Assembly: GCF_001548095.1 (NCBI RefSeq)
Contig: NZ_AP014815.1
Location: 2,479,656 to 2,543,655 of the forward strand
Direction: 5' to 3'
DNA length: 64,000 nucleotides
Origin: Geminocystis sp. NIES-3708
Lineage (GTDB): Bacteria > Cyanobacteriota > Cyanobacteriia > Cyanobacteriales > Cyanobacteriaceae
This document shows positions 1-64,000 of the stretch, piece after piece (position 1 is the stretch's first letter; the number at the start of each line of letters is the position of its first letter). The notes beneath the pieces are model-generated. The model was not told where the DNA came from. It made no database searches and was given only the letters and a program-made list of their open reading frames with translations. Both the position numbers and the translations under genes were made by a program.

Positions 1-2
1 AC

Positions 3-1652
3 GGTGAAATTTATCAGCCAAGTCTTTCTCAAGATTTTCGAGGACAAACGGCGAATAATCCTCTCCCTCAAAACCCATTGAGTTGGCAGTTTGAAGCAAA
101 TCAACCCTTGAGAAGAGTCGTTTCTGCCGAAGGTGTGAGTTTTGCTGTGGGTAGCATCAGAGAATATTCTTTAGTGGGAAGAGGAGGCGGTAGTAATCCT
201 GCGGCAATTGGTGGACAAGTGAATCGTTTTCGCTTTCAAGCTGAAAGAGTTGATTTTGATAGTGATAGTTGGAATGCGACTAATATTCGTATTACAAATG
301 ATCCTTTTTCTCCTCCAGAATTTGAAATTAGAGCAGATACTGCCAAATTAAAGAATATTTCGCCTTTTCAAGATGAATTAACCACTACTAAGTCACGTTT
401 AGTGTTTGATCAACGTTTATCTATCCCTTTATTTCAAGATCGTTTAATTTTTGATCGCCGAAATCGTCGTCCAGGATTATTTTCCATCGGTTTTGACGGA
501 GAAGATTTAGGAGGTTTATATATCGAGAGAGATTTTGAGCTTTATAGTGATCAAAAAACGATATTTACTCTTACTCCTCAAATTCTATTACAAAGAGCAT
601 TTTTCCCTGACTCCTTTGTTGATGATAATGCTATTAATCCTGATGATAATGGTGGTTTATTAAATCCCTCTAGTTTCGGTTTAGTGGCAAAATTGGTCAA
701 TGATTTTAGCGATCGCACAAATATTAATGCTATCATTAATTTTACTGGTTTAGACTTAGATAACATAGATAATAGACTTCGTGCCACTGTACAATTAAAT
801 CAAAAAGTAGGAGATCTAAATGCTCCTCATAATTTTAGTTTACAATACAACTACAGAGATCGACTCTTCAATGGTTCATTAGGATTTCAGACAGTACAAC
901 AAAGTTACGGATTAGTAGTAACATCACCCTATAATAGAATTGGTAAATCAGGATTTGGTTTTGTTTATCAAGGTTCAATACAAAATGTCACCGCAGATAC
1001 TGATAGACAAGAATTATTGGGCAGCAATCCCCGAAATAATTTAGCCAACCTAACTCGTTTTCAAGGTGCAGGTATCTTAAACGGAAATATATTATTATGG
1101 AAAGGAAAATCTTTACCCGCAACCCCCGAAGAAGGCTTGAAATACACCGCCACTCCTGTTGCTCCTTACTTAAGTTTGAATACAGGATTAACAGGTGTTG
1201 CCAGTTATTACAGTAACGGTGAAACTCAACCAAACTTAACCGCAACCGTTGGTTTAGAAGGACAATTCGGACATTTTTCTAATCCTTTCTTTGATTATAC
1301 AGGCTTTAATGTTAGTTATAGTCAGGGTATTAGAGGTAATCTATCGCCATTTTTCTTCGACCGTGCCGCCGATGATCAAGTGTTATCATTAGGACTAACT
1401 CAACAATTATATGGTCCTTTAAGGGCAGGATTACAGAGCTTTATTAACGTTAAAACCAATGAGGAAATAAGTACTGATTACTTTTTGGAATATAGTCGTC
1501 GTACTTATAATATTATTGTCCGTTATAATCCTGTTTTAGAAATTGGTTCAGTAAATTTACGTATTAGTGACTTTAACTGGGATGGTAACGCCGCACCTTT
1601 TGAAGGTACTGGTATTCGCCCTGTCGTTGATGGAGTAACTAGAGGAAATTAG
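3..1652 (+). CDS. LptD-like (DUF3769-type) outer-membrane protein, 3' part
   Basis: The frame is open from the first bases of the window, so this is the C-terminal 549 residues of a longer protein whose start lies outside. A TTG at 78 could act as a start, but the codons before it read through as protein in the same frame. The visible part is rich in alternating polar and hydrophobic residues with many Asn, Tyr, Phe and Gly, as in a beta-barrel, with an organic-solvent-tolerance-like segment early on. Cyanobacterial DUF3769 proteins of this kind are thought to be LptD homologues that place lipopolysaccharide in the outer membrane. Family assignment is from overall resemblance; a transport role is inferred. 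Confidence 0.6.
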   Translation, partial: GEIYQPSLSQDFRGQTANNPLPQNPLSWQFEANQPLRRVVSAEGVSFAVGSIREYSLVGRGGGSNPAAIGGQVNRFRFQAERVDFDSDSWNATNIRITNDPFSPPEFEIRADTAKLKNISPFQDELTTTKSRLVFDQRLSIPLFQDRLIFDRRNRRPGLFSIGFDGEDLGGLYIERDFELYSDQKTIFTLTPQILLQRAFFPDSFVDDNAINPDDNGGLLNPSSFGLVAKLVNDFSDRTNINAIINFTGLDLDNIDNRLRATVQLNQKVGDLNAPHNFSLQYNYRDRLFNGSLGFQTVQQSYGLVVTSPYNRIGKSGFGFVYQGSIQNVTADTDRQELLGSNPRNNLANLTRFQGAGILNGNILLWKGKSLPATPEEGLKYTATPVAPYLSLNTGLTGVASYYSNGETQPNLTATVGLEGQFGHFSNPFFDYTGFNVSYSQGIRGNLSPFFFDRAADDQVLSLGLTQQLYGPLRAGLQSFINVKTNEEISTDYFLEYSRRTYNIIVRYNPVLEIGSVNLRISDFNWDGNAAPFEGTGIRPVVDGVTRGN

Positions 1653-1726
1653 CAATTAAGCGAATAGTAGGAAATGGCAATAAACTATCCAAACTAAATA
1701 AAATATTAGAATAAATTATAATAAAA

Positions 1727-2395
1727 ATGAAACCCATTAATATCCTTTACTTCTCTGATGTTCTTTGTGTTTGGGCTTATGTTGCTCAGATTCGTTTAAA
1801 TGAGTTGAAAATGACCTTTAAAGATGATATAAAGATTGAGCATCATTTCGTTCCTGTTTTTGGTGTGGCTATTGAAAATCTCGAAAATAGATGGCGAGAT
1901 AAAGGTGGATTGGAAGCATACAATCATCATGTTCAAGAAATAGCTCAAAGATTCAACCATATCACTATTCATCCTGATATTTGGACAAAGGTTAAACCAG
2001 TATCTTCTACATCTTGTCATTTATTTCTTCATGGGATTCAGCTACTAGAAATAAAAGGAATTATAGAGAATGTATTTGAAAAAGCAATCTGGGCATTTCG
2101 AGAAGCATTTTTTACCCAACTGGCTAATATTAGCGATCGCAAAGTGCAATTCCAAATAGCGGAGGAGTTAAAAATACCTATTGGGTTTATCCAAGCTCAA
2201 ATTGATAGTGGTGAAGCATATGCCCAACTATCAAAAGATTTTAATTTGGTAAAAGAGCATACGGTTACAGTTAGCCCCACCCTAATTTTTAATGAAGGAC
2301 GACAGAGACTCAACGGTAATGTAGGTTATAGAGTAATTGAAGCCAATATAAATGAATTACTACACATTTCTCCTACCGAAGAAAATTGGTGTTAA
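1727..2395 (+). CDS. DsbA-family thioredoxin-fold protein with degenerate active site
   Basis: A 222-residue protein with the FrnE/DsbA layout: an N-terminal strand leading to an active-site loop, a helical insertion, and a cis-proline loop (VSPTLIF) near residue 185. Family members carry CxxC here; this one reads C14-V-W-A17, so the second Cys is missing and normal dithiol oxidation is not possible. There is no signal peptide, so it is probably cytoplasmic. It could be a glutathione-dependent isomerase-like relative (the HCCA isomerase branch also lacks CxxC) or a monothiol enzyme. The fold is fairly sure and the activity is unknown. Confidence 0.65.
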   Translation: MKPINILYFSDVLCVWAYVAQIRLNELKMTFKDDIKIEHHFVPVFGVAIENLENRWRDKGGLEAYNHHVQEIAQRFNHITIHPDIWTKVKPVSSTSCHLFLHGIQLLEIKGIIENVFEKAIWAFREAFFTQLANISDRKVQFQIAEELKIPIGFIQAQIDSGEAYAQLSKDFNLVKEHTVTVSPTLIFNEGRQRLNGNVGYRVIEANINELLHISPTEENWC

Positions 2396-2400
2396 GGATT

Positions 2401-2489
2401 GTGCAAATATTGAGAATTTTACTACCTGTCCACCTTGTCTTCATCATTTTTCCGTTGAACTCAGGTAAACTTAGATGCGTTTTAGCTTA
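2401..2489. repeat. Dispersed intergenic repeat, copy 1
   Basis: This interval after the DsbA-like gene matches, imperfectly, an inverted copy at 11461-11528 and a direct copy at 30010-30071. Shared words are CTGTCCACCTT, GTCTTCA-CATTTTTC and GTTGAAC. Its right part (2466-2489, AACTTAGATGCGTTTTAGCT) recurs at 32326-32349 and overlaps the last codons of the LCP gene. No protein is encoded. It looks like a non-coding mosaic repeat of the host genome. Confidence 0.5.
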
Positions 2490-3913
2490 CCATCCTGATG
2501 ATGATTAAATTCTGGAATAGTCCAATCTTGTCCTACTTGAATCGTTATATCGGAAGTTAATACTCCCGTGCTTTCTACGATAACTTCACCAACTCCTAAA
2601 TCTGCTCTAATTTGAGCGGCGGAATAATTATCTCCTTGTTGTGCAACGATTTTAGTTTCTAATAAAGGTTGATTAGCAAATTGTTGGCTTAAAAATACTC
2701 GGTTATAACCCGTTTCTCGTAAATAATCGACTACTTTTTGAGCAGTTTCTTGATTATCTTTATTACTTTGTACTGCAATTTTTAATTTTGTGGGATCAGA
2801 TTCATGGGAAGCAGTATAATAATCAGGCTCTATTTGAAAATGTTGAGCCATAATTTCAGAAATTTTTTCGTGATTAGGCAACCAATAACTTAATTCTCCT
2901 TCTTCTGGGGTATTAAAGTCTCCCGGTAACATAACCATATTAATATTAGACCTATTTTTTTGTCCTGTAAAACCAGCGATGGCAATTAATTCATTGGTGG
3001 TTAAATTTGTATCTAAATGAGCTCGAACGACAGAAAGAATATCAGGCATTCTTAAAATGGTTCTAGGATTTAAAGCTTGTTCAATTAATGCACGCATAAA
3101 AACTTGTTGTCGTTGAACTCTACCAATGTCACCATAAGCATCATAACGAAAACGTAAAAACTGAAGAGCTTTTGCACCGTCAAGATGTTGTTGTCCTTCT
3201 TTTAAATCAATGTATAAATGTTGACTATGATCAGTATATTTCATATTTTGAGGTACATAGAGATTGACACCACCTAAAGCATCAATAAATTTTTCTACCC
3301 CTTGAACATTAATGCGAATATATCGATCTATTTGTACATCATCTAATAAATTACTAACAGACTCAGCCGCTAAAGCAGGCCCTCCGTGAAAATTGGCATC
3401 ATTAATTTTAGTAATTCCCCTACCTTCGACTAGAGTTTTAGTATCACGAGGAATTGATAAAACTGTAACATAATCTTTTTCAGGATCGAATCTGAGTAAT
3501 AACATACTATCAGACAAACCTTCAAAAGAATTAACTAAGGCATGATAACCTACATCTGGAGTACTTTGATCGGGTACATCATCAGTAGTAACTTTAATAC
3601 CCATAACAAGAATGTTAACTGGTCTGCTTAATTTTGGAATTTGTAAATTGTCAAAACTAACGGTTTCTTCTTGATTAAAAACTGCTTCTTCGGCGGGAGT
3701 CAATCTAGCTTGTCGTAAAGGGGTATTGGATAAAGATAATGCTAATATTGCCCCTACCGTGGCGGATAAAACAGCGATAGCACTTAATCCAAAACCAATT
3801 AATAACCAGTGAGGATTAGACTTAGAAACATTTTTAGAAGTCGATGTCGAAATTTTGGCAAACTGTTGACGATTAACAAACTTACCTTTACGGCTAAAAT
3901 TTCCCTCTGACAT
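2471..3913 (-). CDS. LytR-CpsA-Psr (LCP) family cell-wall glycopolymer ligase
   Basis: A 480-residue protein with a short basic cytoplasmic tail, one transmembrane helix (about residues 36-60), an LCP catalytic domain (about 125-290) and a LytR_C domain (about 377-465). LCP landmarks are visible: SDSMLLLRFDP, LSIPRDT (Arg156, Asp157) and the RFRYD...GRVQRQQ helix near 255-270. LCP enzymes transfer undecaprenyl-linked polysaccharides to peptidoglycan outside the membrane. In cyanobacteria they probably attach cell-wall polysaccharide; the exact substrate cannot be told. It is transcribed alone. Confidence 0.85.
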   Translation of the reverse strand: MSEGNFSRKGKFVNRQQFAKISTSTSKNVSKSNPHWLLIGFGLSAIAVLSATVGAILALSLSNTPLRQARLTPAEEAVFNQEETVSFDNLQIPKLSRPVNILVMGIKVTTDDVPDQSTPDVGYHALVNSFEGLSDSMLLLRFDPEKDYVTVLSIPRDTKTLVEGRGITKINDANFHGGPALAAESVSNLLDDVQIDRYIRINVQGVEKFIDALGGVNLYVPQNMKYTDHSQHLYIDLKEGQQHLDGAKALQFLRFRYDAYGDIGRVQRQQVFMRALIEQALNPRTILRMPDILSVVRAHLDTNLTTNELIAIAGFTGQKNRSNINMVMLPGDFNTPEEGELSYWLPNHEKISEIMAQHFQIEPDYYTASHESDPTKLKIAVQSNKDNQETAQKVVDYLRETGYNRVFLSQQFANQPLLETKIVAQQGDNYSAAQIRADLGVGEVIVESTGVLTSDITIQVGQDWTIPEFNHHQDGKLKRI

Positions 3914-4055
3914 TTAATCTCCCCACACACAAAGATGATGAATATTTAATAATAACTTAACAATCTTAACTTGATTTTGTGTTTATGACGAATTTTTAAG
4001 GATGATTATCTCTGTCATTAGTCTGACATCAATATCTATCATAACCCATAACTTT

Positions 4056-4083
4056 TACCCTCATCACAATACTTTTTCAGTAA
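4056..4083. repeat. Short dispersed repeat, copy a
   Basis: The string TACCCTCATCACAATACTTT, continuing into a TTCAG(T/C)AA end, recurs with one or two changes at 38849-38876. A shortened relative lies near 32310. It sits just past the stop of the nrtR-like gene. No hairpin or terminator T-run is seen. Confidence 0.4.
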
Positions 4084-4086
4084 CAA

Positions 4087-4872
4087 TTAAGTATTAACAG
4101 CACCTTCGATAGTTCTTAAAAAGAAATAAGTATTAACGTCATTTTTTAAACGATATAATTTGGCAGGACGTTTTGCATCTTGACGCATTTCTGTGGTTTC
4201 TTCTAAAATATCAGCTTTAGCTATACGACGCCGAAAAGATTTTGTTTCTAAACTATGATCGAGAATTATCTCATAAACTTTTTGTAAATCTCCTAAAGTA
4301 AACTTTTCAGCCATTAAATAGGAAGGTAAAGAAGTATATAAAACTTTATTACGTAAACGTTCGATAGCTTGACGTAAAATTTTACTATGATCGAAGGCTA
4401 ATAATTCTTTTACTTGATTATTAATAATAGAAGACCATTTGATCTCATTAGCCCCTTTTCCGATGGCAAGTTTAATATTCTGATGGGGTAATAAAGCAAA
4501 ATAAACGGTAGTTACAGACCATCCTCTTGGATCTCGTTGTTTATTGCCAATAGTGAAGCATTGCTCTAAATAGGGAGTTTTTACTCCTGTTTTCTCCTCT
4601 AATTTACGTTTAGCAGTATCTTCTAAAGTTTCATCATTTTCTAAATCGATAAAACCACCCACTAACGCCCATTGATTTTTGAAAGGGTAATTTGCCCGTT
4701 TTACAAGGAGAACTTGCAATTGTTGATCAAAAACTGTGAAAATTACAGTGTCAACAGAAGTGCTAGGACGATCAAAGATTTTAGGATTATAATGATCAAG
4801 AAAATCAGCTTCAGAATTATAGTGTGTTTCTGTTGTTGATGATGGATGATTTGTCATTGGTGAATTATTCAT
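4087..4872 (-). CDS. nrtR: NrtR-like Nudix-winged-helix regulator of NAD salvage
   Basis: A 261-residue protein: an N-terminal Nudix-like domain (about residues 40-175) followed by a winged helix (about 180-255) with an RRRIAK segment. This two-domain plan is that of NrtR, a repressor of NAD biosynthesis that senses ADP-ribose. The Nudix box is altered: the expected R-E-L-x-E-E-x-G reads RKLEEKTG, with two metal-binding Glu positions changed to Lys, so hydrolysis is unlikely and a sensor role fits. Its ATG overlaps the nadV stop (ATGA), giving translational coupling. Another ATG six codons in (MTNHPSS) is possible. A catalytic ADP-ribose hydrolase is the alternative, disfavoured by the motif. 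Confidence 0.75.
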   Translation of the reverse strand: MNNSPMTNHPSSTTETHYNSEADFLDHYNPKIFDRPSTSVDTVIFTVFDQQLQVLLVKRANYPFKNQWALVGGFIDLENDETLEDTAKRKLEEKTGVKTPYLEQCFTIGNKQRDPRGWSVTTVYFALLPHQNIKLAIGKGANEIKWSSIINNQVKELLAFDHSKILRQAIERLRNKVLYTSLPSYLMAEKFTLGDLQKVYEIILDHSLETKSFRRRIAKADILEETTEMRQDAKRPAKLYRLKNDVNTYFFLRTIEGAVNT

Positions 4873-6347
4873 TCTTGATTAATACGTTGACGAATATCTG
4901 CAAGGCTATAGCTTTTAATTAGCTTACCATTCTCGAAAATAGTTTGTAATGCACCTTGTTGTTCTTCCTCAATAGTTTGTTGTTCATACAAAACGTAAGT
5001 ATTATTTTCTTGCTCAACTCTGAGTAAACCTTTTGCTGATTTTTTTGTACCACTATCAGTTTTAGGATTTTTGAAAATATCTCGACGTTTATCATTTACC
5101 ACACCGCTAGTAGCTTTCATGGCAAAACCAAAATTATCACGAGTAACATATTGATAAGTATATGAACCGATACCAAAAACTACATTTCCCGAAGCAAAGC
5201 CTTTGCTTTCCAGCTGTTTCAGGATATTATAAGCTCGATCAAGAGTTATAGAATCACCATAAATTAAGCCAATATGAGCATCCAAAATTTTATAGCCTTG
5301 AGGGGTGATATTACCCCCAAAAATCTCCCATAAACATTGCACTGCACCTTTATATTCAGGAGTATCTTGAGGATAACTAGAATCTCCACAAATTATTTTA
5401 ACAGGATCTCCACTGTCAGGGCGCAAAACAAGTTTTCCATCTCGCCCTAAGATTTTCTCTTTGAGCATAACAGTATATTCGGTGATAACTTTCCAAAAAT
5501 CCCAAGTATCAGAAACAATAGAAACAATACCTTTAGGGTATAAATCTTCAATGAGTCGGCGAAATGTCTCTAATTCTTCCTCTTGCATTCCCATTGCCAT
5601 AACAGAATGTTCCGTTGCTGGTACTGAAGTACCTATTATTTCTTGATCTGCATTGGCATCATAATAATCTTCTAGTAAGTCGATGGCTAATACCGTATCC
5701 GTACCACAAAAAGAAGTTAAATGACCAGCACCGCTAATTATGGCATCTTGAATACCAGATAAACCTCGAAAAGAAAAATCATGACATTGAAAAGGAATAA
5801 AATCTAAAGGTGTTCCTGTTTTTATAGCATAATCTCTCATTAACTTTTTGTATTGAAAAGCAGTGGTTGCCGAAGTTATGGGTTTCCATAAATAGCAAGA
5901 CATCACCGATTCTATGTAGTTAGTTAACCAGAAAAAATCAGGATGAGTATTTACTACCGTTAAAACTGGTATGCCAATGGGTACTAAACTTCCTTCTGGT
6001 AATGCTTTAATTTTAAGGGGTAAATAACCTAAATCATGAAGAGCTTCAATATGTTGCATGGAAATTGCACCGTTTCCTAAAGATTTATCCATGCGTCTTT
6101 GATAAGCAGAAATAACTTTATTTTTATCTACTTTGAAGAAATTTTCCTGCCAACAATCCATTAAATAATCTTTGATGAAATACTGTAAACCGAAAAAGAT
6201 GACTTGAATATTATCTGAATCTAAAACTTTTGCTAAACGACTACTGCGAGGAGTAAAATTAGCATAAACTTCTGTTGTACCTTCAGGATATTGACGACGG
6301 TGATCTGTTTTATAAAAATCAATGGCATTAAGGGGATTTATTTTCAT
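4869..6347 (-). CDS. nadV: Nicotinamide phosphoribosyltransferase
   Basis: A 492-residue protein of the NAMPT/NadV family. It makes nicotinamide mononucleotide from nicotinamide and PRPP in one-step NAD salvage. Visible family motifs are FIPFQCHDFSFRGLSG, the VPATEHSVM segment with the catalytic His, VSDTWDFWKV and the LVLRPDSGDPV loop that binds the phosphoribosyl group. The length matches the family. It lies downstream of a PRPP synthetase gene that can supply its substrate, and overlaps the regulator gene by four bases. The adenylyltransferase completing NAD synthesis is not in the window. Confidence 0.92.
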   Translation of the reverse strand: MKINPLNAIDFYKTDHRRQYPEGTTEVYANFTPRSSRLAKVLDSDNIQVIFFGLQYFIKDYLMDCWQENFFKVDKNKVISAYQRRMDKSLGNGAISMQHIEALHDLGYLPLKIKALPEGSLVPIGIPVLTVVNTHPDFFWLTNYIESVMSCYLWKPITSATTAFQYKKLMRDYAIKTGTPLDFIPFQCHDFSFRGLSGIQDAIISGAGHLTSFCGTDTVLAIDLLEDYYDANADQEIIGTSVPATEHSVMAMGMQEEELETFRRLIEDLYPKGIVSIVSDTWDFWKVITEYTVMLKEKILGRDGKLVLRPDSGDPVKIICGDSSYPQDTPEYKGAVQCLWEIFGGNITPQGYKILDAHIGLIYGDSITLDRAYNILKQLESKGFASGNVVFGIGSYTYQYVTRDNFGFAMKATSGVVNDKRRDIFKNPKTDSGTKKSAKGLLRVEQENNTYVLYEQQTIEEEQQGALQTIFENGKLIKSYSLADIRQRINQE

Positions 6348-6446
6348 GGTTTTTTCCTAATATAATATTTTTGTAACAGTACCAATAGAAGATAGATGTA
6401 ATATAAAAAATGGGAGTAAGAATTGATTAAAAATCACAATCAATAT

Positions 6447-7277
6447 CTAATCTTTCGCCATTTGAGAATAATTAGAGAATATAGTCAGAAAACTACTATC
6501 TTGTTCTTCAAGAGATAACATAGTGTGATAACAATAAATTTGACTAAAATAAGGATGTAATGGTTTTAAACCTTTAGAAAAAATACCGTGAGTAACATAA
6601 AGAGCGATTTCTTGAGCTTCTTTTTTTTGAAGTACTTTTGCTAATTCAATAAAAGTTTTACCACCGTCACAAATATCGTCCACTATCAAAACTTTTCGTC
6701 TTTTGACATCATCATGAAAAGTAGTCGTCAGAATTTTACCTGTTTTGGTATCACGGATTTTACTTCCACAAAAAACATCTGATAAACCAAGACGTTTCGC
6801 CACTGCAAAGGTTTTCTTTTCTGCACCTGCATCTGGGGCAATTAATATCCAGTTATCTCTTAAAAGTTTCTCTTTCAAATAACTTTCATTTAAAATATCT
6901 GCTTGGGTGATAATTTGACAATTATTTAATAAAGCAGGAGTTACATCAGAATGAGGATCAATAATGATGATGCGATCGCATCTTAAACTATTAATCAAGT
7001 CCGCCATAACTTTTACACTTAGAGCTTCTCCTTGATTACAAACTCGATCTTGTCTAGCGTAAGGAAAATAAGGAATAATTAACTCAAGACTGACATCGGG
7101 TAAAATACGGCGAATAGCATCTACGGTAAGCAATAAAGCCATAATATCATTACTACTGTTTAAAACACCTTTAATCATAGTTTTTGGCGTAACTATTTCA
7201 GGTAATAAAGTAACATGACATTCTCCTGCAGGAAAATTAAAGGTTTTAATTTCTGAATTATTAACTAATATGGACAT
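6447..7277 (-). CDS. prs: Ribose-phosphate pyrophosphokinase (short, NAD-salvage-linked form)
   Basis: A 276-residue PRPP synthetase, shorter than the usual 310-330 residues of the housekeeping enzyme. It keeps the FPYARQDR flexible-loop signature, an IIIIDPHSD segment and the PRPP-binding loop VLIVDDICDGGKTF. It makes PRPP from ribose 5-phosphate and ATP. As first gene of a prs-nadV-nrtR operon it probably feeds nadV rather than general nucleotide synthesis. Similar short prs-nadV pairs are known in bacteria and large phages, so acquisition by transfer is possible. Confidence 0.88.
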   Translation of the reverse strand: MSILVNNSEIKTFNFPAGECHVTLLPEIVTPKTMIKGVLNSSNDIMALLLTVDAIRRILPDVSLELIIPYFPYARQDRVCNQGEALSVKVMADLINSLRCDRIIIIDPHSDVTPALLNNCQIITQADILNESYLKEKLLRDNWILIAPDAGAEKKTFAVAKRLGLSDVFCGSKIRDTKTGKILTTTFHDDVKRRKVLIVDDICDGGKTFIELAKVLQKKEAQEIALYVTHGIFSKGLKPLHPYFSQIYCYHTMLSLEEQDSSFLTIFSNYSQMAKD

Positions 7278-7344
7278 TTTTTAGCTTCTATTTTTTATAT
7301 AGGCTTTGAGCCAATAAATATATAATGGCATAGAGACAGTTATA
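7278..7344 (-). promoter_or_regulatory. Candidate promoter/operator region of the NAD-salvage operon
   Basis: Reading toward prs, the strand contains TTGACA followed by AT-rich TATATAT sequence and a small inverted repeat, GGCTCAAAGCC (7304-7314). An NrtR-type operator is expected here because the operon encodes the regulator. I cannot match it to a known NrtR consensus, so the assignment rests on position only. Confidence 0.3.
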
Positions 7345-7470
7345 ATGTCAAGGGGAAAATTAGAATTTGCTGAGTGTGGCTGTAAGGTTGAGATTAAGAC
7401 TAAACAAATTAACCTTGACGTTGAAAACACTTTAGTAATTCAGTTCGATCAAGAAATAGATGATGACTAA
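7345..7470 (+). CDS. Small ORF, 41 residues, unrecognised
   Basis: An ATG-started frame divergent from prs encodes a 41-residue acidic peptide with a CGC motif near residue 12 and an acidic tail ending in IDDD. It starts within the presumed prs promoter region. I do not recognise it. It may be the remnant of a larger protein or a chance frame; there is no obvious ribosome binding site. Confidence 0.2.
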   Translation: MSRGKLEFAECGCKVEIKTKQINLDVENTLVIQFDQEIDDD

Positions 7471-7759
7471 CTCTGGTTGATAGGCTGACAGGGAGATTTT
7501 ATTTTTTGTCAGTTAATCAAATTATTAAAAAAATGCACAAACATTAGGAATTTTTCTACTTGTTTAAGTACTTATTCTGTATCGGCAATGGAAGACAAGG
7601 GGTTTAAACTCTTTGTTACCCATTGTTACCAAAGGCTTAGGAAAAATAAAATCCACAAATAATTATACTCATCTACTTACTTGTCTTGCTTTCATTCTTT
7701 TTCTTGGGCTTGAGATTCCACCTAAAAGTAAGCACTCTGGGCATAATTTTATTATTTAA
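7471..7759. repeat. Non-coding stretch with dispersed repeat fragments
   Basis: Between the small ORF and the dam-like gene no convincing reading frame is seen. Bases 7535-7563 resemble the start of the repeat at 2401. Bases 7590-7618 (GACAAGGGGTTTAAACTC) resemble 17681-17703 (GACAAGTGGTTTAAACCC), with related GTTTAAAC palindromes at 35656 and 38761. This appears to be host intergenic repeat material. Confidence 0.4.
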
Positions 7760-8692
7760 CTAATAATTTGTAATTAGCAATTCATTAATATTACCCCGTT
7801 GACTTCCCTTACTATTAATCATTCTAGTAGCGGAAACTCTATGTATATTAAATTGCTGATAAAGTTCATCAAAGAAATTATCTAATGGATTTTCATTTTT
7901 AGGATCTGAATTACTTAACATTAAATATATCTTGTAATTACAATTTAATTTTTTGTAAAATTCAGCTAATCGTTGTTGTTCAAAATCATTAAATACAGAA
8001 GTAGAATAAGATGTAAAATTAGATGTTTTATTTAAAGGACGATAAGGTGGATCTAAATACATAAAAGAATTATCTTTAATAGCATTAATACTCTGAGAAA
8101 AATCAGCTAATTCAATATCACTATTTTGCAATAAAGTAGAAACATTAATAAGGTTTTCTTGATCAAGAATAGTGGGGTTTTTATACTCTCCGTGAGGCAC
8201 GTTAAACTCTCCACTTTTATTAGTTCTAAATAAACCATTAAAACAAGTTTTATTCATAAAGATTAACATTGCAGAACGTTTAATCCACCCATCCGAAAAA
8301 TCAGTATAATTAAAATCTTTTCTATCTTGGTTATAAATTTCTCTAATTTGATAAAAAAATTCCTTTTGTTTTTCTAAATTTAAAGACTGATATTGTTCAG
8401 ATAATTCAGCTATTTTTTCTATTAATAAATCCACTGACTTCTGAATCACTTTATAAGTTATAACAATTTCAGGATTAATATCCGATAAATAACTATATTT
8501 TAATTGATAGTTTTGCACTATATCAAAAAAAACCGCTCCTCCTCCAATAAATGGTTCAATATAACAAGAACACTGGTTTTTTTTCAAAGATTCAGGATAA
8601 AAATTTCTAATCGTATTTAATAACTGGTTTTTGCCTCCAGCCCATTTTAAAAAAGGTTTAGCTTTATTAATAACTGGTGTAGTTTTTTTCAT
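7760..8692 (-). CDS. dam: Dam-type DNA adenine N6-methyltransferase (orphan)
   Basis: A 310-residue class D12 adenine methyltransferase. The SAM-binding motif FLKWAGGKNQLL (residues 14-25), PFIGGGAVFF (47-56) and the catalytic DPPY (214-217) are intact. The segment CFNGLFRTNKSGEFNVPHG (150-168) is typical of enzymes methylating GATC. No restriction gene lies beside it, so it is probably a solitary Dam/DmtA-like enzyme acting in replication, repair or gene control. GATC specificity is inferred from family similarity. Confidence 0.85.
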   Translation of the reverse strand: MKKTTPVINKAKPFLKWAGGKNQLLNTIRNFYPESLKKNQCSCYIEPFIGGGAVFFDIVQNYQLKYSYLSDINPEIVITYKVIQKSVDLLIEKIAELSEQYQSLNLEKQKEFFYQIREIYNQDRKDFNYTDFSDGWIKRSAMLIFMNKTCFNGLFRTNKSGEFNVPHGEYKNPTILDQENLINVSTLLQNSDIELADFSQSINAIKDNSFMYLDPPYRPLNKTSNFTSYSTSVFNDFEQQRLAEFYKKLNCNYKIYLMLSNSDPKNENPLDNFFDELYQQFNIHRVSATRMINSKGSQRGNINELLITNY

Positions 8693-8783
8693 TTCTTAAT
8701 CTTATTTGTATTCCAGAATTTTTAATATTTTGATTACCGATTACCTGTTTTTTAATCTAATATTAGATAATTATTTGCTTACT

Positions 8784-9401
8784 TTACGGATAAATCAAAG
8801 GATAATTTTCTGGCGAGATATAAACCTCATCACAATTAGCTTTATAACGATATTCTTGCAATTCAAATTGGTTATTTTTCCATTGATACTTGGCAAAACT
8901 ACCACAATCTCCTAAGCCTCTGGTTTTTGTTTCTAGGACTAAAATTTGAGTTAAAGGATCAAATTCTGTTGTACCAGTTAATGTATTAATATTAATTAAT
9001 TTTAAATTATCAGTACTATTTTCAAAAGTATCAAAATTAATGACTTCTATTTTTTTTAAATTTTTATCCAATAAAAGGTATTGATAATTGCTTTGATATG
9101 CACCTAAAAAACATAAAATTTCAACTAAATATTGTTCATTGTTCAAAATTAATATATTAGCTGATTCTTTCGATAAATCTTTATCCTGCTGTTGATTACA
9201 AAGATTTATATTTGGTTGCTTATAAATAATTTCAAGAATTTCTTGTTTTTTTTCGATGGAAATAGATGTTAATTCTTTTGATTCTTTAACTTGTTTTTGA
9301 CAACCAAAAATCAACAATAAAATTAACAAAGAAAATGCAACTTTTAGATTTATAAAAAATAATTTTGGTAATTTTAAAAAATACAATAGATTTATTGCCA
9401 A
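8784..9401 (-). CDS. DUF1176-type lipoprotein
   Basis: A 205-residue protein with a hydrophobic N-terminal segment (about residues 20-33) ending in the lipobox IFGC, with the lipidated Cys at 34, so it is probably anchored on the outer face of a membrane. The C-terminal half holds RGLGDCGSFAKYQW and a later Cys, a pattern of the DUF1176 family of periplasmic proteins. Function is unknown. It is followed closely (6 bp) by the upstream methyltransferase gene on the same strand, suggesting co-transcription. Confidence 0.6.
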   Translation of the reverse strand: MAINLLYFLKLPKLFFINLKVAFSLLILLLIFGCQKQVKESKELTSISIEKKQEILEIIYKQPNINLCNQQQDKDLSKESANILILNNEQYLVEILCFLGAYQSNYQYLLLDKNLKKIEVINFDTFENSTDNLKLININTLTGTTEFDPLTQILVLETKTRGLGDCGSFAKYQWKNNQFELQEYRYKANCDEVYISPENYPLIYP

Positions 9402-9407
9402 GACTTT

Positions 9408-10049
9408 TTACTTATTAATAGTAGCAATACTTAACATTCCTTTCCATAAATAGGGTAATCTGCCGACAAAATTAAATTGAATATCTGTAAATCCTTCTTC
9501 TTTCAATAATTCTGTTAAAGTTTTGACTGAGAAAAATTTTATATGTCCTCCATCCCACAAAACTGTAAAATGCTGATCTAATTTTCCTGACATAGCTAAA
9601 GCTAAATTTTTCCAATATCCATGATATGGAGTTGTAACTAAAAGTTTTCCTTGAGGTTTTAAACATATTTTTGCTGCTTCAATTAACTTTCGAGGAAAAA
9701 ATAAATGCTCAATCACATCTGAAGAAATGATAATATCAAAAGCATTTTCTAATGACTGTTCTTTATATTTTAATTCATATACACTACCCACAAAAAAACT
9801 ACAATTCGGGTAGTTTTGACTAGCTATTTTTACTCCTGATTCTGATTCTTCAATACCTGTAACATCGAATCCTTTTTCTGCAATCTTGGAAGTGAGAGAG
9901 CCATTTCCACAACCTAAATCCAAGACTTTTAATTTTTCCCCTCTGGGTGAAATAGGAGAGGGTAACATTGACAAGATTGCTGGAAGATAATAATTATGGG
10001 AATGAGAAGAATTCTCGCTTTTCCAACCATAATCAAATTCTTGATTCAT
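9408..10049 (-). CDS. Class I SAM-dependent methyltransferase
   Basis: A 213-residue protein with the Rossmann SAM-binding motif VLDLGCGNGSL (near residue 43), an acidic residue at the end of strand 2 (VTGIEES) and the DIIISSDVIEH loop. It resembles UbiG-like/Methyltransf_23 enzymes acting on small molecules or sugars. The substrate is unknown. It ends 6 bp before the lipoprotein start and is divergent from metK; the shared promoter interval is about 87 bp. Confidence 0.8.
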   Translation of the reverse strand: MNQEFDYGWKSENSSHSHNYYLPAILSMLPSPISPRGEKLKVLDLGCGNGSLTSKIAEKGFDVTGIEESESGVKIASQNYPNCSFFVGSVYELKYKEQSLENAFDIIISSDVIEHLFFPRKLIEAAKICLKPQGKLLVTTPYHGYWKNLALAMSGKLDQHFTVLWDGGHIKFFSVKTLTELLKEEGFTDIQFNFVGRLPYLWKGMLSIATINK

Positions 10050-10136
10050 ATAAATTTCATGTTAATAATTTTCTCTATGGCAATATTAGCCTATATCATA
10101 TAAGATTAGATCCAAAATCATTGAGGAAAAAAAGAA

Positions 10137-11393
10137 TTGAGTCGTAACTATTTGTTTACGTCCGAGTCCGTTACAGAGGGGCATCCGGACAAAATTTGTG
10201 ACCAAATCTCCGATACTATTTTAGATGCTTTATTAACTCAAGATCAATCTAGCCGAGTAGCCGCAGAAGTGGTTGTTAATACTGGTTTAGTTTTGATTAC
10301 TGGAGAAATTTCATCTAATGCAAATGTGAATTATATTGATTTAGCTCGTAAAAAAATTGCTGATATTGGTTATACTGATGCAAATAACGGCTTCTCTGCG
10401 GAGAGTTGCTCGGTTTTAATCGCTTTAGATGAACAATCAGCAGATATTGCCCAAGGGGTGAATCAAGCTCAAGAACAACGAGAAAATCTTAGTGATGATG
10501 AACTTGATCAAATTGGGGCAGGAGATCAAGGAATTATGTTCGGTTTTGCTTGTAATGAAACTCCCGAATTAATGCCTTTACCCATTAGCTTGGCACATCG
10601 CATTGCTAGACGTTTATCCGTAGTCAGAAAATCAGGAGAATTACCTTATTTAGGTCCTGATGGTAAAACTCAAGTGACGATCGCCTATGAAAATGATAAA
10701 CCCGTAGGAATTGATACTATTTTAATTTCTACTCAACATTCTGCTACCATTGGAAATATTACGGATAATAATGCTATTCAAGCAACTTTACGAGAAGCAA
10801 TTCAAGAAGTAGTAGTTGATCCTGTATTTCATGATTTACAGATTAAACCAAATGCTCAAACCCGTTTCTTACTCAATCCTACTGGTAAATTTGTCATTGG
10901 TGGTCCTCAAGGAGATTCGGGCTTAACAGGACGTAAAATTATTATTGATACCTACGGCGGTTACTCACGTCATGGGGGCGGAGCTTTTTCTGGCAAAGAT
11001 CCAACCAAAGTTGATCGCAGTGCATCTTATGCCGCTCGTTATGTTGCAAAAAATATTGTTGCGGCTGGTTTAGCTAGTAAGTGCGAAGTACAAGTGAGTT
11101 ATGCTATTGGCGTAGCTCAACCTGTAAGTATTTTTATTGAAACTTTCGGAACATCTACTGTTCCTGAAGAGAAACTATTACCTTTAGTTAAAGCCCATTT
11201 TGACTTACGCCCAGCAGGTATTATTCAAATGTTTAACTTACGTTCTCTACCATCTCAACGAAATGGTCGTTTTTATCAAGATGTTGCCGCCTATGGTCAT
11301 TTTGGACGTACTGACTTAGATTTACCTTGGGAAAGAACTGATAAAGCGGCTTTACTTTTGGATTCTATTAATAAAAATTTAGCGATCGCCTAA
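10137..11393 (+). CDS. metK: S-adenosylmethionine synthase
   Basis: A 418-residue MetK making S-adenosylmethionine from methionine and ATP in the cytoplasm. Signatures include the N-terminal [17 protein letters not shown], the [12 protein letters not shown] motif and the [16 protein letters not shown] phosphate-binding loop. The start is a TTG at 10137: it gives the expected short leader (MSRNYLF) and a GAGGA ribosome-binding sequence lies about ten bases upstream. Length matches the family. It is a core gene and no riboswitch is evident upstream. Confidence 0.96.
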
Positions 11394-11772
11394 AATAAAT
11401 AATGAGGAATGAGGGATTAGGAATAAAAAATTAACTTCTAGTCTTCTCCTCTCTTATCTCGGTTCAACAGAAGAAAAATGGTGAAGACAAGACAGGTGGA
11501 CAAGGAGAAAAATTCTTAATATTTGTACATTTTTGGGATAATTTTATTCATTTACGGGAAACAATCTACCTGTCAGCCTGTCAACAAGAGTCCGTTCTCA
11601 CCAATAATTTTATATCGAACTCGGGTTCTTCTAGTTTTCTCTTCTAGCTCCCCAGTCTTCCTTGATTACTTTTTCTGAATCACCAATTATAATGTATGAT
11701 TAGATCATAGACGCAGTTTTTGAGTTTCATTCTAAATATAAAGAGAATATATAATTATTCTCAACATTATCC
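11394..11772. repeat. Intergenic region with inverted copy of the dispersed repeat
   Basis: No gene is seen between metK and ccmO. Bases 11461-11528 are the reverse complement, with scattered changes, of the repeat at 2401-2461. The last 100 bases before ccmO are AT-rich and should hold its promoter, but no clear -35/-10 pair stands out. Confidence 0.45.
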
Positions 11773-12588
11773 ATGATACATAGGCACATAAGTCCAGATA
11801 GCGCACTTGGTTTAGTTTCCACATTCAGTTTTCCTGCCATTGTTGGTACGGCTGACATGATGCTTAAGTCAGCAGAAGTGTTGTTAGTGGGTTATGAAAA
11901 AATTGGTGCTGGTCATTGTACAGCCATTGTGAGGGGAAATATAGCTGATGTCCGTTTGGCTGTAGAAGAAGGAGCAAAAATGGCAGAACAAATAGGACAA
12001 TTACATACGAAATTGGTAATTGCCCGTCCGATGCCCAACTTAGAAGCAATATTTCCTATTGGTAGTCGTTTAGTAGTAGAAGCACAACAAAAAAGAGGCT
12101 ATAGTAAATTAAGTAATAGATCAATTGGTTTAATTGAAACTAAAGGATTTCCTGCCATGGTGGGTGCGGCAGATGCAATGCTCAAATCAGCCGATGTACA
12201 ATTAGCTTCCTATGAAACCATTGGTGCAGGTTTATGTACTGCTATTATAAGAGGCTCGGTTGCTAATGTTGCCGTAGCTATCGAAGCGGGAATGGCGGAA
12301 GCCGAAAGAATTGGAGAATTAAATGCCGTGATGATTATTCCTCGTTTATTGGAAGATTTGGAACATACCTTACCTGTGGCTAATTATTGGTTAGATGAAA
12401 AATCGCAACAACAACCATTACCTACATTTACGACTCAACAACGTACTCAAAAACGTCGTAAATTAGTTGCTTTACCTGAGTTAGAAAAAGTACCTTTAAC
12501 TTTTGAAACTAGAGAAAAAGTACAACAAAAAGCAGAATTAGAATCTATTTTAGAATTACCGCCTCAAACTGAAAATGATCAATCATAG
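11773..12588 (+). CDS. ccmO: Carboxysome shell protein CcmO (tandem BMC domains)
   Basis: A 271-residue protein with two bacterial microcompartment domains in tandem (about residues 10-95 and 118-203). Each has the ALGLV/SIGLIE start, a MLKSA(E/D)V helix and a GAG.CTAI.RG core, followed by a charged tail of about 65 residues. CcmO is a pseudohexameric facet protein of the beta-carboxysome shell, which encloses Rubisco and carbonic anhydrase. It lies apart from any ccmKLMN cluster, as in many cyanobacteria. Confidence 0.93.
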   Translation: MIHRHISPDSALGLVSTFSFPAIVGTADMMLKSAEVLLVGYEKIGAGHCTAIVRGNIADVRLAVEEGAKMAEQIGQLHTKLVIARPMPNLEAIFPIGSRLVVEAQQKRGYSKLSNRSIGLIETKGFPAMVGAADAMLKSADVQLASYETIGAGLCTAIIRGSVANVAVAIEAGMAEAERIGELNAVMIIPRLLEDLEHTLPVANYWLDEKSQQQPLPTFTTQQRTQKRRKLVALPELEKVPLTFETREKVQQKAELESILELPPQTENDQS

Positions 12589-12752
12589 ATTTTGTCAAGA
12601 CTTCAAACTCTCAATATAATATTTTTGAAAAATAATTAAGATTATTAACTTAGAAAAACAAATTTTAATAGTTATTAAATAATTGTGATAGAGTTTTCGA
12701 CTCTGAACTAATATTAACTAAATTACTAAAAATAAATATTTTCTAGGTTTTT

Positions 12753-14444
12753 ATGAACTTCAATGATCGTTGTTTTGCTCGTAAATTTACTGCTTTAAGT
12801 TTAAGTCTTCTGAGTTTAAATGCCTTGTACATTAAAAAAGTTTATTCTGCTGAGAATATTTTTGCAGTTTATACTCCTTTTATTGCTTCTTTACGGGTAA
12901 ATTCCTTAGAACAATTTGCTAAAGATGGCACTGTTAATAAAAATTTAGGTTTTTATCTTAATTTAGCACGAGTTAATGAACAACAAACCGCCGAGTTTCG
13001 CAAAGCATTAACGACTCCTGTTATCGTTGATCCTGTGTTAATTTCTCGTATTTTAAACACTAACGAAGGAGAAAGATTACTTAACTATTTTGGTTCAGTT
13101 ATTAATATTAGAGGAGGAAGAAATGGTAAATATGTTCTTAGAGGAGCATTAATTAAGGCGGCTTTAGAAAAAGATGGTTTAAGTTTAATTAATGTATTGC
13201 GTAATTTAGCCGTTGATATTCAAATTGATATACCTCAAGCGTTGAAATATACTGACCAAATTAACTTAGTGGTTCGAGGTAGCGAATTTTTTGCGAATGA
13301 AATAGTTAATCTAGCTATGGCAGAAACTGATTCTAATCCTTCCGTTGATTTTAATAAATTAACCGATATTCGACAGCTTGGACCAATGAGAGTGAGTAAT
13401 ACTACTTTAAATTTATTTGACTCTAGTAGAAATCGTCGGTTTTATGTGGAATTATATCAACCACAACAGTTAACTCCGAATAATCCTGTTATTATTTTCT
13501 CCCATGGCTTAAGTTCTCGCCCCGAAGATTTTAAGAGTATCGCCACACATTTAGCTTCTTACGGTTATGTAGTCGCAATGCCTCAACATCCGGGCAGTGA
13601 TATTCGTCAAACAGAAGATTTTATAGCTGGGTTATCTCGGCAAATTTTCCTGTTGAATGAATTTACTGATCGACCTTTAGATATTACATTCTTATTAGAT
13701 GAACTAACCCGTTTAAACTCTAGTCAATTTGGTGGTAATTTAAACCTCGAAAGTGTCGGTGTTGGAGGACATTCCTTTGGGGGTTATGGTGCTTTAGCCG
13801 TAGCAGGAGCCAAAATTGACTTTGAAAATCTCGAAAATAGCTGTAACCTTACTTTTGGAAATCTTAATACAGCATTATTATTACAATGTCGTGCTTTAAA
13901 ATTACCCAGAAAAGATTATAATTTTCGAGATCCTAGAATTAAGGCCGTTTTTACGATGAATCCCGTAAATGCTTCTATTTTTGGAATAAATGGATTAAAT
14001 GAAGTAAAAATACCTACATTTTTTGGGGCTGGAAGCTACGATCCAGCTACACCCTTTGTTTTTGAACAAGCCCGAACTTTTCCTTTTCTTAATAGCGAAA
14101 ATACTTATTTTCAACTACAAGAAGGACAAGCCCATGTTGATTTTTCTCAACTAGATGCAGGTATTACAGATTTAGTAGAAACAGTTGGTAATTTAACTTT
14201 ACCTTCACCTTACCTTTTAGAACAATATACTAATTCTATGGCGTTGGCTTTTTTCAAAGTACATTTAAACAGCGATGAAAATTACCGAGTATATTTGCAA
14301 TCATCTTACGGGAAACATTTAAGTGAAGGAGAAGAATTTAAAACTCATATTATCACTCATAAGTCTGTTCCTGCTCTGCGACAAAAATTTGACCAATTTA
14401 TACAAGATAATTCCGATCTTATTTTCGGCTCAATAATTCGTTAG
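12753..14444 (+). CDS. Alpha/beta hydrolase with N-terminal DUF1400 domain
   Basis: A 563-residue protein with a hydrophobic signal-like N-terminus (about residues 10-30), a cyanobacterial DUF1400 region (about 30-160) and an alpha/beta-hydrolase domain resembling platelet-activating-factor acetylhydrolases (about 210-510). The nucleophile elbow is GGHSFGG with Ser341; an oxyanion segment IIFSHGLSSRPEDF precedes it, and AHVDFS provides a likely catalytic His. It is probably an exported esterase or lipase. The substrate is unknown. It is transcribed alone. Confidence 0.8.
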   Translation: MNFNDRCFARKFTALSLSLLSLNALYIKKVYSAENIFAVYTPFIASLRVNSLEQFAKDGTVNKNLGFYLNLARVNEQQTAEFRKALTTPVIVDPVLISRILNTNEGERLLNYFGSVINIRGGRNGKYVLRGALIKAALEKDGLSLINVLRNLAVDIQIDIPQALKYTDQINLVVRGSEFFANEIVNLAMAETDSNPSVDFNKLTDIRQLGPMRVSNTTLNLFDSSRNRRFYVELYQPQQLTPNNPVIIFSHGLSSRPEDFKSIATHLASYGYVVAMPQHPGSDIRQTEDFIAGLSRQIFLLNEFTDRPLDITFLLDELTRLNSSQFGGNLNLESVGVGGHSFGGYGALAVAGAKIDFENLENSCNLTFGNLNTALLLQCRALKLPRKDYNFRDPRIKAVFTMNPVNASIFGINGLNEVKIPTFFGAGSYDPATPFVFEQARTFPFLNSENTYFQLQEGQAHVDFSQLDAGITDLVETVGNLTLPSPYLLEQYTNSMALAFFKVHLNSDENYRVYLQSSYGKHLSEGEEFKTHIITHKSVPALRQKFDQFIQDNSDLIFGSIIR

Positions 14445-14840
14445 TTAATTAGTTGAAGGGATACTATATAAGTATTTGTAGTTAGGAAAATTAAATAAAT
14501 AAGACCAAACAGAAAATTTTTTATCTAATATGTATGGATAAAAGGAAATAATTTTTTATAATTAATTTTAATGACAATATGAATTAAGATTGAAACAAAA
14601 AACTTTCATTTAAAAAGAAAATCAATATTTTTTTATTAGAAAATTAAAATATAGCAAAACTATAATATTGACTATACCGTTAGGGTTTCATAATGTCCTA
14701 ATGAAATCTTTCTCTACTATATAATTTTTGGGGTGTGCCCAGGGAATAGTTTATCTTACAATCCTAATCAGATTTACTTTCCCTAAATACTATCATATAT
14801 AATGAATATTTAATGATTTGATTAAGAAAAGCTTTTAACA
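14445..14840. other. AT-rich intergenic region
   Basis: This 396-bp stretch has no convincing reading frame. It contains a promoter-like pair at 14668-14696, described separately, and a downstream leader with an inverted repeat (AGGGAA near 14740, TTCCCT near 14784) that could fold into a long-loop hairpin. No known RNA family was recognised. Confidence 0.4.
14668..14696 (+). promoter_or_regulatory. Candidate sigma-70-type promoter
   Basis: TTGACT (14668-14673) and TAATGT (14691-14696) are separated by exactly 17 bases. Transcription from here would give a leader of about 140 bases before the small protein at 14841 and the membrane protein after it. Confidence 0.45.
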
Positions 14841-15179
14841 ATGAAATTATATATTAGTTATGGTAATCAAGATTCTAATCAATGGGAAATACTCACAGAA
14901 TTTAACCTTCAATCATTATCTAATCAAAATTTTATTTCTATAGTAAAAGAAGAAATATTAGTTTTAAATTCTCAGATTATTATTTTACCTAATGATGAAA
15001 AATTAGAAATTACAGTATCTTATGCAAAGGCAAATCGAGGCATAAGTCTTTGTGTTATAAGTAATAATAAAACTTTAATTTATGTTGGTGGTTTTAAATC
15101 TTGTGAAACAGGTTATGATCCTAGTATTATATTCTTAACTCCTAAAGGATTACATTTATCTTTAATGGTGGGAAATTAA
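14841..15179 (+). CDS. Conserved-looking hypothetical protein, 112 residues
   Basis: I do not recognise this protein. It is soluble-looking, with no signal peptide or membrane segment, and alternates charged and beta-prone stretches (LEITVSYA, ISLCVISNNKTLIYVGGF). It starts at an ATG and ends 31 bp before the membrane-protein gene on the same strand, suggesting co-transcription. Codon use resembles its neighbours. Confidence 0.6.
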   Translation: MKLYISYGNQDSNQWEILTEFNLQSLSNQNFISIVKEEILVLNSQIIILPNDEKLEITVSYAKANRGISLCVISNNKTLIYVGGFKSCETGYDPSIIFLTPKGLHLSLMVGN

Positions 15180-15210
15180 AAAATTAGAATAACAATAATA
15201 AATTGAAAAG

Positions 15211-17031
15211 ATGGATAATTCAAAATTTTCAATAATATTAACGTACTTTCAAAATCATAGTTTATTTTTAATTATTTGGGTAACTTCTTTATTAATTACA
15301 ATTGGAATTGCTTTCATTTTTAAAATTAATAATCATACAACTATTAATCAAATATTATCTATTAAAAAAAATTCTAAAAAAAAGACTTTAGATTTTTTAC
15401 TAATTGTAAGTTTTTATATATTTATTATCGCTTATATTTATTTAATGCTTTATGGCGAAGATTTTGGTTATCATGACAATAATCAATTTACCTTTTTCAC
15501 CCTTCAAAATCGCTTTTTTGATATGCCAATTTGGCCTAATGCTGGAAGATTTTGGCCTTTAGGGCTTCAAGAATATAATTTAATTAGTCTTATCAGTAAA
15601 ACTCCCATTGCTTATCAATCTTTTTCCGTTTTACAATTACTTATTATCATTTATCTTTGTTTATCAATTTTATCTAATTTCAATTTATTAAATAAACTTT
15701 TTATTACTACTATTATTATTACTTCTTCAACCTTTGTTATTTCTTTTTTTGGTTTAATTTTTCCAGAAAGAAATCTTATTTTTTGGTTGGCTATTTTTAT
15801 TTTTTGTTTACTTAAAAATCAAATTAATAATTCATTTATTTACATATCTGGAATTTTTATTTCCGCTCAATTTTTACTTTATTATAAAGAGCCTAGTTTT
15901 TTATTTATCATGGGATTTTGTCTTGCTCATTTATTCTTAAAAACACTTCAAAATAAGCTTTTAGGTAAAAAAATAAATAAAATCTCAAGTTATATTTCAG
16001 AAAACTGGATTGATTTTGGCTTAATATTATTATCTTTAGTTTTTTTCTTTTTATATATATTCTATATTTACGGAAAAGTGGAGATTTCTTATACAGAAGA
16101 AAGACAAGAAGTTAATATATTATCTACTTTTACTAGTTATATTAAAGTTAACCCTATATTATTAATTTTTGTTTTATTTTTACCTTTACGAATAGTAGGA
16201 GTATGTTTAGGAAAATATAAAATTAACTTAATATGGGATTCTTTAGCAATAGGAAATTTATTATATTTTTTAGCATATTTAAAACTAAATATGTTTAGAT
16301 GGTATTATACAGCACCTTTTGATTTTGTTGCCCTTTTATACTTAGTTAATATAATTTCTGAAGTTTTTATCAAAACAGAAAAAAATAAATACAAATTACC
16401 TATTTGTATCAGTCTATTATTTTTAATTTTTATAACCAATTTACACTATTCTTCTTACGCAATTTTAGCTAGAAAAAAAGAAATAGAATCAAGAGTACAA
16501 ACTACTAATTTTCTAAGAAATAATATAAAAAATAATATGAATACTAATTTATTTTTTCCAGCGAATGAATCTTATTATATTATGGAATTTGCGTCATTTC
16601 TAAATTATAAAAATTTTCCTATTTTGTCCAAGAATAATGAAGAAGATAAAAATCATTTTGAACAACAGGCTAATTACTTAATAATGAAAGCCTCGAATAA
16701 TTTTACTGACAATTTATGTATGTCTTTTCGTCCTTTTAAATGCTTTGAATCCAAACAAGTAAATAAAAATGACTTCATCACTTTTTTACCAGAAACTGTT
16801 ATGTTATTTTCTGCTGATTTTGATCAATCTATTCCTATTAATATAATAAATAAATATCAACAAAAATCAAAAATAATATTTCACTATCAACCTCAATTTA
16901 AAGGCATTGAAAGTGTCCTATATTTTTTGACAAAAAATAAAATTAATGAAAAATGGCTAAACGTTTATATTTTTACTGATTTTAATGATTCTCAACATAA
17001 TATAAACTCTGAAATAATACCTAATAAATAA
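15211..17031 (+). CDS. Multi-pass membrane protein, possible GT-C glycosyltransferase
   Basis: A 606-residue protein with about ten hydrophobic segments in the first 420 residues and a soluble C-terminal part. The early loop YGEDFGYHDNNQ, rich in acidic residues after the second helix, and the NAGRFWPLG segment recall GT-C-fold glycosyltransferases that use lipid-linked sugars, where an acidic pair in the first outer loop is catalytic. The family is not identified with certainty, so this is an inference from topology. Base composition is very AT-rich. Its last 11 bases overlap the convergent gene. Confidence 0.5.
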   Translation: MDNSKFSIILTYFQNHSLFLIIWVTSLLITIGIAFIFKINNHTTINQILSIKKNSKKKTLDFLLIVSFYIFIIAYIYLMLYGEDFGYHDNNQFTFFTLQNRFFDMPIWPNAGRFWPLGLQEYNLISLISKTPIAYQSFSVLQLLIIIYLCLSILSNFNLLNKLFITTIIITSSTFVISFFGLIFPERNLIFWLAIFIFCLLKNQINNSFIYISGIFISAQFLLYYKEPSFLFIMGFCLAHLFLKTLQNKLLGKKINKISSYISENWIDFGLILLSLVFFFLYIFYIYGKVEISYTEERQEVNILSTFTSYIKVNPILLIFVLFLPLRIVGVCLGKYKINLIWDSLAIGNLLYFLAYLKLNMFRWYYTAPFDFVALLYLVNIISEVFIKTEKNKYKLPICISLLFLIFITNLHYSSYAILARKKEIESRVQTTNFLRNNIKNNMNTNLFFPANESYYIMEFASFLNYKNFPILSKNNEEDKNHFEQQANYLIMKASNNFTDNLCMSFRPFKCFESKQVNKNDFITFLPETVMLFSADFDQSIPINIINKYQQKSKIIFHYQPQFKGIESVLYFLTKNKINEKWLNVYIFTDFNDSQHNINSEIIPNK

Positions 17032-17500
17032 ATTTTGCTGCCGCATTAACTAATTCATCAGCTACTTTAATTGAATAAGGTTTAATTAACCACCAAATAA
17101 AAGGAGATAGCCAACCTCGCAGAGTGATGGAATAAGAAATATAACTACCGCATAAAGTAGATTCTATTTGATACGTGATACGTTGTTCAATACCCGGAAT
17201 TGCCAATAGACGAATACTTAATAATTCTCTAGGTTTAACATTTTCCACAAATACTCGAATGGGAATAGGAGTTAGACGAGTCACTACTTGAAAAATTAAC
17301 CCTGGTTTTGGAATTAAACCTTTAGGTAAATCTGTTTGAGAGAAAAGAGGATGCCATGACATATCTGCTAAGTTGATTAATTTTCGCCAGACAATATCAA
17401 CAGGTACAGTTGTAACTACCCGATAAGTTTTATAAAGGGAAAATTGACATAATAATTTGCCACCTTCCGCCAATAATTTAAAAGAGAAATTCAATATCAT
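17021..17500 (-). CDS. SRPBCC-fold (polyketide cyclase/START-like) protein
   Basis: A 159-residue protein with features of the SRPBCC superfamily: an early strand YRVVTTVPVDIVWRKL, a helix-grip core with PKPGLIFQV and RELLSIRLLAIPGIE, and a C-terminal amphipathic helix. These proteins bind hydrophobic ligands. The ligand is unknown. It is convergent with the membrane-protein gene and their ends overlap by 11 bp. Confidence 0.65.
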   Translation of the reverse strand: MILNFSFKLLAEGGKLLCQFSLYKTYRVVTTVPVDIVWRKLINLADMSWHPLFSQTDLPKGLIPKPGLIFQVVTRLTPIPIRVFVENVKPRELLSIRLLAIPGIEQRITYQIESTLCGSYISYSITLRGWLSPFIWWLIKPYSIKVADELVNAAAKFIY

Positions 17501-17928
17501 GATATTTACTAACTACTTGCTGTTGCTGACTAACGATAATTTAAGAAAATGTAAAATTGAGAATAAAAACTTTGGATTTTCTTTACTTACAACAATTTTA
17601 AACTACTATTCTATTTATATATTTTGTTGATATATAGCAGTCCTAAATGATTTGTGTCAAAATAAATCTCGAAAATCTGGAGACAAGTGGTTTAAACCCT
17701 TTATTCTATAGTGATTATATAATTTATTGTTACTTTTAAATATTTGACAACTGATTTAGGATTGCGATAATTATTAATTATTAATTATTAATTTCTAATT
17801 CTTCATTTCTTATTCTTAATTTTTGACTGTTGCAAAATATTAAGATCTAATAATAATCATAGTCTAATGATGCTCTCACAGTTTAGATTGGTAAATTGTA
17901 AGTTATTTTAATAAATATTTATAAAAAC
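17501..17928. other. Intergenic region upstream of hemF
   Basis: This 428-bp stretch lies between divergent genes and has no convincing reading frame. It carries the repeat GACAAGTGGTTTAAACCC (17684-17701), shared with 7593-7610, and a run of TTAATTA units (about 17770-17792). Promoters for the SRPBCC gene and hemF must lie here, but no strong consensus pair is evident. Confidence 0.4.
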
Positions 17929-18948
17929 ATGGCTACCACAGAAGCAACTCCTAAAACTTCTCTTCCTCCCGAAGATGCTAAAGCTAGAGTTAGTCAATTT
18001 ATGCAGACTCTTCAAGATGAAATTTGTACGGGTTTGGAAACATTAGACGGTAAAGGTAAATTTAAAGAAGATAGTTGGCAAAGAGAAGAAGGAGGCGGTG
18101 GACGATCCAGAGTCCTCACTGATGGTAATATATTTGAACAGGGTGGCGTAAACTTTTCGGAAGTTTGGGGCAATCATTTACCTCCTAGCATTTTACAGCA
18201 ACGTCCCGAAGCTGAAGGACATTCTTTTTATGCTACTGGTACTTCGATGGTATTGCATCCAAAAAATCCTTATATACCTACTGTACATCTTAATTATCGC
18301 TATTTTGAAGCAGGTCCAGTATGGTGGTTTGGTGGTGGTGCAGATTTAACGCCTTATTATCCTTTTGCTGAAGACGCCCATCATTTTCACTCTACTTTCA
18401 AAAAAACTTGTGATCAACATCATCCTGAATATTATCCTGTATTTAAGCGTTGGTGTGATGAATATTTTTATTTGAAACATCGTAACGAAACTAGAGGAAT
18501 TGGCGGATTGTTTTTTGATTATCAAGATGGTACTGATCCCCTTTATCGTGGTCCTCATAAAGATAAAGATGCAGCTATTTATAGCCGTTCTTTACCCCCT
18601 CAAAATCATCGAACATGGGAGGACTTATTTGCTTTTATTCAAGACTGTGGTCGGACTTTTTTACCAGCTTACGTTCCTATTGCACAAAAACGTCAAAATA
18701 CTGAATATGGCGATCGCCAACGGAACTTTCAATTATATAGAAGAGGACGTTATGTAGAATTTAACTTAGTTTATGACAGAGGTACTATTTTTGGATTACA
18801 AACTAACGGTAGAACTGAGTCTATTTTAATGTCATTACCTCCTCTTGTGCGTTGGGAATACGGCTATCAACCAGAGCCAAATACCCCAGAGGCTCAACTT
18901 TATGACGTATTTTTAAAACCCCAAAATTGGGCAGATTGGAGTAAATAA
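17929..18948 (+). CDS. hemF: Oxygen-dependent coproporphyrinogen III oxidase
   Basis: A 339-residue HemF converting coproporphyrinogen III to protoporphyrinogen IX with O2, in heme and chlorophyll synthesis. Typical segments include [12 protein letters not shown], the VHLNYRYFE stretch, [23 protein letters not shown], and near the C-terminus [16 protein letters not shown], which lines the active site. Length is as expected. The window also encodes a HemW-like radical SAM protein at 53390, but that family is not itself the anaerobic oxidase. Confidence 0.96.
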
Positions 18949-19043
18949 TTAATAATTAACAATTAACAATTAATTTTCTATTCAATAAATCATCGTTATC
19001 ATGATAAAAAGTTAGTTAATAAATATCATCAAAATAATTAACA

Positions 19044-19506
19044 ATGACGAAGCCTGAAAAAAATATTGAATTGGAAAAAGTCATTCTCAAAGGTAGAAAA
19101 TTTTCTCTAGCAGAATTAACAGGCAAAGAAGGAGGTAGTTTTCTTAAAGGAGAATCTCCAGTACCAAAAATAGTTAAATTAAAAATAGAAATAAAACTTT
19201 TTGTTAGTAATAATTTAAAAGATTTATCTTATTCATTGCATTACAAGCCGTTTTAAATGATAAAGTTGAAGGAGAAGACAAAAAAATAAGTTCTCATCAA
19301 GAAAAACCTCTTCACGCCTTACAATTCAATTAATGGTTGAAGAAATTATCAGTAATGATCATGTATATCACCAATTTGTGAAATAGGTAGATTTAAAATG
19401 GGAAAATATGAACAGTCAATGTCATCATTTTCAATCATCAAATTATTTCAAAAAAATAATCAAATTCTATCTAAATAAATATGGTGTTAGTGAATCAAAA
19501 GAGTAA
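19044..19506 (+). pseudogene. Decayed hypothetical gene (two frameshifts, one stop)
   Basis: An ATG-started frame runs about 65 codons, then the sense continues in a second frame from about 19238 (ALQAVLNDKVEGEDKK...), and in a third from about 19330 (LMVEEIISNDHVYHQFVK). An in-frame TAG at 19384 is followed by VDLKWENM up to TAA at 19504. The pieces join into one charged soluble protein of roughly 150 residues, so I read it as a pseudogene rather than a 70-residue gene. The family is unknown to me. Confidence 0.65.
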
Positions 19507-19656
19507 CCCTTTTTGTTTATTCGAGTTTCAATTTTCAATTAAAATCTAAAAAGTGTGCCTCATAAGGGTATAAATTGCCATAATCGTTTTTGATAAATTT
19601 ATGAAGAGCAAATATAAAAGAATAAGTAATAAATTTATTTTGCTGGAAATTAATTA

Positions 19657-20991
19657 CTAATTAAGCCAATTAACAATTTTATGCCAAATAGAAGATACAG
19701 ATTTTGATAATTTTTTCCAAATATTTTCAAATTTATCCCATACATCTTTATTTGTATTAATGAGCTGTGGTTTATCAGTTTCAATAGGTTTAATTTTATC
19801 AGTTTCAATCTCATCAAAAGGATCTTTTTTCGATGTTGATATAGGTGTTTTTGGAGTAAATTTATCATCAAAAGGATTGGAGGTTTTTTGTTTTAATTTA
19901 CTCCAAGGATCATCTTTTTTTTGTTTTAAATTATTTTTCTCTATCGTACACCATGGATCTGAAACTGGTTGATTTTTATTTGTCGTAGCTGTTTGAGATG
20001 TACTAGGATCAAAAATACCAAAAGCTGATGAATTAGTATTAATGTTTATGGAAGTAGGAGGTGGTAGAAACTCCCAAGTTTTTTTATTGCCCTTATAGCC
20101 ACTGACTACAATTTCTAAAGGTTGTAAATATTCAATATCCGATGTTTGACAACATTTTTCTAATTGTTCGGTAAAATAAATAATTTCTGGTGAGAGTTTT
20201 TTAAGTTCTTTAAATGTAGAAGATGAACTAGGATTTATTAAGTCTTTTTCAGAAAAAATTAACCTTTCTTCTTGCTCAATTTTCTGCCAATAATGAGGAT
20301 TTTCAGCAATCACTAAAAGGGACAAATAAATGATGAGTTCAGAAAAATAATCGGATTTTGAACTCAGTTTATCCAAATATTTTCTCTTGGGATGTTGATA
20401 ACCGGTTAATCCCTTAATAACATCTTTTTCATTACTTAATTGAGGCACATATAAACTATCATAATCGATTAAACATATATCTCCATTACTACGCACTTTA
20501 ATATTGCCATGTTGTAAATCTCCATGGGAAATATTTTTTTGATGAAGAATTGTCATCATTTCTAAAAATTTATCAGCAAAATTACGAATATAAACGGGAT
20601 TGTTAATATTATTGGCGATAAATTCCTTAAAACTAACACCTTCAACCCATTCCATCCTAACAATAGGATATTTTTGCCCATTAACAATAATACCTTTTTC
20701 TTGATAGGCAAAATCAACAAAATAAGGAAGTTTTACGGTGGTTAAATAATTGTCAATGGCTTGATAACGGTTTTTTAAGTTACCTAAATCCTCTACCCAA
20801 CATTTGAGAGCATATTTTTTAGGATTGGTTTGAATCTGATAAACGATAGCTTTTCCACCACTCAAAGAAAATAAAAAATTAGGATTTTGAACTTGCGTAA
20901 CCGCTTTACCTGTTTTTAATATGGGATCAAGTACAAGTTTATCAAGATACTTAACAGCTATTTCATAATCCCCTCTTAATGGATATTTCAT
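19657..20991 (-). CDS. Atypical serine/threonine protein kinase
   Basis: A 444-residue kinase. The N-lobe has SLSGGKAIVYQI (residues 42-53) and Lys63 in ALKCW. The catalytic loop is HGDLQHGN (156-163), with Gly replacing the Arg of HRD, and the metal-binding motif is IDYD (175-178) instead of DFG, as in bacterial atypical kinases. After about residue 310 comes a low-complexity Ser/Thr/Lys/Asp-rich tail and an amphipathic end. It overlaps the gene before it by ATGA and is the last gene of a vWA-PP2C-SH3-like-kinase cluster, where kinase and phosphatase probably act on the same targets. Confidence 0.8.
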   Translation of the reverse strand: MKYPLRGDYEIAVKYLDKLVLDPILKTGKAVTQVQNPNFLFSLSGGKAIVYQIQTNPKKYALKCWVEDLGNLKNRYQAIDNYLTTVKLPYFVDFAYQEKGIIVNGQKYPIVRMEWVEGVSFKEFIANNINNPVYIRNFADKFLEMMTILHQKNISHGDLQHGNIKVRSNGDICLIDYDSLYVPQLSNEKDVIKGLTGYQHPKRKYLDKLSSKSDYFSELIIYLSLLVIAENPHYWQKIEQEERLIFSEKDLINPSSSSTFKELKKLSPEIIYFTEQLEKCCQTSDIEYLQPLEIVVSGYKGNKKTWEFLPPPTSININTNSSAFGIFDPSTSQTATTNKNQPVSDPWCTIEKNNLKQKKDDPWSKLKQKTSNPFDDKFTPKTPISTSKKDPFDEIETDKIKPIETDKPQLINTNKDVWDKFENIWKKLSKSVSSIWHKIVNWLN

Positions 20992-21548
20992 TTTTTAATA
21001 TACACCTCAAATTGAAATTTACACCACTCTAATTGACTATTACTATCAAGATTTTTAAATTGTGAAGGTTGTTTTAATGTCCCGAATAATTGAGCATTTT
21101 TATCTGGTTCTATTCTAATATTTTGAGTAAGTATGATTTCTTTATCTGTACAATTTTGAGTAGTTGAAGTAGATTTATGAGCATAAACAGTCCGCATTAT
21201 TTTAAGCCAATTATCCCCTTCTTCTATAATTTGTGCTTTGACTTTTGTTTGAGTAGATTCTATTAAAACTTGTGATAATTCTTTGTCTTTATAAATCATA
21301 GTATTTACCTCAATTTCTATAAATTTTGGTTCATTAATTTCAGATTTATTCGGAGTAAGTGAATTAGAAATATTTTGATTATCTGATAGATTTTGATTAC
21401 TTTCAGTAGTAAAGGAAGAAGAATTTAAATTATTTGATGAATTTTCAGTAATTGAATTTTGATCATTTGGATTAACTACATTTGGATTAACAGAATTTTT
21501 CCCTAGAAAATAAGTAATTAGTGAGAATGGAAATAGCAATAAAACCAC
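20988..21548 (-). CDS. Membrane-anchored protein with possible SH3-like domain
   Basis: A 186-residue protein starting at a GTG (21548); no better start exists between it and the preceding gene's stop in the same frame. A hydrophobic anchor (residues 1-15) is followed by an Asn/Ser-rich linker (about 17-75) and a C-terminal beta-rich domain (about 80-186) with features such as EGDNWLKIMRTVYAH, resembling bacterial SH3-like folds. Translation appears coupled to the kinase through a 4-base overlap. Function is unknown; it may present the kinase/phosphatase pair at the membrane. Confidence 0.55.
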   Translation of the reverse strand: MVLLLFPFSLITYFLGKNSVNPNVVNPNDQNSITENSSNNLNSSSFTTESNQNLSDNQNISNSLTPNKSEINEPKFIEIEVNTMIYKDKELSQVLIESTQTKVKAQIIEEGDNWLKIMRTVYAHKSTSTTQNCTDKEIILTQNIRIEPDKNAQLFGTLKQPSQFKNLDSNSQLEWCKFQFEVYIKK

Positions 21549-21596
21549 AACGAATAAAAAATTTCTTTGGAATGTTAAATTTATGTTTGCTTTTTT

Positions 21597-22571
21597 TTAA
21601 TCTCTTAGCTGATTTTGTTCATTAGGTGTTATATTTTCTGAATTATTATTAAGTTCGGCGGAAAGTGAAATTAGTTTCTCCTCATTTTCTCGTTGATTAA
21701 CTTCTTGTTTTGGCGAAATACCTACAGGCGGTAATAAGCTATTATTTTGTTTTTGTGAATTTATCGAAGCTAAAGGCTGAAGAATTTTTAGATTATTCAC
21801 TTCTAAAATTATCAAGGTAACATCATCATTTTTCATGGAAATAGTGTCTTTATCTTTTCTTGCAAGTGACACAAACTTTTCAAAATCTTGTTGATTATGA
21901 ATATCGTTTATTTTGGTGAAAATTGGTTTATCATTTTCTAAGCATTTAAAAATAAATTCTGAGAGAGCATCTGTTGCTAAAATAAAGTAATATTTTTCCT
22001 CCGAGTTGCTTGGTTTCTCAAAAGGTATATCCAAAAATGTAGGCTGAAAATCATTATTTTTTTCATAACTAGCAAAATATTCAGGACGATTGCCAAAATC
22101 CTGAGAATTTTTTAAGGGATAACTAGCAATTAAAGTATTTATAGACTGATAATTTTTGACGATAAATAAGCAACTATCACCAACTAAAGAAACTTTTAAA
22201 TAATTTTCAAGAAATTCTAATCCAATCAATGTTGACGTTGCTGATTCCCGATAATTTAACCGATTGGTATTTGTCACCCAAACAGGATTAAGCTCACTTT
22301 TTGCTTTTTCAACTTTCTTTTTTACTTTTTTTAACCATTCTTCTTGAATAGGTTTAAGCCATAATTCCCAATTTTCTTCTTTAATATCAGGATTTTGACA
22401 AAAATGATTGACAAGAAGTTCTGCCCATAAACTAGGATAAAATGATTGACTTGCACCATCTGCAATCGCAAAGCAATTTAGTTCTGAATTTAGGTGAAAA
22501 AAATCCTGACAATCAGCAATAGTTTCATTTTCTTTGTGAGTTCTACCACTAAAAATAATATGAATTGACAT
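21597..22571 (-). CDS. PP2C-family protein phosphatase
   Basis: A 324-residue metal-dependent phosphatase. Metal-binding motifs are visible: CQDFFHL (Asp23), FAIADGAS (Asp38-Gly39), a VGDSCLF segment, LATDALSEF and a C-terminal KNDDVTLIILE. It should remove phosphate from Ser/Thr in partner proteins. The last 60 residues are Asn/Gln/Glu-rich and probably disordered. It lies 42 bp after the vWA gene remnant and 48 bp before the SH3-like gene, so the cluster is probably one operon whose first gene is now interrupted. Confidence 0.8.
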   Translation of the reverse strand: MSIHIIFSGRTHKENETIADCQDFFHLNSELNCFAIADGASQSFYPSLWAELLVNHFCQNPDIKEENWELWLKPIQEEWLKKVKKKVEKAKSELNPVWVTNTNRLNYRESATSTLIGLEFLENYLKVSLVGDSCLFIVKNYQSINTLIASYPLKNSQDFGNRPEYFASYEKNNDFQPTFLDIPFEKPSNSEEKYYFILATDALSEFIFKCLENDKPIFTKINDIHNQQDFEKFVSLARKDKDTISMKNDDVTLIILEVNNLKILQPLASINSQKQNNSLLPPVGISPKQEVNQRENEEKLISLSAELNNNSENITPNEQNQLRD

Positions 22572-22613
22572 AATTTACCTGAATAGTTAGAGATATTTCA
22601 GTGACAGAAAACC

Positions 22614-23243
22614 TTAACGTAAAGCCCCTTGAGAGCCAAAATTAAGCAGTTTAATTAATGTTTCTGCATCAGCATTGAAAACAAAACCCTTCGCTCCCGT
22701 TTGGACATTAAAACCTGCATTTTTAGCACTTTCTACTAAAGGCTCTGGTAATATACTAGAAATATCAAATAAAAATTTGGCAAATTGATTACTGCTAAAC
22801 CCAGAATCATTGCTAGGTAACTCTATTTTTCCTGCTGAAGCGTTAGAAATGTGAGCATTGAGGATAATTACATTACCATCACTGGTTTTTAGTTGTGCTA
22901 ATTTTTTTGCTTCATTAGTGGCTAAAGCCATGTTATTCGGTTCACCATCGGTAATATTAATGACAATGGGAGGAAAACCATTGGGATGATTAGCAATAAA
23001 TTTTTCTATACCATTAGAAGCCTGTTGAAAAGCCTCCGCCATAGGAGTACCGCCATTAGCTATTGGATTAACAAACAGTCTTTGTACTTCATCAACTTCA
23101 ATTAATCCCCCAGCACCATCAGAAATTTTTCTCTTAACTGTAGTGGTGTTAGGATTTTTAGCTAATTCCGATGCCGTTTCCAAAAAGAGTATATCTACAT
23201 TTGAACCATATCCGATCACTGCCACATAACATCTATCTTTAAT
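22614..23243 (-). pseudogene. vWA-domain protein, C-terminal part (interrupted by IS)
   Basis: This is the 3' part of a vWA gene whose 5' part is at 25427-25606. It holds the later metal-site regions, including NPIANGGTPMAEAF (the MIDAS Thr region) and VINITDGEPNN. Joining 25606-25427 to 23234-22614 gives 801 nt, an intact 267-codon frame (266 residues) reading ...SGDGIKDRCYV. vWA proteins of this TerY-like type bind partners through a metal site. A start at 23258 would lie inside the IS and would not restore the MIDAS. Confidence 0.85.
23235..23243. repeat. Target-site duplication of IS4-family copy A (left)
   Basis: ATCTTTAAT here is repeated exactly at 25427-25435, directly outside the right inverted repeat. 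The 9-bp size fits IS4-family insertion. Confidence 0.9.
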
Positions 23244-24043
23244 CTGAGGGGGCGACAATGAAGGTAAACAGACGATGGCATAAGAGATTGAAGCTGGTAA
23301 TCTGGATAAAAATAAGATGTTTTTAGTTTTTATATTAATTACTATAGAAAAAGATGTTTCAACTTCCCCAATTTTATCAGGAGTATTTAAAAAAACAGTT
23401 TAATTTACCTCAATATTTAACTCTTTGTCTTTTAGTTAATTTACTTCAAAATCTTAAAACTGTTAGGTTAGAAGAAATGGCAAAACTTTTTCCTTATCCG
23501 ATTAAATTAAGAAGTAGAATTAAAAAGTTACAAAGATTTTTAAGTCTGAAAAATTGGAAAGTTGAAACCATATGGTTTCCGATTTTAAAATCATGGATTA
23601 TGAACCAATGGGAATCAAACAAAGTAATTTATTTAGTCATGGATAGAACACAGTGGCAAAACATTAATATATTGATGGTAAGTTTAGTTCATCATCAACG
23701 AGCTATCCCTGTATATTTTATCTGATTAAATAAAAAAGGAAGTAGTAATTTATCAGAACAAAAACAAGTATTAGAAGCAAGTATTAATTTATTAATTGAA
23801 TATAAAATAATCGTTTTAGGAGATAGAGAATTTTGCTCTGTGGATTTAGCAAAATGGTTATCAGTAGAGAAACAGGTTTATTTATCTCTACGTTTAAAAA
23901 AGAGTGAATATGTGGAGTTAGAAACTGATATATGGTTTCGATTGAGTGAATTAGGTTTATCTCCAGGATTCTCCGTATATTATCGAGGAATAAAAGTTAC
24001 AAAAACCAAGGGATTCTCAGGAATTAATTTAGCAGCAAAATGG

Positions 24044-24936
24044 GGCGTTGCTGATTTAAGGTATGATTTTCTAATAAAGAGATCACCAAGTGGCGCTGCA
24101 CAATCGCTATTAACAAAAGAAAGATAAAATGAAATGTCCAGAATGTGGTTCTAACCATATCCATAAAAATGGGATTAAAAAAGGTAAGCAAAATCATCTT
24201 TGTGTTGATTGTGGAAGACAATTTATTGATTACTCACAAAGAGGTTCAAAAGGTTACGATGATGCACTCAGACGTGAATGCTTAAAAATGTATGTTAATG
24301 GGTTGGGTTTTCGGGCAATTGAAAGAATAAAAGGTATTCATCACACAACTATAATTAACTCGGTCAAAGCCGTGGGAGAACTTTTACCCGATAGTTATAA
24401 TCCTGAAAGTACGCCACAAGTAGGAGAACTAGATGAGTTACAAACATTTGTGGGTTCAAAAAAAACAAAATGTGGTTATGGACTGCGGTAGATCACTTTA
24501 AACCGGGTATTTTAGAATGGGTTATCGGAGATAGAAATGCACAAACATTTCAACCATTATGGAAGTAAAACAATGGAATTGTTACTTTTATGTAACTGAT
24601 GGTTGGAAGGTGTATCCTCATTTTATTTCTGATGGGGAGCAAATTATCTCTAAAACTTATATGACAAGAGTAGAAGGGGAAAATACCAGATTGAGACATT
24701 ATCTTGCACGATTACATCGAAAAACTTTGTGTTACTCCAAATCTGTTCGAATGTTAAAGTCTTCTATTTCATTATTGATTCATTATCTTCAATTTCGAGA
24801 TGTCCCCCTTCCTTGGCGATTGCCTTTTCCCTGCACCCGCAGCGCCACTTCGTGATGCCAATGGCACATTATGGGTGTGCGTAGCGTGCCTTCGGCATCG
24901 CCTCTTTCATTAATCATACCTTAATTCAGCAACGCC
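24044..24936 (+). mobile_element. IS1-family insertion sequence nested in the IS4-family element
   Basis: 893 bp bounded by inverted ends GGCGTTGCTGAWTTAAGGTA (left and reverse-complemented right), with an 8-bp target duplication CAAAATGG at 24036-24043 and 24937-24944. The undisturbed site is seen in copy B, where CAAAATGG occurs once at 60317-60324. Subterminal sequences contain a second inverted match (AAGTGGCGCTGC near 24091, its complement near 24840). A GC-richer tail (about 24840-24902) holds GCGTAGCGTGCCTTCGGC, a short-repeat type common in cyanobacteria. Confidence 0.9.
24129..24855 (+). pseudogene. IS1-family transposase (InsA/InsB), frameshifted
   Basis: The first frame (24129-24491, 120 residues) has the InsA zinc finger CPECGSNHIHKNG...CVDCGRQF and helix-turn-helix, then runs to FVGSKKTK. 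At an A8C run (24458-24466) a -1 shift, as in programmed IS1 frameshifting, continues the InsB sense (LWTAVDHFKPGILEWV). That frame stops at 24566, and the rest (24559-24855, YVTDGWKVYPHF and RVEGENTRLRH with catalytic residues) is in yet another frame, apparently through a one-base deletion near 24563. This copy is probably inactive. Confidence 0.85.
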
Positions 24937-25426
24937 CAAAATGGAAGAAAAACTATAGACATAAATCGAGTAAAGAGCCATGGTTTATTCTCACAAATTT
25001 AGAAAGTATGTCGGAAACAATCTCTGCTTATTCCAAAAAAATGGGTATTGAAGAAATGTTTAGAGATTTTAAATTAGGAGGTTATAACTTAGAAAGTACA
25101 AAACTTGAAAATGAACGACTAATTTCTTTAATTATACTGATAACATTATCCTATAGTTATTCAACATTTATAGGAGAAGAAATTAAAAGAAAAGGAATAA
25201 GTGAATATCTAGTTAGACCCACAGAAAAAAGAAGAAGATATAAAAGATATAGTGATTTTTCTATTGGTTTAAATGGGATAAAATGGCTAAGTGAAATCTG
25301 CTTTTTTCAAGAACAATTAGATAAGTTAACCTCTTTATTTCCTCAGAAACAGTCCTATTATCGTCAAGGTATGAGGGCTATTTCCCTTATCCAATCTGCA
25401 TTCTGAATGTTCTGTCGCCCCCTCAG

Positions 25427-25606
25427 ATCTTTAATACCATCCCCAGATGAACAAGATAAAATAATTTCTTCAATAACTTTATTAACTGCTACGGATGCAA
25501 ATTTTGCTTTAGTTGAGTTAGCATAAGAATCTGACATCGATCCCGATTGATCAATCATAATAATAATCAGTCCGGGGTTAGCACTACTCAACAATTCTTG
25601 ATACAT
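25427..25606 (-). pseudogene. vWA-domain protein, N-terminal part (interrupted by IS)
   Basis: The ATG at 25606 starts MYQELLSSANPG, followed by the MIDAS strand IIIMIDQSGSMSDSY. The frame runs into the 9-bp target duplication (encoding IKD) and then into the IS. It is the first 60 codons of the 266-residue vWA protein continued at 22614-23234. It heads the minus-strand cluster with PP2C, SH3-like and kinase genes, so the IS probably also affects their expression. Confidence 0.85.
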
Positions 25607-25775
25607 AATTCAAGTAACCTCATTTGGATTTTATTTATTCCTTGAATAACATTGTATTTTATTAAAGAATATGATAAAGTACACTCTTAGTACCTACTTT
25701 GTACCTAACTTGAATGAAAGTTAGTAAAATTTGGTATATTTCAGTTCATTAAATATTTAATTCTTAAAGTTTTTC

Positions 25776-27116
25776 ATGAATAACTTTGATGAAGTGTTGG
25801 AGTATGTTGAGAACTTAATTGAGCTTAGTTCAATACAAGAAAGTATCTTAAGAGAAACTTTTCAAGGTAAAAAAAATTTTCAAATAGCTCAAGAGTTTAA
25901 TTGTAGTGAATCTCATATCAAAAAAGAGGCTGCTAAATTATGGCAAAAATTAGGACAAGAATTAGATGAAAATATTAATAAACATAATGTTCGTTCTCAG
26001 TTAACAAAAAAATATCGTGTTTCTCAAGTTTCTAAATTTGGTCATTGTTTACAAGTTGATAAAGGAAATATAAATATTTGTGATAAACCTCTACAATGTA
26101 CAAACATTTTGTCAAAAAAATTTTTGTCAGAAACTAAAAATAAATTACCTTTAATTGACTTAATAGAAGCACCCGAAATCAATTACAATTATGGGCGTAA
26201 TTTAGAAATTAATCACCTAAAAAAATGGCTAGAAAATAAAACTAAATTAATCATAATTTATGGATTAAAGGGCATTGGAAAAACAGCCTTAATCCTAAAA
26301 TTAATTTCTGAAATTAACATAGAATTTGACTATGTTATCTACAAAAGTCTTGATGACATTCCTAAACTTGGTGAGCTTAAAAATAACTTAAAAAATATTT
26401 TTTTTCAATCTCAAATAACCCCATTAGGCAATGTAATAGAATATTTTAAATCATTTCGTTGTTTAGTAATTCTTGATGATATAGAAAATCTGTTTAAAAC
26501 GGAGGAATTAGCAGGACAATATTTTAGTGAATATCAAGATTATGATAAATTTTTTGCTCAAATAGCAACTAAAAATCACAAAAGTAGCGTTATCTTAATT
26601 AGTCAAGAAAAATCCCCCGATATGGAGATATTAGAAAATAATCATCATATTAGAACTTTAAAAGTGGAAGGATTAGGGGAATCAGCTAAGGAAATATTGA
26701 GAGAAAAATGCCTAAAAAATAAGGAAAACTGGGACAAATTAGTAACACTTTATAAAGAACATCCAACATACTTAAAGATTATTTCAGGGACAATTAAGCA
26801 ACTGTATAATGGTGATCTTACTGAATTTTTAAACCAAGAAAATAATTTATTTATCGGAGATATAAAACTTTATTTACAACCTCTTTTAGAACGTTTATCA
26901 GAATTAGAAAAAAAAGTTATTAATTGGTTAACTACTCAAAATCAACCTGTAAATATTACTCAAATTTCAGCTAATTTAGAATTATCAAAATCAGAATCGG
27001 GAATACTAATTCAATCATTATTACGCCGTTGTTTAGTAGAAAAAGTAGTAATTGAAGATAAATTTTATTATGAACTAAACAATATATTTAAAGAATATTT
27101 AAAACCGAATAAATAA
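25776..27116 (+). CDS. STAND-type NTPase with vMAP-like helix-turn-helix N-terminus
   Basis: A 446-residue protein. Residues 1-75 resemble the helical N-terminal domain (vMAP-type) found in cyanobacterial NTPase and WD40 proteins (LRETFQGKKNFQIAQEF...SESHIKKEA). An NB-ARC-like NTPase follows, with P-loop GLKGIGKT (163-170) and Walker B CLVILDDIE (229-237). It ends with a winged helix (about 370-446) and no WD40 or TPR repeats. STAND NTPases act as switches, often in conflict or defence systems. It is divergent from the vWA-PP2C-kinase cluster across 169 bp. Confidence 0.75.
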   Translation: MNNFDEVLEYVENLIELSSIQESILRETFQGKKNFQIAQEFNCSESHIKKEAAKLWQKLGQELDENINKHNVRSQLTKKYRVSQVSKFGHCLQVDKGNINICDKPLQCTNILSKKFLSETKNKLPLIDLIEAPEINYNYGRNLEINHLKKWLENKTKLIIIYGLKGIGKTALILKLISEINIEFDYVIYKSLDDIPKLGELKNNLKNIFFQSQITPLGNVIEYFKSFRCLVILDDIENLFKTEELAGQYFSEYQDYDKFFAQIATKNHKSSVILISQEKSPDMEILENNHHIRTLKVEGLGESAKEILREKCLKNKENWDKLVTLYKEHPTYLKIISGTIKQLYNGDLTEFLNQENNLFIGDIKLYLQPLLERLSELEKKVINWLTTQNQPVNITQISANLELSKSESGILIQSLLRRCLVEKVVIEDKFYYELNNIFKEYLKPNK

Positions 27117-27119
27117 ATT

Positions 27120-27695
27120 TTACCAAATTAGACTTAAATCTAAAATAAAATCAGGTAACACATTCTCCCCCGATATAGTTTTTGGATAACCTAAAACTTC
27201 TTTTTTTTGCCCTTGACGATAGATTTCTACTTCTTTTTTTTCAGGATTTATTAACCATCCTAACTTTACGCCATTATCCATATATTCTTCCATTTTTTCT
27301 TGAATATCTTTTAAAGAATCCGTTTTTGACATTAACTCTAACACAAAATCAGGTGCGATCGGCGAAAATTTAGTTTTTTCTTCTTTTGTTAATTTATCCC
27401 ATCTTTCCTTTTTTATATAAGCAACATCAGGAGAGCGATTACTACCTTTTGGTAGTTTAAAACAAGTAGAAGAATCAAAGACAAATCCTAATTTATATTT
27501 ACGATTCCAAATCACGAATTCCGCATTTAATTCTGCATTATACATACCTGTTTCACAACCAGTTGGTGACATAATAATAATCTCTCCTTTTTGATTTCGC
27601 TCTAAATTCACTTCAGGATTATGACGACAAAGTTGATAAAATTTTTCATCATCAATTTTAGAAATTACATCCAAGTTAATAGTATAAGCTGTCAT
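27120..27695 (-). CDS. Uma2-family (DUF820) PD-(D/E)XK nuclease-like protein
   Basis: A 191-residue Uma2-type protein, a family greatly expanded in cyanobacteria. The restriction-endonuclease fold is indicated by SPDVAYI, PDFVLELMSKTDS and the helix with KMEEYMDNGVKLGWLINP. The biological role of Uma2 proteins is unresolved; they are often near mobile DNA. It is convergent with the STAND NTPase gene, with only 3 bp between stops. Confidence 0.85.
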   Translation of the reverse strand: MTAYTINLDVISKIDDEKFYQLCRHNPEVNLERNQKGEIIIMSPTGCETGMYNAELNAEFVIWNRKYKLGFVFDSSTCFKLPKGSNRSPDVAYIKKERWDKLTKEEKTKFSPIAPDFVLELMSKTDSLKDIQEKMEEYMDNGVKLGWLINPEKKEVEIYRQGQKKEVLGYPKTISGENVLPDFILDLSLIW

Positions 27696-27737
27696 TATAG
27701 TATTTCCCTTTTTATGCCACTGTTCTTATCTTAACAC

Positions 27738-27780
27738 AAACAACAAAAGACACCCCCTAAGTTAATAGAGAGTGCTTTTT
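27738..27780 (-). terminator. Bidirectional rho-independent terminator after psbA
   Basis: The arms CACCCCC (27751-27757) and GAGAGTG (27768-27774) pair over 7 bp including wobbles. On the minus strand a T-rich tract follows (27738-27750); on the plus strand a run of T follows (27776-27780). It lies about 35 bp beyond the psbA stop. Confidence 0.6.
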
Positions 27781-27809
27781 GATTATTATTTAGTTTTTTA
27801 AACTATAAC

Positions 27810-28877
27810 TTAACCATTGATTACAGGAGCAGACACAGGTTCTGCACTTGCTAAATCTAAGGGGAAGTTGTGAGCGTTACGTTCATGCATTACTTCGATA
27901 CCGATGTTTGCACGGTTTAACACATCTGCCCAAGTTCCAATTACATGACCTTGACTATCTAAGATAGACTGGTTGAAATTGAAACCGTTGAGGTTAAATG
28001 CCATGGTACTTACACCCATTGCGGTGAACCAAATACCAATTACAGGCCATGCACCTAAGAAGAAGTGTAACGCACGACTGTTGTTGAAGGATGCGTATTG
28101 GAAGATTAAACGACCAAAGTATCCATGTGCCGCTACGATATTGTAGGTTTCTTCTTCTTGACCGAATTTGTAACCGTAGTTTTGAGATTCAGTTTCAGTG
28201 GTTTCACGCACTAAGGAAGAAGTTACTAAAGAACCGTGCATCGCGGAGAATAAAGATCCACCGAAAACACCTGCCACTCCTAACATATGGAAGGGGTGCA
28301 TTAAAATGTTGTGCTCAGCTTGGAATACAAACATGAAGTTAAATGTTCCAGAGATTCCTAAAGGCATACCATCAGAGAAAGAACCTTGACCGATGGGGTA
28401 GATTAAGAATACAGCAGTAGCAGCAGATACAGGTGCAGAATAAGCAACACAGATCCAAGGACGCATTCCTAAACGGAAAGATAGTTCCCACTGACGACCC
28501 ATATAACAAAAGATACCGATCAAGAAGTGGAATACTACTAATTGGTAAGGACCACCGTTGTATAACCATTCATCTAAGGATGCTGCTTCCCAAATAGGGT
28601 AGAAGTGAAGACCGATGGCATTACTAGAAGGAACAACTGCACCAGAGATGATGTTGTTTCCATAGAGTAAAGATCCAGCTACAGGCTCACGAATACCGTC
28701 AATGTCAACGGGAGGAGCTGCGATAAATGCGATGATAAAACAGGTAGTTGCAGTTAAGAGGGTAGGGATCATTAAAGTACCGAACCAACCTACATATAAG
28801 CGGTTGTTGGTAGAAGTGATCCACTGACAAAACTGCTCCCATGCGGAAGACTGTTGTTGCTGTAATGTAGTAGTCAT
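27810..28877 (-). CDS. psbA: Photosystem II reaction-centre protein D1
   Basis: A 355-residue D1 protein with five transmembrane helices, binding the P680 chlorophylls, pheophytin, QB and the Mn cluster in the thylakoid. The sequence is near-canonical, including [14 protein letters not shown], the QB region and the C-terminal [10 protein letters not shown] processing site, after which the short tail [12 protein letters not shown] is removed. At the position equivalent to 130 it has Gln (GRQWELS), as in low-light-type D1. The N-terminus is one residue shorter than the common form. Other psbA copies are likely elsewhere. Confidence 0.98.
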
Positions 28878-28929
28878 TTTCTTATGATTGCGTTATAAAT
28901 TTTTCGAGGTACAAATTCGTGATTGCTCA

Positions 28930-28966
28930 CATTTATATAATGACAAATTTATTAAGAATTGTAAAG
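28930..28966 (-). promoter_or_regulatory. psbA: Candidate psbA promoter
   Basis: Reading toward psbA, a TTTACA box (28960-28965 on the plus strand) is followed by TTATAT/TATATA at about 28933-28940. This gives a spacer of 19-20 bases, longer than ideal. A leader of about 55 bases would precede the ATG. Exact hexamers are uncertain. Confidence 0.4.
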
Positions 28967-29018
28967 GTTTTTAAGGATTAATTAACTTATAAGTATTATA
29001 ATATTTTCTTATATGTAT

Positions 29019-29055
29019 TAAAAAAACAAAAAAGTCCCCCTTGAAAGGAAGGACT
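29019..29055 (-). terminator. Rho-independent terminator
   Basis: On the minus strand AGTCCTTC pairs with GGGGGACT (plus-strand arms 29033-29040 and 29048-29055) and is followed by a T-rich run. It lies about 57 bp past the stop of the gene at 29112-29891 and before the psbA promoter, insulating psbA. Confidence 0.65.
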
Positions 29056-29111
29056 ATTAGGATTTTGTAGTAATCGTTAAGCAGAAGAAATAATTATTAA
29101 TAAGATATTGT

Positions 29112-29891
29112 TTAAGAATCTGGGATAAATAGTTTCGTTTCTTCTATATATTTCCATGGCACTCCTTCAGGATCTTTACTCTGACTCCACAAAGAAAAAT
29201 CTGCTTCTAATTTTCGTCTTCCTATCGTCTGAGAGGTAACATCTAAACGTTTAGCTAATTCACTCTGGGTTACAGTATCAGTATTCGTTTCTACTGTAGA
29301 TGCACTCGCCACTATTGTTTCAGGTGTAGGGGGGAGAATATCGGAAAAAACAGTGGGATTAGGTTGAGGAGGAATTACTGTCGTTGTGGGAGATGGACTA
29401 ATATCAGAGACATCTTTTATTGAGTCAATTTCAGCGAGATCATTAGAAAATGAAGCGTTTAAATTAGGTTCAGGTGCTAAGTCAGTATCATCATCTGGTT
29501 CACTATCGTCAAAAATACTACCTAATGCGTTAGCAGTCAAGAAATAATAAACAATTCCTTTATCTTCGTATAATCGCTTAACTGCACCATATTCTTCCGT
29601 TTTTTGTTCTAAATACCAACGGGCAGTTTTAGCACTAAGATCTGTTTTTGCGGTAAGATCAACTACCGTTAAACAACCTTGATGGGCTTGGATTAATTGA
29701 TTAAAGAAAGGATCGATTTGTTCAGATAGTTGTTTCAAACGGTATCTTTGCCATATTTTATAGCCTAGTGCGAAGAAAAAAATTCCCACAATTAAAGGCC
29801 AAAATACAAATACTACCATGGTGATTAACGCTAGAGGCAGTAACACCAAAAGGATACTGTTAGCACCACTATCTATTACTTTTCCAGTCAT
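29112..29891 (-). CDS. Cyanobacterial membrane protein with two winged-helix-like regions, unknown function
   Basis: A 259-residue protein: two closely spaced hydrophobic segments (about residues 12-45), a helical region with a winged-helix look (QAHQGCLTVVDLTAKTDLSAKTARWYLEQ, about 68-100), a Pro/Thr/Asp-rich linker (about 125-210) and a C-terminal helix-turn-helix-like stretch (TQSELAKRLDVTSQTIGRRK, about 210-230). A membrane-tethered regulator is possible but unproven. It has its own terminator. Confidence 0.55.
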   Translation of the reverse strand: MTGKVIDSGANSILLVLLPLALITMVVFVFWPLIVGIFFFALGYKIWQRYRLKQLSEQIDPFFNQLIQAHQGCLTVVDLTAKTDLSAKTARWYLEQKTEEYGAVKRLYEDKGIVYYFLTANALGSIFDDSEPDDDTDLAPEPNLNASFSNDLAEIDSIKDVSDISPSPTTTVIPPQPNPTVFSDILPPTPETIVASASTVETNTDTVTQSELAKRLDVTSQTIGRRKLEADFSLWSQSKDPEGVPWKYIEETKLFIPDS

Positions 29892-30009
29892 AGTTTTAAG
29901 TGGTTATGTGAATAAAAGACAAGAAATCTTCTCGATTTTGTCTAAATATTTGACAATTATAGTTTAAAACTATTTAAAAATCAAAATTCACTGATCAAAA
30001 AATGAGGGT

Positions 30010-30071
30010 AACTTTTTCTATCTGTCCACTTGTTCACCTGTCTTGTGTTCATCATTTTCCTAGTGTTGAAC
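30010..30071. repeat. Dispersed intergenic repeat, copy 3
   Basis: Contains CTGTCCACTTGTTCACCTGT, then GTTCATCATTTTCC and GTTGAACT, matching the repeat at 2401-2461 and its inverted copy at 11461-11528. It overlaps the last codons of the padR gene. Confidence 0.5.
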
Positions 30072-30569
30072 TGAGGTAATTTGAATTTCTAACCACTCAA
30101 TTTCATCAATAATCGCCCATTTACATCTTTGCCAAGCTTCTAACTGATAAGGATCATTACAAACAAATTCAAAATCTAATTCTTTTTTTTCTAAATATAA
30201 TTTACAAGTCATAAACCGATGTTCTAGTAATTTTAATCTTTCTTGGATTTCTAAATAACTGAAAAAGAAATATTTAATCATAAAACGAGAACGAGAATTA
30301 ATCCAACTTTCGTGAGGATGTTCTAACATTTTTTCGTGCCATTTTTCTCTACCTTCTGAGGTTATACTGTAAATTTTACGAGGATTATTATTATCTTCTT
30401 CAGTAAATACTTGAATGAATTTTTTCTCTTCTAAACGTTTTAAAAGAGGATAAATTGCACCATAATTGACGCTAATACATCCACTCATAAATAACTCCAT
30501 TTGCTGTTTAAGACGGTAGCCGTGGAGTGGTTCTTTTTGTAATAATCCTAAGGTTGCCAATTCTAACAT
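30060..30569 (-). CDS. PadR-family transcriptional regulator
   Basis: A 169-residue protein with the PadR N-terminal winged helix (residues 1-85: LELATLGLLQKEPLHGYRLKQQME...GAIYPLLKRLEEKKFI, then RKIYSITSEGREKW) and the Vir_act_alpha_C-type helical dimerisation region after it. It is divergent from an RND efflux operon, the usual arrangement for a PadR repressor of a drug pump that responds to the pump's substrates. A perfect inverted repeat in the shared promoter region is a likely operator. Confidence 0.85.
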   Translation of the reverse strand: MLELATLGLLQKEPLHGYRLKQQMELFMSGCISVNYGAIYPLLKRLEEKKFIQVFTEEDNNNPRKIYSITSEGREKWHEKMLEHPHESWINSRSRFMIKYFFFSYLEIQERLKLLEHRFMTCKLYLEKKELDFEFVCNDPYQLEAWQRCKWAIIDEIEWLEIQITSVQH

Positions 30570-30583
30570 GAAATTTCAACTTT

Positions 30584-30600
30584 TATATCAATTTGATATA
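30584..30600. promoter_or_regulatory. Candidate PadR operator
   Basis: TATATCAATTTGATATA is a perfect palindrome with 8-bp arms around a central T. It is 15 bp upstream of the padR start and about 73 bp from the efflux gene start, where it could control both. Confidence 0.6.
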
Positions 30601-30672
30601 ATTTAATGATATGATAAAATGTAAATAAATTATTAAAATTTTGCCATAATACTCAATATTTTTGTAAATAAT

Positions 30673-32208
30673 ATGGTTAATCCTAACTCTCCTCCCCCTT
30701 GTGAAGAATCAAATATTGAAGAAGAATTACAGATTTTATCCTCTAACCAAGAAGCCCAAAAAAAGTCTTTTTCTCGTTGGTGGATAGGTTTAAGTGTCAT
30801 TTTTATCGCCTTAATAGTGGGTGGTGGTAAATTGTGGTTAGCAGGTAATGATCAGGAAAATAAAGCTCCTGCGGCTGCTATGGATGGACAACCTCAAGCT
30901 ATTCCTGTCAAGTTAGAAACTCTAATCAGTCAATCTTTAGAAAATAGTAGTACTGTCGTGGGAATTTTAGATGCTCCTAAAGCAGTGACAATTAAGTCGG
31001 AAGTGGATGGTAGGATTAACCAAATTTTAGTAAAAGAGGGTACAACAGTTCAAGCTGGACAAGTACTTTTAATTGTTGAAAGTGATGAATTACAAGCAGA
31101 ACTAAGTCAAGCTCAAGCTCAATTGGAAAATGCGGAGGCTCGTTTAGCACAATTAAAAACAGGAAGTCGTATTGAAGATATTGATCAAGCTCAAGCTGAA
31201 TTGAATCAAGCGATGGCAAGATTAAATAATGCTCAAGAAGGAGCACGCCCCGAGGAAATTGCTCAAGCAAAAGCACAGTTAGAATCAGCTCAAGCAGAGT
31301 TAGACTTAGCCAATGAAAGATTGAAAAGATACCGTAATTTACAAGAAGAAGGAGCTATTTCTAAGGATCAATTTGACGAAAGGCTGAAAACTCAACGTCA
31401 AGCCGTGTCATCTTTTACAGAAGCACAACGTCGTTTATCTGGTTTAAAGAAAGGAAGAAAATCAGATGTAAACGAACTACAAGCAGAAGTAGAACGGGCA
31501 AAAGCAAACTTAAAACGCTTAGAAAATGGAGCAAGAATTGAAGAAATAGCCCAAGCTCAAGCAGATGTATCAGAGGCAAGGGCAAGAATAAACTCTATAG
31601 AAGTAAGAATGAAAAAAACGGAAATTATCGCTCCTTTTATGGGAATTATTGGAGATATACCTGTTAAATTAGGAGATTACCTAGAATCTGGACAGGAATT
31701 AACAACTCTTACGGAAAATAATGATTTAGAGATAAATCTTTCTATACCTTTAGAACAAGCGAAAGATTTGCGTTTAGGTTTACCTGTCGTAATTTTAGAT
31801 AGTCAAGGGAAAGAAATAACTTCGGGAAAAATTAGTTTTATTTCTCCGAATGTGACGGCGAATACTCAATTAGTTTTAGCTACTGCAACCCTTGAAAACG
31901 CTACAGAAAAACTGTTTAATCAAGGTTCAGTGCCAGTAAAAGTAATCTGGGATCAACGTCCGGGGGTTTTAGTTCCTTCGGCGGCGGTATCTCGTCTTGG
32001 GGGTAAAACTTTTGTCTTTGTTGCTGAAGCCATGGAAAATTCTTCTTCAGATAAACCACAATTGATTGCTAAACAAAAATTAGTCACCCTCGGTAATCTT
32101 CAAGGTAATGATTATCAAGTTTTGGATGGTTTAAAAGTTGGAGATCAAATCGTAACCGCAGGAATCATGAATCTCAGGGATGAAACGCCCATTATGCCTT
32201 TACCTTAA
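30673..32208 (+). CDS. RND efflux pump periplasmic adaptor (HlyD/AcrA family)
   Basis: A 511-residue membrane fusion protein: one N-terminal transmembrane anchor (about residues 38-58), a lipoyl half-motif (VDGRINQILVKEGTTVQAGQVLLIVES), a long coiled-coil hairpin (about 135-315) made of repeats with AQAQLENAEARL/GARPEEIAQA, a second lipoyl half and beta-barrel domains. It links the inner-membrane pump to an outer-membrane channel. It lies 190 bp upstream of the RND permease. The hairpin is longer than in E. coli AcrA. Confidence 0.9.
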   Translation: MVNPNSPPPCEESNIEEELQILSSNQEAQKKSFSRWWIGLSVIFIALIVGGGKLWLAGNDQENKAPAAAMDGQPQAIPVKLETLISQSLENSSTVVGILDAPKAVTIKSEVDGRINQILVKEGTTVQAGQVLLIVESDELQAELSQAQAQLENAEARLAQLKTGSRIEDIDQAQAELNQAMARLNNAQEGARPEEIAQAKAQLESAQAELDLANERLKRYRNLQEEGAISKDQFDERLKTQRQAVSSFTEAQRRLSGLKKGRKSDVNELQAEVERAKANLKRLENGARIEEIAQAQADVSEARARINSIEVRMKKTEIIAPFMGIIGDIPVKLGDYLESGQELTTLTENNDLEINLSIPLEQAKDLRLGLPVVILDSQGKEITSGKISFISPNVTANTQLVLATATLENATEKLFNQGSVPVKVIWDQRPGVLVPSAAVSRLGGKTFVFVAEAMENSSSDKPQLIAKQKLVTLGNLQGNDYQVLDGLKVGDQIVTAGIMNLRDETPIMPLP

Positions 32209-32325
32209 GGATAGAAGTTAGGAGATAGGAGACTGGGAGACTAAGCGAAAACCCATTTAACTTAAATTTTTTCTAGTAATCAAAAAACTATGAAATTTTT
32301 AACTATTGCCTACCTTCATTTTCAG

Positions 32326-32349
32326 TCAACTTGGATGCGTTGTAGCTTA
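32326..32349. repeat. Short dispersed repeat
   Basis: AACTTGGATGCGTTGTAGCT matches AACTTAGATGCGTTTTAGCT at 2468-2487. It lies between the adaptor and permease genes. The bases just before it resemble the repeats at 4056 and 38849 in shortened form. Confidence 0.45.
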
Positions 32350-32398
32350 GGAGACTCTTAAGACTAGAGAGTTAAACACTAATATTTCACCAAAAAAT

Positions 32399-35300
32399 AT
32401 GTTTGTCGATTTTTTTATTAAACGTCCAGTTTTTTCTACTGTTTGCGCCCTGATCATTCTTTTATTAGGTACAATTAGTATTTTTACTCTACCTGTTGAT
32501 CGCTTTCCTGATATTAGCCCTACTCAAATTCAAGTTACCGCCAATTATAATGGTGCAAATGCAGAAGTCGTAGAAAATGCCGTAACTAATATTTTAGAAA
32601 GACAAATTAACGGAATTGAAGGCTTAAAATATTTATCATCTAGTAGCAGTAATGATGGCACTAGCAGTATTATCGCCACCTTTGATTCTTCAAGGGATAA
32701 AGATTTAGCTGCCGTTGATGTGCAAAATCAAGTCTCTACTGTCGAATCTCAATTACCTGAAGTAGTACAAAGAGCAGGAGTAACCGTAAGTAAACAATCT
32801 AATAATCTTCTGATGGGATTCGGTTTATTTGCTGAAAATGAAGATTATGATAATCTATTTCTAAGTAATTATGCCGATCGTTATCTAGTAGATGCCTTAA
32901 AAAGAATCAATGGAGTCGGTAATGTTGGGATATTCGGAGAGCGACGTTATGCTATGCGTTTATGGGTAAATCCTAGCCGTCTAGCTAGTCGTGGTTTAAC
33001 TATGGCAGATATATCTCAGGCATTATCAGAGCAAAATATTCAAGTAGGAGCTGGTAAAATAGGGGCTGAACCTGCACAGGAAGGACAAGAGTATCAAATA
33101 GATTTAAGAGCAATTAGTCAATTAACCTATCCTGAAGAATTTGAAAATTTAATCCTCAAAACTGATGAAAATGGTGGTATAATTCGTTTTAAAGATGTAG
33201 GTAGGGTGGAATTAGGCTCTCAAGACTATAGTTCTTTTTTACGTTTTAGGGGAATAGATGCAGTAGGAATCGGTATTTATCAGCTACCAGGCTCTAATGC
33301 TTTACAAGTAGCGAAAAATGTTAAAGCAGAAATAGCAAGATTGGCAACAGAATTTCCCAAAGGGCTTGACGTAAAATTGGCTTTTGATACCACTGCTTTT
33401 ATTCAAGAATCTATGACAGAGGTGTTAATTACCCTTTTAATTTCCATTGTCTTAGTAGTTTTAATTATCCTCGCTTTTTTACAAGATTGGCGTACAACTT
33501 TAATTCCTTCTCTAACGATTCCTTTATCTTTAATCGGTACTTTTGCTTTTGTAAAGATTTTTGGTTTCTCTATTAATACGTTAACCTTATTTGGTTTAAC
33601 CCTCGCAACAGGTATGGTCGTTGATGATGCTATCGTGGTTGTAGAGCAGATTCACCGTTATATCCAAGATAAAGACATGGAAGCGCATGAAGCAGCTAGT
33701 GTCTCCATGAAACAGTTATTTGGTGCAGTTATTGCCACTTCTTTAGTGTTAATGGCAGTATTTGTGCCTGTGGCATTTTTTCCTGGTACAACAGGGGCTT
33801 TATATCGTCAATTTGCTCTTACCATCGCCTTTTCTATTTTAATTTCAACTTTTTTAGCTCTTACTCTTACTCCTTCTCTGTGTGGATTATTACTGCGAAA
33901 AGGACAACACGCTCCTGATTGGTTACAAGTCATATTTGATCGTTTTAATCTTTTTCTCGATTGGGTGACAGAAAGATATGAGCGATCTTTGATGTTTTTA
34001 ACTCATTTTAAACTGTTTATTATTGGTATCTTTATAGTTTTAATTGCTTTCACCGGGTTGTTATACACAAAAACTCCAACTGCGTTTTTGCCCGAAGAGG
34101 ATCAAGGCTATTTTATTACTATTGTTCAAGCACCCGAAGGTGTTTCCCTACAATATACCAGCGAGGTAATGAAGAAAGTAGAAGCAGAAATGCTCCAAAT
34201 GCCTGAAGTTCTTGCTACTTTTGCTATCGGTGGTTTTAGTTTTGGTGGTAGCACACCAAATCAGGGTATTATCTTTACTCCTCTTAAACCTTGGCACGAA
34301 CGTAGCTCACCAGAACAAGGAGTACAGGCTCTCATTGGTAAACTTTTTGGCAAATTTGTGATGATTCCTGAAGCAAGAATTATACCGATTAATCCTCCTG
34401 CAATTCAAGGTTTAGGTAGTTTTGGCGGTTTTACCTTCCAGTTACAAGATCGTAGAATTAATCCAGATCTTAATTCCATGGTTGAAACTATGGGACAATT
34501 TTTAGGTGCAGCCAATGAAACTGAAGGTTTACAGAGGGTGTTCACCCAATTTGCCGCTAACAGTCCTCAATTACTAATTGAGGTAAATCGAGAACGGGCA
34601 AAACTTTTAGGAGTTGATTTAGATAACATTTTTAGCACCTTACAAACAGCTTTAGGGGGAGAATATGTTAATGATTTCACTTTACAACAACGCACCTATC
34701 GGGTTTATTTACAGGCTGATCAACAGTTTCGTTCTAACCCCGAAGATGTTAATAAACTATATGTGCGATCAGCTAATAATGAAATGATACCTTTGTCTAA
34801 TTTAGTAAAAATTACTCCTACAACTGGAGCACAAAGTATTAATCACTATAACTTATTCCGTGCCATTGAAATTAATGGTTCAGCCGCTCCGGGATTTAGT
34901 TCAGGAGAAGCAATCACAAAAGTAGGAAATTTAGCTCAACAGATTTTTCCATCAGGATTTGCCTATGAATGGACAGGTATTTCTTTAGAGGAAATAAGTG
35001 CTGGAGGATTGGCGATCGTTATTTTTAGTTTAGGATTATTATTTGTATTCCTAGTTTTAGCGGCACAATATGAAAATTATATAGATCCTCTAATCATTAT
35101 GTTAGCTGTACCTTTAGCCATATTAGGAGCATTATTAGCCCAAATGTTAAGAGGATTTCCTAATGATGTTTATTGTCAGATTGGCTTAGTAATGTTAATT
35201 GGATTGGCTAGTAAAAACTCGATTTTAATTGTGGAATTTGCCAACCAATTAAGGGAAGAAGGATTGCCTATTGTTAAAGCAGTTATTGAAGCCTCAAAAC

Positions 35301-35515
35301 AAAGATTGAGACCAATTTTAATGACTGCAATTTCAACTTTAATTGGGATTTTTCCTTTAGTAATTGCTACTGGTGCAGGGGCTGGAAGTCGTCAATCTTT
35401 AGGGACAGCTGTTTTTGGAGGAATGTTGATTGCTACTTTTTTAAGTTTATTTATTGTGCCAATTTTATATATAGTAATTACAGCAATTTCAAATAAAAGT
35501 CAAAAAATCATATAA
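32399..35515 (+). CDS. RND efflux transporter permease (AcrB/HAE1 family)
   Basis: A 1038-residue proton-driven multidrug transporter with twelve transmembrane helices: the first near residues 9-28, two blocks of helices (about 335-495 and 865-1025), and two large periplasmic porter/docking domains. The TM4 motif ATGMVVDDAIVVVE carries the paired Asp of the proton relay, and ASKNSILIVEFANQLREEG marks the second half. It needs the adaptor gene upstream and an outer-membrane TolC-like protein, not encoded nearby. The substrate is unknown. Confidence 0.95.
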   Translation: MFVDFFIKRPVFSTVCALIILLLGTISIFTLPVDRFPDISPTQIQVTANYNGANAEVVENAVTNILERQINGIEGLKYLSSSSSNDGTSSIIATFDSSRDKDLAAVDVQNQVSTVESQLPEVVQRAGVTVSKQSNNLLMGFGLFAENEDYDNLFLSNYADRYLVDALKRINGVGNVGIFGERRYAMRLWVNPSRLASRGLTMADISQALSEQNIQVGAGKIGAEPAQEGQEYQIDLRAISQLTYPEEFENLILKTDENGGIIRFKDVGRVELGSQDYSSFLRFRGIDAVGIGIYQLPGSNALQVAKNVKAEIARLATEFPKGLDVKLAFDTTAFIQESMTEVLITLLISIVLVVLIILAFLQDWRTTLIPSLTIPLSLIGTFAFVKIFGFSINTLTLFGLTLATGMVVDDAIVVVEQIHRYIQDKDMEAHEAASVSMKQLFGAVIATSLVLMAVFVPVAFFPGTTGALYRQFALTIAFSILISTFLALTLTPSLCGLLLRKGQHAPDWLQVIFDRFNLFLDWVTERYERSLMFLTHFKLFIIGIFIVLIAFTGLLYTKTPTAFLPEEDQGYFITIVQAPEGVSLQYTSEVMKKVEAEMLQMPEVLATFAIGGFSFGGSTPNQGIIFTPLKPWHERSSPEQGVQALIGKLFGKFVMIPEARIIPINPPAIQGLGSFGGFTFQLQDRRINPDLNSMVETMGQFLGAANETEGLQRVFTQFAANSPQLLIEVNRERAKLLGVDLDNIFSTLQTALGGEYVNDFTLQQRTYRVYLQADQQFRSNPEDVNKLYVRSANNEMIPLSNLVKITPTTGAQSINHYNLFRAIEINGSAAPGFSSGEAITKVGNLAQQIFPSGFAYEWTGISLEEISAGGLAIVIFSLGLLFVFLVLAAQYENYIDPLIIMLAVPLAILGALLAQMLRGFPNDVYCQIGLVMLIGLASKNSILIVEFANQLREEGLPIVKAVIEASKQRLRPILMTAISTLIGIFPLVIATGAGAGSRQSLGTAVFGGMLIATFLSLFIVPILYIVITAISNKSQKII

Positions 35516-35710
35516 TATAATTGAATAATCATTGATTATCTAAAAGTATCAAGCTATTAGCTATAGTAGAAAAAAAATTGGACTTTCAGATACTTCATCA
35601 CTAGGTAAGCCGAATTAATGATTAACTTTATTTTTTTCAAATCTATGAAAACAATGGGTTTAAACCTATTGCCTAATATCATTAATTTTGCCTAGATACT
35701 TAATAAATTT

Positions 35711-35735
35711 CCTCCCCCATTTGGAGGGAGGGAGG
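35711..35735. other. Stable hairpin upstream of the glucosidase
   Basis: CCTCCCCCA and TGGAGGGAGG form a stem with a two-base loop, about 30 bp before the glucosidase ATG. There is no T-run after it, so it is not a simple terminator; it may be a short palindromic repeat or affect translation. Confidence 0.45.
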
Positions 35736-35765
35736 CTTAAAAAATGATAAAAGGAAACAAAAACT

Positions 35766-38504
35766 ATGACTCCTGAACAAATCAGACTACAACAAGCCCG
35801 TGACTCTAAAACTCCTTGGAAAAAATGGGGTCCTTATCTCAGTGAACGCCAATGGGGTACAGTAAGAGAAGACTATAGTCAAAATGGCGATGCTTGGAAT
35901 TATTTTACCCATGATCAGGCACGTTCGAGAGCTTATCGCTGGGGAGAAGATGGTTTAGGGGGTATTTCCGATGATCACCAAGTCCTTTGTTTTGCCCTTG
36001 CTTTATGGAATGGTAAAGATCCCATTGTTAAAGAGCGGTTATTTGGACTTAACAACAGCGAGGGGAATCATGGTGAGGATGTGAAGGAGTATTACTTTTA
36101 TTTAGATAGTACTCCCACCCATTCCTACATGAAATATCTTTATAAGTATCCCCAACAAACTTATCCCTACGAAGATTTAATTGTTACTAATCGCCACCGT
36201 AGTAAAGACGAATTAGAATACGAACTAATAGATACAGGTATTTTTGAAGGCGATCGCTATTTTGATGTTTTTGTTGAATACGCTAAAGCTGATACTGAGG
36301 ATATATTGATTAAGATTAGTGTTTGTAATCGTGGAGACGAAACCGCTACCCTACACTTATTACCAACCCTTTGGTTTCGCAATACTTGGTCTTGGGCAGA
36401 TAGTGGCGAAAAACCTGTTTTAGAAAAAATCGAGAGTAATGAACACAGTATCATTCATGCTTATCATACTGATTCTTTATTTCAGCAATTTCTAGGAGAT
36501 TATTATTTATACTGTGATAAAAATGTTCCCCTTTTATTTACCGAGAATGAAACCAACAATGCTCGACTCTTTGGCGATGAAAATGCTAGTCCTTATGTTA
36601 AAGACGGCATCAATAATTACATTGTCAATGGACAAAAAGATGTGGTTAATCCTAGTCAAATGGGAACAAAAGCCTCTCCTCACTACCAACTAACAGTCAA
36701 CGGAGGGGAAACCCAAATTGTTTGTCTGCGTCTGAGTCGTCAAGCACCTAATCAGTTAACAAATCCCTTTGATAATTTTGAGCAAGTTTTTCTTACCCGT
36801 AAACAGGAAGCCGATGCTTTTTATGATGTCATTATCCCAGCAAGAGTGAAGCCTGATCAACAGCGAGTTAATATTATGCGTCAGGCACTAGCAGGAATGC
36901 TCTGGACAAAGCAATATTTCTACTATGACGTGGATAAATGGCTGGAGGAACATAATGTTACCCCTTGGTCAGAGCCCGGACAACGTCAACGCACTCGCAA
37001 CGGAGAATGGTTTCATGCCTATTGTGATGACATTATCTCTATGCCCGATAAATGGGAATATCCTTGGTTTGCCGCTTGGGATTTAGCTTTTCATATGTTG
37101 CCCCTCTCTATTGTTGATTCCGATTTTGCCAAAGAACAATTAGATCTGATGTTGCGTAACGATTACCTGCACCCCAACGGTCAAATTCCTGCCTATGAGT
37201 GGAACTTTGGGGATGTCAATCCTCCTGTTCATGCTTTTGCTACCATTCAAATTTATTTGATCGATAAAGCACGGAATGATGGCAAAGGAGATATTAATTT
37301 CCTCAAGTATGCCTTTTCTAAATTGTTGATTAACTTTACTTGGTGGATTAATCGTAAGGATCGTGCTGGTAATAATGTGTTTGAGGGAGGTTTTTTAGGA
37401 TTAGATAATATTGGGGTATTCGATCGCAGTTCACCCTTACCCACAGGAGGATTTTTAGAACAAGCAGACGGTACAGCTTGGATGGTGTTTTTCAGTCAAC
37501 AGATGCTCAGAATTGCCGTGGAACTAGCATTACATGATCCCCTGTATGAAGAATTTGTGAGTAAGTTTTTCGAGCATACCATGTGGATTGGTGGGGCAAT
37601 GGATCGCTTGGGAGAACACCAAGATGAAATGTGGGATGAAGAGGACGGATTTTTTTACGATGTCCTACGGTTGCCTGATGGTACAGCTATGCGTTTAAAA
37701 GTTCGATCAATGGTGGGGCTATTACCTTTAGCCGCAGTGGCAATTTTTGAAGATGACGACCTCAAACATTTACCTAATTTTGTTCAACGGGCACAAGCAT
37801 TTTACCGCCGTCATCCTGAACTTTTAATCAATATGCACATCCCCAGTAAACAAGGTGTCTCAGGTCGTCGTATGCTCTCCGTATTTAACGAGGATAAATT
37901 ACGCCGTGTTTTATCTCGGATGCTAGATGAAAATGAGTTTTTCAGCCCTTACGGTATTCGCTCCCTTTCTCGCTATCACCAAGAACATCCCTTTATTTTT
38001 CACCACAACGGTCAAGAATTTAAAGTGGATTATCTCCCCGGAGACTCTAATTCAGGGATGTTTGGCGGTAATTCTAATTGGCGTGGTCCTGTGTGGATGC
38101 CCGTTAATTTGTTACTCTTTGCCGCTCTTATGCGTCTTTATGCTTTCTACGGCGATGACTTTAAAGTTGAATGTCCTACAGGTTCAGGTAAATACATGAC
38201 TCTCTTTGAAGTAGCTCAAGAGCTTGGCGATCGCCTAACTCGTATCTTTTTACCTGATAGTAACGGTCATCGCCCAGTATATAATGCTTCAGAAAAGTTT
38301 CAAACTGATCCTCACTGGAAAGATTATATTTTGTTCTATGAATACTTTCATGGCGATAACGGTGCTGGTATTGGGGCTAGTCATCAGACAGGTTGGACAG
38401 GTTGTATTGCTCGTATTCTTCAAGTGATGGGAGACTTGACAGAAGAAATCCTGACGGGTAAAGATGCAGAGATGGCTGCCGTTAAGAAAACTATCGGCAA
38501 ATAA
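35766..38504 (+). CDS. GH63-like glucosidase (MGH1-type)
   Basis: A 912-residue protein related to mannosyl-oligosaccharide glucosidase-like GH63 enzymes of bacteria. The N-terminal beta domain (up to about residue 330) has EDGLGGISDDHQVLCFALALWNGKDP; the (alpha/alpha)6 barrel includes WFAAWDLAFHMLP and, near the C-terminus, NSNWRGPVWMP and GASHQTGWTG. It has no signal peptide, so a cytoplasmic role on glucosylated metabolites such as glucosylglycerate-type solutes is possible. The substrate cannot be inferred with confidence. It is transcribed alone. Confidence 0.85.
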   Translation: MTPEQIRLQQARDSKTPWKKWGPYLSERQWGTVREDYSQNGDAWNYFTHDQARSRAYRWGEDGLGGISDDHQVLCFALALWNGKDPIVKERLFGLNNSEGNHGEDVKEYYFYLDSTPTHSYMKYLYKYPQQTYPYEDLIVTNRHRSKDELEYELIDTGIFEGDRYFDVFVEYAKADTEDILIKISVCNRGDETATLHLLPTLWFRNTWSWADSGEKPVLEKIESNEHSIIHAYHTDSLFQQFLGDYYLYCDKNVPLLFTENETNNARLFGDENASPYVKDGINNYIVNGQKDVVNPSQMGTKASPHYQLTVNGGETQIVCLRLSRQAPNQLTNPFDNFEQVFLTRKQEADAFYDVIIPARVKPDQQRVNIMRQALAGMLWTKQYFYYDVDKWLEEHNVTPWSEPGQRQRTRNGEWFHAYCDDIISMPDKWEYPWFAAWDLAFHMLPLSIVDSDFAKEQLDLMLRNDYLHPNGQIPAYEWNFGDVNPPVHAFATIQIYLIDKARNDGKGDINFLKYAFSKLLINFTWWINRKDRAGNNVFEGGFLGLDNIGVFDRSSPLPTGGFLEQADGTAWMVFFSQQMLRIAVELALHDPLYEEFVSKFFEHTMWIGGAMDRLGEHQDEMWDEEDGFFYDVLRLPDGTAMRLKVRSMVGLLPLAAVAIFEDDDLKHLPNFVQRAQAFYRRHPELLINMHIPSKQGVSGRRMLSVFNEDKLRRVLSRMLDENEFFSPYGIRSLSRYHQEHPFIFHHNGQEFKVDYLPGDSNSGMFGGNSNWRGPVWMPVNLLLFAALMRLYAFYGDDFKVECPTGSGKYMTLFEVAQELGDRLTRIFLPDSNGHRPVYNASEKFQTDPHWKDYILFYEYFHGDNGAGIGASHQTGWTGCIARILQVMGDLTEEILTGKDAEMAAVKKTIGK

Positions 38505-38883
38505 TAGGCAGAGAGAATCTAAAAATAGACTTCTTCATAAAATCTCATTTTGGTACTGTAAAATAAGCATTTCAACCGCTTTTTTCTTAATGGTAGGAAA
38601 TGTCTTTTATCTTTAACTCATATATATAATGTTAAGATAGTGTGGTTTTTGCAACTTTTTCGGTACCTTAATTAGGGGCTGCTAAATTAATCAGGAAGTT
38701 ATAAAAATAAGCGATTAAAACACACTACATCAACAAAAAAATGCACAGTTTTAGGAAGGAGTTTAAACCAATTGTTTACTGGCAAAATAGGCAAGTATTA
38801 TACAGTTACATACTTTAATTATAAGAATTAAAACCATTGCCCATTGCCTACCCTCATCAAAATACTTTTTCAGCAAACCCTAA
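38505..38883. other. Intergenic region with repeat fragments
   Basis: This 379-bp stretch between convergent genes has no convincing gene. It contains a GTTTAAACC motif (38761-38769), a GCCTACCCTCATCAAAATAC segment (38847-38876) matching 4056-4083, and GGGGCTGCTAAATTAATCAG (38675-38694), weakly like an IS1-family end. It looks like repeat debris. Confidence 0.4.
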
Positions 38884-39999
38884 TTATTTGCTTTTCGCTT
38901 GATTTTTAGCCTGTTCAAGCGCAACTTCTTTCATAGCTTCAAATGAGTTACGATTAGATGCTCCTTCAATAGCTTTTACAGCTAAATCTTGAACTTGTTT
39001 TAAGGCAGAATCTAGTTGTTGTGTCAAATTATTTAAGCGATTTTCATTACTCAAAATAGTCGATTCTAAGGCTTGTATTCTGAGTTGATAATTTTGGGTT
39101 TCTCCTTCAATTTCTTTTTGTCTTAAATCTGTTTTTATTTTGGCTTGATAATGTCCAATTCCTTTACCTTCTTCTTTCGCTTTTTTAATTTCTGTTTCTA
39201 ATTTTGCTTCAAATTCTTCTACTTTTTGCTTGACGATCTCATACTCTTTTTCTCGATCACTAATATCTTTTTCTCGATTTTGCCAAATTTTTTCTTGTTG
39301 CTGACGAGCTTCATCTAAGGCTTTATAAAGTTGATTTAATTCTTGTTGATAATTGTCTTGATCTAACTCTCTTGTTAATGTCAAATTATAGTGATACTCT
39401 TCATTTTCTCGTTGTTTATTTTTAGTATAATTATCATTACGAATTTTGATTTCTCGTTGTTTATTTTCTTGTTCTTTAAGCCATTCTTTTTTTGCTGTTT
39501 CTAATTCTTGTCCTAAAATTTCTTGTCTTTGATTATATTCGTTAAATAAAGTTTTTGTACTTTCATCATAGGTAGCTAATAAGGTGTTTAAAGTATCATC
39601 TTCAATGGTTTCTAAATTGTGCAATTCTTGTAGTTGATTTAATTCTGATTGAATGTTATTTTCTAACTTTTCTAAACTTGATGCTTCAGTAATTAATTGT
39701 TCAGAAAGTTGACTAACAGCACTACCAAAACCAATTTGTAGCTGTTCTAAATTAGCAATTACTTGTTCAATATTATTAATTTTATTCATGGAATTTAAAG
39801 AAGTATTTTCAGGAGGTTTAGGCACAGATTTTACGGGAGGATTATTAACTATTTTTTGAGCATTGTCTAAGGCTTTTTGTTGCACTTGAGTTTGTTTTTG
39901 AGCTAATTCTACTTGTTTTTTTAAATTAGTTTTCTCTTGTTCTAATTCTTGATAAGCCGCTAAAATTTCTGCCTTGGTACTTTTAGAGTTAATTGCCAT
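38884..39999 (-). CDS. Coiled-coil protein, paralogue 1
   Basis: A 371-residue protein that is almost wholly coiled coil. A short N-terminal helical segment (STKAEILAAYQELEQEKTNL) is followed by a Pro-containing linker near residue 55-65 and long Glu/Lys/Gln heptads (about 75-350). The C-terminus has LKQVQDLAVKAIEGASNRNSFEA. It shares the QNREKDISDREKEYEIVKQKVEEFEAKLETEI stretch type with the neighbouring gene, so the two are paralogues. There is no membrane segment. It probably makes cytoplasmic filaments or scaffolds; function unknown. Confidence 0.6.
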   Translation of the reverse strand: MAINSKSTKAEILAAYQELEQEKTNLKKQVELAQKQTQVQQKALDNAQKIVNNPPVKSVPKPPENTSLNSMNKINNIEQVIANLEQLQIGFGSAVSQLSEQLITEASSLEKLENNIQSELNQLQELHNLETIEDDTLNTLLATYDESTKTLFNEYNQRQEILGQELETAKKEWLKEQENKQREIKIRNDNYTKNKQRENEEYHYNLTLTRELDQDNYQQELNQLYKALDEARQQQEKIWQNREKDISDREKEYEIVKQKVEEFEAKLETEIKKAKEEGKGIGHYQAKIKTDLRQKEIEGETQNYQLRIQALESTILSNENRLNNLTQQLDSALKQVQDLAVKAIEGASNRNSFEAMKEVALEQAKNQAKSK

Positions 40000-40170
40000 A
40001 TTTTTAACCTTTTTATTGTTAATAAATTTCGTTGTGAGGAATTGAGTCTTTTATTCTGTGAATATGTTCTATTTTTCTTATTTTATAAACACTTTATGCC
40101 CTATTTATTATTTTACAAATAAGATAATGTAGAATAAAAGTTATCTTTTTTTTAAGAAGATTTAGAAAAA

Positions 40171-41148
40171 TTAATTATTGGGTTGAAAAGCTCTTAAAGC
40201 TAAATTTTGAGCCTGATTAGTTGCATTTTGAAGTTGTGCAATAATGGCTTCTATTTGTTCAGTTTGTTGCTGAATTTTTGCTTCTAAAGATTGAAGTTTA
40301 AATTCATAACCTTGTTTTGTTGATTCCCATTCTTTTTCTAGTAAATTAACTTTAACTTGGGCTTCTCTGTCAGCTTCTTTTATAGCTTCAGCACGAGCTT
40401 TATTTACTTCTGTTTTAATTTGCTCTTCAAAACCTTCAATTTTTTTCTTATTACTGTTAAATTCTTTTTCTTGACTGGTTAAAATATTTTCTCTTTCTTG
40501 CCAAAGTTTATTTTTGTCTAAATCAGCTAATCTCAATTCTCTTTCCTGAATTCTTTTCGCTTCTTCATATTCATCATTTTGAATTTTTCTTTCTACTTCT
40601 AATTGATAATTAAAATCAGCCTCTAATTGTTGTCTTTGTTGGGTTAAAAGCTCTAATTCTTCAGCTATTTTTATCGTAAATTCTGTATCTTCTTTTTCCC
40701 AATTTTTCCGTAATTTTTCTTTCTGTAAAGTTATATTATTTTGTGCTGTTTCAATTTGAGTTTCAAGAGAAGTTAATCTTTCTTGATGTTCTTGTCTTAA
40801 TATATATAAAGCATCAGCAACTAAGCGAATTTTTTGTAATTCTGCTAACTTTTCTGTTTCAACGGTAATAGCTTTTTTTAGTTCTGTTAAAATACCAGAT
40901 TCTGTCTCTAATCGGTTAGCTATTTCTTTAGTTAAATTACTAAAATCTAACTGCAAATTAGCCATACTATTAACAATGTTATTAACAGTATAATCAGCAA
41001 CTTTCGCTAATAAAGCCTTATTTTTTTCCTTTTCAACTGTTTCTTCTTTAGTTTCAACTTTCGACTGTTTTAGTTGATATTCAGCGAATAATTGCCCAAA
41101 AGCTAACATAATTTGATCTTTACTATCTTTAACTTCTGTTTGACTCAT
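40171..41148 (-). CDS. Coiled-coil protein, paralogue 2
   Basis: A 325-residue, mostly coiled-coil protein. It matches paralogue 1 in the pattern LWQERENILTSQEKEFNSNK..EGFEEQIKTEVNKARAEA and in its C-terminal QLQNATNQAQNLALRAF. The two genes are 171 bp apart on one strand. Its start faces an XRE-type regulator across about 100 bp with two similar palindromes, so it is probably controlled by that regulator. Function is unknown. Confidence 0.6.
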   Translation of the reverse strand: MSQTEVKDSKDQIMLAFGQLFAEYQLKQSKVETKEETVEKEKNKALLAKVADYTVNNIVNSMANLQLDFSNLTKEIANRLETESGILTELKKAITVETEKLAELQKIRLVADALYILRQEHQERLTSLETQIETAQNNITLQKEKLRKNWEKEDTEFTIKIAEELELLTQQRQQLEADFNYQLEVERKIQNDEYEEAKRIQERELRLADLDKNKLWQERENILTSQEKEFNSNKKKIEGFEEQIKTEVNKARAEAIKEADREAQVKVNLLEKEWESTKQGYEFKLQSLEAKIQQQTEQIEAIIAQLQNATNQAQNLALRAFQPNN

Positions 41149-41198
41149 AATCTTAAACTTGACTTTTTATTCAACATGATAATATTATAATAACTAAT

Positions 41199-41239
41199 GT
41201 TGATTTTTTCGTCAACTAAATGTTGATTTTTTGTTCAAG
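41199..41239. promoter_or_regulatory. Two tandem imperfect palindromes, candidate XRE operator
   Basis: GTTGATTTTTTCGTCAAC (41199-41216) and GTTGATTTTTTGTTCAAG (41222-41239) are 23 bp apart and share GTTGA-N8-TCAA-type arms. They lie between the divergent coiled-coil gene and the XRE regulator, directly ahead of the regulator's ATG, and fit an autoregulated operator. Confidence 0.55.
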
Positions 41240-41248
41240 GAGAAAAAA

Positions 41249-41599
41249 ATGATAGAAATAATAGATTTTGGGATATTAATTAAGGACGCAAGAAAACAAA
41301 AAGGTTATACTCAGAGGCAGTTAGCGAAAAAATTGGGTATTGATTTTACATACCTTTCTAAGTTAGAAAATAGTCGCCCTGATTATGCACCAAAAGAAGA
41401 GTTAATTAGGAAATTAGCGGATTATCTCAATTTAGATGAAGAGGAGTTAATATTTTTAGCGGGGCGTATTCCTTCACAAGATGAGGATTTAATTAAGCAA
41501 CATTATCAAGATATGCCTTTATTATTTCGGCGTATGAGAGAGAATCCTGAATTTGCCGCTAAAATATTTCAACAGGCGAAAACGATTGATAATTATTAG
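41249..41599 (+). CDS. XRE-family helix-turn-helix regulator
   Basis: A 116-residue protein with an HTH_3 domain (about residues 6-65: DARKQKGYTQRQLAKKLGIDFTYLSKLE, then LIRKLADYLNLDEEEL) and a short C-terminal helix. I choose the ATG at 41249 because AAGGAG sits six bases before it; an upstream TTG at 41231 would cover that ribosome binding site and the second palindrome. Similar cyanobacterial regulators often pair with an ImmA/IrrE protease, which is missing here; a broken hicA follows instead. Confidence 0.8.
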   Translation: MIEIIDFGILIKDARKQKGYTQRQLAKKLGIDFTYLSKLENSRPDYAPKEELIRKLADYLNLDEEELIFLAGRIPSQDEDLIKQHYQDMPLLFRRMRENPEFAAKIFQQAKTIDNY

Positions 41600-41612
41600 G
41601 TAAATATCCTTT

Positions 41613-41800
41613 ATGAAAGTAAAAGAAATTATCAAAATCATCGAAAAAGATGGTTGTTATTTAATTAGAACAAAAGGTAGTCATTAACAATATAAACACG
41701 ATTTTAAAAGGGGATTGGTTACAATACTGGGTAAGTTTCTGATGATTTAGCACTTGGCACAGCTAATAGCATTTTGAAACAAGCACAAATAAAATACTAG
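41613..41800 (+). pseudogene. hicA: HicA-type toxin, decayed
   Basis: The frame reads MKVKEIIKIIEKDGCYLIRT and KGSH, then TAA where HicA normally continues RQYKH. After the stop the sense goes on (QYKHDFKRGLVTILGKF), then shifts frame to DDLALGTANSILKQAQIKY and a TAG at 41798. These are the HicA double-stranded RNA-binding-fold toxin motifs, including the GSH catalytic His region. With one stop and one frameshift the toxin cannot be made whole. It precedes an intact hicB by 11 bp. Confidence 0.85.
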
Positions 41801-41811
41801 GAGTTGATTTT

Positions 41812-42021
41812 ATGCGTTATGCGATCGTAATTGAAAAAGCACCATCTAATTATTCGGCTTATTGTTCTGATTTGCCCGGATGTGTAGCCACTGGTTATAC
41901 CATTGAGGAAGTTAAAAATGAAATGACACAGGCTATCGCTTTTCACCTGGAAGGATTGCGAGAAGAAGATTTACCGATACCTTTGCCATTATCTTTGACT
42001 GATTATATCGAAGCTAGTTAA
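41812..42021 (+). CDS. hicB: HicB-type antitoxin
   Basis: A 69-residue protein of the HicB family: YAIVIEKAPSNYSAYCSDLPGCVATGYTIEEV is the partial RNase-H-like HicB fold that binds HicA. It ends soon after, with no added DNA-binding domain, so it is a short HicB. A GGAG ribosome binding site is about 10 bases upstream. Its toxin partner next door is dead, so it may be a leftover or act as an antidote to related toxins elsewhere. Confidence 0.85.
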   Translation: MRYAIVIEKAPSNYSAYCSDLPGCVATGYTIEEVKNEMTQAIAFHLEGLREEDLPIPLPLSLTDYIEAS

Positions 42022-42152
42022 TAATCACAAGTAACATAGCTATATTTGCTACATTTTAGATATTGAGGTCAGGAAATTATTAAAATTCTAACTTTTATCC
42101 TTAAAATCTCAAAAAATCTTAGCAATTAAAAATTATTCATTATTAATTATTC

Positions 42153-43091
42153 ATGACTTCTCCTCAAATGACTATTCTTGGTTCAGGTGCATGGGGTAAT
42201 ACATTAGGATATTTACTAGAACGATCACAACATAGTTACAAGATCTGGAATCGTAGCTCGTTACAATCATTAGAATCGGTGACAGCAGAAGCTGATATTC
42301 TCATCTCGGCGGTGTCGATGAAGGGGGTTAGAAATGTTATCAGTCAACTGCAACAGTTTAACCTAAAGCAAAATACTGTTATCGTTACGGCAACCAAAGG
42401 CTTAGATTTAGAAACAACGAAAACTCCTTCGCAAATTTGGCAAGAGGCTTTTCCTCATAACTCTATCATAGTTTTATCAGGACCTAATCTATCAAAAGAG
42501 ATTCAAAAAGGTTTACCTGCGGCGACGGTGGTTGCTAGTAATGATATTTCGGCGGCGGAGTTAGTGCAAACTATTTTTTCTTCCGATATTTTTCGAGTAT
42601 ATGTTAATAATGATCCTATTGGTACAGAATTAGGTGGTACATTAAAAAATGTAATGGCGATCGCATCAGGAGTATGTGATGGGTTAAAATTAGGCACAAA
42701 TGCCAAGGCGGCATTATTAACAAGGGCATTACCTGAAATGATTAGAGTAGGAATACATTTAGGTGCATCAAAAGAAACATTTTTTGGTTTATCAGGATTG
42801 GGTGATTTATTGGCAACCTGTGATAGTCCATTGTCTCGCAATTATCAGGTAGGATTTGGATTAGGAGAAGGTAAAATTTTGTCCGCTATTTTAGAAAATT
42901 TAGAAGGCACAGCCGAAGGAATTAACACCACAAATGTTTTAATAAAGTTAGCCCATAAAAAACAAATTTCTATACCTATTGCTTATCAGGTTTATTTATT
43001 ACTTAAAGGTAAAATTAGCGCCCAAGAGGCTGTTAAAAATTTAATGGCAAGGGAATTAAAAGAAGAATTTTGGTATATTGAATTTAACTGA
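42153..43091 (+). CDS. gpsA: Glycerol-3-phosphate dehydrogenase [NAD(P)+]
   Basis: A 312-residue GpsA reducing dihydroxyacetone phosphate to sn-glycerol 3-phosphate, the start of membrane lipid synthesis. The N-terminal dinucleotide motif ILGSGAWGNTLG (residues 8-19), VSMKGVRNVI, VLSGPNLSKEI, the LGGTLKNVMAIASGVCDG catalytic segment and GLSGLGDLLATC are all present. Length fits short cyanobacterial GpsA. It ends 82 bp before the histidine-kinase gene. Confidence 0.93.
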   Translation: MTSPQMTILGSGAWGNTLGYLLERSQHSYKIWNRSSLQSLESVTAEADILISAVSMKGVRNVISQLQQFNLKQNTVIVTATKGLDLETTKTPSQIWQEAFPHNSIIVLSGPNLSKEIQKGLPAATVVASNDISAAELVQTIFSSDIFRVYVNNDPIGTELGGTLKNVMAIASGVCDGLKLGTNAKAALLTRALPEMIRVGIHLGASKETFFGLSGLGDLLATCDSPLSRNYQVGFGLGEGKILSAILENLEGTAEGINTTNVLIKLAHKKQISIPIAYQVYLLLKGKISAQEAVKNLMARELKEEFWYIEFN

Positions 43092-43173
43092 ATTAGCATC
43101 TAAGAGTAATTCATGAATTATTCCTAAGAATATAGCTTATTACCTATTACCTAATTAAGAAAGGTATTAAAAG

Positions 43174-46100
43174 ATGCGATCGCCATTAAGAACTATTGAG
43201 ACAAAACAACAATTACGGCAAATTCCTTTAAAATGGATTTTGATTGTTCCATTTGTATTGCAAACTGTAGGGGCAGTGGGAATAGTTGGTTATTTATCTT
43301 ATCGTAACGGACAAAAAGCGATAGAAAACCTCAGCGATCAATTGATGTCGGAAGTAGGTCATAATATAACTCATCATCTCGATACTTATTTAGAAGTTGC
43401 CCAACAAGTTAATCAGGTTAATAAAAAAGTAATTCAATCGGGAATAATTAATCCTAATGACTTTGAAAAATTAGGTAAATATTTTTGGCAACAATTACAA
43501 AGTTACGATTTTACCTATATTAATTATGGTAATGAAAAAGGAGAATTTATTGGCACAGGTTATGTAAAAAAAAATTTAGAAATAGCAGAGTTAAAACTTC
43601 CCAAAAATAACATTCTTTATAGTTATAAACCTGATAATTTAGGAAATCGTATTTATCCTCCAGTTGTCTATAAAGGACAAAATCCTAACAAAGCACCATG
43701 GTATTTAAAAGCAAAAGAAACAGATAAATCGATTTGGAGTCCAATTTATAATTGGGCAGATGTACCTGAAGAAATAGCTATCTCCGCTAGTGCTCCTGTT
43801 TATGATTCATCTAATAAACTGTTGGGAGTTGTGGGCATAGATTTAAGTCTCTCGAAAATTAGTGACTTTTTAAAAAAATTAAAGATAGGAAAATCAGGAC
43901 AAGTTTTGATAGTGGAAAGATCAGGTTTATTAGTAGCTAATTCTAATAATATAACACCCTATCAATTATCTAATGGTATCGCTAAACAGATTCAAATAAA
44001 AGATATTGAAGACTCTTTAATTCAGTCGGCAATTCAAACTATTAATCACCATTTTGATAATTGGCAAAACATTAATAATCAAGATGACAATATTTTTATA
44101 AGTAATAACAATACTTTTGTTCAAGTTGTCCCCTACCAAGATAATTATGGCATCGATTGGTTAATTATTATTGCTATACCGAAGTCAGATTTTACCGCAG
44201 AAATTCAAAGGAGTATTAAGCAAACTATTTTACTCTCTTTTTTAACTTTATTAGGTACTATGATCATAGGTGTTTTGACAGCACAACACATTACTAAACC
44301 TATTTTACGACTTTTAAAAGCCCATGAATCTTTTAGAGAAGGTAAATTACATGAGTTTGTACCAGAAAATACTAACATTAAAGAACTGCAAATATTATCT
44401 ATTTCTTTCTTTGATATGGCGAATCAAATTCAACAAGCCATGAGTCAAAGTGAAAACCGTTACTATCAACTCGTACAACAACAAACAGATTTTATTTTGC
44501 GATCGCAACCCGATACAACTATTACTTTTGCTAATGATTCTTTATGTGATGCTTTAGGTTGTACATTAGAACAAATAATTGGACAAAAATGGATTAAGTT
44601 TGCTAATTCTGAAGATTTAGAAACTATACTTCAAAAAATATCGTTACTTACCCCAGAAAATAACAGTTTTTTTTCAGAAAATAGAGATAAAAGGAGTAAT
44701 GGAGAGATAGGTTGGACACAATGGATTAATCAAGGTATTTTTAATGAAAAAGGTCAACTAATAGAACTTCAATCTTCAGGAAGAGATATTACTAAACTCA
44801 AAGAAATCCAAATCGCCTTAACAGAAAGTGAAGCTAGATTTCAAAAAATTGCCATTTCATCACCAGAAATTATTTATATTGTAGTGCAACGTCCTGATGG
44901 TTCACAATATTTTGAGTACATTAGTTCGGCAGTGGAAGAAATTTTAGAAGTTAGCCCTGAAGAAGTATTAACCAATCCTGATAGTTTTTTCAATCAATTT
45001 TATCCTGATGATATATCAAATTTTGAACGGGCAGTATTAGAAAGTATTCAAACATTGTCACCTTTTCATCATGAATGGCGTATGATTACTCCTAGTGGAA
45101 AACTAAAATGGTTACAAGCGAATGATCGCCCAGAATTAAGAAAAGATGGTAATGTAGCATGGTCAGGAGTTATGTTAGATATAACTGACACCATTGAATC
45201 GAAATATCGTTTAGAGAAACTAGCAAAACACATTCCGGGAGTAATTTATCAATATCGTTTATCGCCTGATGGTAAAACATCTTTTCCTTATGCTAGTAAA
45301 GGAATTGAAGATATTTATGGAGTCACCCCAGAAGAAGTTAAAGAAAGTGCTGATAAAGTTTTTGATGTACTTCATCCTGAGGATAAAGATAATATTTTAC
45401 ACACAATTCTTGAATCAGCAAGTAATTTAACTCCTTGGTATTGTGAGTATCGAGTTTGTCGTCAAGATGGGCAAATTATCTGGGTTTTAGGAAATTCTAC
45501 ACCACAAAAAGAAATTGATGGTAGCATTATTTGGCATGGTTACATCATGAATATTACTGAACGTAAGCAAATAGAAATAGAACTCGCTCAAGCTAAAGAA
45601 GAAGCGGAAGCCGCCACAAAAGCAAAAAGCCAATTTTTAGCAAATATGAGTCATGAAATTCGTACACCCATGAATGGAGTTGTTGGTATGGCACAACTTC
45701 TCTCTATGACTCAATTAACTCATGAACAAGGAGATTTTGTCAAAACCATTAAATATAGTGCGGATACTCTTTTAACTATTATTAATGATATTCTTGATTT
45801 TTCTAAAATTGAATCGGGGATGATGGAAATAGAAGAAAATCCTTTAATCTTAGAGGATATTCTCAAATCTGTTGGTCATCTTTTTTATAAACAAGCTCTT
45901 GATAAGGGAATTAATCTTACGTATAGTATCAATAATGATGTTCCTCATGAAATTTTAGGAGATAGTTCCCGTTTACAGCAAGTTTTACTTAATATTATCG
46001 GTAATGCCCTTAAATTTACTCAACAAGGCAATATTATCATTTCCGTGCAACATAATCAATATAATCATGATACTTCAGAGTTGATCATTAGTATTAAAGA

Positions 46101-46797
46101 TGATGGTATTGGCATTAGTGGCGATCGCATTAATAAATTATTTAAACCTTTTACTCAAGCAGATGCTTCTATTAATCGTAAATACGGGGGTACCGGTTTA
46201 GGATTAGCTATTAGTAAAAACTTAATTGAATTAATGGGGGGAAAAATATGGGTAGAAAGTAATGGAAATATAGGTGGTAATCCTCCTCAAAATTGGATTT
46301 TAGAATCAATAACTCGAAGTTCAACTTTTTATTTTACCCTCCCGATTAAAAAAGTTTTTATCAGTCAAAAAGGATTAAAAAAAATACCCGAAAAACCTGT
46401 TATCGAAATTATTACCACAAAATCAAAATCAAACTTGACAATTCTTTTGGCTGAAGATAACCAGATTAATCAAAAAGTAGCATTATTAGCTCTTAAAAAA
46501 TTAGGATATACAGCTGATGTTGCTAACAATGGTTTAGAAGTTTTACAGATGTTAGAAAAAAAATTTTATGACGTAATTTTAATGGATATGCAAATGCCTG
46601 AAATGGATGGTGTCACCGCTACAAAAATGATTCGTCAATCCTCAACACGACAACCTCACATTATTGCATTAACTGCTAATATTTTAGAAAATGATCGTCA
46701 AATCTGTTTATTTGCTGGAATGAATAATTATATTTGTAAACCTATTATTATTAACGAATTAAAAGAGGCTTTACATAAAGTAACCATCATCACCTGA
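43174..46797 (+). CDS. Hybrid sensor histidine kinase
   Basis: A 1207-residue membrane kinase. Order: transmembrane helix (about 20-43), extracytoplasmic dCACHE-type sensor (about 45-345), second transmembrane helix (about 350-370), HAMP (about 370-425), three PAS/PAC units (about 430-550, 555-675, 680-800), HisKA with NMSHEIRTPMNG (phospho-acceptor His827), HATPase_c (about 935-1055, KDDGIGIS and GGTGLGLAIS) and a C-terminal receiver with VILMDMQMPEMDG (Asp1138). It senses an outside small molecule and probably passes phosphate to a separate partner, not identified here. Confidence 0.93.
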   Translation: MRSPLRTIETKQQLRQIPLKWILIVPFVLQTVGAVGIVGYLSYRNGQKAIENLSDQLMSEVGHNITHHLDTYLEVAQQVNQVNKKVIQSGIINPNDFEKLGKYFWQQLQSYDFTYINYGNEKGEFIGTGYVKKNLEIAELKLPKNNILYSYKPDNLGNRIYPPVVYKGQNPNKAPWYLKAKETDKSIWSPIYNWADVPEEIAISASAPVYDSSNKLLGVVGIDLSLSKISDFLKKLKIGKSGQVLIVERSGLLVANSNNITPYQLSNGIAKQIQIKDIEDSLIQSAIQTINHHFDNWQNINNQDDNIFISNNNTFVQVVPYQDNYGIDWLIIIAIPKSDFTAEIQRSIKQTILLSFLTLLGTMIIGVLTAQHITKPILRLLKAHESFREGKLHEFVPENTNIKELQILSISFFDMANQIQQAMSQSENRYYQLVQQQTDFILRSQPDTTITFANDSLCDALGCTLEQIIGQKWIKFANSEDLETILQKISLLTPENNSFFSENRDKRSNGEIGWTQWINQGIFNEKGQLIELQSSGRDITKLKEIQIALTESEARFQKIAISSPEIIYIVVQRPDGSQYFEYISSAVEEILEVSPEEVLTNPDSFFNQFYPDDISNFERAVLESIQTLSPFHHEWRMITPSGKLKWLQANDRPELRKDGNVAWSGVMLDITDTIESKYRLEKLAKHIPGVIYQYRLSPDGKTSFPYASKGIEDIYGVTPEEVKESADKVFDVLHPEDKDNILHTILESASNLTPWYCEYRVCRQDGQIIWVLGNSTPQKEIDGSIIWHGYIMNITERKQIEIELAQAKEEAEAATKAKSQFLANMSHEIRTPMNGVVGMAQLLSMTQLTHEQGDFVKTIKYSADTLLTIINDILDFSKIESGMMEIEENPLILEDILKSVGHLFYKQALDKGINLTYSINNDVPHEILGDSSRLQQVLLNIIGNALKFTQQGNIIISVQHNQYNHDTSELIISIKDDGIGISGDRINKLFKPFTQADASINRKYGGTGLGLAISKNLIELMGGKIWVESNGNIGGNPPQNWILESITRSSTFYFTLPIKKVFISQKGLKKIPEKPVIEIITTKSKSNLTILLAEDNQINQKVALLALKKLGYTADVANNGLEVLQMLEKKFYDVILMDMQMPEMDGVTATKMIRQSSTRQPHIIALTANILENDRQICLFAGMNNYICKPIIINELKEALHKVTIIT

Positions 46798-46968
46798 GTT
46801 GGATATAAATTTGTTGGCAAAGATGAGAATAGGAGACTAGGAGAGAATCGATTTAAAAATTATTAAATCAGTATTAAACCTTTATTTCTCAAAGATTTTA
46901 CATCGAAAAAACATAAGTCAAATGAGTTTTAGCTGATAGCTGATAACTAACACGTCTAAAAATCTTAG

Positions 46969-48078
46969 TTAATCAAAAATAACTAAATTATCTCGATGAA
47001 TAACGGTTTCTGCACCATAATAACCTAAGATATTTATAATATCTGAAGACTTCTGTCCTTTAATTTTTAGCAATTCATCATAGCTATAATTAACGATACC
47101 TTTACCGATTTCTTGCCCTTGAAAATCAACTAAATCTACCGCTTCAGAATTACTAAATTCCCCCTCAATTTTTGTGATTCCTGCGGCTAATAAAGATTTT
47201 CCCTGAGTAGATAAAGCCTTAACTGCACCATCATCTAAATATATTTTTCCCATTGCAACTAAACCATTAGCAATCCATCTTTTACGGGCATTTTCTGTTT
47301 TTGGTTGTGCTTCAAATTTTGTGCCAATGGCTTCTCCTGACAAAATTTTAGAAATATTTTCGGGATTTTTACCGTTAGTTATCACTGTTGTCACCCCAGC
47401 ACTAGAGGCAATTTTAGCCGCTCGTAATTTAGTTATCATACCACCTGTACCCCAACCACTGCCACTATTCGTTACATCCACTTGTAAATTGGCAAATTCT
47501 TCACTATCTACTAAATCTATTGGTGTTGCCGAAGGTACGACACGAGGATCAGCCGAATAAAGTTTATCGACATCTGTTAACAAAAATAACCAATCTGCTT
47601 CTACCAAACTCGCAACTAAGGCTGATAATGTGTCGTTATCACCAAATTTTAATTCTTCTGTGGCAACGGTATCATTTTCATTAACGATAGGAATTACACC
47701 TAATTCTAATAACGCATTAAAAGTATTACTAGCATTAACATAACAACTTCTCTCCATTAAATCTCGTCGAGTGAGCAAAATTTGAGCTATAGGTTGCCCT
47801 AAATTGTTAAACAAATCATCATAGACTCTAATCAATCTTCCTTGCCCCACGGCGGCTATTGCCTGTTTTAAATTAATATTTTTAGGTCGTTGTGTCAAAT
47901 TCAATCTAGCACAACCAACTCCTACTGCACCAGAGGAGACTAAGATTACTTGATAACCTTTTTGACGTAGATTAGTTAAGGTTTCTACTAAAGACGCAAT
48001 GGTAGAAAGAGCTAAATTTCCCGTTTGAGGTCGTGTTAAACTAGATGTACCGATTTTGATAACGATGGTTTGTGTCAT
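46969..48078 (-). CDS. proB: Glutamate 5-kinase
   Basis: A 369-residue ProB, first step of proline synthesis (ATP-dependent phosphorylation of glutamate). The amino-acid-kinase domain (about residues 1-255) has [39 protein letters not shown] and [15 protein letters not shown]; a PUA domain (about 275-360) follows. The next enzyme (proA) is not adjacent. A short repeat with TTGACAATGAACAATT-like units lies upstream near 48176-48220. Confidence 0.95.
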
Positions 48079-48175
48079 TTCGGAGGATGAAGAATTAGAA
48101 ATTTTTGGGGCGAGTGGTATTCACCTTTGTATTTAGGAATGAGGAATTACAGACAAAATGCTTCTTCCATAAAAT

Positions 48176-48222
48176 TAATTGTTCATTGTCAATGGTCAAT
48201 TGTCAATTTCTCCTGTAACTTG
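48176..48222. repeat. Short ATTGTCAATG-type intergenic repeat
   Basis: This interval contains TTGTTCATTGTCAATGGTCA followed by ATTGTCAATT. The related inverted string ACAATGGACAATTGACAATG is found at 53185-53206. Such strings are common between genes in cyanobacteria; their role is unclear. Confidence 0.4.
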
Positions 48223-48321
48223 TGCAAGAAATTTACTCAAATTAACCAAGAAGGGTGATAATTGTTAACAAACTTACATAAAATTTAGTTTAAGTTCATA
48301 TTTTATTAAAAACGGAATTGA

Positions 48322-49452
48322 ATGCACATCGCTTGGCTAGGAAAAAAATCCCCTTTTTGCGGAAACGTGACATATAGCAGAGAAATTACCAACGCTCTGT
48401 TAGATAGAGGTTATAAAGTTAGTTTTCTTCATTTTAGCGAAGAAAGTGACGAATCTAGCCCTGAAAACTATGTCGCTGAAGTTAATCTTCCTTTTCTCTA
48501 CAAATCTCAAATTTATACGATCCCCGCTCCTAAATCTACTAAAATTTTATTGCGATCATTACAAAAGTTACAGCCTGATATAGTTCATGCTTCTTTAACT
48601 TTATCTCCCCTTGATTTTCGCCTTCCAGAAATTTGTCAACAGCTAAAAATTCCCCTTGTTGCGACTTTTCATCCCCCTTTTGATAGTATGTGGCGTAATA
48701 TTAAATCTAGTACTCAGTATTTAACTTATCAACTTTATGCACCTTCTTTAGCAAAATATAATCAAACCATAGTCTTTTCTGAACTTCAAAAAGATTTATT
48801 GATCAAATTAGGTGTACCTGCGTCAAAATTAGCTATTATTCCCAATGGTGTTGATACAGAAAAATATTCTCCTAATCAATCTTATTTCAAAAAGAAATAT
48901 CCCCAACATCAATTATATGTTTATCAAGGAAGAATCGCCGTAGAAAAAAACGTTGAATCTTTATTAAAAGCATGGAAATACGCAGAAATGGGTACAAATG
49001 CCAAATTATTTATCATTGGTGATGGTCATTTAACTCCTACTCTTAAGCCATTATATAATCAAGAAGATGGTGTTATTTGGTTAGGTGCGATCGTCGATGA
49101 TGAAAAAAGAATTGATATTTTAAGAAGTTGTGATGTATTTGTATTGCCTTCTTTAGTAGAAGGCTTATCTTTATCTCTATTAGAAGCAATGGCTTGTGGT
49201 TTAGGCTGTGTTGCGACAGATGCTGGTGCAGATGGTGAAGTTTTAGCCCATGCAGGAATTGTTCTTAGCACTCAGGAGGTTACTACTCAATTAAAAACGA
49301 TATTACCTCTTTTGGCACATCATCCAGAAATGGCTGGTTTACTAGGTAAAAAAGCTAGAAATCGAGTTTTAGAAAAATATACTTTAAGAGATAATGTTAC
49401 TAAATTAGAACAACTTTACAAGGAATTATGCAGTCAAAAAGTTTATTTTTAA
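48322..49452 (+). CDS. Glycosyltransferase family 4 protein
   Basis: A 376-residue GT-B-fold glycosyltransferase. N-terminal part: HIAWLGKKSPFCGNVTYSRE (glycine-rich loop). C-terminal nucleotide-sugar-binding part: IPNGVDTEKYSP, QGRIAVEKNVESLL, and the family 4 signature VFVLPSLVEGLSLSLLEAMACG, with the E-x7-E glutamates. It transfers a sugar from a nucleotide donor; the acceptor (lipid or polysaccharide) is unknown. It is transcribed alone, divergent from proB. Confidence 0.88.
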   Translation: MHIAWLGKKSPFCGNVTYSREITNALLDRGYKVSFLHFSEESDESSPENYVAEVNLPFLYKSQIYTIPAPKSTKILLRSLQKLQPDIVHASLTLSPLDFRLPEICQQLKIPLVATFHPPFDSMWRNIKSSTQYLTYQLYAPSLAKYNQTIVFSELQKDLLIKLGVPASKLAIIPNGVDTEKYSPNQSYFKKKYPQHQLYVYQGRIAVEKNVESLLKAWKYAEMGTNAKLFIIGDGHLTPTLKPLYNQEDGVIWLGAIVDDEKRIDILRSCDVFVLPSLVEGLSLSLLEAMACGLGCVATDAGADGEVLAHAGIVLSTQEVTTQLKTILPLLAHHPEMAGLLGKKARNRVLEKYTLRDNVTKLEQLYKELCSQKVYF

Positions 49453-49514
49453 AAAGTATTTCTCCTATCTCTTGTAAGAATAATTAATAAATTACTTCTA
49501 CTTTTTGATCACAC

Positions 49515-49877
49515 CTAATCAATAATTAATAGACTTTTGACTAACATTTTTGTTTTTATTTCTATTTCTTGCCAATTCAATTCCCCATTATCATCAATAA
49601 AAATTTTATCTGTTTCTACTGGTGTAATTTGCCCTATTTTATAGTTATAAAAACATATTTGAAAACATAATTCCCAAATATTATATTTCTTTGAATAATT
49701 ATCTTTTTGTAAAGAAACAATATAACCAGGAAAAGGCTCACTGACTTCTTCATAACTAATATTCCATTCTAATAATTCTGATTCTTGTCGAATATTATCT
49801 ATTAATCTGATATAAATTGGTTGCAATAATAATTGAGCTTTTTCATATTCGATGATGTTTTTAAATTTTGGTTGCAT
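49515..49877 (-). CDS. Hypothetical protein, 120 residues
   Basis: I do not recognise this protein. It is soluble-looking, acidic at the C-terminus, with a helical N-terminal half (QLLLQPIYIRLIDNIRQESELLEW) and aromatic strands (ELCFQICFYNYKIG). The start is the ATG at 49877. It is followed on the same strand by no close gene and preceded, 20 bp away, by a small membrane protein gene, suggesting a short operon. Confidence 0.6.
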   Translation of the reverse strand: MQPKFKNIIEYEKAQLLLQPIYIRLIDNIRQESELLEWNISYEEVSEPFPGYIVSLQKDNYSKKYNIWELCFQICFYNYKIGQITPVETDKIFIDDNGELNWQEIEIKTKMLVKSLLIID

Positions 49878-49897
49878 TATTTTTTTTAAGTTAAGTA

Positions 49898-50197
49898 CTA
49901 AATTGTTTTCAGACGTATAATTTTATAGATAAATTGGGTAATAATTATAATTTTTTTAATATTCTTTATTCTTATTTTTAAGTTTATATAATTAGTTCTA
50001 AATTTTTGAATTTCTAAACCAGTCAGTAAAATAGTTAAAGGTATTTCTTTTAAAATTAAAGTGGAATTTTGATTAATTTTTAACAATACATGATTCAGTC
50101 GAGATAAATAATTATTAAATTGGACGAGTTTCCATAATAAATAACAATTTAAAAAGACGATCATTAAGTTAAAAAGAATAATAAATTTTAAGGACAT
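49898..50197 (-). CDS. Small membrane-anchored protein, 99 residues, unknown
   Basis: An N-terminal hydrophobic helix (about residues 3-23) is followed by a basic, helical region (FRTNYINLKIRIKNIKKIII). Topology is a single-pass anchor with a positively charged cytoplasmic tail. It lies between the semiSWEET gene (38 bp upstream) and the hypothetical gene at 49515, all on the same strand. Not recognised. Confidence 0.5.
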   Translation of the reverse strand: MSLKFIILFNLMIVFLNCYLLWKLVQFNNYLSRLNHVLLKINQNSTLILKEIPLTILLTGLEIQKFRTNYINLKIRIKNIKKIIIITQFIYKIIRLKTI

Positions 50198-50235
50198 TAA
50201 TTTTTAACCTGAACATTACTAATAATATATTTTAT

Positions 50236-50490
50236 TCACTTATAAGTTAATTTAAAAAATAAGATTGTTCCAGCTAAGATTAACGTAATTAAATTACTAA
50301 TAATAATAGGTATATCTGTCTGTAAAATTCCATAAATTAACCATAAAAAAACACCTATACAAAAACTTAAAAACATTGATAATGATAAATCTTTAGCTGA
50401 CTGCGATTTCCAAGTTTTAATTACTTGAGGTAAAAAAGAAATAGTGGTTAAAAAACCTGCCATTAAACCAATTATTGTTACCAATTCCAT
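50236..50490 (-). CDS. SemiSWEET sugar transporter
   Basis: An 84-residue protein with three transmembrane helices (about residues 4-22, 36-56, 60-79) and the PQ motif in SFLPQVIKTWKS near residues 19-30. SemiSWEETs dimerise to move sugars, such as sucrose or glucose, across the cell membrane by facilitated diffusion. Length and topology match the family. Confidence 0.88.
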   Translation of the reverse strand: MELVTIIGLMAGFLTTISFLPQVIKTWKSQSAKDLSLSMFLSFCIGVFLWLIYGILQTDIPIIISNLITLILAGTILFFKLTYK

Positions 50491-50600
50491 AATAAAAGTT
50501 TAGAAAATTTAAGTCGTGATAATATAATTTTTAAACCCAATAGAATTATTATTTTCTACTATCATTTATCTTCGTCAACAAATCTTATTTAATATTAAAA

Positions 50601-50901
50601 TCAATGATTTAGTTGAGTCTTAGTAAAATTTAAAAATTCATCAGCTCTTTTTATTTGTAGTTTAGCTTCTTCGAAGTCAATAAGGTTAATTTCACCATAG
50701 TCGCTATTTCTCTTAATCTCAATAACTGGATTTACAACTGTATTTAAAACAACTAAAATATCCGAGATCTGAATCAAAAATTTTGTATTTCTTATAGCTT
50801 GAAACCCAAATTAGATTAGGCTTAAGCTGACTAATTCTTGATTTATATACAAAACTCAATTTTTGTTTTATTTTATCAATTATTTTAGCTATTTTTTTCA
50901 T
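50601..50901 (-). pseudogene. Frameshifted small gene, unknown
   Basis: An ATG frame from 50901 reads MKKIAKIIDKIKQKLSFVYK and continues to FDSD, then loses sense and stops at 50719. The next frame carries on sensibly from the same point (ISDILVVLNTVVNPVIEIKR, then DYGEINLIDFEEAKLQIKRA) to TGA at 50601-50603. Joined, they make about 98 residues. A single-base indel near 50765 explains this. No family is recognised. Confidence 0.55.
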
Positions 50902-50943
50902 AGTTTTTAGCGTTTTAGTTTTTCAAATTAAACTAGAATAAAT

Positions 50944-50973
50944 TTAAAAAACCTCCTAAAAAGATAGGAGGTT
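50944..50973 (-). terminator. Rho-independent terminator of the transketolase gene
   Basis: A perfect 8-bp stem, AACCTCCT (50950-50957) and AGGAGGTT (50966-50973) around an 8-base loop. On the minus strand it is followed by a run of T. It lies about 110 bp past the transketolase stop. Confidence 0.75.
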
Positions 50974-51084
50974 AACAAAATTTTTATTGATTATACTTCC
51001 AACGCTAATGAGCTTTTGTTGGGTTTTGATAACTTAACTTAACCTACAATAATTAAGCAAGTTCGAGATATATTTAGGCAAACA

Positions 51085-53097
51085 CTAGCCTAAAATTCTC
51101 TTGGCAGTGGCTACGACATTATCAACAGTAAAACCAAATTTTTCCATAACCACGTCACCAGGAGCAGATGCACCATAAGTATTAATACCAATACTTGCAC
51201 CTTCATCCCCGACAAAACGTTCCCAACCAAAGGTTACACCAGCTTCAACAGAAACACGTTTTTTAATGGCTTTAGGTAATACTGATTCTTTATATTCATC
51301 ACTTTGTGCGTCAAATAATTCTACACAAGGCATGGATACTACACGAACTTTTAAGCCTTCTGCTTTTAATTTTTCTGCGGCATCAATACAAAGTCCGACT
51401 TCGCTACCAGTACCGATTAAGATTAAGTCTAATTCGTTAGGAGCAAATCCACAAGCTGCGACATAACCACCCTTGGCTACTGCGTCAATGGACGAACCAG
51501 CTAAGTTAGGTAAGTTTTGACGAGTTAATGCCATTAAAGAAGATTTTTTCTTACTTTCGATAGCTACTTTATAAGCTCCAGAAGTTTCATTACCATCAGC
51601 TGGACGGAAAACGAGTAAATCAGGGATTAAACGTAAAGAAGCAACGTGCTCGACAGGTTGGTGTGTAGGGCCGTCTTCTCCCAATGCGATGGAATCGTGA
51701 GTCATAACCCAGATAACTTGTGCTTCAGATAACGCAGATAAACGGATAGAATTTCTCATGTAGTCAGTGAAGACTAAGAAGGTTGCACCGTAAGGAATTA
51801 AACCAGTATTATGTAAAGAAATTGCGTTACAAATTGCACCCATAGCATGTTCACGTACCCCAAAATGGACGTTACGATTTTCGTAAGCTCCTTTTTGGAA
51901 ATCTCCAGAAACCTTTAACTGAGTGAGGTTAGAGTGGGTTAAATCCGCAGAACCACCGATTAATTGAGGTAAAACTGTAGAAATAGCATTTAAGCAATTT
52001 TCAGAGTGTTTACGACTAGCTAAAGGTTTATCTTCAGAAGTATAAGATGGTAAACAATCCGACCAATTTTCAGGAAGTACACCGGAAGTAATGGTTTCAA
52101 ATTCTTTAGCTTCGGTAGGATACTTAGTTTTGTAAGTAGCGAGGGTTTGATTCCATTGTGCTTCTAAACTTGCACCACGTTCGATGGCTTTATTAAAATA
52201 ATTATAAACTTCTTGAGGTACAACAAAAGGCTCATAATTCCAACCTAAGTTTTTACGGGTAGCCTCTACTTCGTCACCACCTAAAGCTGCACCATGTACT
52301 CCTGCGGTATTTTGTTTTTTAGGAGAACCATAGCCGATAGTAGTAGTAACTTTGATCATGGTAGGTTTATCAGTCACAGATTTAGCTTCAGCAATAGCCG
52401 CAGCGATGGCATCTAAATCAGTATTACCATTTTCTACATGAAGAACGTGCCAACCATAAGCCTCAAAACGTTTAGAAACATCTTCGGTAAAAGCTATGTC
52501 AGTTGAACCATCTATAGAGATATGGTTATCATCATATAAAGCAATGAGTTTACCTAAACCCCAATGTCCAGCTAAAGAAGCGGCTTCACCAGAGATCCCT
52601 TCCATATTACAACCATCACCGAGTATAACATAGGTGTAATGATCAATTAAAGTAACATCAGGTTTGTTATATTTAGCGGCTAAATGAGCTTCTGCTAAAG
52701 CTAAACCCACACCGTTAGCAATACCTTGTCCAAGAGGTCCAGTTGTAACTTCAATACCAGCAGTTACGAAGTTTTCAGGGTGTCCGGGTGTTTTAGATTT
52801 CCACTGACGAAATTGTTTAATATCATCAATAGTAACACTATCATATCCGAATAAATGTAATAAAGAATATTGAAGCATAGAACCATGACCAGCAGAAAGC
52901 ACGAAGCGATCACGGTTAATCCACTGAGGATTTTTGGGATTAAAACGCATGAATTGATCCCATAAGACAAAAGACATAGGAGCTGCGCCCATAGGTAAAC
53001 CGGGGTGTCCAGATTTAGCTTTTTCAACGCCATCGATGGAGAGAAAACGAATAGCGTTAACGCAGAGTTCTTGAATAGATTGGGTTGCAACCACCAT
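51085..53097 (-). CDS. tktA: Transketolase
   Basis: A 670-residue thiamine-diphosphate enzyme of the Calvin cycle and pentose phosphate pathway, moving two-carbon units between sugar phosphates. The TPP-binding segment [20 protein letters not shown] and the later DNHISIDG are present, as is the pyrimidine-domain stretch [18 protein letters not shown] with its catalytic Glu. Substrate-binding GHPE and [15 protein letters not shown] are intact. Length is as expected. A strong terminator lies downstream. Confidence 0.96.
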
Positions 53098-53389
53098 AAT
53101 TAATTTTAAATTTAACTAGATATACATAAATTTGATTAGTTAGCCTATATCTTCTCATTGTTTAGGAGAGATAGCAATAGTTAACAATGGACAATTGACA
53201 ATGAATAATTCTTGACCATCAATTGATTTGTAAAATCATTTAGATCAAGCCTTGGACTATCATAGAATAAGTTAATTTTTTAGTACTTATTTTCAAGGTA
53301 GGACATACTATCAAAAAGCTCTAGAAAAATAAGTAGATTAGTTTTTTGAGTATAGATTCTGAGATGATTATTTTTTATTGTGTTATTAC

Positions 53390-54574
53390 ATGTTAATAAA
53401 ATCTGCTTATATTCACATTCCTTTTTGTAAAAGAAGATGTTTTTATTGTGATTTTCCGATTACAGTTTTAGGAGATAATAGTGGTGATAATTATTCCCAT
53501 TGGCAAAAAGAATATGTTAGTTTTTTATGTCAAGAAATTCTCGCTACTTCTTGTGAAAATATAATCAATTTAGAAACTATTTTTTTTGGTGGTGGTACTC
53601 CTTCTTTACTTGCTATAGAAGGATTAGAAAAAATATTATGTACTTTAAACCAACATTTTGGAATTGATAAAAATGCAGAAATTTCTTTAGAAATCGATCC
53701 TGCTACTTTTGATTTAACTAAACTTCAACAATATCAAAAACTAGGTATCAATCGAATTAGTTTGGGGTTACAAGCCTTTCAAGATAAATTGTTAGAAATT
53801 TGTGGAAGAACACATAGATTAACAGATATAAATCAATCTATCGACTGGATTCATCAAGCTGGTTTTGATAATTGGAGTTTAGACTTAATTTCTGGCTTAC
53901 CCTATCAATCTCTCGATGATTGGCAAGAATCTTTAGAAAAAGCCATCACTTTACAACCAAAACATCTTTCTTGTTATGATTTAGTATTAGAACCTGTTAC
54001 TGTGTTTGGTAAAAAGTATGCTGAAGGAGATAATCCTTTACCACCAGATGAAACCGCAGCCAAGATGTATTGTTTAGCTTCAGAAAAATTAACACAAGCA
54101 GGATATACTCATTACGAAATTTCTAACTATGGACAAAAAGGGTATGAATGTCGTCATAATCAGGTTTACTGGCGTAATGAGTTTTATCATGGTTTTGGTA
54201 TGGGTGCAGCTAGTTATACTGAGAATAAACGTTTTACTCGTCCTCGTACCAGAAAAGAATACTTTAATTGGGTAGAAAAATATATTGAAAATAAAGGGGT
54301 TATTGATATTTCTACTACCTCCGAAAATGATAAATTACTTGAAACTTTAATGTTGGGTTTACGACTAAAAAATGGAGTCAATTTAGACCAACTTAAAATT
54401 CACTTTGGTCAAAAAATAGATACTCAAATCTTATATTGTCTTGAATCTTTTTTAAAAGATAATTTAGTTATATTTGATCAAAATACTCAACAATTAAGTT
54501 TAAGTGATCCTCAAGGATTTTTATATTCTAATATGATATTAACCGAACTATTTAATAAATTTGAAACTATTTAA
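53390..54574 (+). CDS. hemW: HemW-like radical SAM protein
   Basis: A 394-residue radical SAM enzyme. The cluster motif CKRRCFYCDF (CX3CX2C) near residue 16, FFGGGTPSLL, and the HemN C-terminal segment with RHNQVYWRN are typical of HemW, a heme chaperone long mis-annotated as coproporphyrinogen dehydrogenase. The third cysteine is followed by DF, not by the CxC of true HemN. I prefer the ATG at 53390; a TTG at 53378 adds only four residues. It is not clustered with other heme genes. Confidence 0.9.
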   Translation: MLIKSAYIHIPFCKRRCFYCDFPITVLGDNSGDNYSHWQKEYVSFLCQEILATSCENIINLETIFFGGGTPSLLAIEGLEKILCTLNQHFGIDKNAEISLEIDPATFDLTKLQQYQKLGINRISLGLQAFQDKLLEICGRTHRLTDINQSIDWIHQAGFDNWSLDLISGLPYQSLDDWQESLEKAITLQPKHLSCYDLVLEPVTVFGKKYAEGDNPLPPDETAAKMYCLASEKLTQAGYTHYEISNYGQKGYECRHNQVYWRNEFYHGFGMGAASYTENKRFTRPRTRKEYFNWVEKYIENKGVIDISTTSENDKLLETLMLGLRLKNGVNLDQLKIHFGQKIDTQILYCLESFLKDNLVIFDQNTQQLSLSDPQGFLYSNMILTELFNKFETI

Positions 54575-54717
54575 AGTATGATTTGGATTTTGTACTAATA
54601 ATTTAAGTATTTTTATTTAAAATGTAAGATTTTACCGTAATAATCCTAAGATATTTGCGAATAATTAAAGATTGAAAAATAAATCTGTAAATTTTACTAA
54701 TAGGATTATTATATAAT

Positions 54718-56118
54718 TTACCAAGGACTACTAATTAAGATAAATCCTGCCCAGTAAAAAGGATGAGATAAAGTAATTTTTTCTTTAATTTCAATATTTT
54801 CCGGTAAATCAATATTTCCATGGGGCGTGATTAAACGATTATTCTCAAAATAGATTTTTTCTTCTAATAATAAACTTTGTGCTTTACGTAAAGCCTCGGT
54901 TTTAGTATTATTTGGTTGATTTAGTAATTGCTCATAAAATTCAGTAATTAGTGCAAAAGTACCTAAATCACTGATATTCCACAAAGTGCCTAAAGCAGAA
55001 TTTACCCCTGATTGTAAAGCAATTCCTGTAAAGCCTAATCTTGCATTGTGATCATCTAATGCAGTGTTACAAGCACTTAAAACTAATAAATCAGGAGGAG
55101 TTTGCCAAGGAAGATTTGACATTTTATCTAAAGTTAATTTATTATCCCAAAATTGAATATAAGAATTACTAGCATCGCCCGGATTAAAATTGGCATGAGT
55201 AGCCAAATGTATAATTTGAAAAGAATTATTTTTTAATTGATTTTGCATATTATCTAAAGTAAATTCTTCATTAATTAAAAGTTGACTAGATTTTAAAGGA
55301 GAAATACTAGGCTTTTTTTCTGATCTTTGGACAATATTTTCTAACTCTAATGTTACCGCAGGTAAAGGTTCTTCGTCAGGAAAATATGATGCACCCATCG
55401 CTAAAATCTTAGTGTTAATCATCGGTTTATATTCAACATTAATTAGATTAAAAGCTGGAATACGGGCAATACTATATTTTTCTACTAAAAAATTTTTACC
55501 ATCATGTAAAGCTGATAAAGGTAATAATCTCACTCCATTCCCTATACAAAATAAAATATTGTTGATATTTTCTGCATCTAAAAATTCTTCTTGAAAAGGC
55601 TTAACAATCCAGTCATATAATTGTTGAGATTGAGTTAAATTAATAGGAGTGTTGATTTGATCAATTTCTCCATAAAAATCTTCAACAACTTTGCTTATTT
55701 TTGTCAATGAAACATCATTAATATCTCTAACAGTAATTTTACCTTTTTTTGTTAAATAGACTAAATGTAAATATTTTTCTTCAGGCATAACCCAAATAAC
55801 AGCGGAATTAGTACCTGTTTTTTTATCTATATCTGTTAAGATAGAAGCAATTTCTGAAGAACTTTGCTTATTATCGATCATATTTCGCTTAAAAAAAGTT
55901 TCATATTCTTTCTGTAATTTTTCCTCCATTTGTAACATTTTGCTATTTAAAATAGCTTCTTGTTTATTTGCAGGAATTAATTGTGCATTAACAAAAGATG
56001 AGCTTAAAATAATGGTCAATGATAAAATTATTAGTCCTAAAAAAACACCAAATTGTCTGAAATTATAACGGATAAAATTTTTTTTAATTAGTCGAGATAA
56101 AAGTTTTATAAATCTCAT
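54718..56118 (-). CDS. CHAT-domain cysteine protease, membrane anchored
   Basis: A 466-residue protein with an N-terminal signal-anchor (about residues 24-44), a helical stretch (about 50-150) and a C-terminal CHAT caspase-like domain (about 170-466). The catalytic pair is visible: His308 in HLATHANF and Cys350 in LSACNTA. Many cyanobacterial CHAT proteins carry long TPR arrays; here the TPR region is missing, leaving a short form. It is probably exported to the periplasm and processes unknown protein targets. It is transcribed alone. Confidence 0.85.
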   Translation of the reverse strand: MRFIKLLSRLIKKNFIRYNFRQFGVFLGLIILSLTIILSSSFVNAQLIPANKQEAILNSKMLQMEEKLQKEYETFFKRNMIDNKQSSSEIASILTDIDKKTGTNSAVIWVMPEEKYLHLVYLTKKGKITVRDINDVSLTKISKVVEDFYGEIDQINTPINLTQSQQLYDWIVKPFQEEFLDAENINNILFCIGNGVRLLPLSALHDGKNFLVEKYSIARIPAFNLINVEYKPMINTKILAMGASYFPDEEPLPAVTLELENIVQRSEKKPSISPLKSSQLLINEEFTLDNMQNQLKNNSFQIIHLATHANFNPGDASNSYIQFWDNKLTLDKMSNLPWQTPPDLLVLSACNTALDDHNARLGFTGIALQSGVNSALGTLWNISDLGTFALITEFYEQLLNQPNNTKTEALRKAQSLLLEEKIYFENNRLITPHGNIDLPENIEIKEKITLSHPFYWAGFILISSPW

Positions 56119-56233
56119 TTTAGCTTTATCGCATTGGAAGTAATCCTATTATTATAAATTAGAAATTACTTTTTTCACGGATTATTTTTTAGTCCTTTTA
56201 CATTTGCACTACATACAAACCTTTAATAAGAAT

Positions 56234-56929
56234 TTACACAGCTAAAAATTCTTGAATAACTCTTTGGCTTAATTGACTGGTTAAACCAGAGGCAACAATT
56301 CCTCCTTTTTGCATCGCATAATATCGATCTGCTTGACGCACAAAATGTAAATGTTGTTCAACTAAAAGAACAGAAATACCAGTTTCTTTAATAATCTTTT
56401 TTACTGCTGCTTCAATCTCTAAAATAATAGATGGTTGAATACCTTCTGTCGGTTCATCCAATAGCAATAATTTTGGTTTTCCCATTAATGCCCTTGCGAT
56501 TGCCAATTGTTGTTGTTGTCCACCGCTTAAGTCTCCTCCCATACGGTTTAACATAGTTTTTAACACAGGAAATAACTCAAAAATTTCGTCAGGAATTTCT
56601 TTTTTGACCTTTCTTGGTATCGCTTCTAAACCTAAAATTAAGTTTTCTTTTACGGTTAAACGAGGTATAATATCTCTACCTTGAGGAACATAACCAATAC
56701 CTAATTTAGCACGTTGATCTGTGGTAACTTTATCAATAACTTTATCGTGAAAATTTATTTCCCCTGTAGGAGATTTTAATAAACCCATAATAGTTTTCAA
56801 TAAAGTAGTTTTGCCGACACCATTTCTACCTATTAAGCATACCATTTCACCACTATTGATACTTAAATCAACATCTCTTAAAATATGACTTTCACCATAA
56901 TAAACATTTAAACCAGATAAATTAAACAT
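56234..56929 (-). CDS. urtE: Urea ABC transporter ATP-binding protein
   Basis: A 231-residue ABC ATPase of the branched-chain amino acid/urea type. Walker A GRNGVGKTT (residues 34-42), signature LSGGQQQQLAIARAL and Walker B LLLLDEPTEGIQP are intact. The TEGIQPSIILEIE stretch and the length point to UrtE rather than LivF. It follows urtD by 62 bp in the same operon. UrtDE power high-affinity urea uptake with UrtABC, which are not in the window. Confidence 0.88.
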   Translation of the reverse strand: MFNLSGLNVYYGESHILRDVDLSINSGEMVCLIGRNGVGKTTLLKTIMGLLKSPTGEINFHDKVIDKVTTDQRAKLGIGYVPQGRDIIPRLTVKENLILGLEAIPRKVKKEIPDEIFELFPVLKTMLNRMGGDLSGGQQQQLAIARALMGKPKLLLLDEPTEGIQPSIILEIEAAVKKIIKETGISVLLVEQHLHFVRQADRYYAMQKGGIVASGLTSQLSQRVIQEFLAV

Positions 56930-56991
56930 AATAGTTAATATTTGATAATTGATAGTTTATATTGAAAAAATATCTGCATATATGAGTATAA

Positions 56992-58086
56992 TTACTCATC
57001 ATTAACAATTTCTGAAGGTAAATTGAGTAATGCTAATAAATCTTGATAAACCTGATTTTCTAACTCATTTATACCGTGATTATTAATAATTTGATTAATT
57101 AAATCTAAAACTTTTAGCTTTTCTTCTTCAGTTTCTAACAATGGAACTAAATCATTTAAGGGTATGTTTTCCCCTAAAAAATTAATTAATTCCTCTTTTA
57201 ACTGCAATTCATCCTCAACAGAAGTTGCAAATTCTTTACTTAAATTAGTAATAATTATATCTTGTTCTTCTGGAGTTAAATTAAAATCAGCCCATGCAAT
57301 TGTGGCTGCGATACGTATAATAATAATTTCATCTCTTTCTAAAGATGTTTCTTGTCCTAAATATACTTCAATTACACGGGGATCGTTTTGTATTTCGTTC
57401 ATCGTCCCTTCACATAATACAGTCCCTTGATGTAAAACAGTAACTTGTTTTGCTATTTGTCTAACAAATTCCATATCGTGCTCAATCACTATGATAGAAT
57501 GACTTTCTGCTAAGGCTAACAACAGATTACCTACATTTTCCGTTTCTTCATCCGTTAAACCAGCCACAGGCTCATCTACTAATAACAAATCAGGAGATTG
57601 TGCTACTAACATCCCAATTTCTAACCTTTGTTTTTCACCATGAGATAATAATGCTGCTTTTAATTCAGCTTTAGATGTTAAACCAATAGTTTCGAGTAAA
57701 CTAGCAACAGTTCGTTTATCTTGTTCAGTAGCCTTATTAAACAGAGTTGAAAAGACATTTTTGGTTTTATTGGCTACTAAATCTAAATTTTCTTTAACAG
57801 TTAAATTCAAATAAACTCTGGGGGTTTGAAATTTTCTTCCAATACCCATTCTAGCTATTTGATGTTCACTAATTTTTCTTAAATTTTTACCTTTAAAAAA
57901 TACATTTCCTTCCGTAGGTTGAACTTTACCAGTAATTACATCTAAAAATGTTGTTTTTCCTGCACCATTAGGACCAATAATTACTCTCAATTCACCTTTA
58001 TTCATTTTAAAGTTAAGATGATTTAGAGCTTTAAAACCATCAAAACTTACCGTTAAATCATCAATTTCTAATATACTTTCATTCAT
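56992..58086 (-). CDS. urtD: Urea ABC transporter ATP-binding protein with C-terminal helical extension
   Basis: A 364-residue protein. Residues 1-250 are a typical UrtD ABC ATPase (Walker A GPNGAGKTT, signature LSHGEKQRLEIGMLVAQ, LLLVDEPVAGLTDEE). About 110 residues follow (from SLERDEIIIIRIAATIAWAD) that look like a TerB-like helical domain with an acidic, Leu-rich end. The extension may be usual in cyanobacterial UrtD; I cannot check. It is the first gene of urtDE. Confidence 0.88.
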   Translation of the reverse strand: MNESILEIDDLTVSFDGFKALNHLNFKMNKGELRVIIGPNGAGKTTFLDVITGKVQPTEGNVFFKGKNLRKISEHQIARMGIGRKFQTPRVYLNLTVKENLDLVANKTKNVFSTLFNKATEQDKRTVASLLETIGLTSKAELKAALLSHGEKQRLEIGMLVAQSPDLLLVDEPVAGLTDEETENVGNLLLALAESHSIIVIEHDMEFVRQIAKQVTVLHQGTVLCEGTMNEIQNDPRVIEVYLGQETSLERDEIIIIRIAATIAWADFNLTPEEQDIIITNLSKEFATSVEDELQLKEELINFLGENIPLNDLVPLLETEEEKLKVLDLINQIINNHGINELENQVYQDLLALLNLPSEIVNDE

Positions 58087-58277
58087 TAGTTATCTTTAGA
58101 AATTATTTTTATTTTCTAAAATTTTAATATTTTTCTTAGTCTAACTAACATAATTTGATTTAAGGTTAATTTTCGGTAAAAATTGTTACATAATTATTGA
58201 TTTAAAACAGATTATCTTTTTTTTGTCATTTTCTGAGATAAGATAATCTGAAAAAAACTTGAAAGGCATAAACAATA

Positions 58278-58412
58278 ATGGATTTAGCAAAACAAGTTTA
58301 TAAACATTTGCCTAGAACTCTAGAAGCAACGATACTATCAATATATCAATATTGTTCTTACTATGAAGATTTATTATTCTTTAAGAATATACTAATCTGT
58401 TCCCAATTATAA
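58278..58412 (+). pseudogene. Possible N-terminal gene remnant, 44 residues
   Basis: The ATG frame reads MDLAKQVYKHLPRTLEATIL and ends at TAA 28 bp before the CAST end. The start resembles the N-terminus of a longer protein (a weak likeness to CapK/phenylacetate-CoA-ligase-like proteins), but the stop lies before the transposon, so the insertion alone does not explain the truncation. It could be a degraded gene or a small peptide. Confidence 0.3.
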
Positions 58413-58434
58413 GTAACTCGTCTAACTTGCCACT

Positions 58435-58439
58435 TTACA
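58435..58439. repeat. Presumed CAST target-site duplication (left copy)
   Basis: TTACA directly precedes the TGTACAG terminus. Type V-K CASTs make 5-bp duplications; the right copy would be outside the window. Confidence 0.4.
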
Positions 58440-58677
58440 TGTACAGTAACTAATTAAATGACGTGATAACAAATTAATGTCGTCTAAAATCAAAAGCCTT
58501 TAAGTCTTTACATATCAAACATTTTAGGAGATATAACTTCAAGATTTAGTGCGAGTGCATTAAGAATAAAATTAACAGATTAAGTGTCATTTTCCCGAAA
58601 AATAACAAATTAGATGTCGCCTTCGGAAAGGGCGATTTTTTTTGTTTTAGAGTGGCAATTCACAGATTAAATGTCAT
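58440..58677. repeat. CAST left end with five TnsB-binding-site-like repeats
   Basis: The end starts TGTACAGTAAC, as in known V-K CAST ends. Five 17-bp repeats of the form AACARATTAAATGTCRY lie at 58448-58464, 58468-58484, 58574-58590, 58604-58620 and 58661-58677. Two are packed at the tip and three lie inside, the arrangement of TnsB-binding sites in Tn7-like ends. They probably also let TnsB repress its own promoter, which must be in the inner part. Confidence 0.85.
58617..58643 (+). terminator. Rho-independent terminator inside the CAST left end
   Basis: TCGCC (58617-58621) and GGCGA (58631-58635) form a stem followed by eight T residues. It partly overlaps the fourth TnsB repeat. It would block outside transcription entering tnsB, a feature of regulated mobile elements. 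Confidence 0.65.
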
Positions 58678-58733
58678 ACAATAAAATAAGTACACATCAA
58701 CCTTGTTTTTATTAAACATAAAAATATGCAGCT

Positions 58734-59524
58734 ATGACTAATGAAAATCAAATTTCTGAATCTCAGGAACTGATTTCTCAACTTTCTCCCGAAGAACAAG
58801 CAATCGCTGATGTCATTGAAGATTTGGTTCAGCCATGTGACCGAAAAACTTATGGAGCAAAATTGAAAAAAGCAGCCGAAACATTAAATAAATCCGTTAG
58901 AACAGTTCAACGATATGTCAAAGAATGGGAGGAAAAAGGATTATTAGCAATAACAAAAGAAAATAGATCAGATCAAGGTACTTATCGTATAGAAAAACGT
59001 TTACAGGATTTTATTCTTAAAACTTATCGGGAGGGTAACAAAGGTAGTAAACGAATTACTCCTAAACAGGTTTATTTACGGGCAATTGTCCAAGCCGAAA
59101 ATTGGAATATCAAGCCACCTTCTCACATGACTGTTTATCGAATCTTGAATCCTATTATTGAGGAGAAAGAGAATAAAAAAAGAGTGAGAAATCCAGGATG
59201 GAGAGGTACAAAATTAGCTGTATCCACCAGATCAGGTAATGAAATTAATGTGGAATATAGTAACCATGTCTGGCAATGTGACCACACTCGTGCTGATATT
59301 CTTTTGGTAGATCAATTTGGTCAGTTATTGGGCAGACCTTGGTTATCAACGGTTATTGATACTTACTCTCGTTGTATTATGGGTATCAATCTTGGTTTTG
59401 ATGCTCCTAGCTCTCAGATTGTAGCCTTAGCTTTACGTCATGCAATTCTACCAAAGAAGTATGAAAATAATTATCATTTGCATGAAGAATGGGGTACTTA
59501 TGGCAAACCAGAGTATTTTTATAC
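58734..59524 (+). pseudogene. tnsB: TnsB transposase, N-terminal part (interrupted by IS)
   Basis: Start ATG at 58734. The first part of a V-K CAST TnsB: N-terminal helix-turn-helix domains (about residues 40-165: CDRKTYGAKLKKAAETLNKS, SVRTVQRYVKEWEEKG and a second HTH with SKRITPKQVYLRA), then the start of the DDE/RNase-H core with NHVWQCDHTRADILLVDQFG, whose first catalytic Asp is in QCDHT. The sense breaks after EYFYT, at the 9-bp target duplication of the IS. It continues at 60816. Confidence 0.93.
59516..59524. repeat. Target-site duplication of IS4-family copy B (left)
   Basis: TTTTTATAC is repeated at 60807-60815. Removing one copy and the IS restores the tnsB frame through YFYTDGGKDF. 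Confidence 0.93.
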
Positions 59525-60806
59525 CTGAGGGGGCGACAATGAAGGTAAACAGACGATGGCATAAGAGATTGAAGCTGGTAATCTGGATAAAAATAAGATG
59601 TTTTTAGTTTTTATATTAATTACTATAGAAAAAGATGTTTCAACTTCCCCAATTTTATCAGGAGTATTTAAAAAAACAGTTTAATTTACCTCAATATTTA
59701 ACTCTTTGTCTTTTAGTTAATTTACTTCAAAATCTTAAAACTGTTAGGTTAGAAGAAATGGCAAAACTTTTTCCTTATCCGATTAAATTAAGAAGTAGAA
59801 TTAAAAAGTTACAAAGATTTTTAAGTCTGAAAAATTGGAAAGTTGAAACCATATGGTTTCCGATTTTAAAATCATGGATTATGAACCAATGGGAATCAAA
59901 CAAAGTAATTTATTTAGTCATGGATAGAACACAGTGGCAAAACATTAATATATTGATGGTAAGTTTAGTTCATCATCAACGAGCTATCCCTGTATATTTT
60001 ATCTGATTAAATAAAAAAGGAAGTAGTAATTTATCAGAACAAAAACAAGTATTAGAAGCAAGTATTAATTTATTAATTGAATATAAAATAATCGTTTTAG
60101 GAGATAGAGAATTTTGCTCTGTGGATTTAGCAAAATGGTTATCAGTAGAGAAACAGGTTTATTTATCTCTACGTTTAAAAAAGAGTGAATATGTGGAGTT
60201 AGAAACTGATATATGGTTTCGATTGAGTGAATTAGGTTTATCTCCAGGATTCTCCGTATATTATCGAGGAATAAAAGTTACAAAAACCAAGGGATTCTCA
60301 GGAATTAATTTAGCAGCAAAATGGAAGAAAAACTATAGACATAAATCGAGTAAACAGCCATGGTTTATTCTCACAAATTTAGAAAGTATGTCGGAAACAA
60401 TCTCTGCTTATTCCAAAAGAATGGGTATTGAAGAAATGTTTAGAGATTTTAAATTAGGAGGTTATAACTTAGAAAGTACAAAACTTGAAAATGAACGACT
60501 AATTTCTTTAATTATACTGATAACATTATCCTATAGTTATTCAACATTTATAGGAGAAGAAATTAAAAGAAAAGGAATAAGTGAATATCTAGTTAGACCC
60601 ACAGAAAAAAGAAGAAGATATAAAAGATATAGTGATTTTTCTATTGGTTTAAATGGGATAAAATGGCTAAGTGAAATCTGCTTTTTTCAAGAACAATTAG
60701 ATAAGTTAACCTCTTTATTTCCTCAGAAACAGTCCTATTATCGTCAAGGTATGAGGGCTATTTCCCTTATCCAATCTGCATTCTGAATGTTCTGTCGCCC
60801 CCTCAG
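59525..60806 (+). mobile_element. IS4-family insertion sequence, copy B, inside tnsB
   Basis: 1282 bp with terminal inverted repeats CTGAGGGGGCGACA and a 9-bp target duplication. It is nearly identical to copy A at 23244-25426 once the inner IS1-family element is removed. Its transposase frame has the same internal TGA. The orientation is the same as tnsB, so the IS might drive or block tnsC and tniQ transcription. Confidence 0.95.
59635..60786 (+). pseudogene. IS4-family transposase, copy B, with in-frame TGA
   Basis: One frame of 384 codons interrupted only by TGA at codon 124 (60004-60006), where PVYFI-x-LNKKGSSN suggests a Trp. The DDE residues are otherwise present: VMDRTQW (first Asp), VLGDREFC (second Asp) and the IS4 signature Y-(2)-R-(3)-E-(6)-K in YSKRMGIEEMFRDFK. 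The frame is intact after the stop, and copy A has the same TGA. Either the stop is read through or transposition relied on a functional copy elsewhere. Confidence 0.88.
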
Positions 60807-61692
60807 TTTTTATACCGATGGTGGCAAGGATTTTCGTTCTAATCACCTTCAACAAATTGGATTACAACTCGGTTTTACTTGTCATTTGCGAAGTCGCCCC
60901 AGTGAAGGCGGAGTGGTAGAGCGTCCTTTCAAAACTTTGAATACGGAGGTATTTTCTACTTTACCCGGATATACAGGAGGAAATGTACAGGAAAGACCTG
61001 AAGATGCTGAAAAGGATGCCAGTCTTACTCTCAGAGAATTGGAGCGAATTATTGTCCGCTATATCGTTGATAACTACAATCAGCGTATGGATGCTCGTAT
61101 GGGTGAACAAACTCGTTTTCAGCGTTGGGATTCGGGACTACTTTCTATTCCTGATCTTCTCTCGGAAAGAGACTTAGATATATGCCTTATGAAACAGTCT
61201 CGCCGACGTGTGCAAAAAGGTGGTTATCTTCAGTTTGAAAACTTGATGTATCAAGGGGAATATCTGGCAGGTTATGAAGGAGAAACCGTTATTCTACGTT
61301 ATGACCCCAGAGATATTACTGCTATTCTGGTTTACCGTAATGAGGGTAATAAGGAAGTCTTTTTAACTCGTGCCTATGGGGTAGATTTGGAAACTGAATC
61401 AATGTCTTGGGAAGATGCTAAGGCAAGTGCCAAAAAGGTAAGAGAGTCAGGAAAAAATCTCAGCAATAGATCGATCTTGGCGGAGGTGAAAGAAAGACAT
61501 ACTTTCTCTGACAAGAAAACAAAAAAAGAACGTCAACGGCAAGAACAAGTACAGGTAAAGCCTTATATTCCTTCCCCTGTGCTCAAGGAAGTCAAAGAAG
61601 AAGTTGACAAGGCTACCGATACTGATACGTCAGAAGAACCAATGGTAGAAGTATTTGATTATTCACAGTTACAAGATGATTATGGATTTTAG
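60807..61692 (+). pseudogene. tnsB: TnsB transposase, C-terminal part (interrupted by IS)
   Basis: After the right target duplication the tnsB sense resumes: TDGGKDFRSNHLQQIGLQLG with the second catalytic Asp, then RPSEGGVVERPFKTLN with the catalytic Glu, a beta-barrel region (LMYQGEYLAGYEGETVILRY) and a C-terminal tail ending FDYSQLQDDYGF, the hook that binds TnsC in this family. Joined with 58734-59524 this gives 1668 nt, 555 residues, close to known V-K TnsB. An ATG at 60787 lies inside the IS and could start a truncated product lacking the first Asp. Confidence 0.93.
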
Positions 61693-61701
61693 GAGATAAT
61701 T

Positions 61702-62529
61702 ATGGAAGCAAAGGCGATCGCACAACAGTTAGGTAACATTGAAATACCTGAAGAAAAGTTACAAATGGAAATTACCCGATTGAATGGTAAAACGTTAGTA
61801 AGTTTAGAACAGGTGGCAAAACTTCATGAATATTTTGAGGGCAAACGTCAATCAAAACAGTCTTGTCGAGTTGTGGGAGAGTCTCGCACGGGAAAAACAA
61901 TGGCTTGTGATTCTTACCGATTAAGACATAAACCAATCCAAAAAGTAGGACATCCTCCTCAAGTGCCTGTTGTTTATATCCAAATCCCTCAAGATTGTGG
62001 CACAAAAGAGCTATTTCAAAGCATTATTGAATACCTTAAGTATCAAATGACAAAAGGAACGATAGCAGAAATTCGACAACGGGCAATCAAGGTTTTACAA
62101 GGATGTGGAGTCGAAATGATCATTATCGATGAAGCCGATCGCTTTAAGCCGAAAACTTTTGCGGAAGTAAAGGATATATTTGATCGTCTCAATATTCCTA
62201 TCGTTTTAGTTGGTACAGATCGCCTTGATACTGTAATTAAGAGAGATGAACAGGTTTATAACCGTTTCCGTAGTTGTTATCGTTTTGGAAAGTTATCAGG
62301 TGCTGATTTTCAAAATACCGTCAATATATGGGAAAAGCAAGTTTTGAAACTGCTTGTAGCTTCTAATTTGACTCAGACGAAAATGCTAAAACTAATCGCA
62401 GAGGCAACGGGAGGATATATCGGCTTAATGGATACAATCTTGAGGGAATCCGCCATTCGCTCTTTAAAAAGAGGATTTAATAAGATTACTTTTGAGATGC
62501 TGAAAGAAGTTACACAGGAGTTCAAATAA
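61702..62529 (+). CDS. tnsC: CAST AAA+ regulator TnsC
   Basis: A 275-residue AAA+ ATPase of the V-K type. Walker A GESRTGKT and Walker B MIIIDEADR are present, followed by the sensor segment VLVGTDRLDTVIKRDEQV. In V-K CAST, TnsC forms a filament on DNA that connects the Cas12k-TniQ target complex with TnsB. An AGGAGA ribosome binding site lies before the ATG, nine bases after the tnsB stop. The frame is intact, and its last base overlaps the tniQ start (TAATG). Confidence 0.95.
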   Translation: MEAKAIAQQLGNIEIPEEKLQMEITRLNGKTLVSLEQVAKLHEYFEGKRQSKQSCRVVGESRTGKTMACDSYRLRHKPIQKVGHPPQVPVVYIQIPQDCGTKELFQSIIEYLKYQMTKGTIAEIRQRAIKVLQGCGVEMIIIDEADRFKPKTFAEVKDIFDRLNIPIVLVGTDRLDTVIKRDEQVYNRFRSCYRFGKLSGADFQNTVNIWEKQVLKLLVASNLTQTKMLKLIAEATGGYIGLMDTILRESAIRSLKRGFNKITFEMLKEVTQEFK

Positions 62530-63017
62530 TGGATTTGCAAATTCAAAACTGGTTATTTATTCTTGTTCCTTATGAAGGTGAAAGCATTAGTCATTTTCTC
62601 GGTAGATTTAGAAGGGCAAATGGCTTAAGTTGTGGTGGTTTAGGACAAGCAACGGGGTTATATTCAGCGATCGCTCGTTGGGAAAAGTTCCGTTTTAATC
62701 CTTTTCCTTCCTCTGAACAGTTACAGAAGTTAAGCGCGATCGTACAAGTAGAAATGGCAACCTTACAAACGATGTTTCCTTCCGCACCGATGAAAATGTC
62801 CCCGATTCGGTTATGTTCGGCTTGTTATGGTGAAAAGCCCTATCATCGGATAGAATGGCAGTATAAGGAGGTTTATAAGTGCCATCGACATAACCTTAAA
62901 CTATTATCAGAATGTCCTAACTGTGGGGCAAGATTCAAGTTTCCTGCTTTATGGGTTGATGGTTGGTGCCACAGATGTTTTACTCCTTTTGCCGAGATAA
63001 TTCAACAAAAACCCTAG
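62529..63017 (+). CDS. tniQ: CAST target-site adaptor TniQ
   Basis: A 162-residue TniQ, the short form of V-K elements. It has PYEGESISHFLGRFRRANGLS at the start, and a zinc-finger region with CSACYGEKPYHRIEWQYKEVYK, CHRHNLKLLSECPNCGARF and CHRC. TniQ links Cas12k-bound targets to TnsC. It is intact and translationally coupled to tnsC. Confidence 0.93.
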   Translation: MDLQIQNWLFILVPYEGESISHFLGRFRRANGLSCGGLGQATGLYSAIARWEKFRFNPFPSSEQLQKLSAIVQVEMATLQTMFPSAPMKMSPIRLCSACYGEKPYHRIEWQYKEVYKCHRHNLKLLSECPNCGARFKFPALWVDGWCHRCFTPFAEIIQQKP

Positions 63018-63019
63018 AG

Positions 63020-64000
63020 TTATTTTTTCTTATAGGCTTGATGAGGGTGAGTCAACTTGTTTGAATATTTCAAAATTAATGATTCTTCCTCAACAAGTTC
63101 TTTTAACAATCTTCTCATGGTAGGTATAGAACGATCGATGATTCTTGCTAATTGTTCCAGTGTCAGATAATCTTCCTGACAAAGTTCTAATATGATAGCT
63201 TTTGTTTGAGATGATGGTAATTTCTTTTTCTCCCTACTGATTTTCGCAATATCCACTAATCTATCGAAATGATCAGAGCTTAAACCTAAATGATCAGAGC
63301 TTGATTCCAAATGATCAGAGCTTGATTCCAAATGATCAGAGTTTTGTTGGTCATCTTCGTGAGTTACAGTGGGCTGAAAATTAGGCAGACTATAATTTGT
63401 ACCTCTTGTATTTCCTGATTTTTCTAACCAACCCTTATCAACTAAATTTTTTGGGCAGTCACCAATATCTCTAGGGTGAGTTTCACTGTAGTGTTGAATA
63501 TCAGTATTATTTATTTTTCCTAAACGATGGGCTAAAACCAAAACTATTCGCTCTAATTCTTTTAAATTGCAGTAGTCATCTCTGACAATATCTCGTAATT
63601 CTTTTTCTACTTCTTCGGGAATTAAGCTGATCATCGGTAATGCTAGAGTTGTCATATCTACCTCTAAATCTTCAGAGATTAAAGGTGTTACCCATTGTTG
63701 TTCTTTCTATGCTCTCAAAATTTTGGGAACACCCAATCCAGCTTTGTCTCCTAAACCAACCATTTGAAACATTCTTTGTAGGTGGGGATTTCGAGGATCA
63801 GTAATACCCCCCTGATAAAATTTAGTAATGGGTATTCTTAAACGCCCTGGATTAGAAAAAAAGAATATATCCTTGAGTTTGACAATCTTTAATGGTTTTG
63901 TTGAATAATGATCAGCATGAATGAGACAATTAGATAATGCTTCTCTTAATGCTTGATGTACATGGGTTTCACCTTCTCTAACAGAATACTCACCTAATTT
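63020..64000 (-). pseudogene. RecG-like/AlbA_2-type ATP-binding protein, nonsense-mutated, 5' end outside window
   Basis: The first cargo gene is convergent with tniQ. From 64000 downward the frame has HVHQALREALSNCLIHADHY (the N-box of a HATPase_c_4 domain) and FSNPGRLRIP, then ILRA followed by TAG (63709-63707) where relatives have Trp. The same frame then continues KEQQWVTPLISEDLEVD to a stop at 63020, including a linker with four SSDHLE-like repeats and a winged helix. These ATP-binding proteins are linked to conflict or regulatory systems. The N-terminal AlbA_2 DNA-binding domain would lie outside. An ATG at 63655 could restart a 211-residue C-terminal product. Confidence 0.75.
63267..63350 (-). 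repeat. Tandem 21-bp repeat, four units, inside a coding frame
   Basis: Four units of AAATGATCAGAGCTTGATTC plus one base lie at 63267-63287, 63288-63308, 63309-63329 and 63330-63350; the middle two are identical and the outer two diverge at the end. In the minus-strand frame each unit encodes seven residues of the type SSSDHLE. Confidence 0.9.

Follow-up and report, generated by a model that had tools for sequence, protein, structure and literature searches.

A probable chromosomal NARP1-type operon with its own NrtR regulator: a proposed ADP-ribose-controlled route to NAD+ in a cyanobacterium

Introduction

Which chemistry does a bacterial operon annotated prs-nadV-nrtR perform, and which metabolite switches it on? 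Such an operon lies in the stretch of Geminocystis sp. NIES-3708 DNA analysed here, 64,000 nucleotides long and called the window below. The original prediction had read it as a single unit for PRPP supply and NMN formation, governed by an NrtR-like ligand sensor. NrtR regulons of NAD metabolism were reportedly described by Rodionov in 2008. For NARP1, the pathway of the enzymes Adps and Namat, a paper of January 2026 proved that the bacterial version works and left its precise physiological role for further study (PMC12774641). The word NrtR is absent from that paper, and none of the literature searched mentions NrtR alongside NARP1, Namat, Adps or ADPR-PP. Both bacterial NARP1 and NrtR have been described before. 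Considering the gene identities, clamp residues, phylogeny, conserved linkage and conserved operator, all computed here, we argue that the operon is probably a chromosomal NARP1-type NAD+ reconstitution pathway controlled by its own substrate through NrtR.

Results

Organisation of the operon

An ORF check confirmed the three predicted genes, prs-like, nadV-like and nrtR, at their positions on the minus strand (Table 1). The overlapping translation ascribed to the whole unit is limited to nadV and nrtR, which share 4 bp (4869-4872, ATGA), because a gap of 99 bp separates prs from nadV.

Table 1 Features of the operon and its promoter region (positions in the window)
Feature	Position	Strand	Remarks
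adps-like gene (annotation-style name short prs)	6447..7277	-	276 aa; predicted ADP-ribose pyrophosphokinase; ORF, phrog_619
DDICDGGKTF loop of the Adps-like protein, residues 200-209	6651..6680	-	replaces DDMIDTAGTL of housekeeping Prs
namat-like gene (annotation-style name nadV)	4869..6347	-	492 aa
R37 (clamp loop)	6237..6239	-	aligned with adenine-stacking R40 of SPbetaL1 Namat (9w5x alignment)
selectivity-clamp helix GSYTYQYVTRD, residues 394-404	5136..5168	-	fits published Namat motif GSX-phi-X-phi-X-phi-TRD
nrtR	4087..4872	-	261 aa; Nudix-like domain and winged helix
degenerate Nudix box RKLEEKTG, residues 89-96	4585..4608	-	K90 and K94 replace Glu
first tandem operator site, TGTCTCTATGCCA	7326..7338	-	exact TGKC-N5-GMCA
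second tandem operator site, TGGCTCAAAGCCT	7301..7313	-	one mismatch; 25 bp from first site
sigma-70-like promoter	7322..7351	-	TTGACA 7351-7346, 18-nt spacer, CATTAT 7327-7322

The short prs is Adps-like

The suggested resemblance of the short prs to NAD-reconstitution modules was borne out by a match to phrog_619 (E 1.3e-86) and by 33-47% identity to 11 phage Adps-like rows, the value for phage row L020 being 47% against 30% for the separate housekeeping Prs of the same genome. In PRPP synthetases the loop DDxxDT[AG]GT is the ribose-5-phosphate loop; the prs-like protein carries DDICDGGKTF instead. It passes the general Prs model TIGR01251 (152.7, cut-off 113) and stays under the cut-off of all other listed Prs models. 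Resembling PRPP synthetases in sequence, close to phage Adps and encoded beside namat, the short prs is Adps-like and separate from the PRPP synthetase of the cell, and would pyrophosphorylate ADP-ribose. The motif DDICDGGxTF, an observation of the present analysis, was rejected as a definition of Adps: it occurs in only 6 of the 11 phage rows, three others (SPbetaL1, L022, L194) have DDLxSxGGTF with DDLSSFGGTF in the validated SPbetaL1 Adps, and two are unreadable. No Adps structure has been published (PMC12774641).

The NadV-like protein is best read as a Namat

A search of the PDB with the NadV-like protein gave 558 bits to chain 9w5x, by inference the SPbetaL1 Namat, versus about 240 bits to human-type Nampt. 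Both clamp aromatics, at positions 3 and 7 of the helix, are present. In the 9w5x alignment R37, Y396, Y400, T402, R403 and D404 correspond to R40, F392, Y396, T398, R399 and D400 of SPbetaL1 Namat (numbering of PMC12774641), where R40 is the adenine-stacking residue of the clamp loop (PMC12774641). The tree separates a Namat-type clade of 33 rows, which includes the window protein and the validated SPbetaL1 Namat, from 13 Nampt-type rows with 100/100 support; L192, from a Vibrio phage ICP1 record, was left out for an in-frame stop in its tblastn-derived reading. The FGMGG[GA]LLQ-type helix, a definition drawn here from Nampt rows and read in four rows of the phylum, is missing from the window protein, as is a NadM partner. 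With its place in the Namat clade and an adps gene nearby, the protein is best read as a Namat, a probable user of ADP-ribose pyrophosphate.

Within the same clade, the proteins of Haemophilus ducreyi pNAD1 and of genome G647 have no neighbouring Adps and have lost the clamp (GAQTYQRNTRD); they are alike, so the loss was perhaps one event. Clamp position 7 is non-aromatic (M or C) in 3 of the clade's 10 phage rows. A graft of the clamp into human Nampt failed (PMC12774641), and the clamp is therefore not sufficient.

Linkage and distribution

Loci were surveyed for the best 80 of 445 bacterial Namat relatives, drawn from six phyla. Adps, Namat and NrtR occur together in 73 of these 80, and all 80 have an aromatic residue (F, Y, W or H) at both clamp positions. 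The three genes are also present in L105, a record of Acinetobacter baylyi. By title 31 loci are from Acinetobacter; among the other 49, NrtR was found in 42 and Adps in 46. Seven loci are without NrtR: in L066, L103, L118 and L129 a contig end lies no more than about 1.2 kb from namat on one side (for L118 not the downstream side), L104 starts at namat, and the flanks of L121 and L127 are complete. A search of six of the seven whole genomes, all but that of L104, gave an NrtR winged helix in five.

Across 386 sampled genomes of the phylum, NrtR is common without Namat (winged helix in 303, Namat in 4), and the module is absent from the congener G187. Nampt-type loci adjoin NadM in 7 of 8 cases in the phylum and in 5 of 10 from 369 sampled gammaproteobacterial genomes, and NrtR was found in none of these 18 stretches (7-16 kb each in the phylum, about 3-4 kb in the gammaproteobacteria). 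Full-length NadM is absent from all four Namat-bearing genomes of the phylum, the window's included, and present in five of the six Nampt-bearing ones tested. The NadM-NadV (Nampt) salvage of other phylum genomes thus has a related transferase and nicotinamide reuse in common with the window, but differs in its helix, its NadM neighbour and the lack of NrtR (0 of 8 stretches).

An NrtR with a degenerate Nudix box, and a conserved putative operator

The regulator exceeds the cut-offs of PF00293 (Nudix domain; 53.3 bits, cut-off 21.1) and PF21906 (NrtR winged helix; 80.1, cut-off 27), and misses that of the NCBIfam equivalog NF050029 (282.8, cut-off 400), which is still its best NCBIfam match. 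The proposed single unit with an NrtR-like ligand sensor is supported. In the box of the regulator, R89-K90-L-E-E93-K94-T-G, Lys stands in for two of the Glu of REUXEE and the third is kept, the change that had been noticed. The closest solved chain, 3gz5, which we take to be Shewanella oneidensis NrtR, has RKLAEKT there, and K-EK occurs in 57 of the 73 NrtR genes near Namat genes (among the best 80 of 445 relatives), so the change is not due to chance; an intact E-EE box persists in four NrtR genes from Bacteroidota. What had been taken for an unusual change is thus a family trait, and impaired and inactive Nudix domains of NrtR are already described in PMC4666351 and PMC6800001.

According to PMC4666351, ADP-ribose suppresses DNA binding by the NrtR of Shewanella and Synechocystis, and Arg41 of SoNrtR contacts the ADP-ribose phosphate. 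R59 of the window protein aligns with residue 44 of 3gz5_A, which is that Arg41 if the chain carries a three-residue tag. By analogy, the operon NrtR probably answers to ADP-ribose as its effector; hydrolysis is presumably lost, and we infer repression rather than activation.

The interval 7278-7344, where an operator had been guessed, does hold a conserved tandem palindrome, a putative NrtR operator at the promoter of an NAD gene (Table 1). The exact site lies in the promoter spacer and reaches two bases into the second hexamer. The promoter matches 10 of 12 positions, but the region has 21 such sites versus 17.4 expected, so its score by itself is no evidence. The tandem pattern occurs exactly once in the whole genome, at the adps promoter, and its reversed control not at all. 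Of 61 loci that have a K-EK NrtR, 53 carry TGKC-N5-GMCA without a mismatch and 59 with at most one; among 15 phage or plasmid NARP1 loci it is exact in none and has one mismatch in three. At Bacteroidota adps promoters it is mostly absent (0 of 7 I-EK loci). Visual inspection suggested another repeat, TTAGTGTAA...TTACACTAA, upstream of Bacteroidota nrtR. The sister genus (G109, G119) has an unlinked nrtR, and there the search for an operator common to the adps and nrtR promoters led nowhere, no good match being found at the latter.

Discussion

In the mechanism we propose, Adps would convert ADP-ribose and ATP to ADPR-PP, from which Namat would form NAD+ with nicotinamide in one step. NrtR would occupy both tandem sites at the adps promoter, keeping the operon repressed. 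Breakdown of NAD+ would yield ADP-ribose and nicotinamide; ADP-ribose would bind the presumably dead Nudix domain, and the loaded NrtR would leave the DNA, the operon being expressed until ADP-ribose is back in NAD+.

The predicted PRPP supply and NMN formation would amount to classical salvage, in which the prs-like enzyme makes PRPP, NadV makes NMN, and NMN deamidase, NadD and NadE complete NAD+. The annotation models agree with it, naming the two enzymes ribose-phosphate diphosphokinase and nicotinate phosphoribosyltransferase; the genome encodes NadD and a CinA/PncC homologue for which NMN is a possible substrate; and Namat retains PRPP activity in vitro, about half as good as that of human Nampt (PMC12774641), so NMN formation may still occur. 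As reported in PMC6095924, the NadV of Shewanella, whose clamp state lies outside this comparison, and that of H. ducreyi produce NMN in E. coli, yet the latter is the clamp-less pNAD1 enzyme. The clamp motif with R37, membership of the Namat clade, an Adps-like loop unlike that of Prs in a cell that already has a housekeeping Prs, and the failure to find a NadM-type NMN adenylyltransferase in the genome favour ADPR-PP and direct NAD synthesis, and we consider classical salvage unlikely. An origin as a phage NARP1, domesticated or recently acquired and landed beside a regulator by chance, seems very improbable. Phages gave the first description of NARP1, the module has a patchy distribution (4 of 386 phylum genomes), and Namat rows from phages and bacteria intermingle on the tree, with at least five label changes. 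The window protein, however, belongs to a clade of 18 rows, all of them bacterial (95/98), with none of the 13 phage rows inside it, and NrtR and the operator are conserved across bacterial relatives; in 11 phage loci neither an exact operator nor, in the 4-9 kb read, an NrtR match was found. The proposed comparison with phage versions placed nadV and not prs: 11 of the 29 inner branches of the Adps tree are unsupported, and we therefore make no clade claim for Adps.

The purpose of the operon might also be immune, a self-protection or counter-defence unit induced by NADase defence. This idea, compatible with substrate-controlled reconstitution, is doubtful in our view. Paenibacillus NARP1 rescues E. 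coli from NADase defence (PMC12774641), and two neighbouring genes upstream gave PADLOC matches (orphan or type II methyltransferase, and mad2), but both look like general methyltransferase matches, the downstream gene is of the LCP family, and genes for RNA repair are mixed into the module in Bacteroidota.

Turning back to a substrate-controlled NARP1, the window shares the two enzymes, their order and the clamp motif with bacterial NARP1 such as that of Paenibacillus foliorum (PMC12774641), and adds NrtR and the conserved putative operator, which also set it apart from the Adps and Namat of phage NARP1 (SPbetaL1, Justusliebigvirus and others). With the NrtR regulons of PMC4666351 it has in common the Nudix-like sensor, winged helix, degenerate box, palindromic operator and NAD genes as targets, the difference being that its targets are read as ADP-ribose recycling by Adps and Namat rather than PRPP/NMN salvage.

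NARP1 enzymes are known mainly as phage counter-weapons, and metabolic control in bacteria suggests a normal role, substrate-induced recovery of NAD+ from ADP-ribose. A repressor of the ADP-ribose-sensing type beside NARP1 genes in six phyla, with a conserved putative operator in the larger part of them, makes this role testable and suggests that a group of operons now labelled prs-nadV may do chemistry other than databases state. On balance we favour the view that NARP1 arose in bacteria as a recycling circuit induced by ADP-ribose, in which a dead Nudix domain senses the substrate. If so, phages acquired the enzymes but not the switch, many NrtR-linked prs-nadV operons (Acinetobacter, cyanobacteria, other Proteobacteria) are misread, and the Bacteroidota circuit, with KptA and NADAR, would repay the NAD+ consumed by RNA repair and de-ADP-ribosylation. 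The window's genome also encodes a second NrtR, beside nadD, which is 39% identical to that of the operon.

Identity of the enzymes

The original prediction took the first two products of the operon for a PRPP maker and an NMN maker; the clamp helix, residue R37, the Namat clade and the altered loop of the prs-like protein speak against this, and the enzymes are probably other than Prs and Nampt. PMC12774641 defines Namat by two features: a clamp helix of the form GSX-phi-X-phi-X-phi-TRD and, in the clamp loop, a residue that stacks. The nadV-like protein has the helix GSYTYQYVTRD, and its R37 aligns with R40 of the validated Namat of phage SPbetaL1. It shares 54% identity with the latter and 67% with a protein of L068, an Acinetobacter locus; with two Nampt-type proteins from bacteria the identity is 35-38%. 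Its closest named relatives are cyanobacterial records, e.g. Geminocystis sp. In a maximum-likelihood tree of 46 rows, a 100/100 branch parts 33 Namat-type rows, the window protein and SPbetaL1 among them, from 13 Nampt-type rows.

The prs-like protein shares 30% identity with the genome's own Prs and 47% with a phage protein (L020), and its substrate loop reads DDICDGGKTF versus DDMIDTAGTL in that Prs. Nearly all Adps-like proteins (84/85) share DDICDGGxTF, yet only 6 of the 11 phage rows do, and the validated SPbetaL1 Adps has DDLSSFGGTF; the loop therefore sets the window protein apart from Prs without defining Adps, and was rejected as an Adps motif.

The window spans 2,479,656-2,543,655 of contig 1 in a 4.04 Mb genome (6 contigs, estimated completeness 100%). 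The nadV-like gene and nrtR overlap by 4 bp, a 99 bp gap separates the prs-like and nadV-like genes, and an LCP family gene lies downstream.

Features of the window and of other loci compared
Feature	Locus	Position	Strand	Length	Remark
prs-like gene	window		minus	276 aa	first of three consecutive genes
nadV-like gene	window		minus	492 aa	second of three
nrtR	window		minus	261 aa	third of three
Dam-type adenine methylase gene	window	7760-8692	minus		upstream of operon; orphan-looking; best PADLOC match oMTase
candidate ORF	window	7345-7470	plus	41 aa	divergent; start overlaps adps -35 element
NARP1-NrtR cluster	L109, Bacteroidota	3080-4971
NARP1-NrtR cluster	L115, Bacteroidota	2715-5011
adps, TerD, namat, NADAR, Nudix gene	L210, Curtobacterium plasmid	1247-5639			consecutive genes

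Distribution and linkage

The bacterial relatives compared were the best 80 of 445 loci, 31 of them from Acinetobacter and the others from further Pseudomonadota, Bacteroidota, Verrucomicrobiota, Cyanobacteriota, Bdellovibrionota and Planctomycetota. Adps was found in 77, NrtR in 73, and both together in 73, where the order was adps-namat-nrtR (56), nrtR-adps-namat (14), nrtR divergent (2) or other (1). An Adps-Namat-NrtR operon on CAKLQF020000015.1 (L018, titled Acinetobacter phage MD-2021a) is accompanied by chromosomal-looking genes, and the record is probably a bacterial contig rather than a phage; some 4-Mb Acinetobacter 'plasmids' (NZ_CP104448.1, NZ_CP064203.1) look like mislabelled chromosomes.

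Among 386 sampled genomes of the phylum, with forms assigned by score, the Namat form was found in 4 and the Nampt form in 8. The Nampt genes adjoin NadM in 7 of 8 cases, and none of the 8 had NrtR beside it in the 7-16 kb read. nrtR directly follows the Namat gene in 2 of 4 (the window and G145); the sister-genus genomes G109 and G119 carry a closely similar nrtR (76% for G119) away from it. NrtR itself is far commoner (303/386 genomes), and most NrtR proteins of the phylum must therefore serve other genes. The window's genome has a second NrtR (L005), which adjoins nadD, is 39% identical to the first and scores 135.5 bits against the NCBIfam NrtR model. In gammaproteobacteria, 14 of 369 genomes held a relative. 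Four of these belong to the Namat clade, and Adps and NrtR accompany three of them; the other 10 are Nampt-type, 5 next to NadM and none with NrtR within about 1.5 kb.

None of the phylum's four genomes with Namat gave a full-length NadM match; of the 6 tested with Nampt, 5 did. The CTP-transferase-like genes found in the window's genome were CoaD, NadD, a glycerol-3-phosphate-cytidylyltransferase-like gene scoring under that model's cut-off, and a 325-aa putative RibF, judged by length only.

A natural control is offered by two Namat-clade NadV enzymes, from the H. ducreyi plasmid pNAD1 (assigned by similarity only; no adps on the plasmid) and the gammaproteobacterium G647 (placed by the 46-row tree; no adps in the 14 kb stretch read). 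The clamp is lost in both, its helix reading GAQTYQRNTRD, with TPRSN replacing TPRSSR; the losses are alike and may be a single event. The accessible part of PMC6095924 reports that pNAD1 NadV produces NMN in E. coli, and both enzymes have apparently returned to PRPP use. Both clamp aromatics are kept in all of the best 80 relatives, 77 with Adps in the stretch. A strict clamp rule is opposed by M or C at position 7 in three Adps-bearing phages, and by GG (Marinomonas L107 and L113) or GA (G433) in place of GS.

The regulator and its candidate operator

The Nudix box is RKLEEKTG, as originally read. The closest solved chain, 3gz5, which we take to be Shewanella oneidensis NrtR, has RKLAEKT at this position. 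At the three Glu positions, the 73 NrtR genes near Namat genes have K-EK (57), I-EK (7), E-EE (4) or other residues (3), with 2 unread. The suggestion that the window NrtR is a pure ligand sensor holds up and is not new for the family, because the available texts describe impaired Nudix signatures in NrtR regulators of NAD metabolism, several of them enzymatically inactive (PMC4666351), and a Mycobacterium smegmatis NrtR that does not hydrolyse ADP-ribose, yet is freed from DNA by it (PMC6800001). Four Bacteroidota NrtR genes beside Namat (L116, L132, L133, L134) have an intact RELxEETG and could encode active hydrolases.

Upstream of adps, the window reads TTGACATTATAAC-TGTCTCTATGCCA-TTATATATTTAT-TGGCTCAAAGCCT. 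Because the 13-bp pattern TGKC-N5-GMCA was picked after viewing the same sequences, its frequencies between -150 and +60 of adps are descriptive and no independent test: it is exact in 55 of 85 loci (0.75% of mononucleotide-shuffled sequences, 2.1% of windows drawn at random from those loci), present at <=1 mismatch in 65 (10% and 19%), and paired in tandem 23-27 bp apart, at <=1 mismatch each, in 35 (0 and 1.0%). The split by regulator type is a better check: exact sites occur in 53 of 61 K-EK loci (including sister-genus L008 and L009, classed by unlinked nrtR), 0 of 7 I-EK and 1 of 4 E-EE loci, and in none of the 15 NARP1 loci from phages or plasmids. These 15 stretches (4-9 kb) gave no NrtR match except two weak ones, both to plasmid-borne Nudix genes (L209, L210). 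In a whole-genome scan the exact tandem pattern was found at the adps promoter only, other listed places being off by two bases; the exact site lies inside the predicted promoter spacer, where a repressor would be expected. Upstream of nrtR in L108, L109, L115, L123, L125, L126 and L128, a repeated palindrome like TTAGTGTAA-N-TTACACTAA, seen by eye only, is likely a second candidate operator type.

Proposed circuit

NAD+ breakdown yields ADP-ribose and nicotinamide, which the NARP1 pathway would rejoin. Since other NrtR proteins answer to ADP-ribose, which in the available texts suppresses DNA binding by the Shewanella and Synechocystis regulators (PMC4666351) and is bound by the Pseudomonas aeruginosa repressor (PMC11535050), ADP-ribose, the substrate, most probably switches on the operon that recycles it. 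For the window proteins we infer repression, ligand and enzyme reactions alike.

NrtR-linked prs-nadV operons are already known, and the new part is their identification, together with NARP1, as one ADP-ribose-controlled circuit. Bacterial NARP1 is itself known (accessible part of PMC12774641). The available portion of PMC9503650 covers transcription factors of the Nudix type within ADP-ribose systems, as well as phage NADAR beside NadV; no Adps-Namat-NrtR operon was seen in it. A literature search, with most subscription journals outside it and an earlier remark thus possible, found no paper naming NrtR with Namat, NARP1, ADPR-PP or Adps.

KptA/Tpt1 is an NAD+ consumer in RNA repair, and NADAR an ADP-ribosyl hydrolase family. 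The stretches of the 19 Bacteroidota loci, from which the queries themselves were drawn, also hold KptA/Tpt1 (10), NADAR (11) and a metallophosphatase (11); two of the 53 loci from Pseudomonadota likewise have NADAR. These neighbours fit a recycling role. Such NARP1-NrtR clusters (L109, L115, L122, L102, L121, L125-L127), part of which also include a nucleoside deoxyribosyltransferase-like protein and DUF4291, are possibly an RNA-repair and ADP-ribose-recycling operon.
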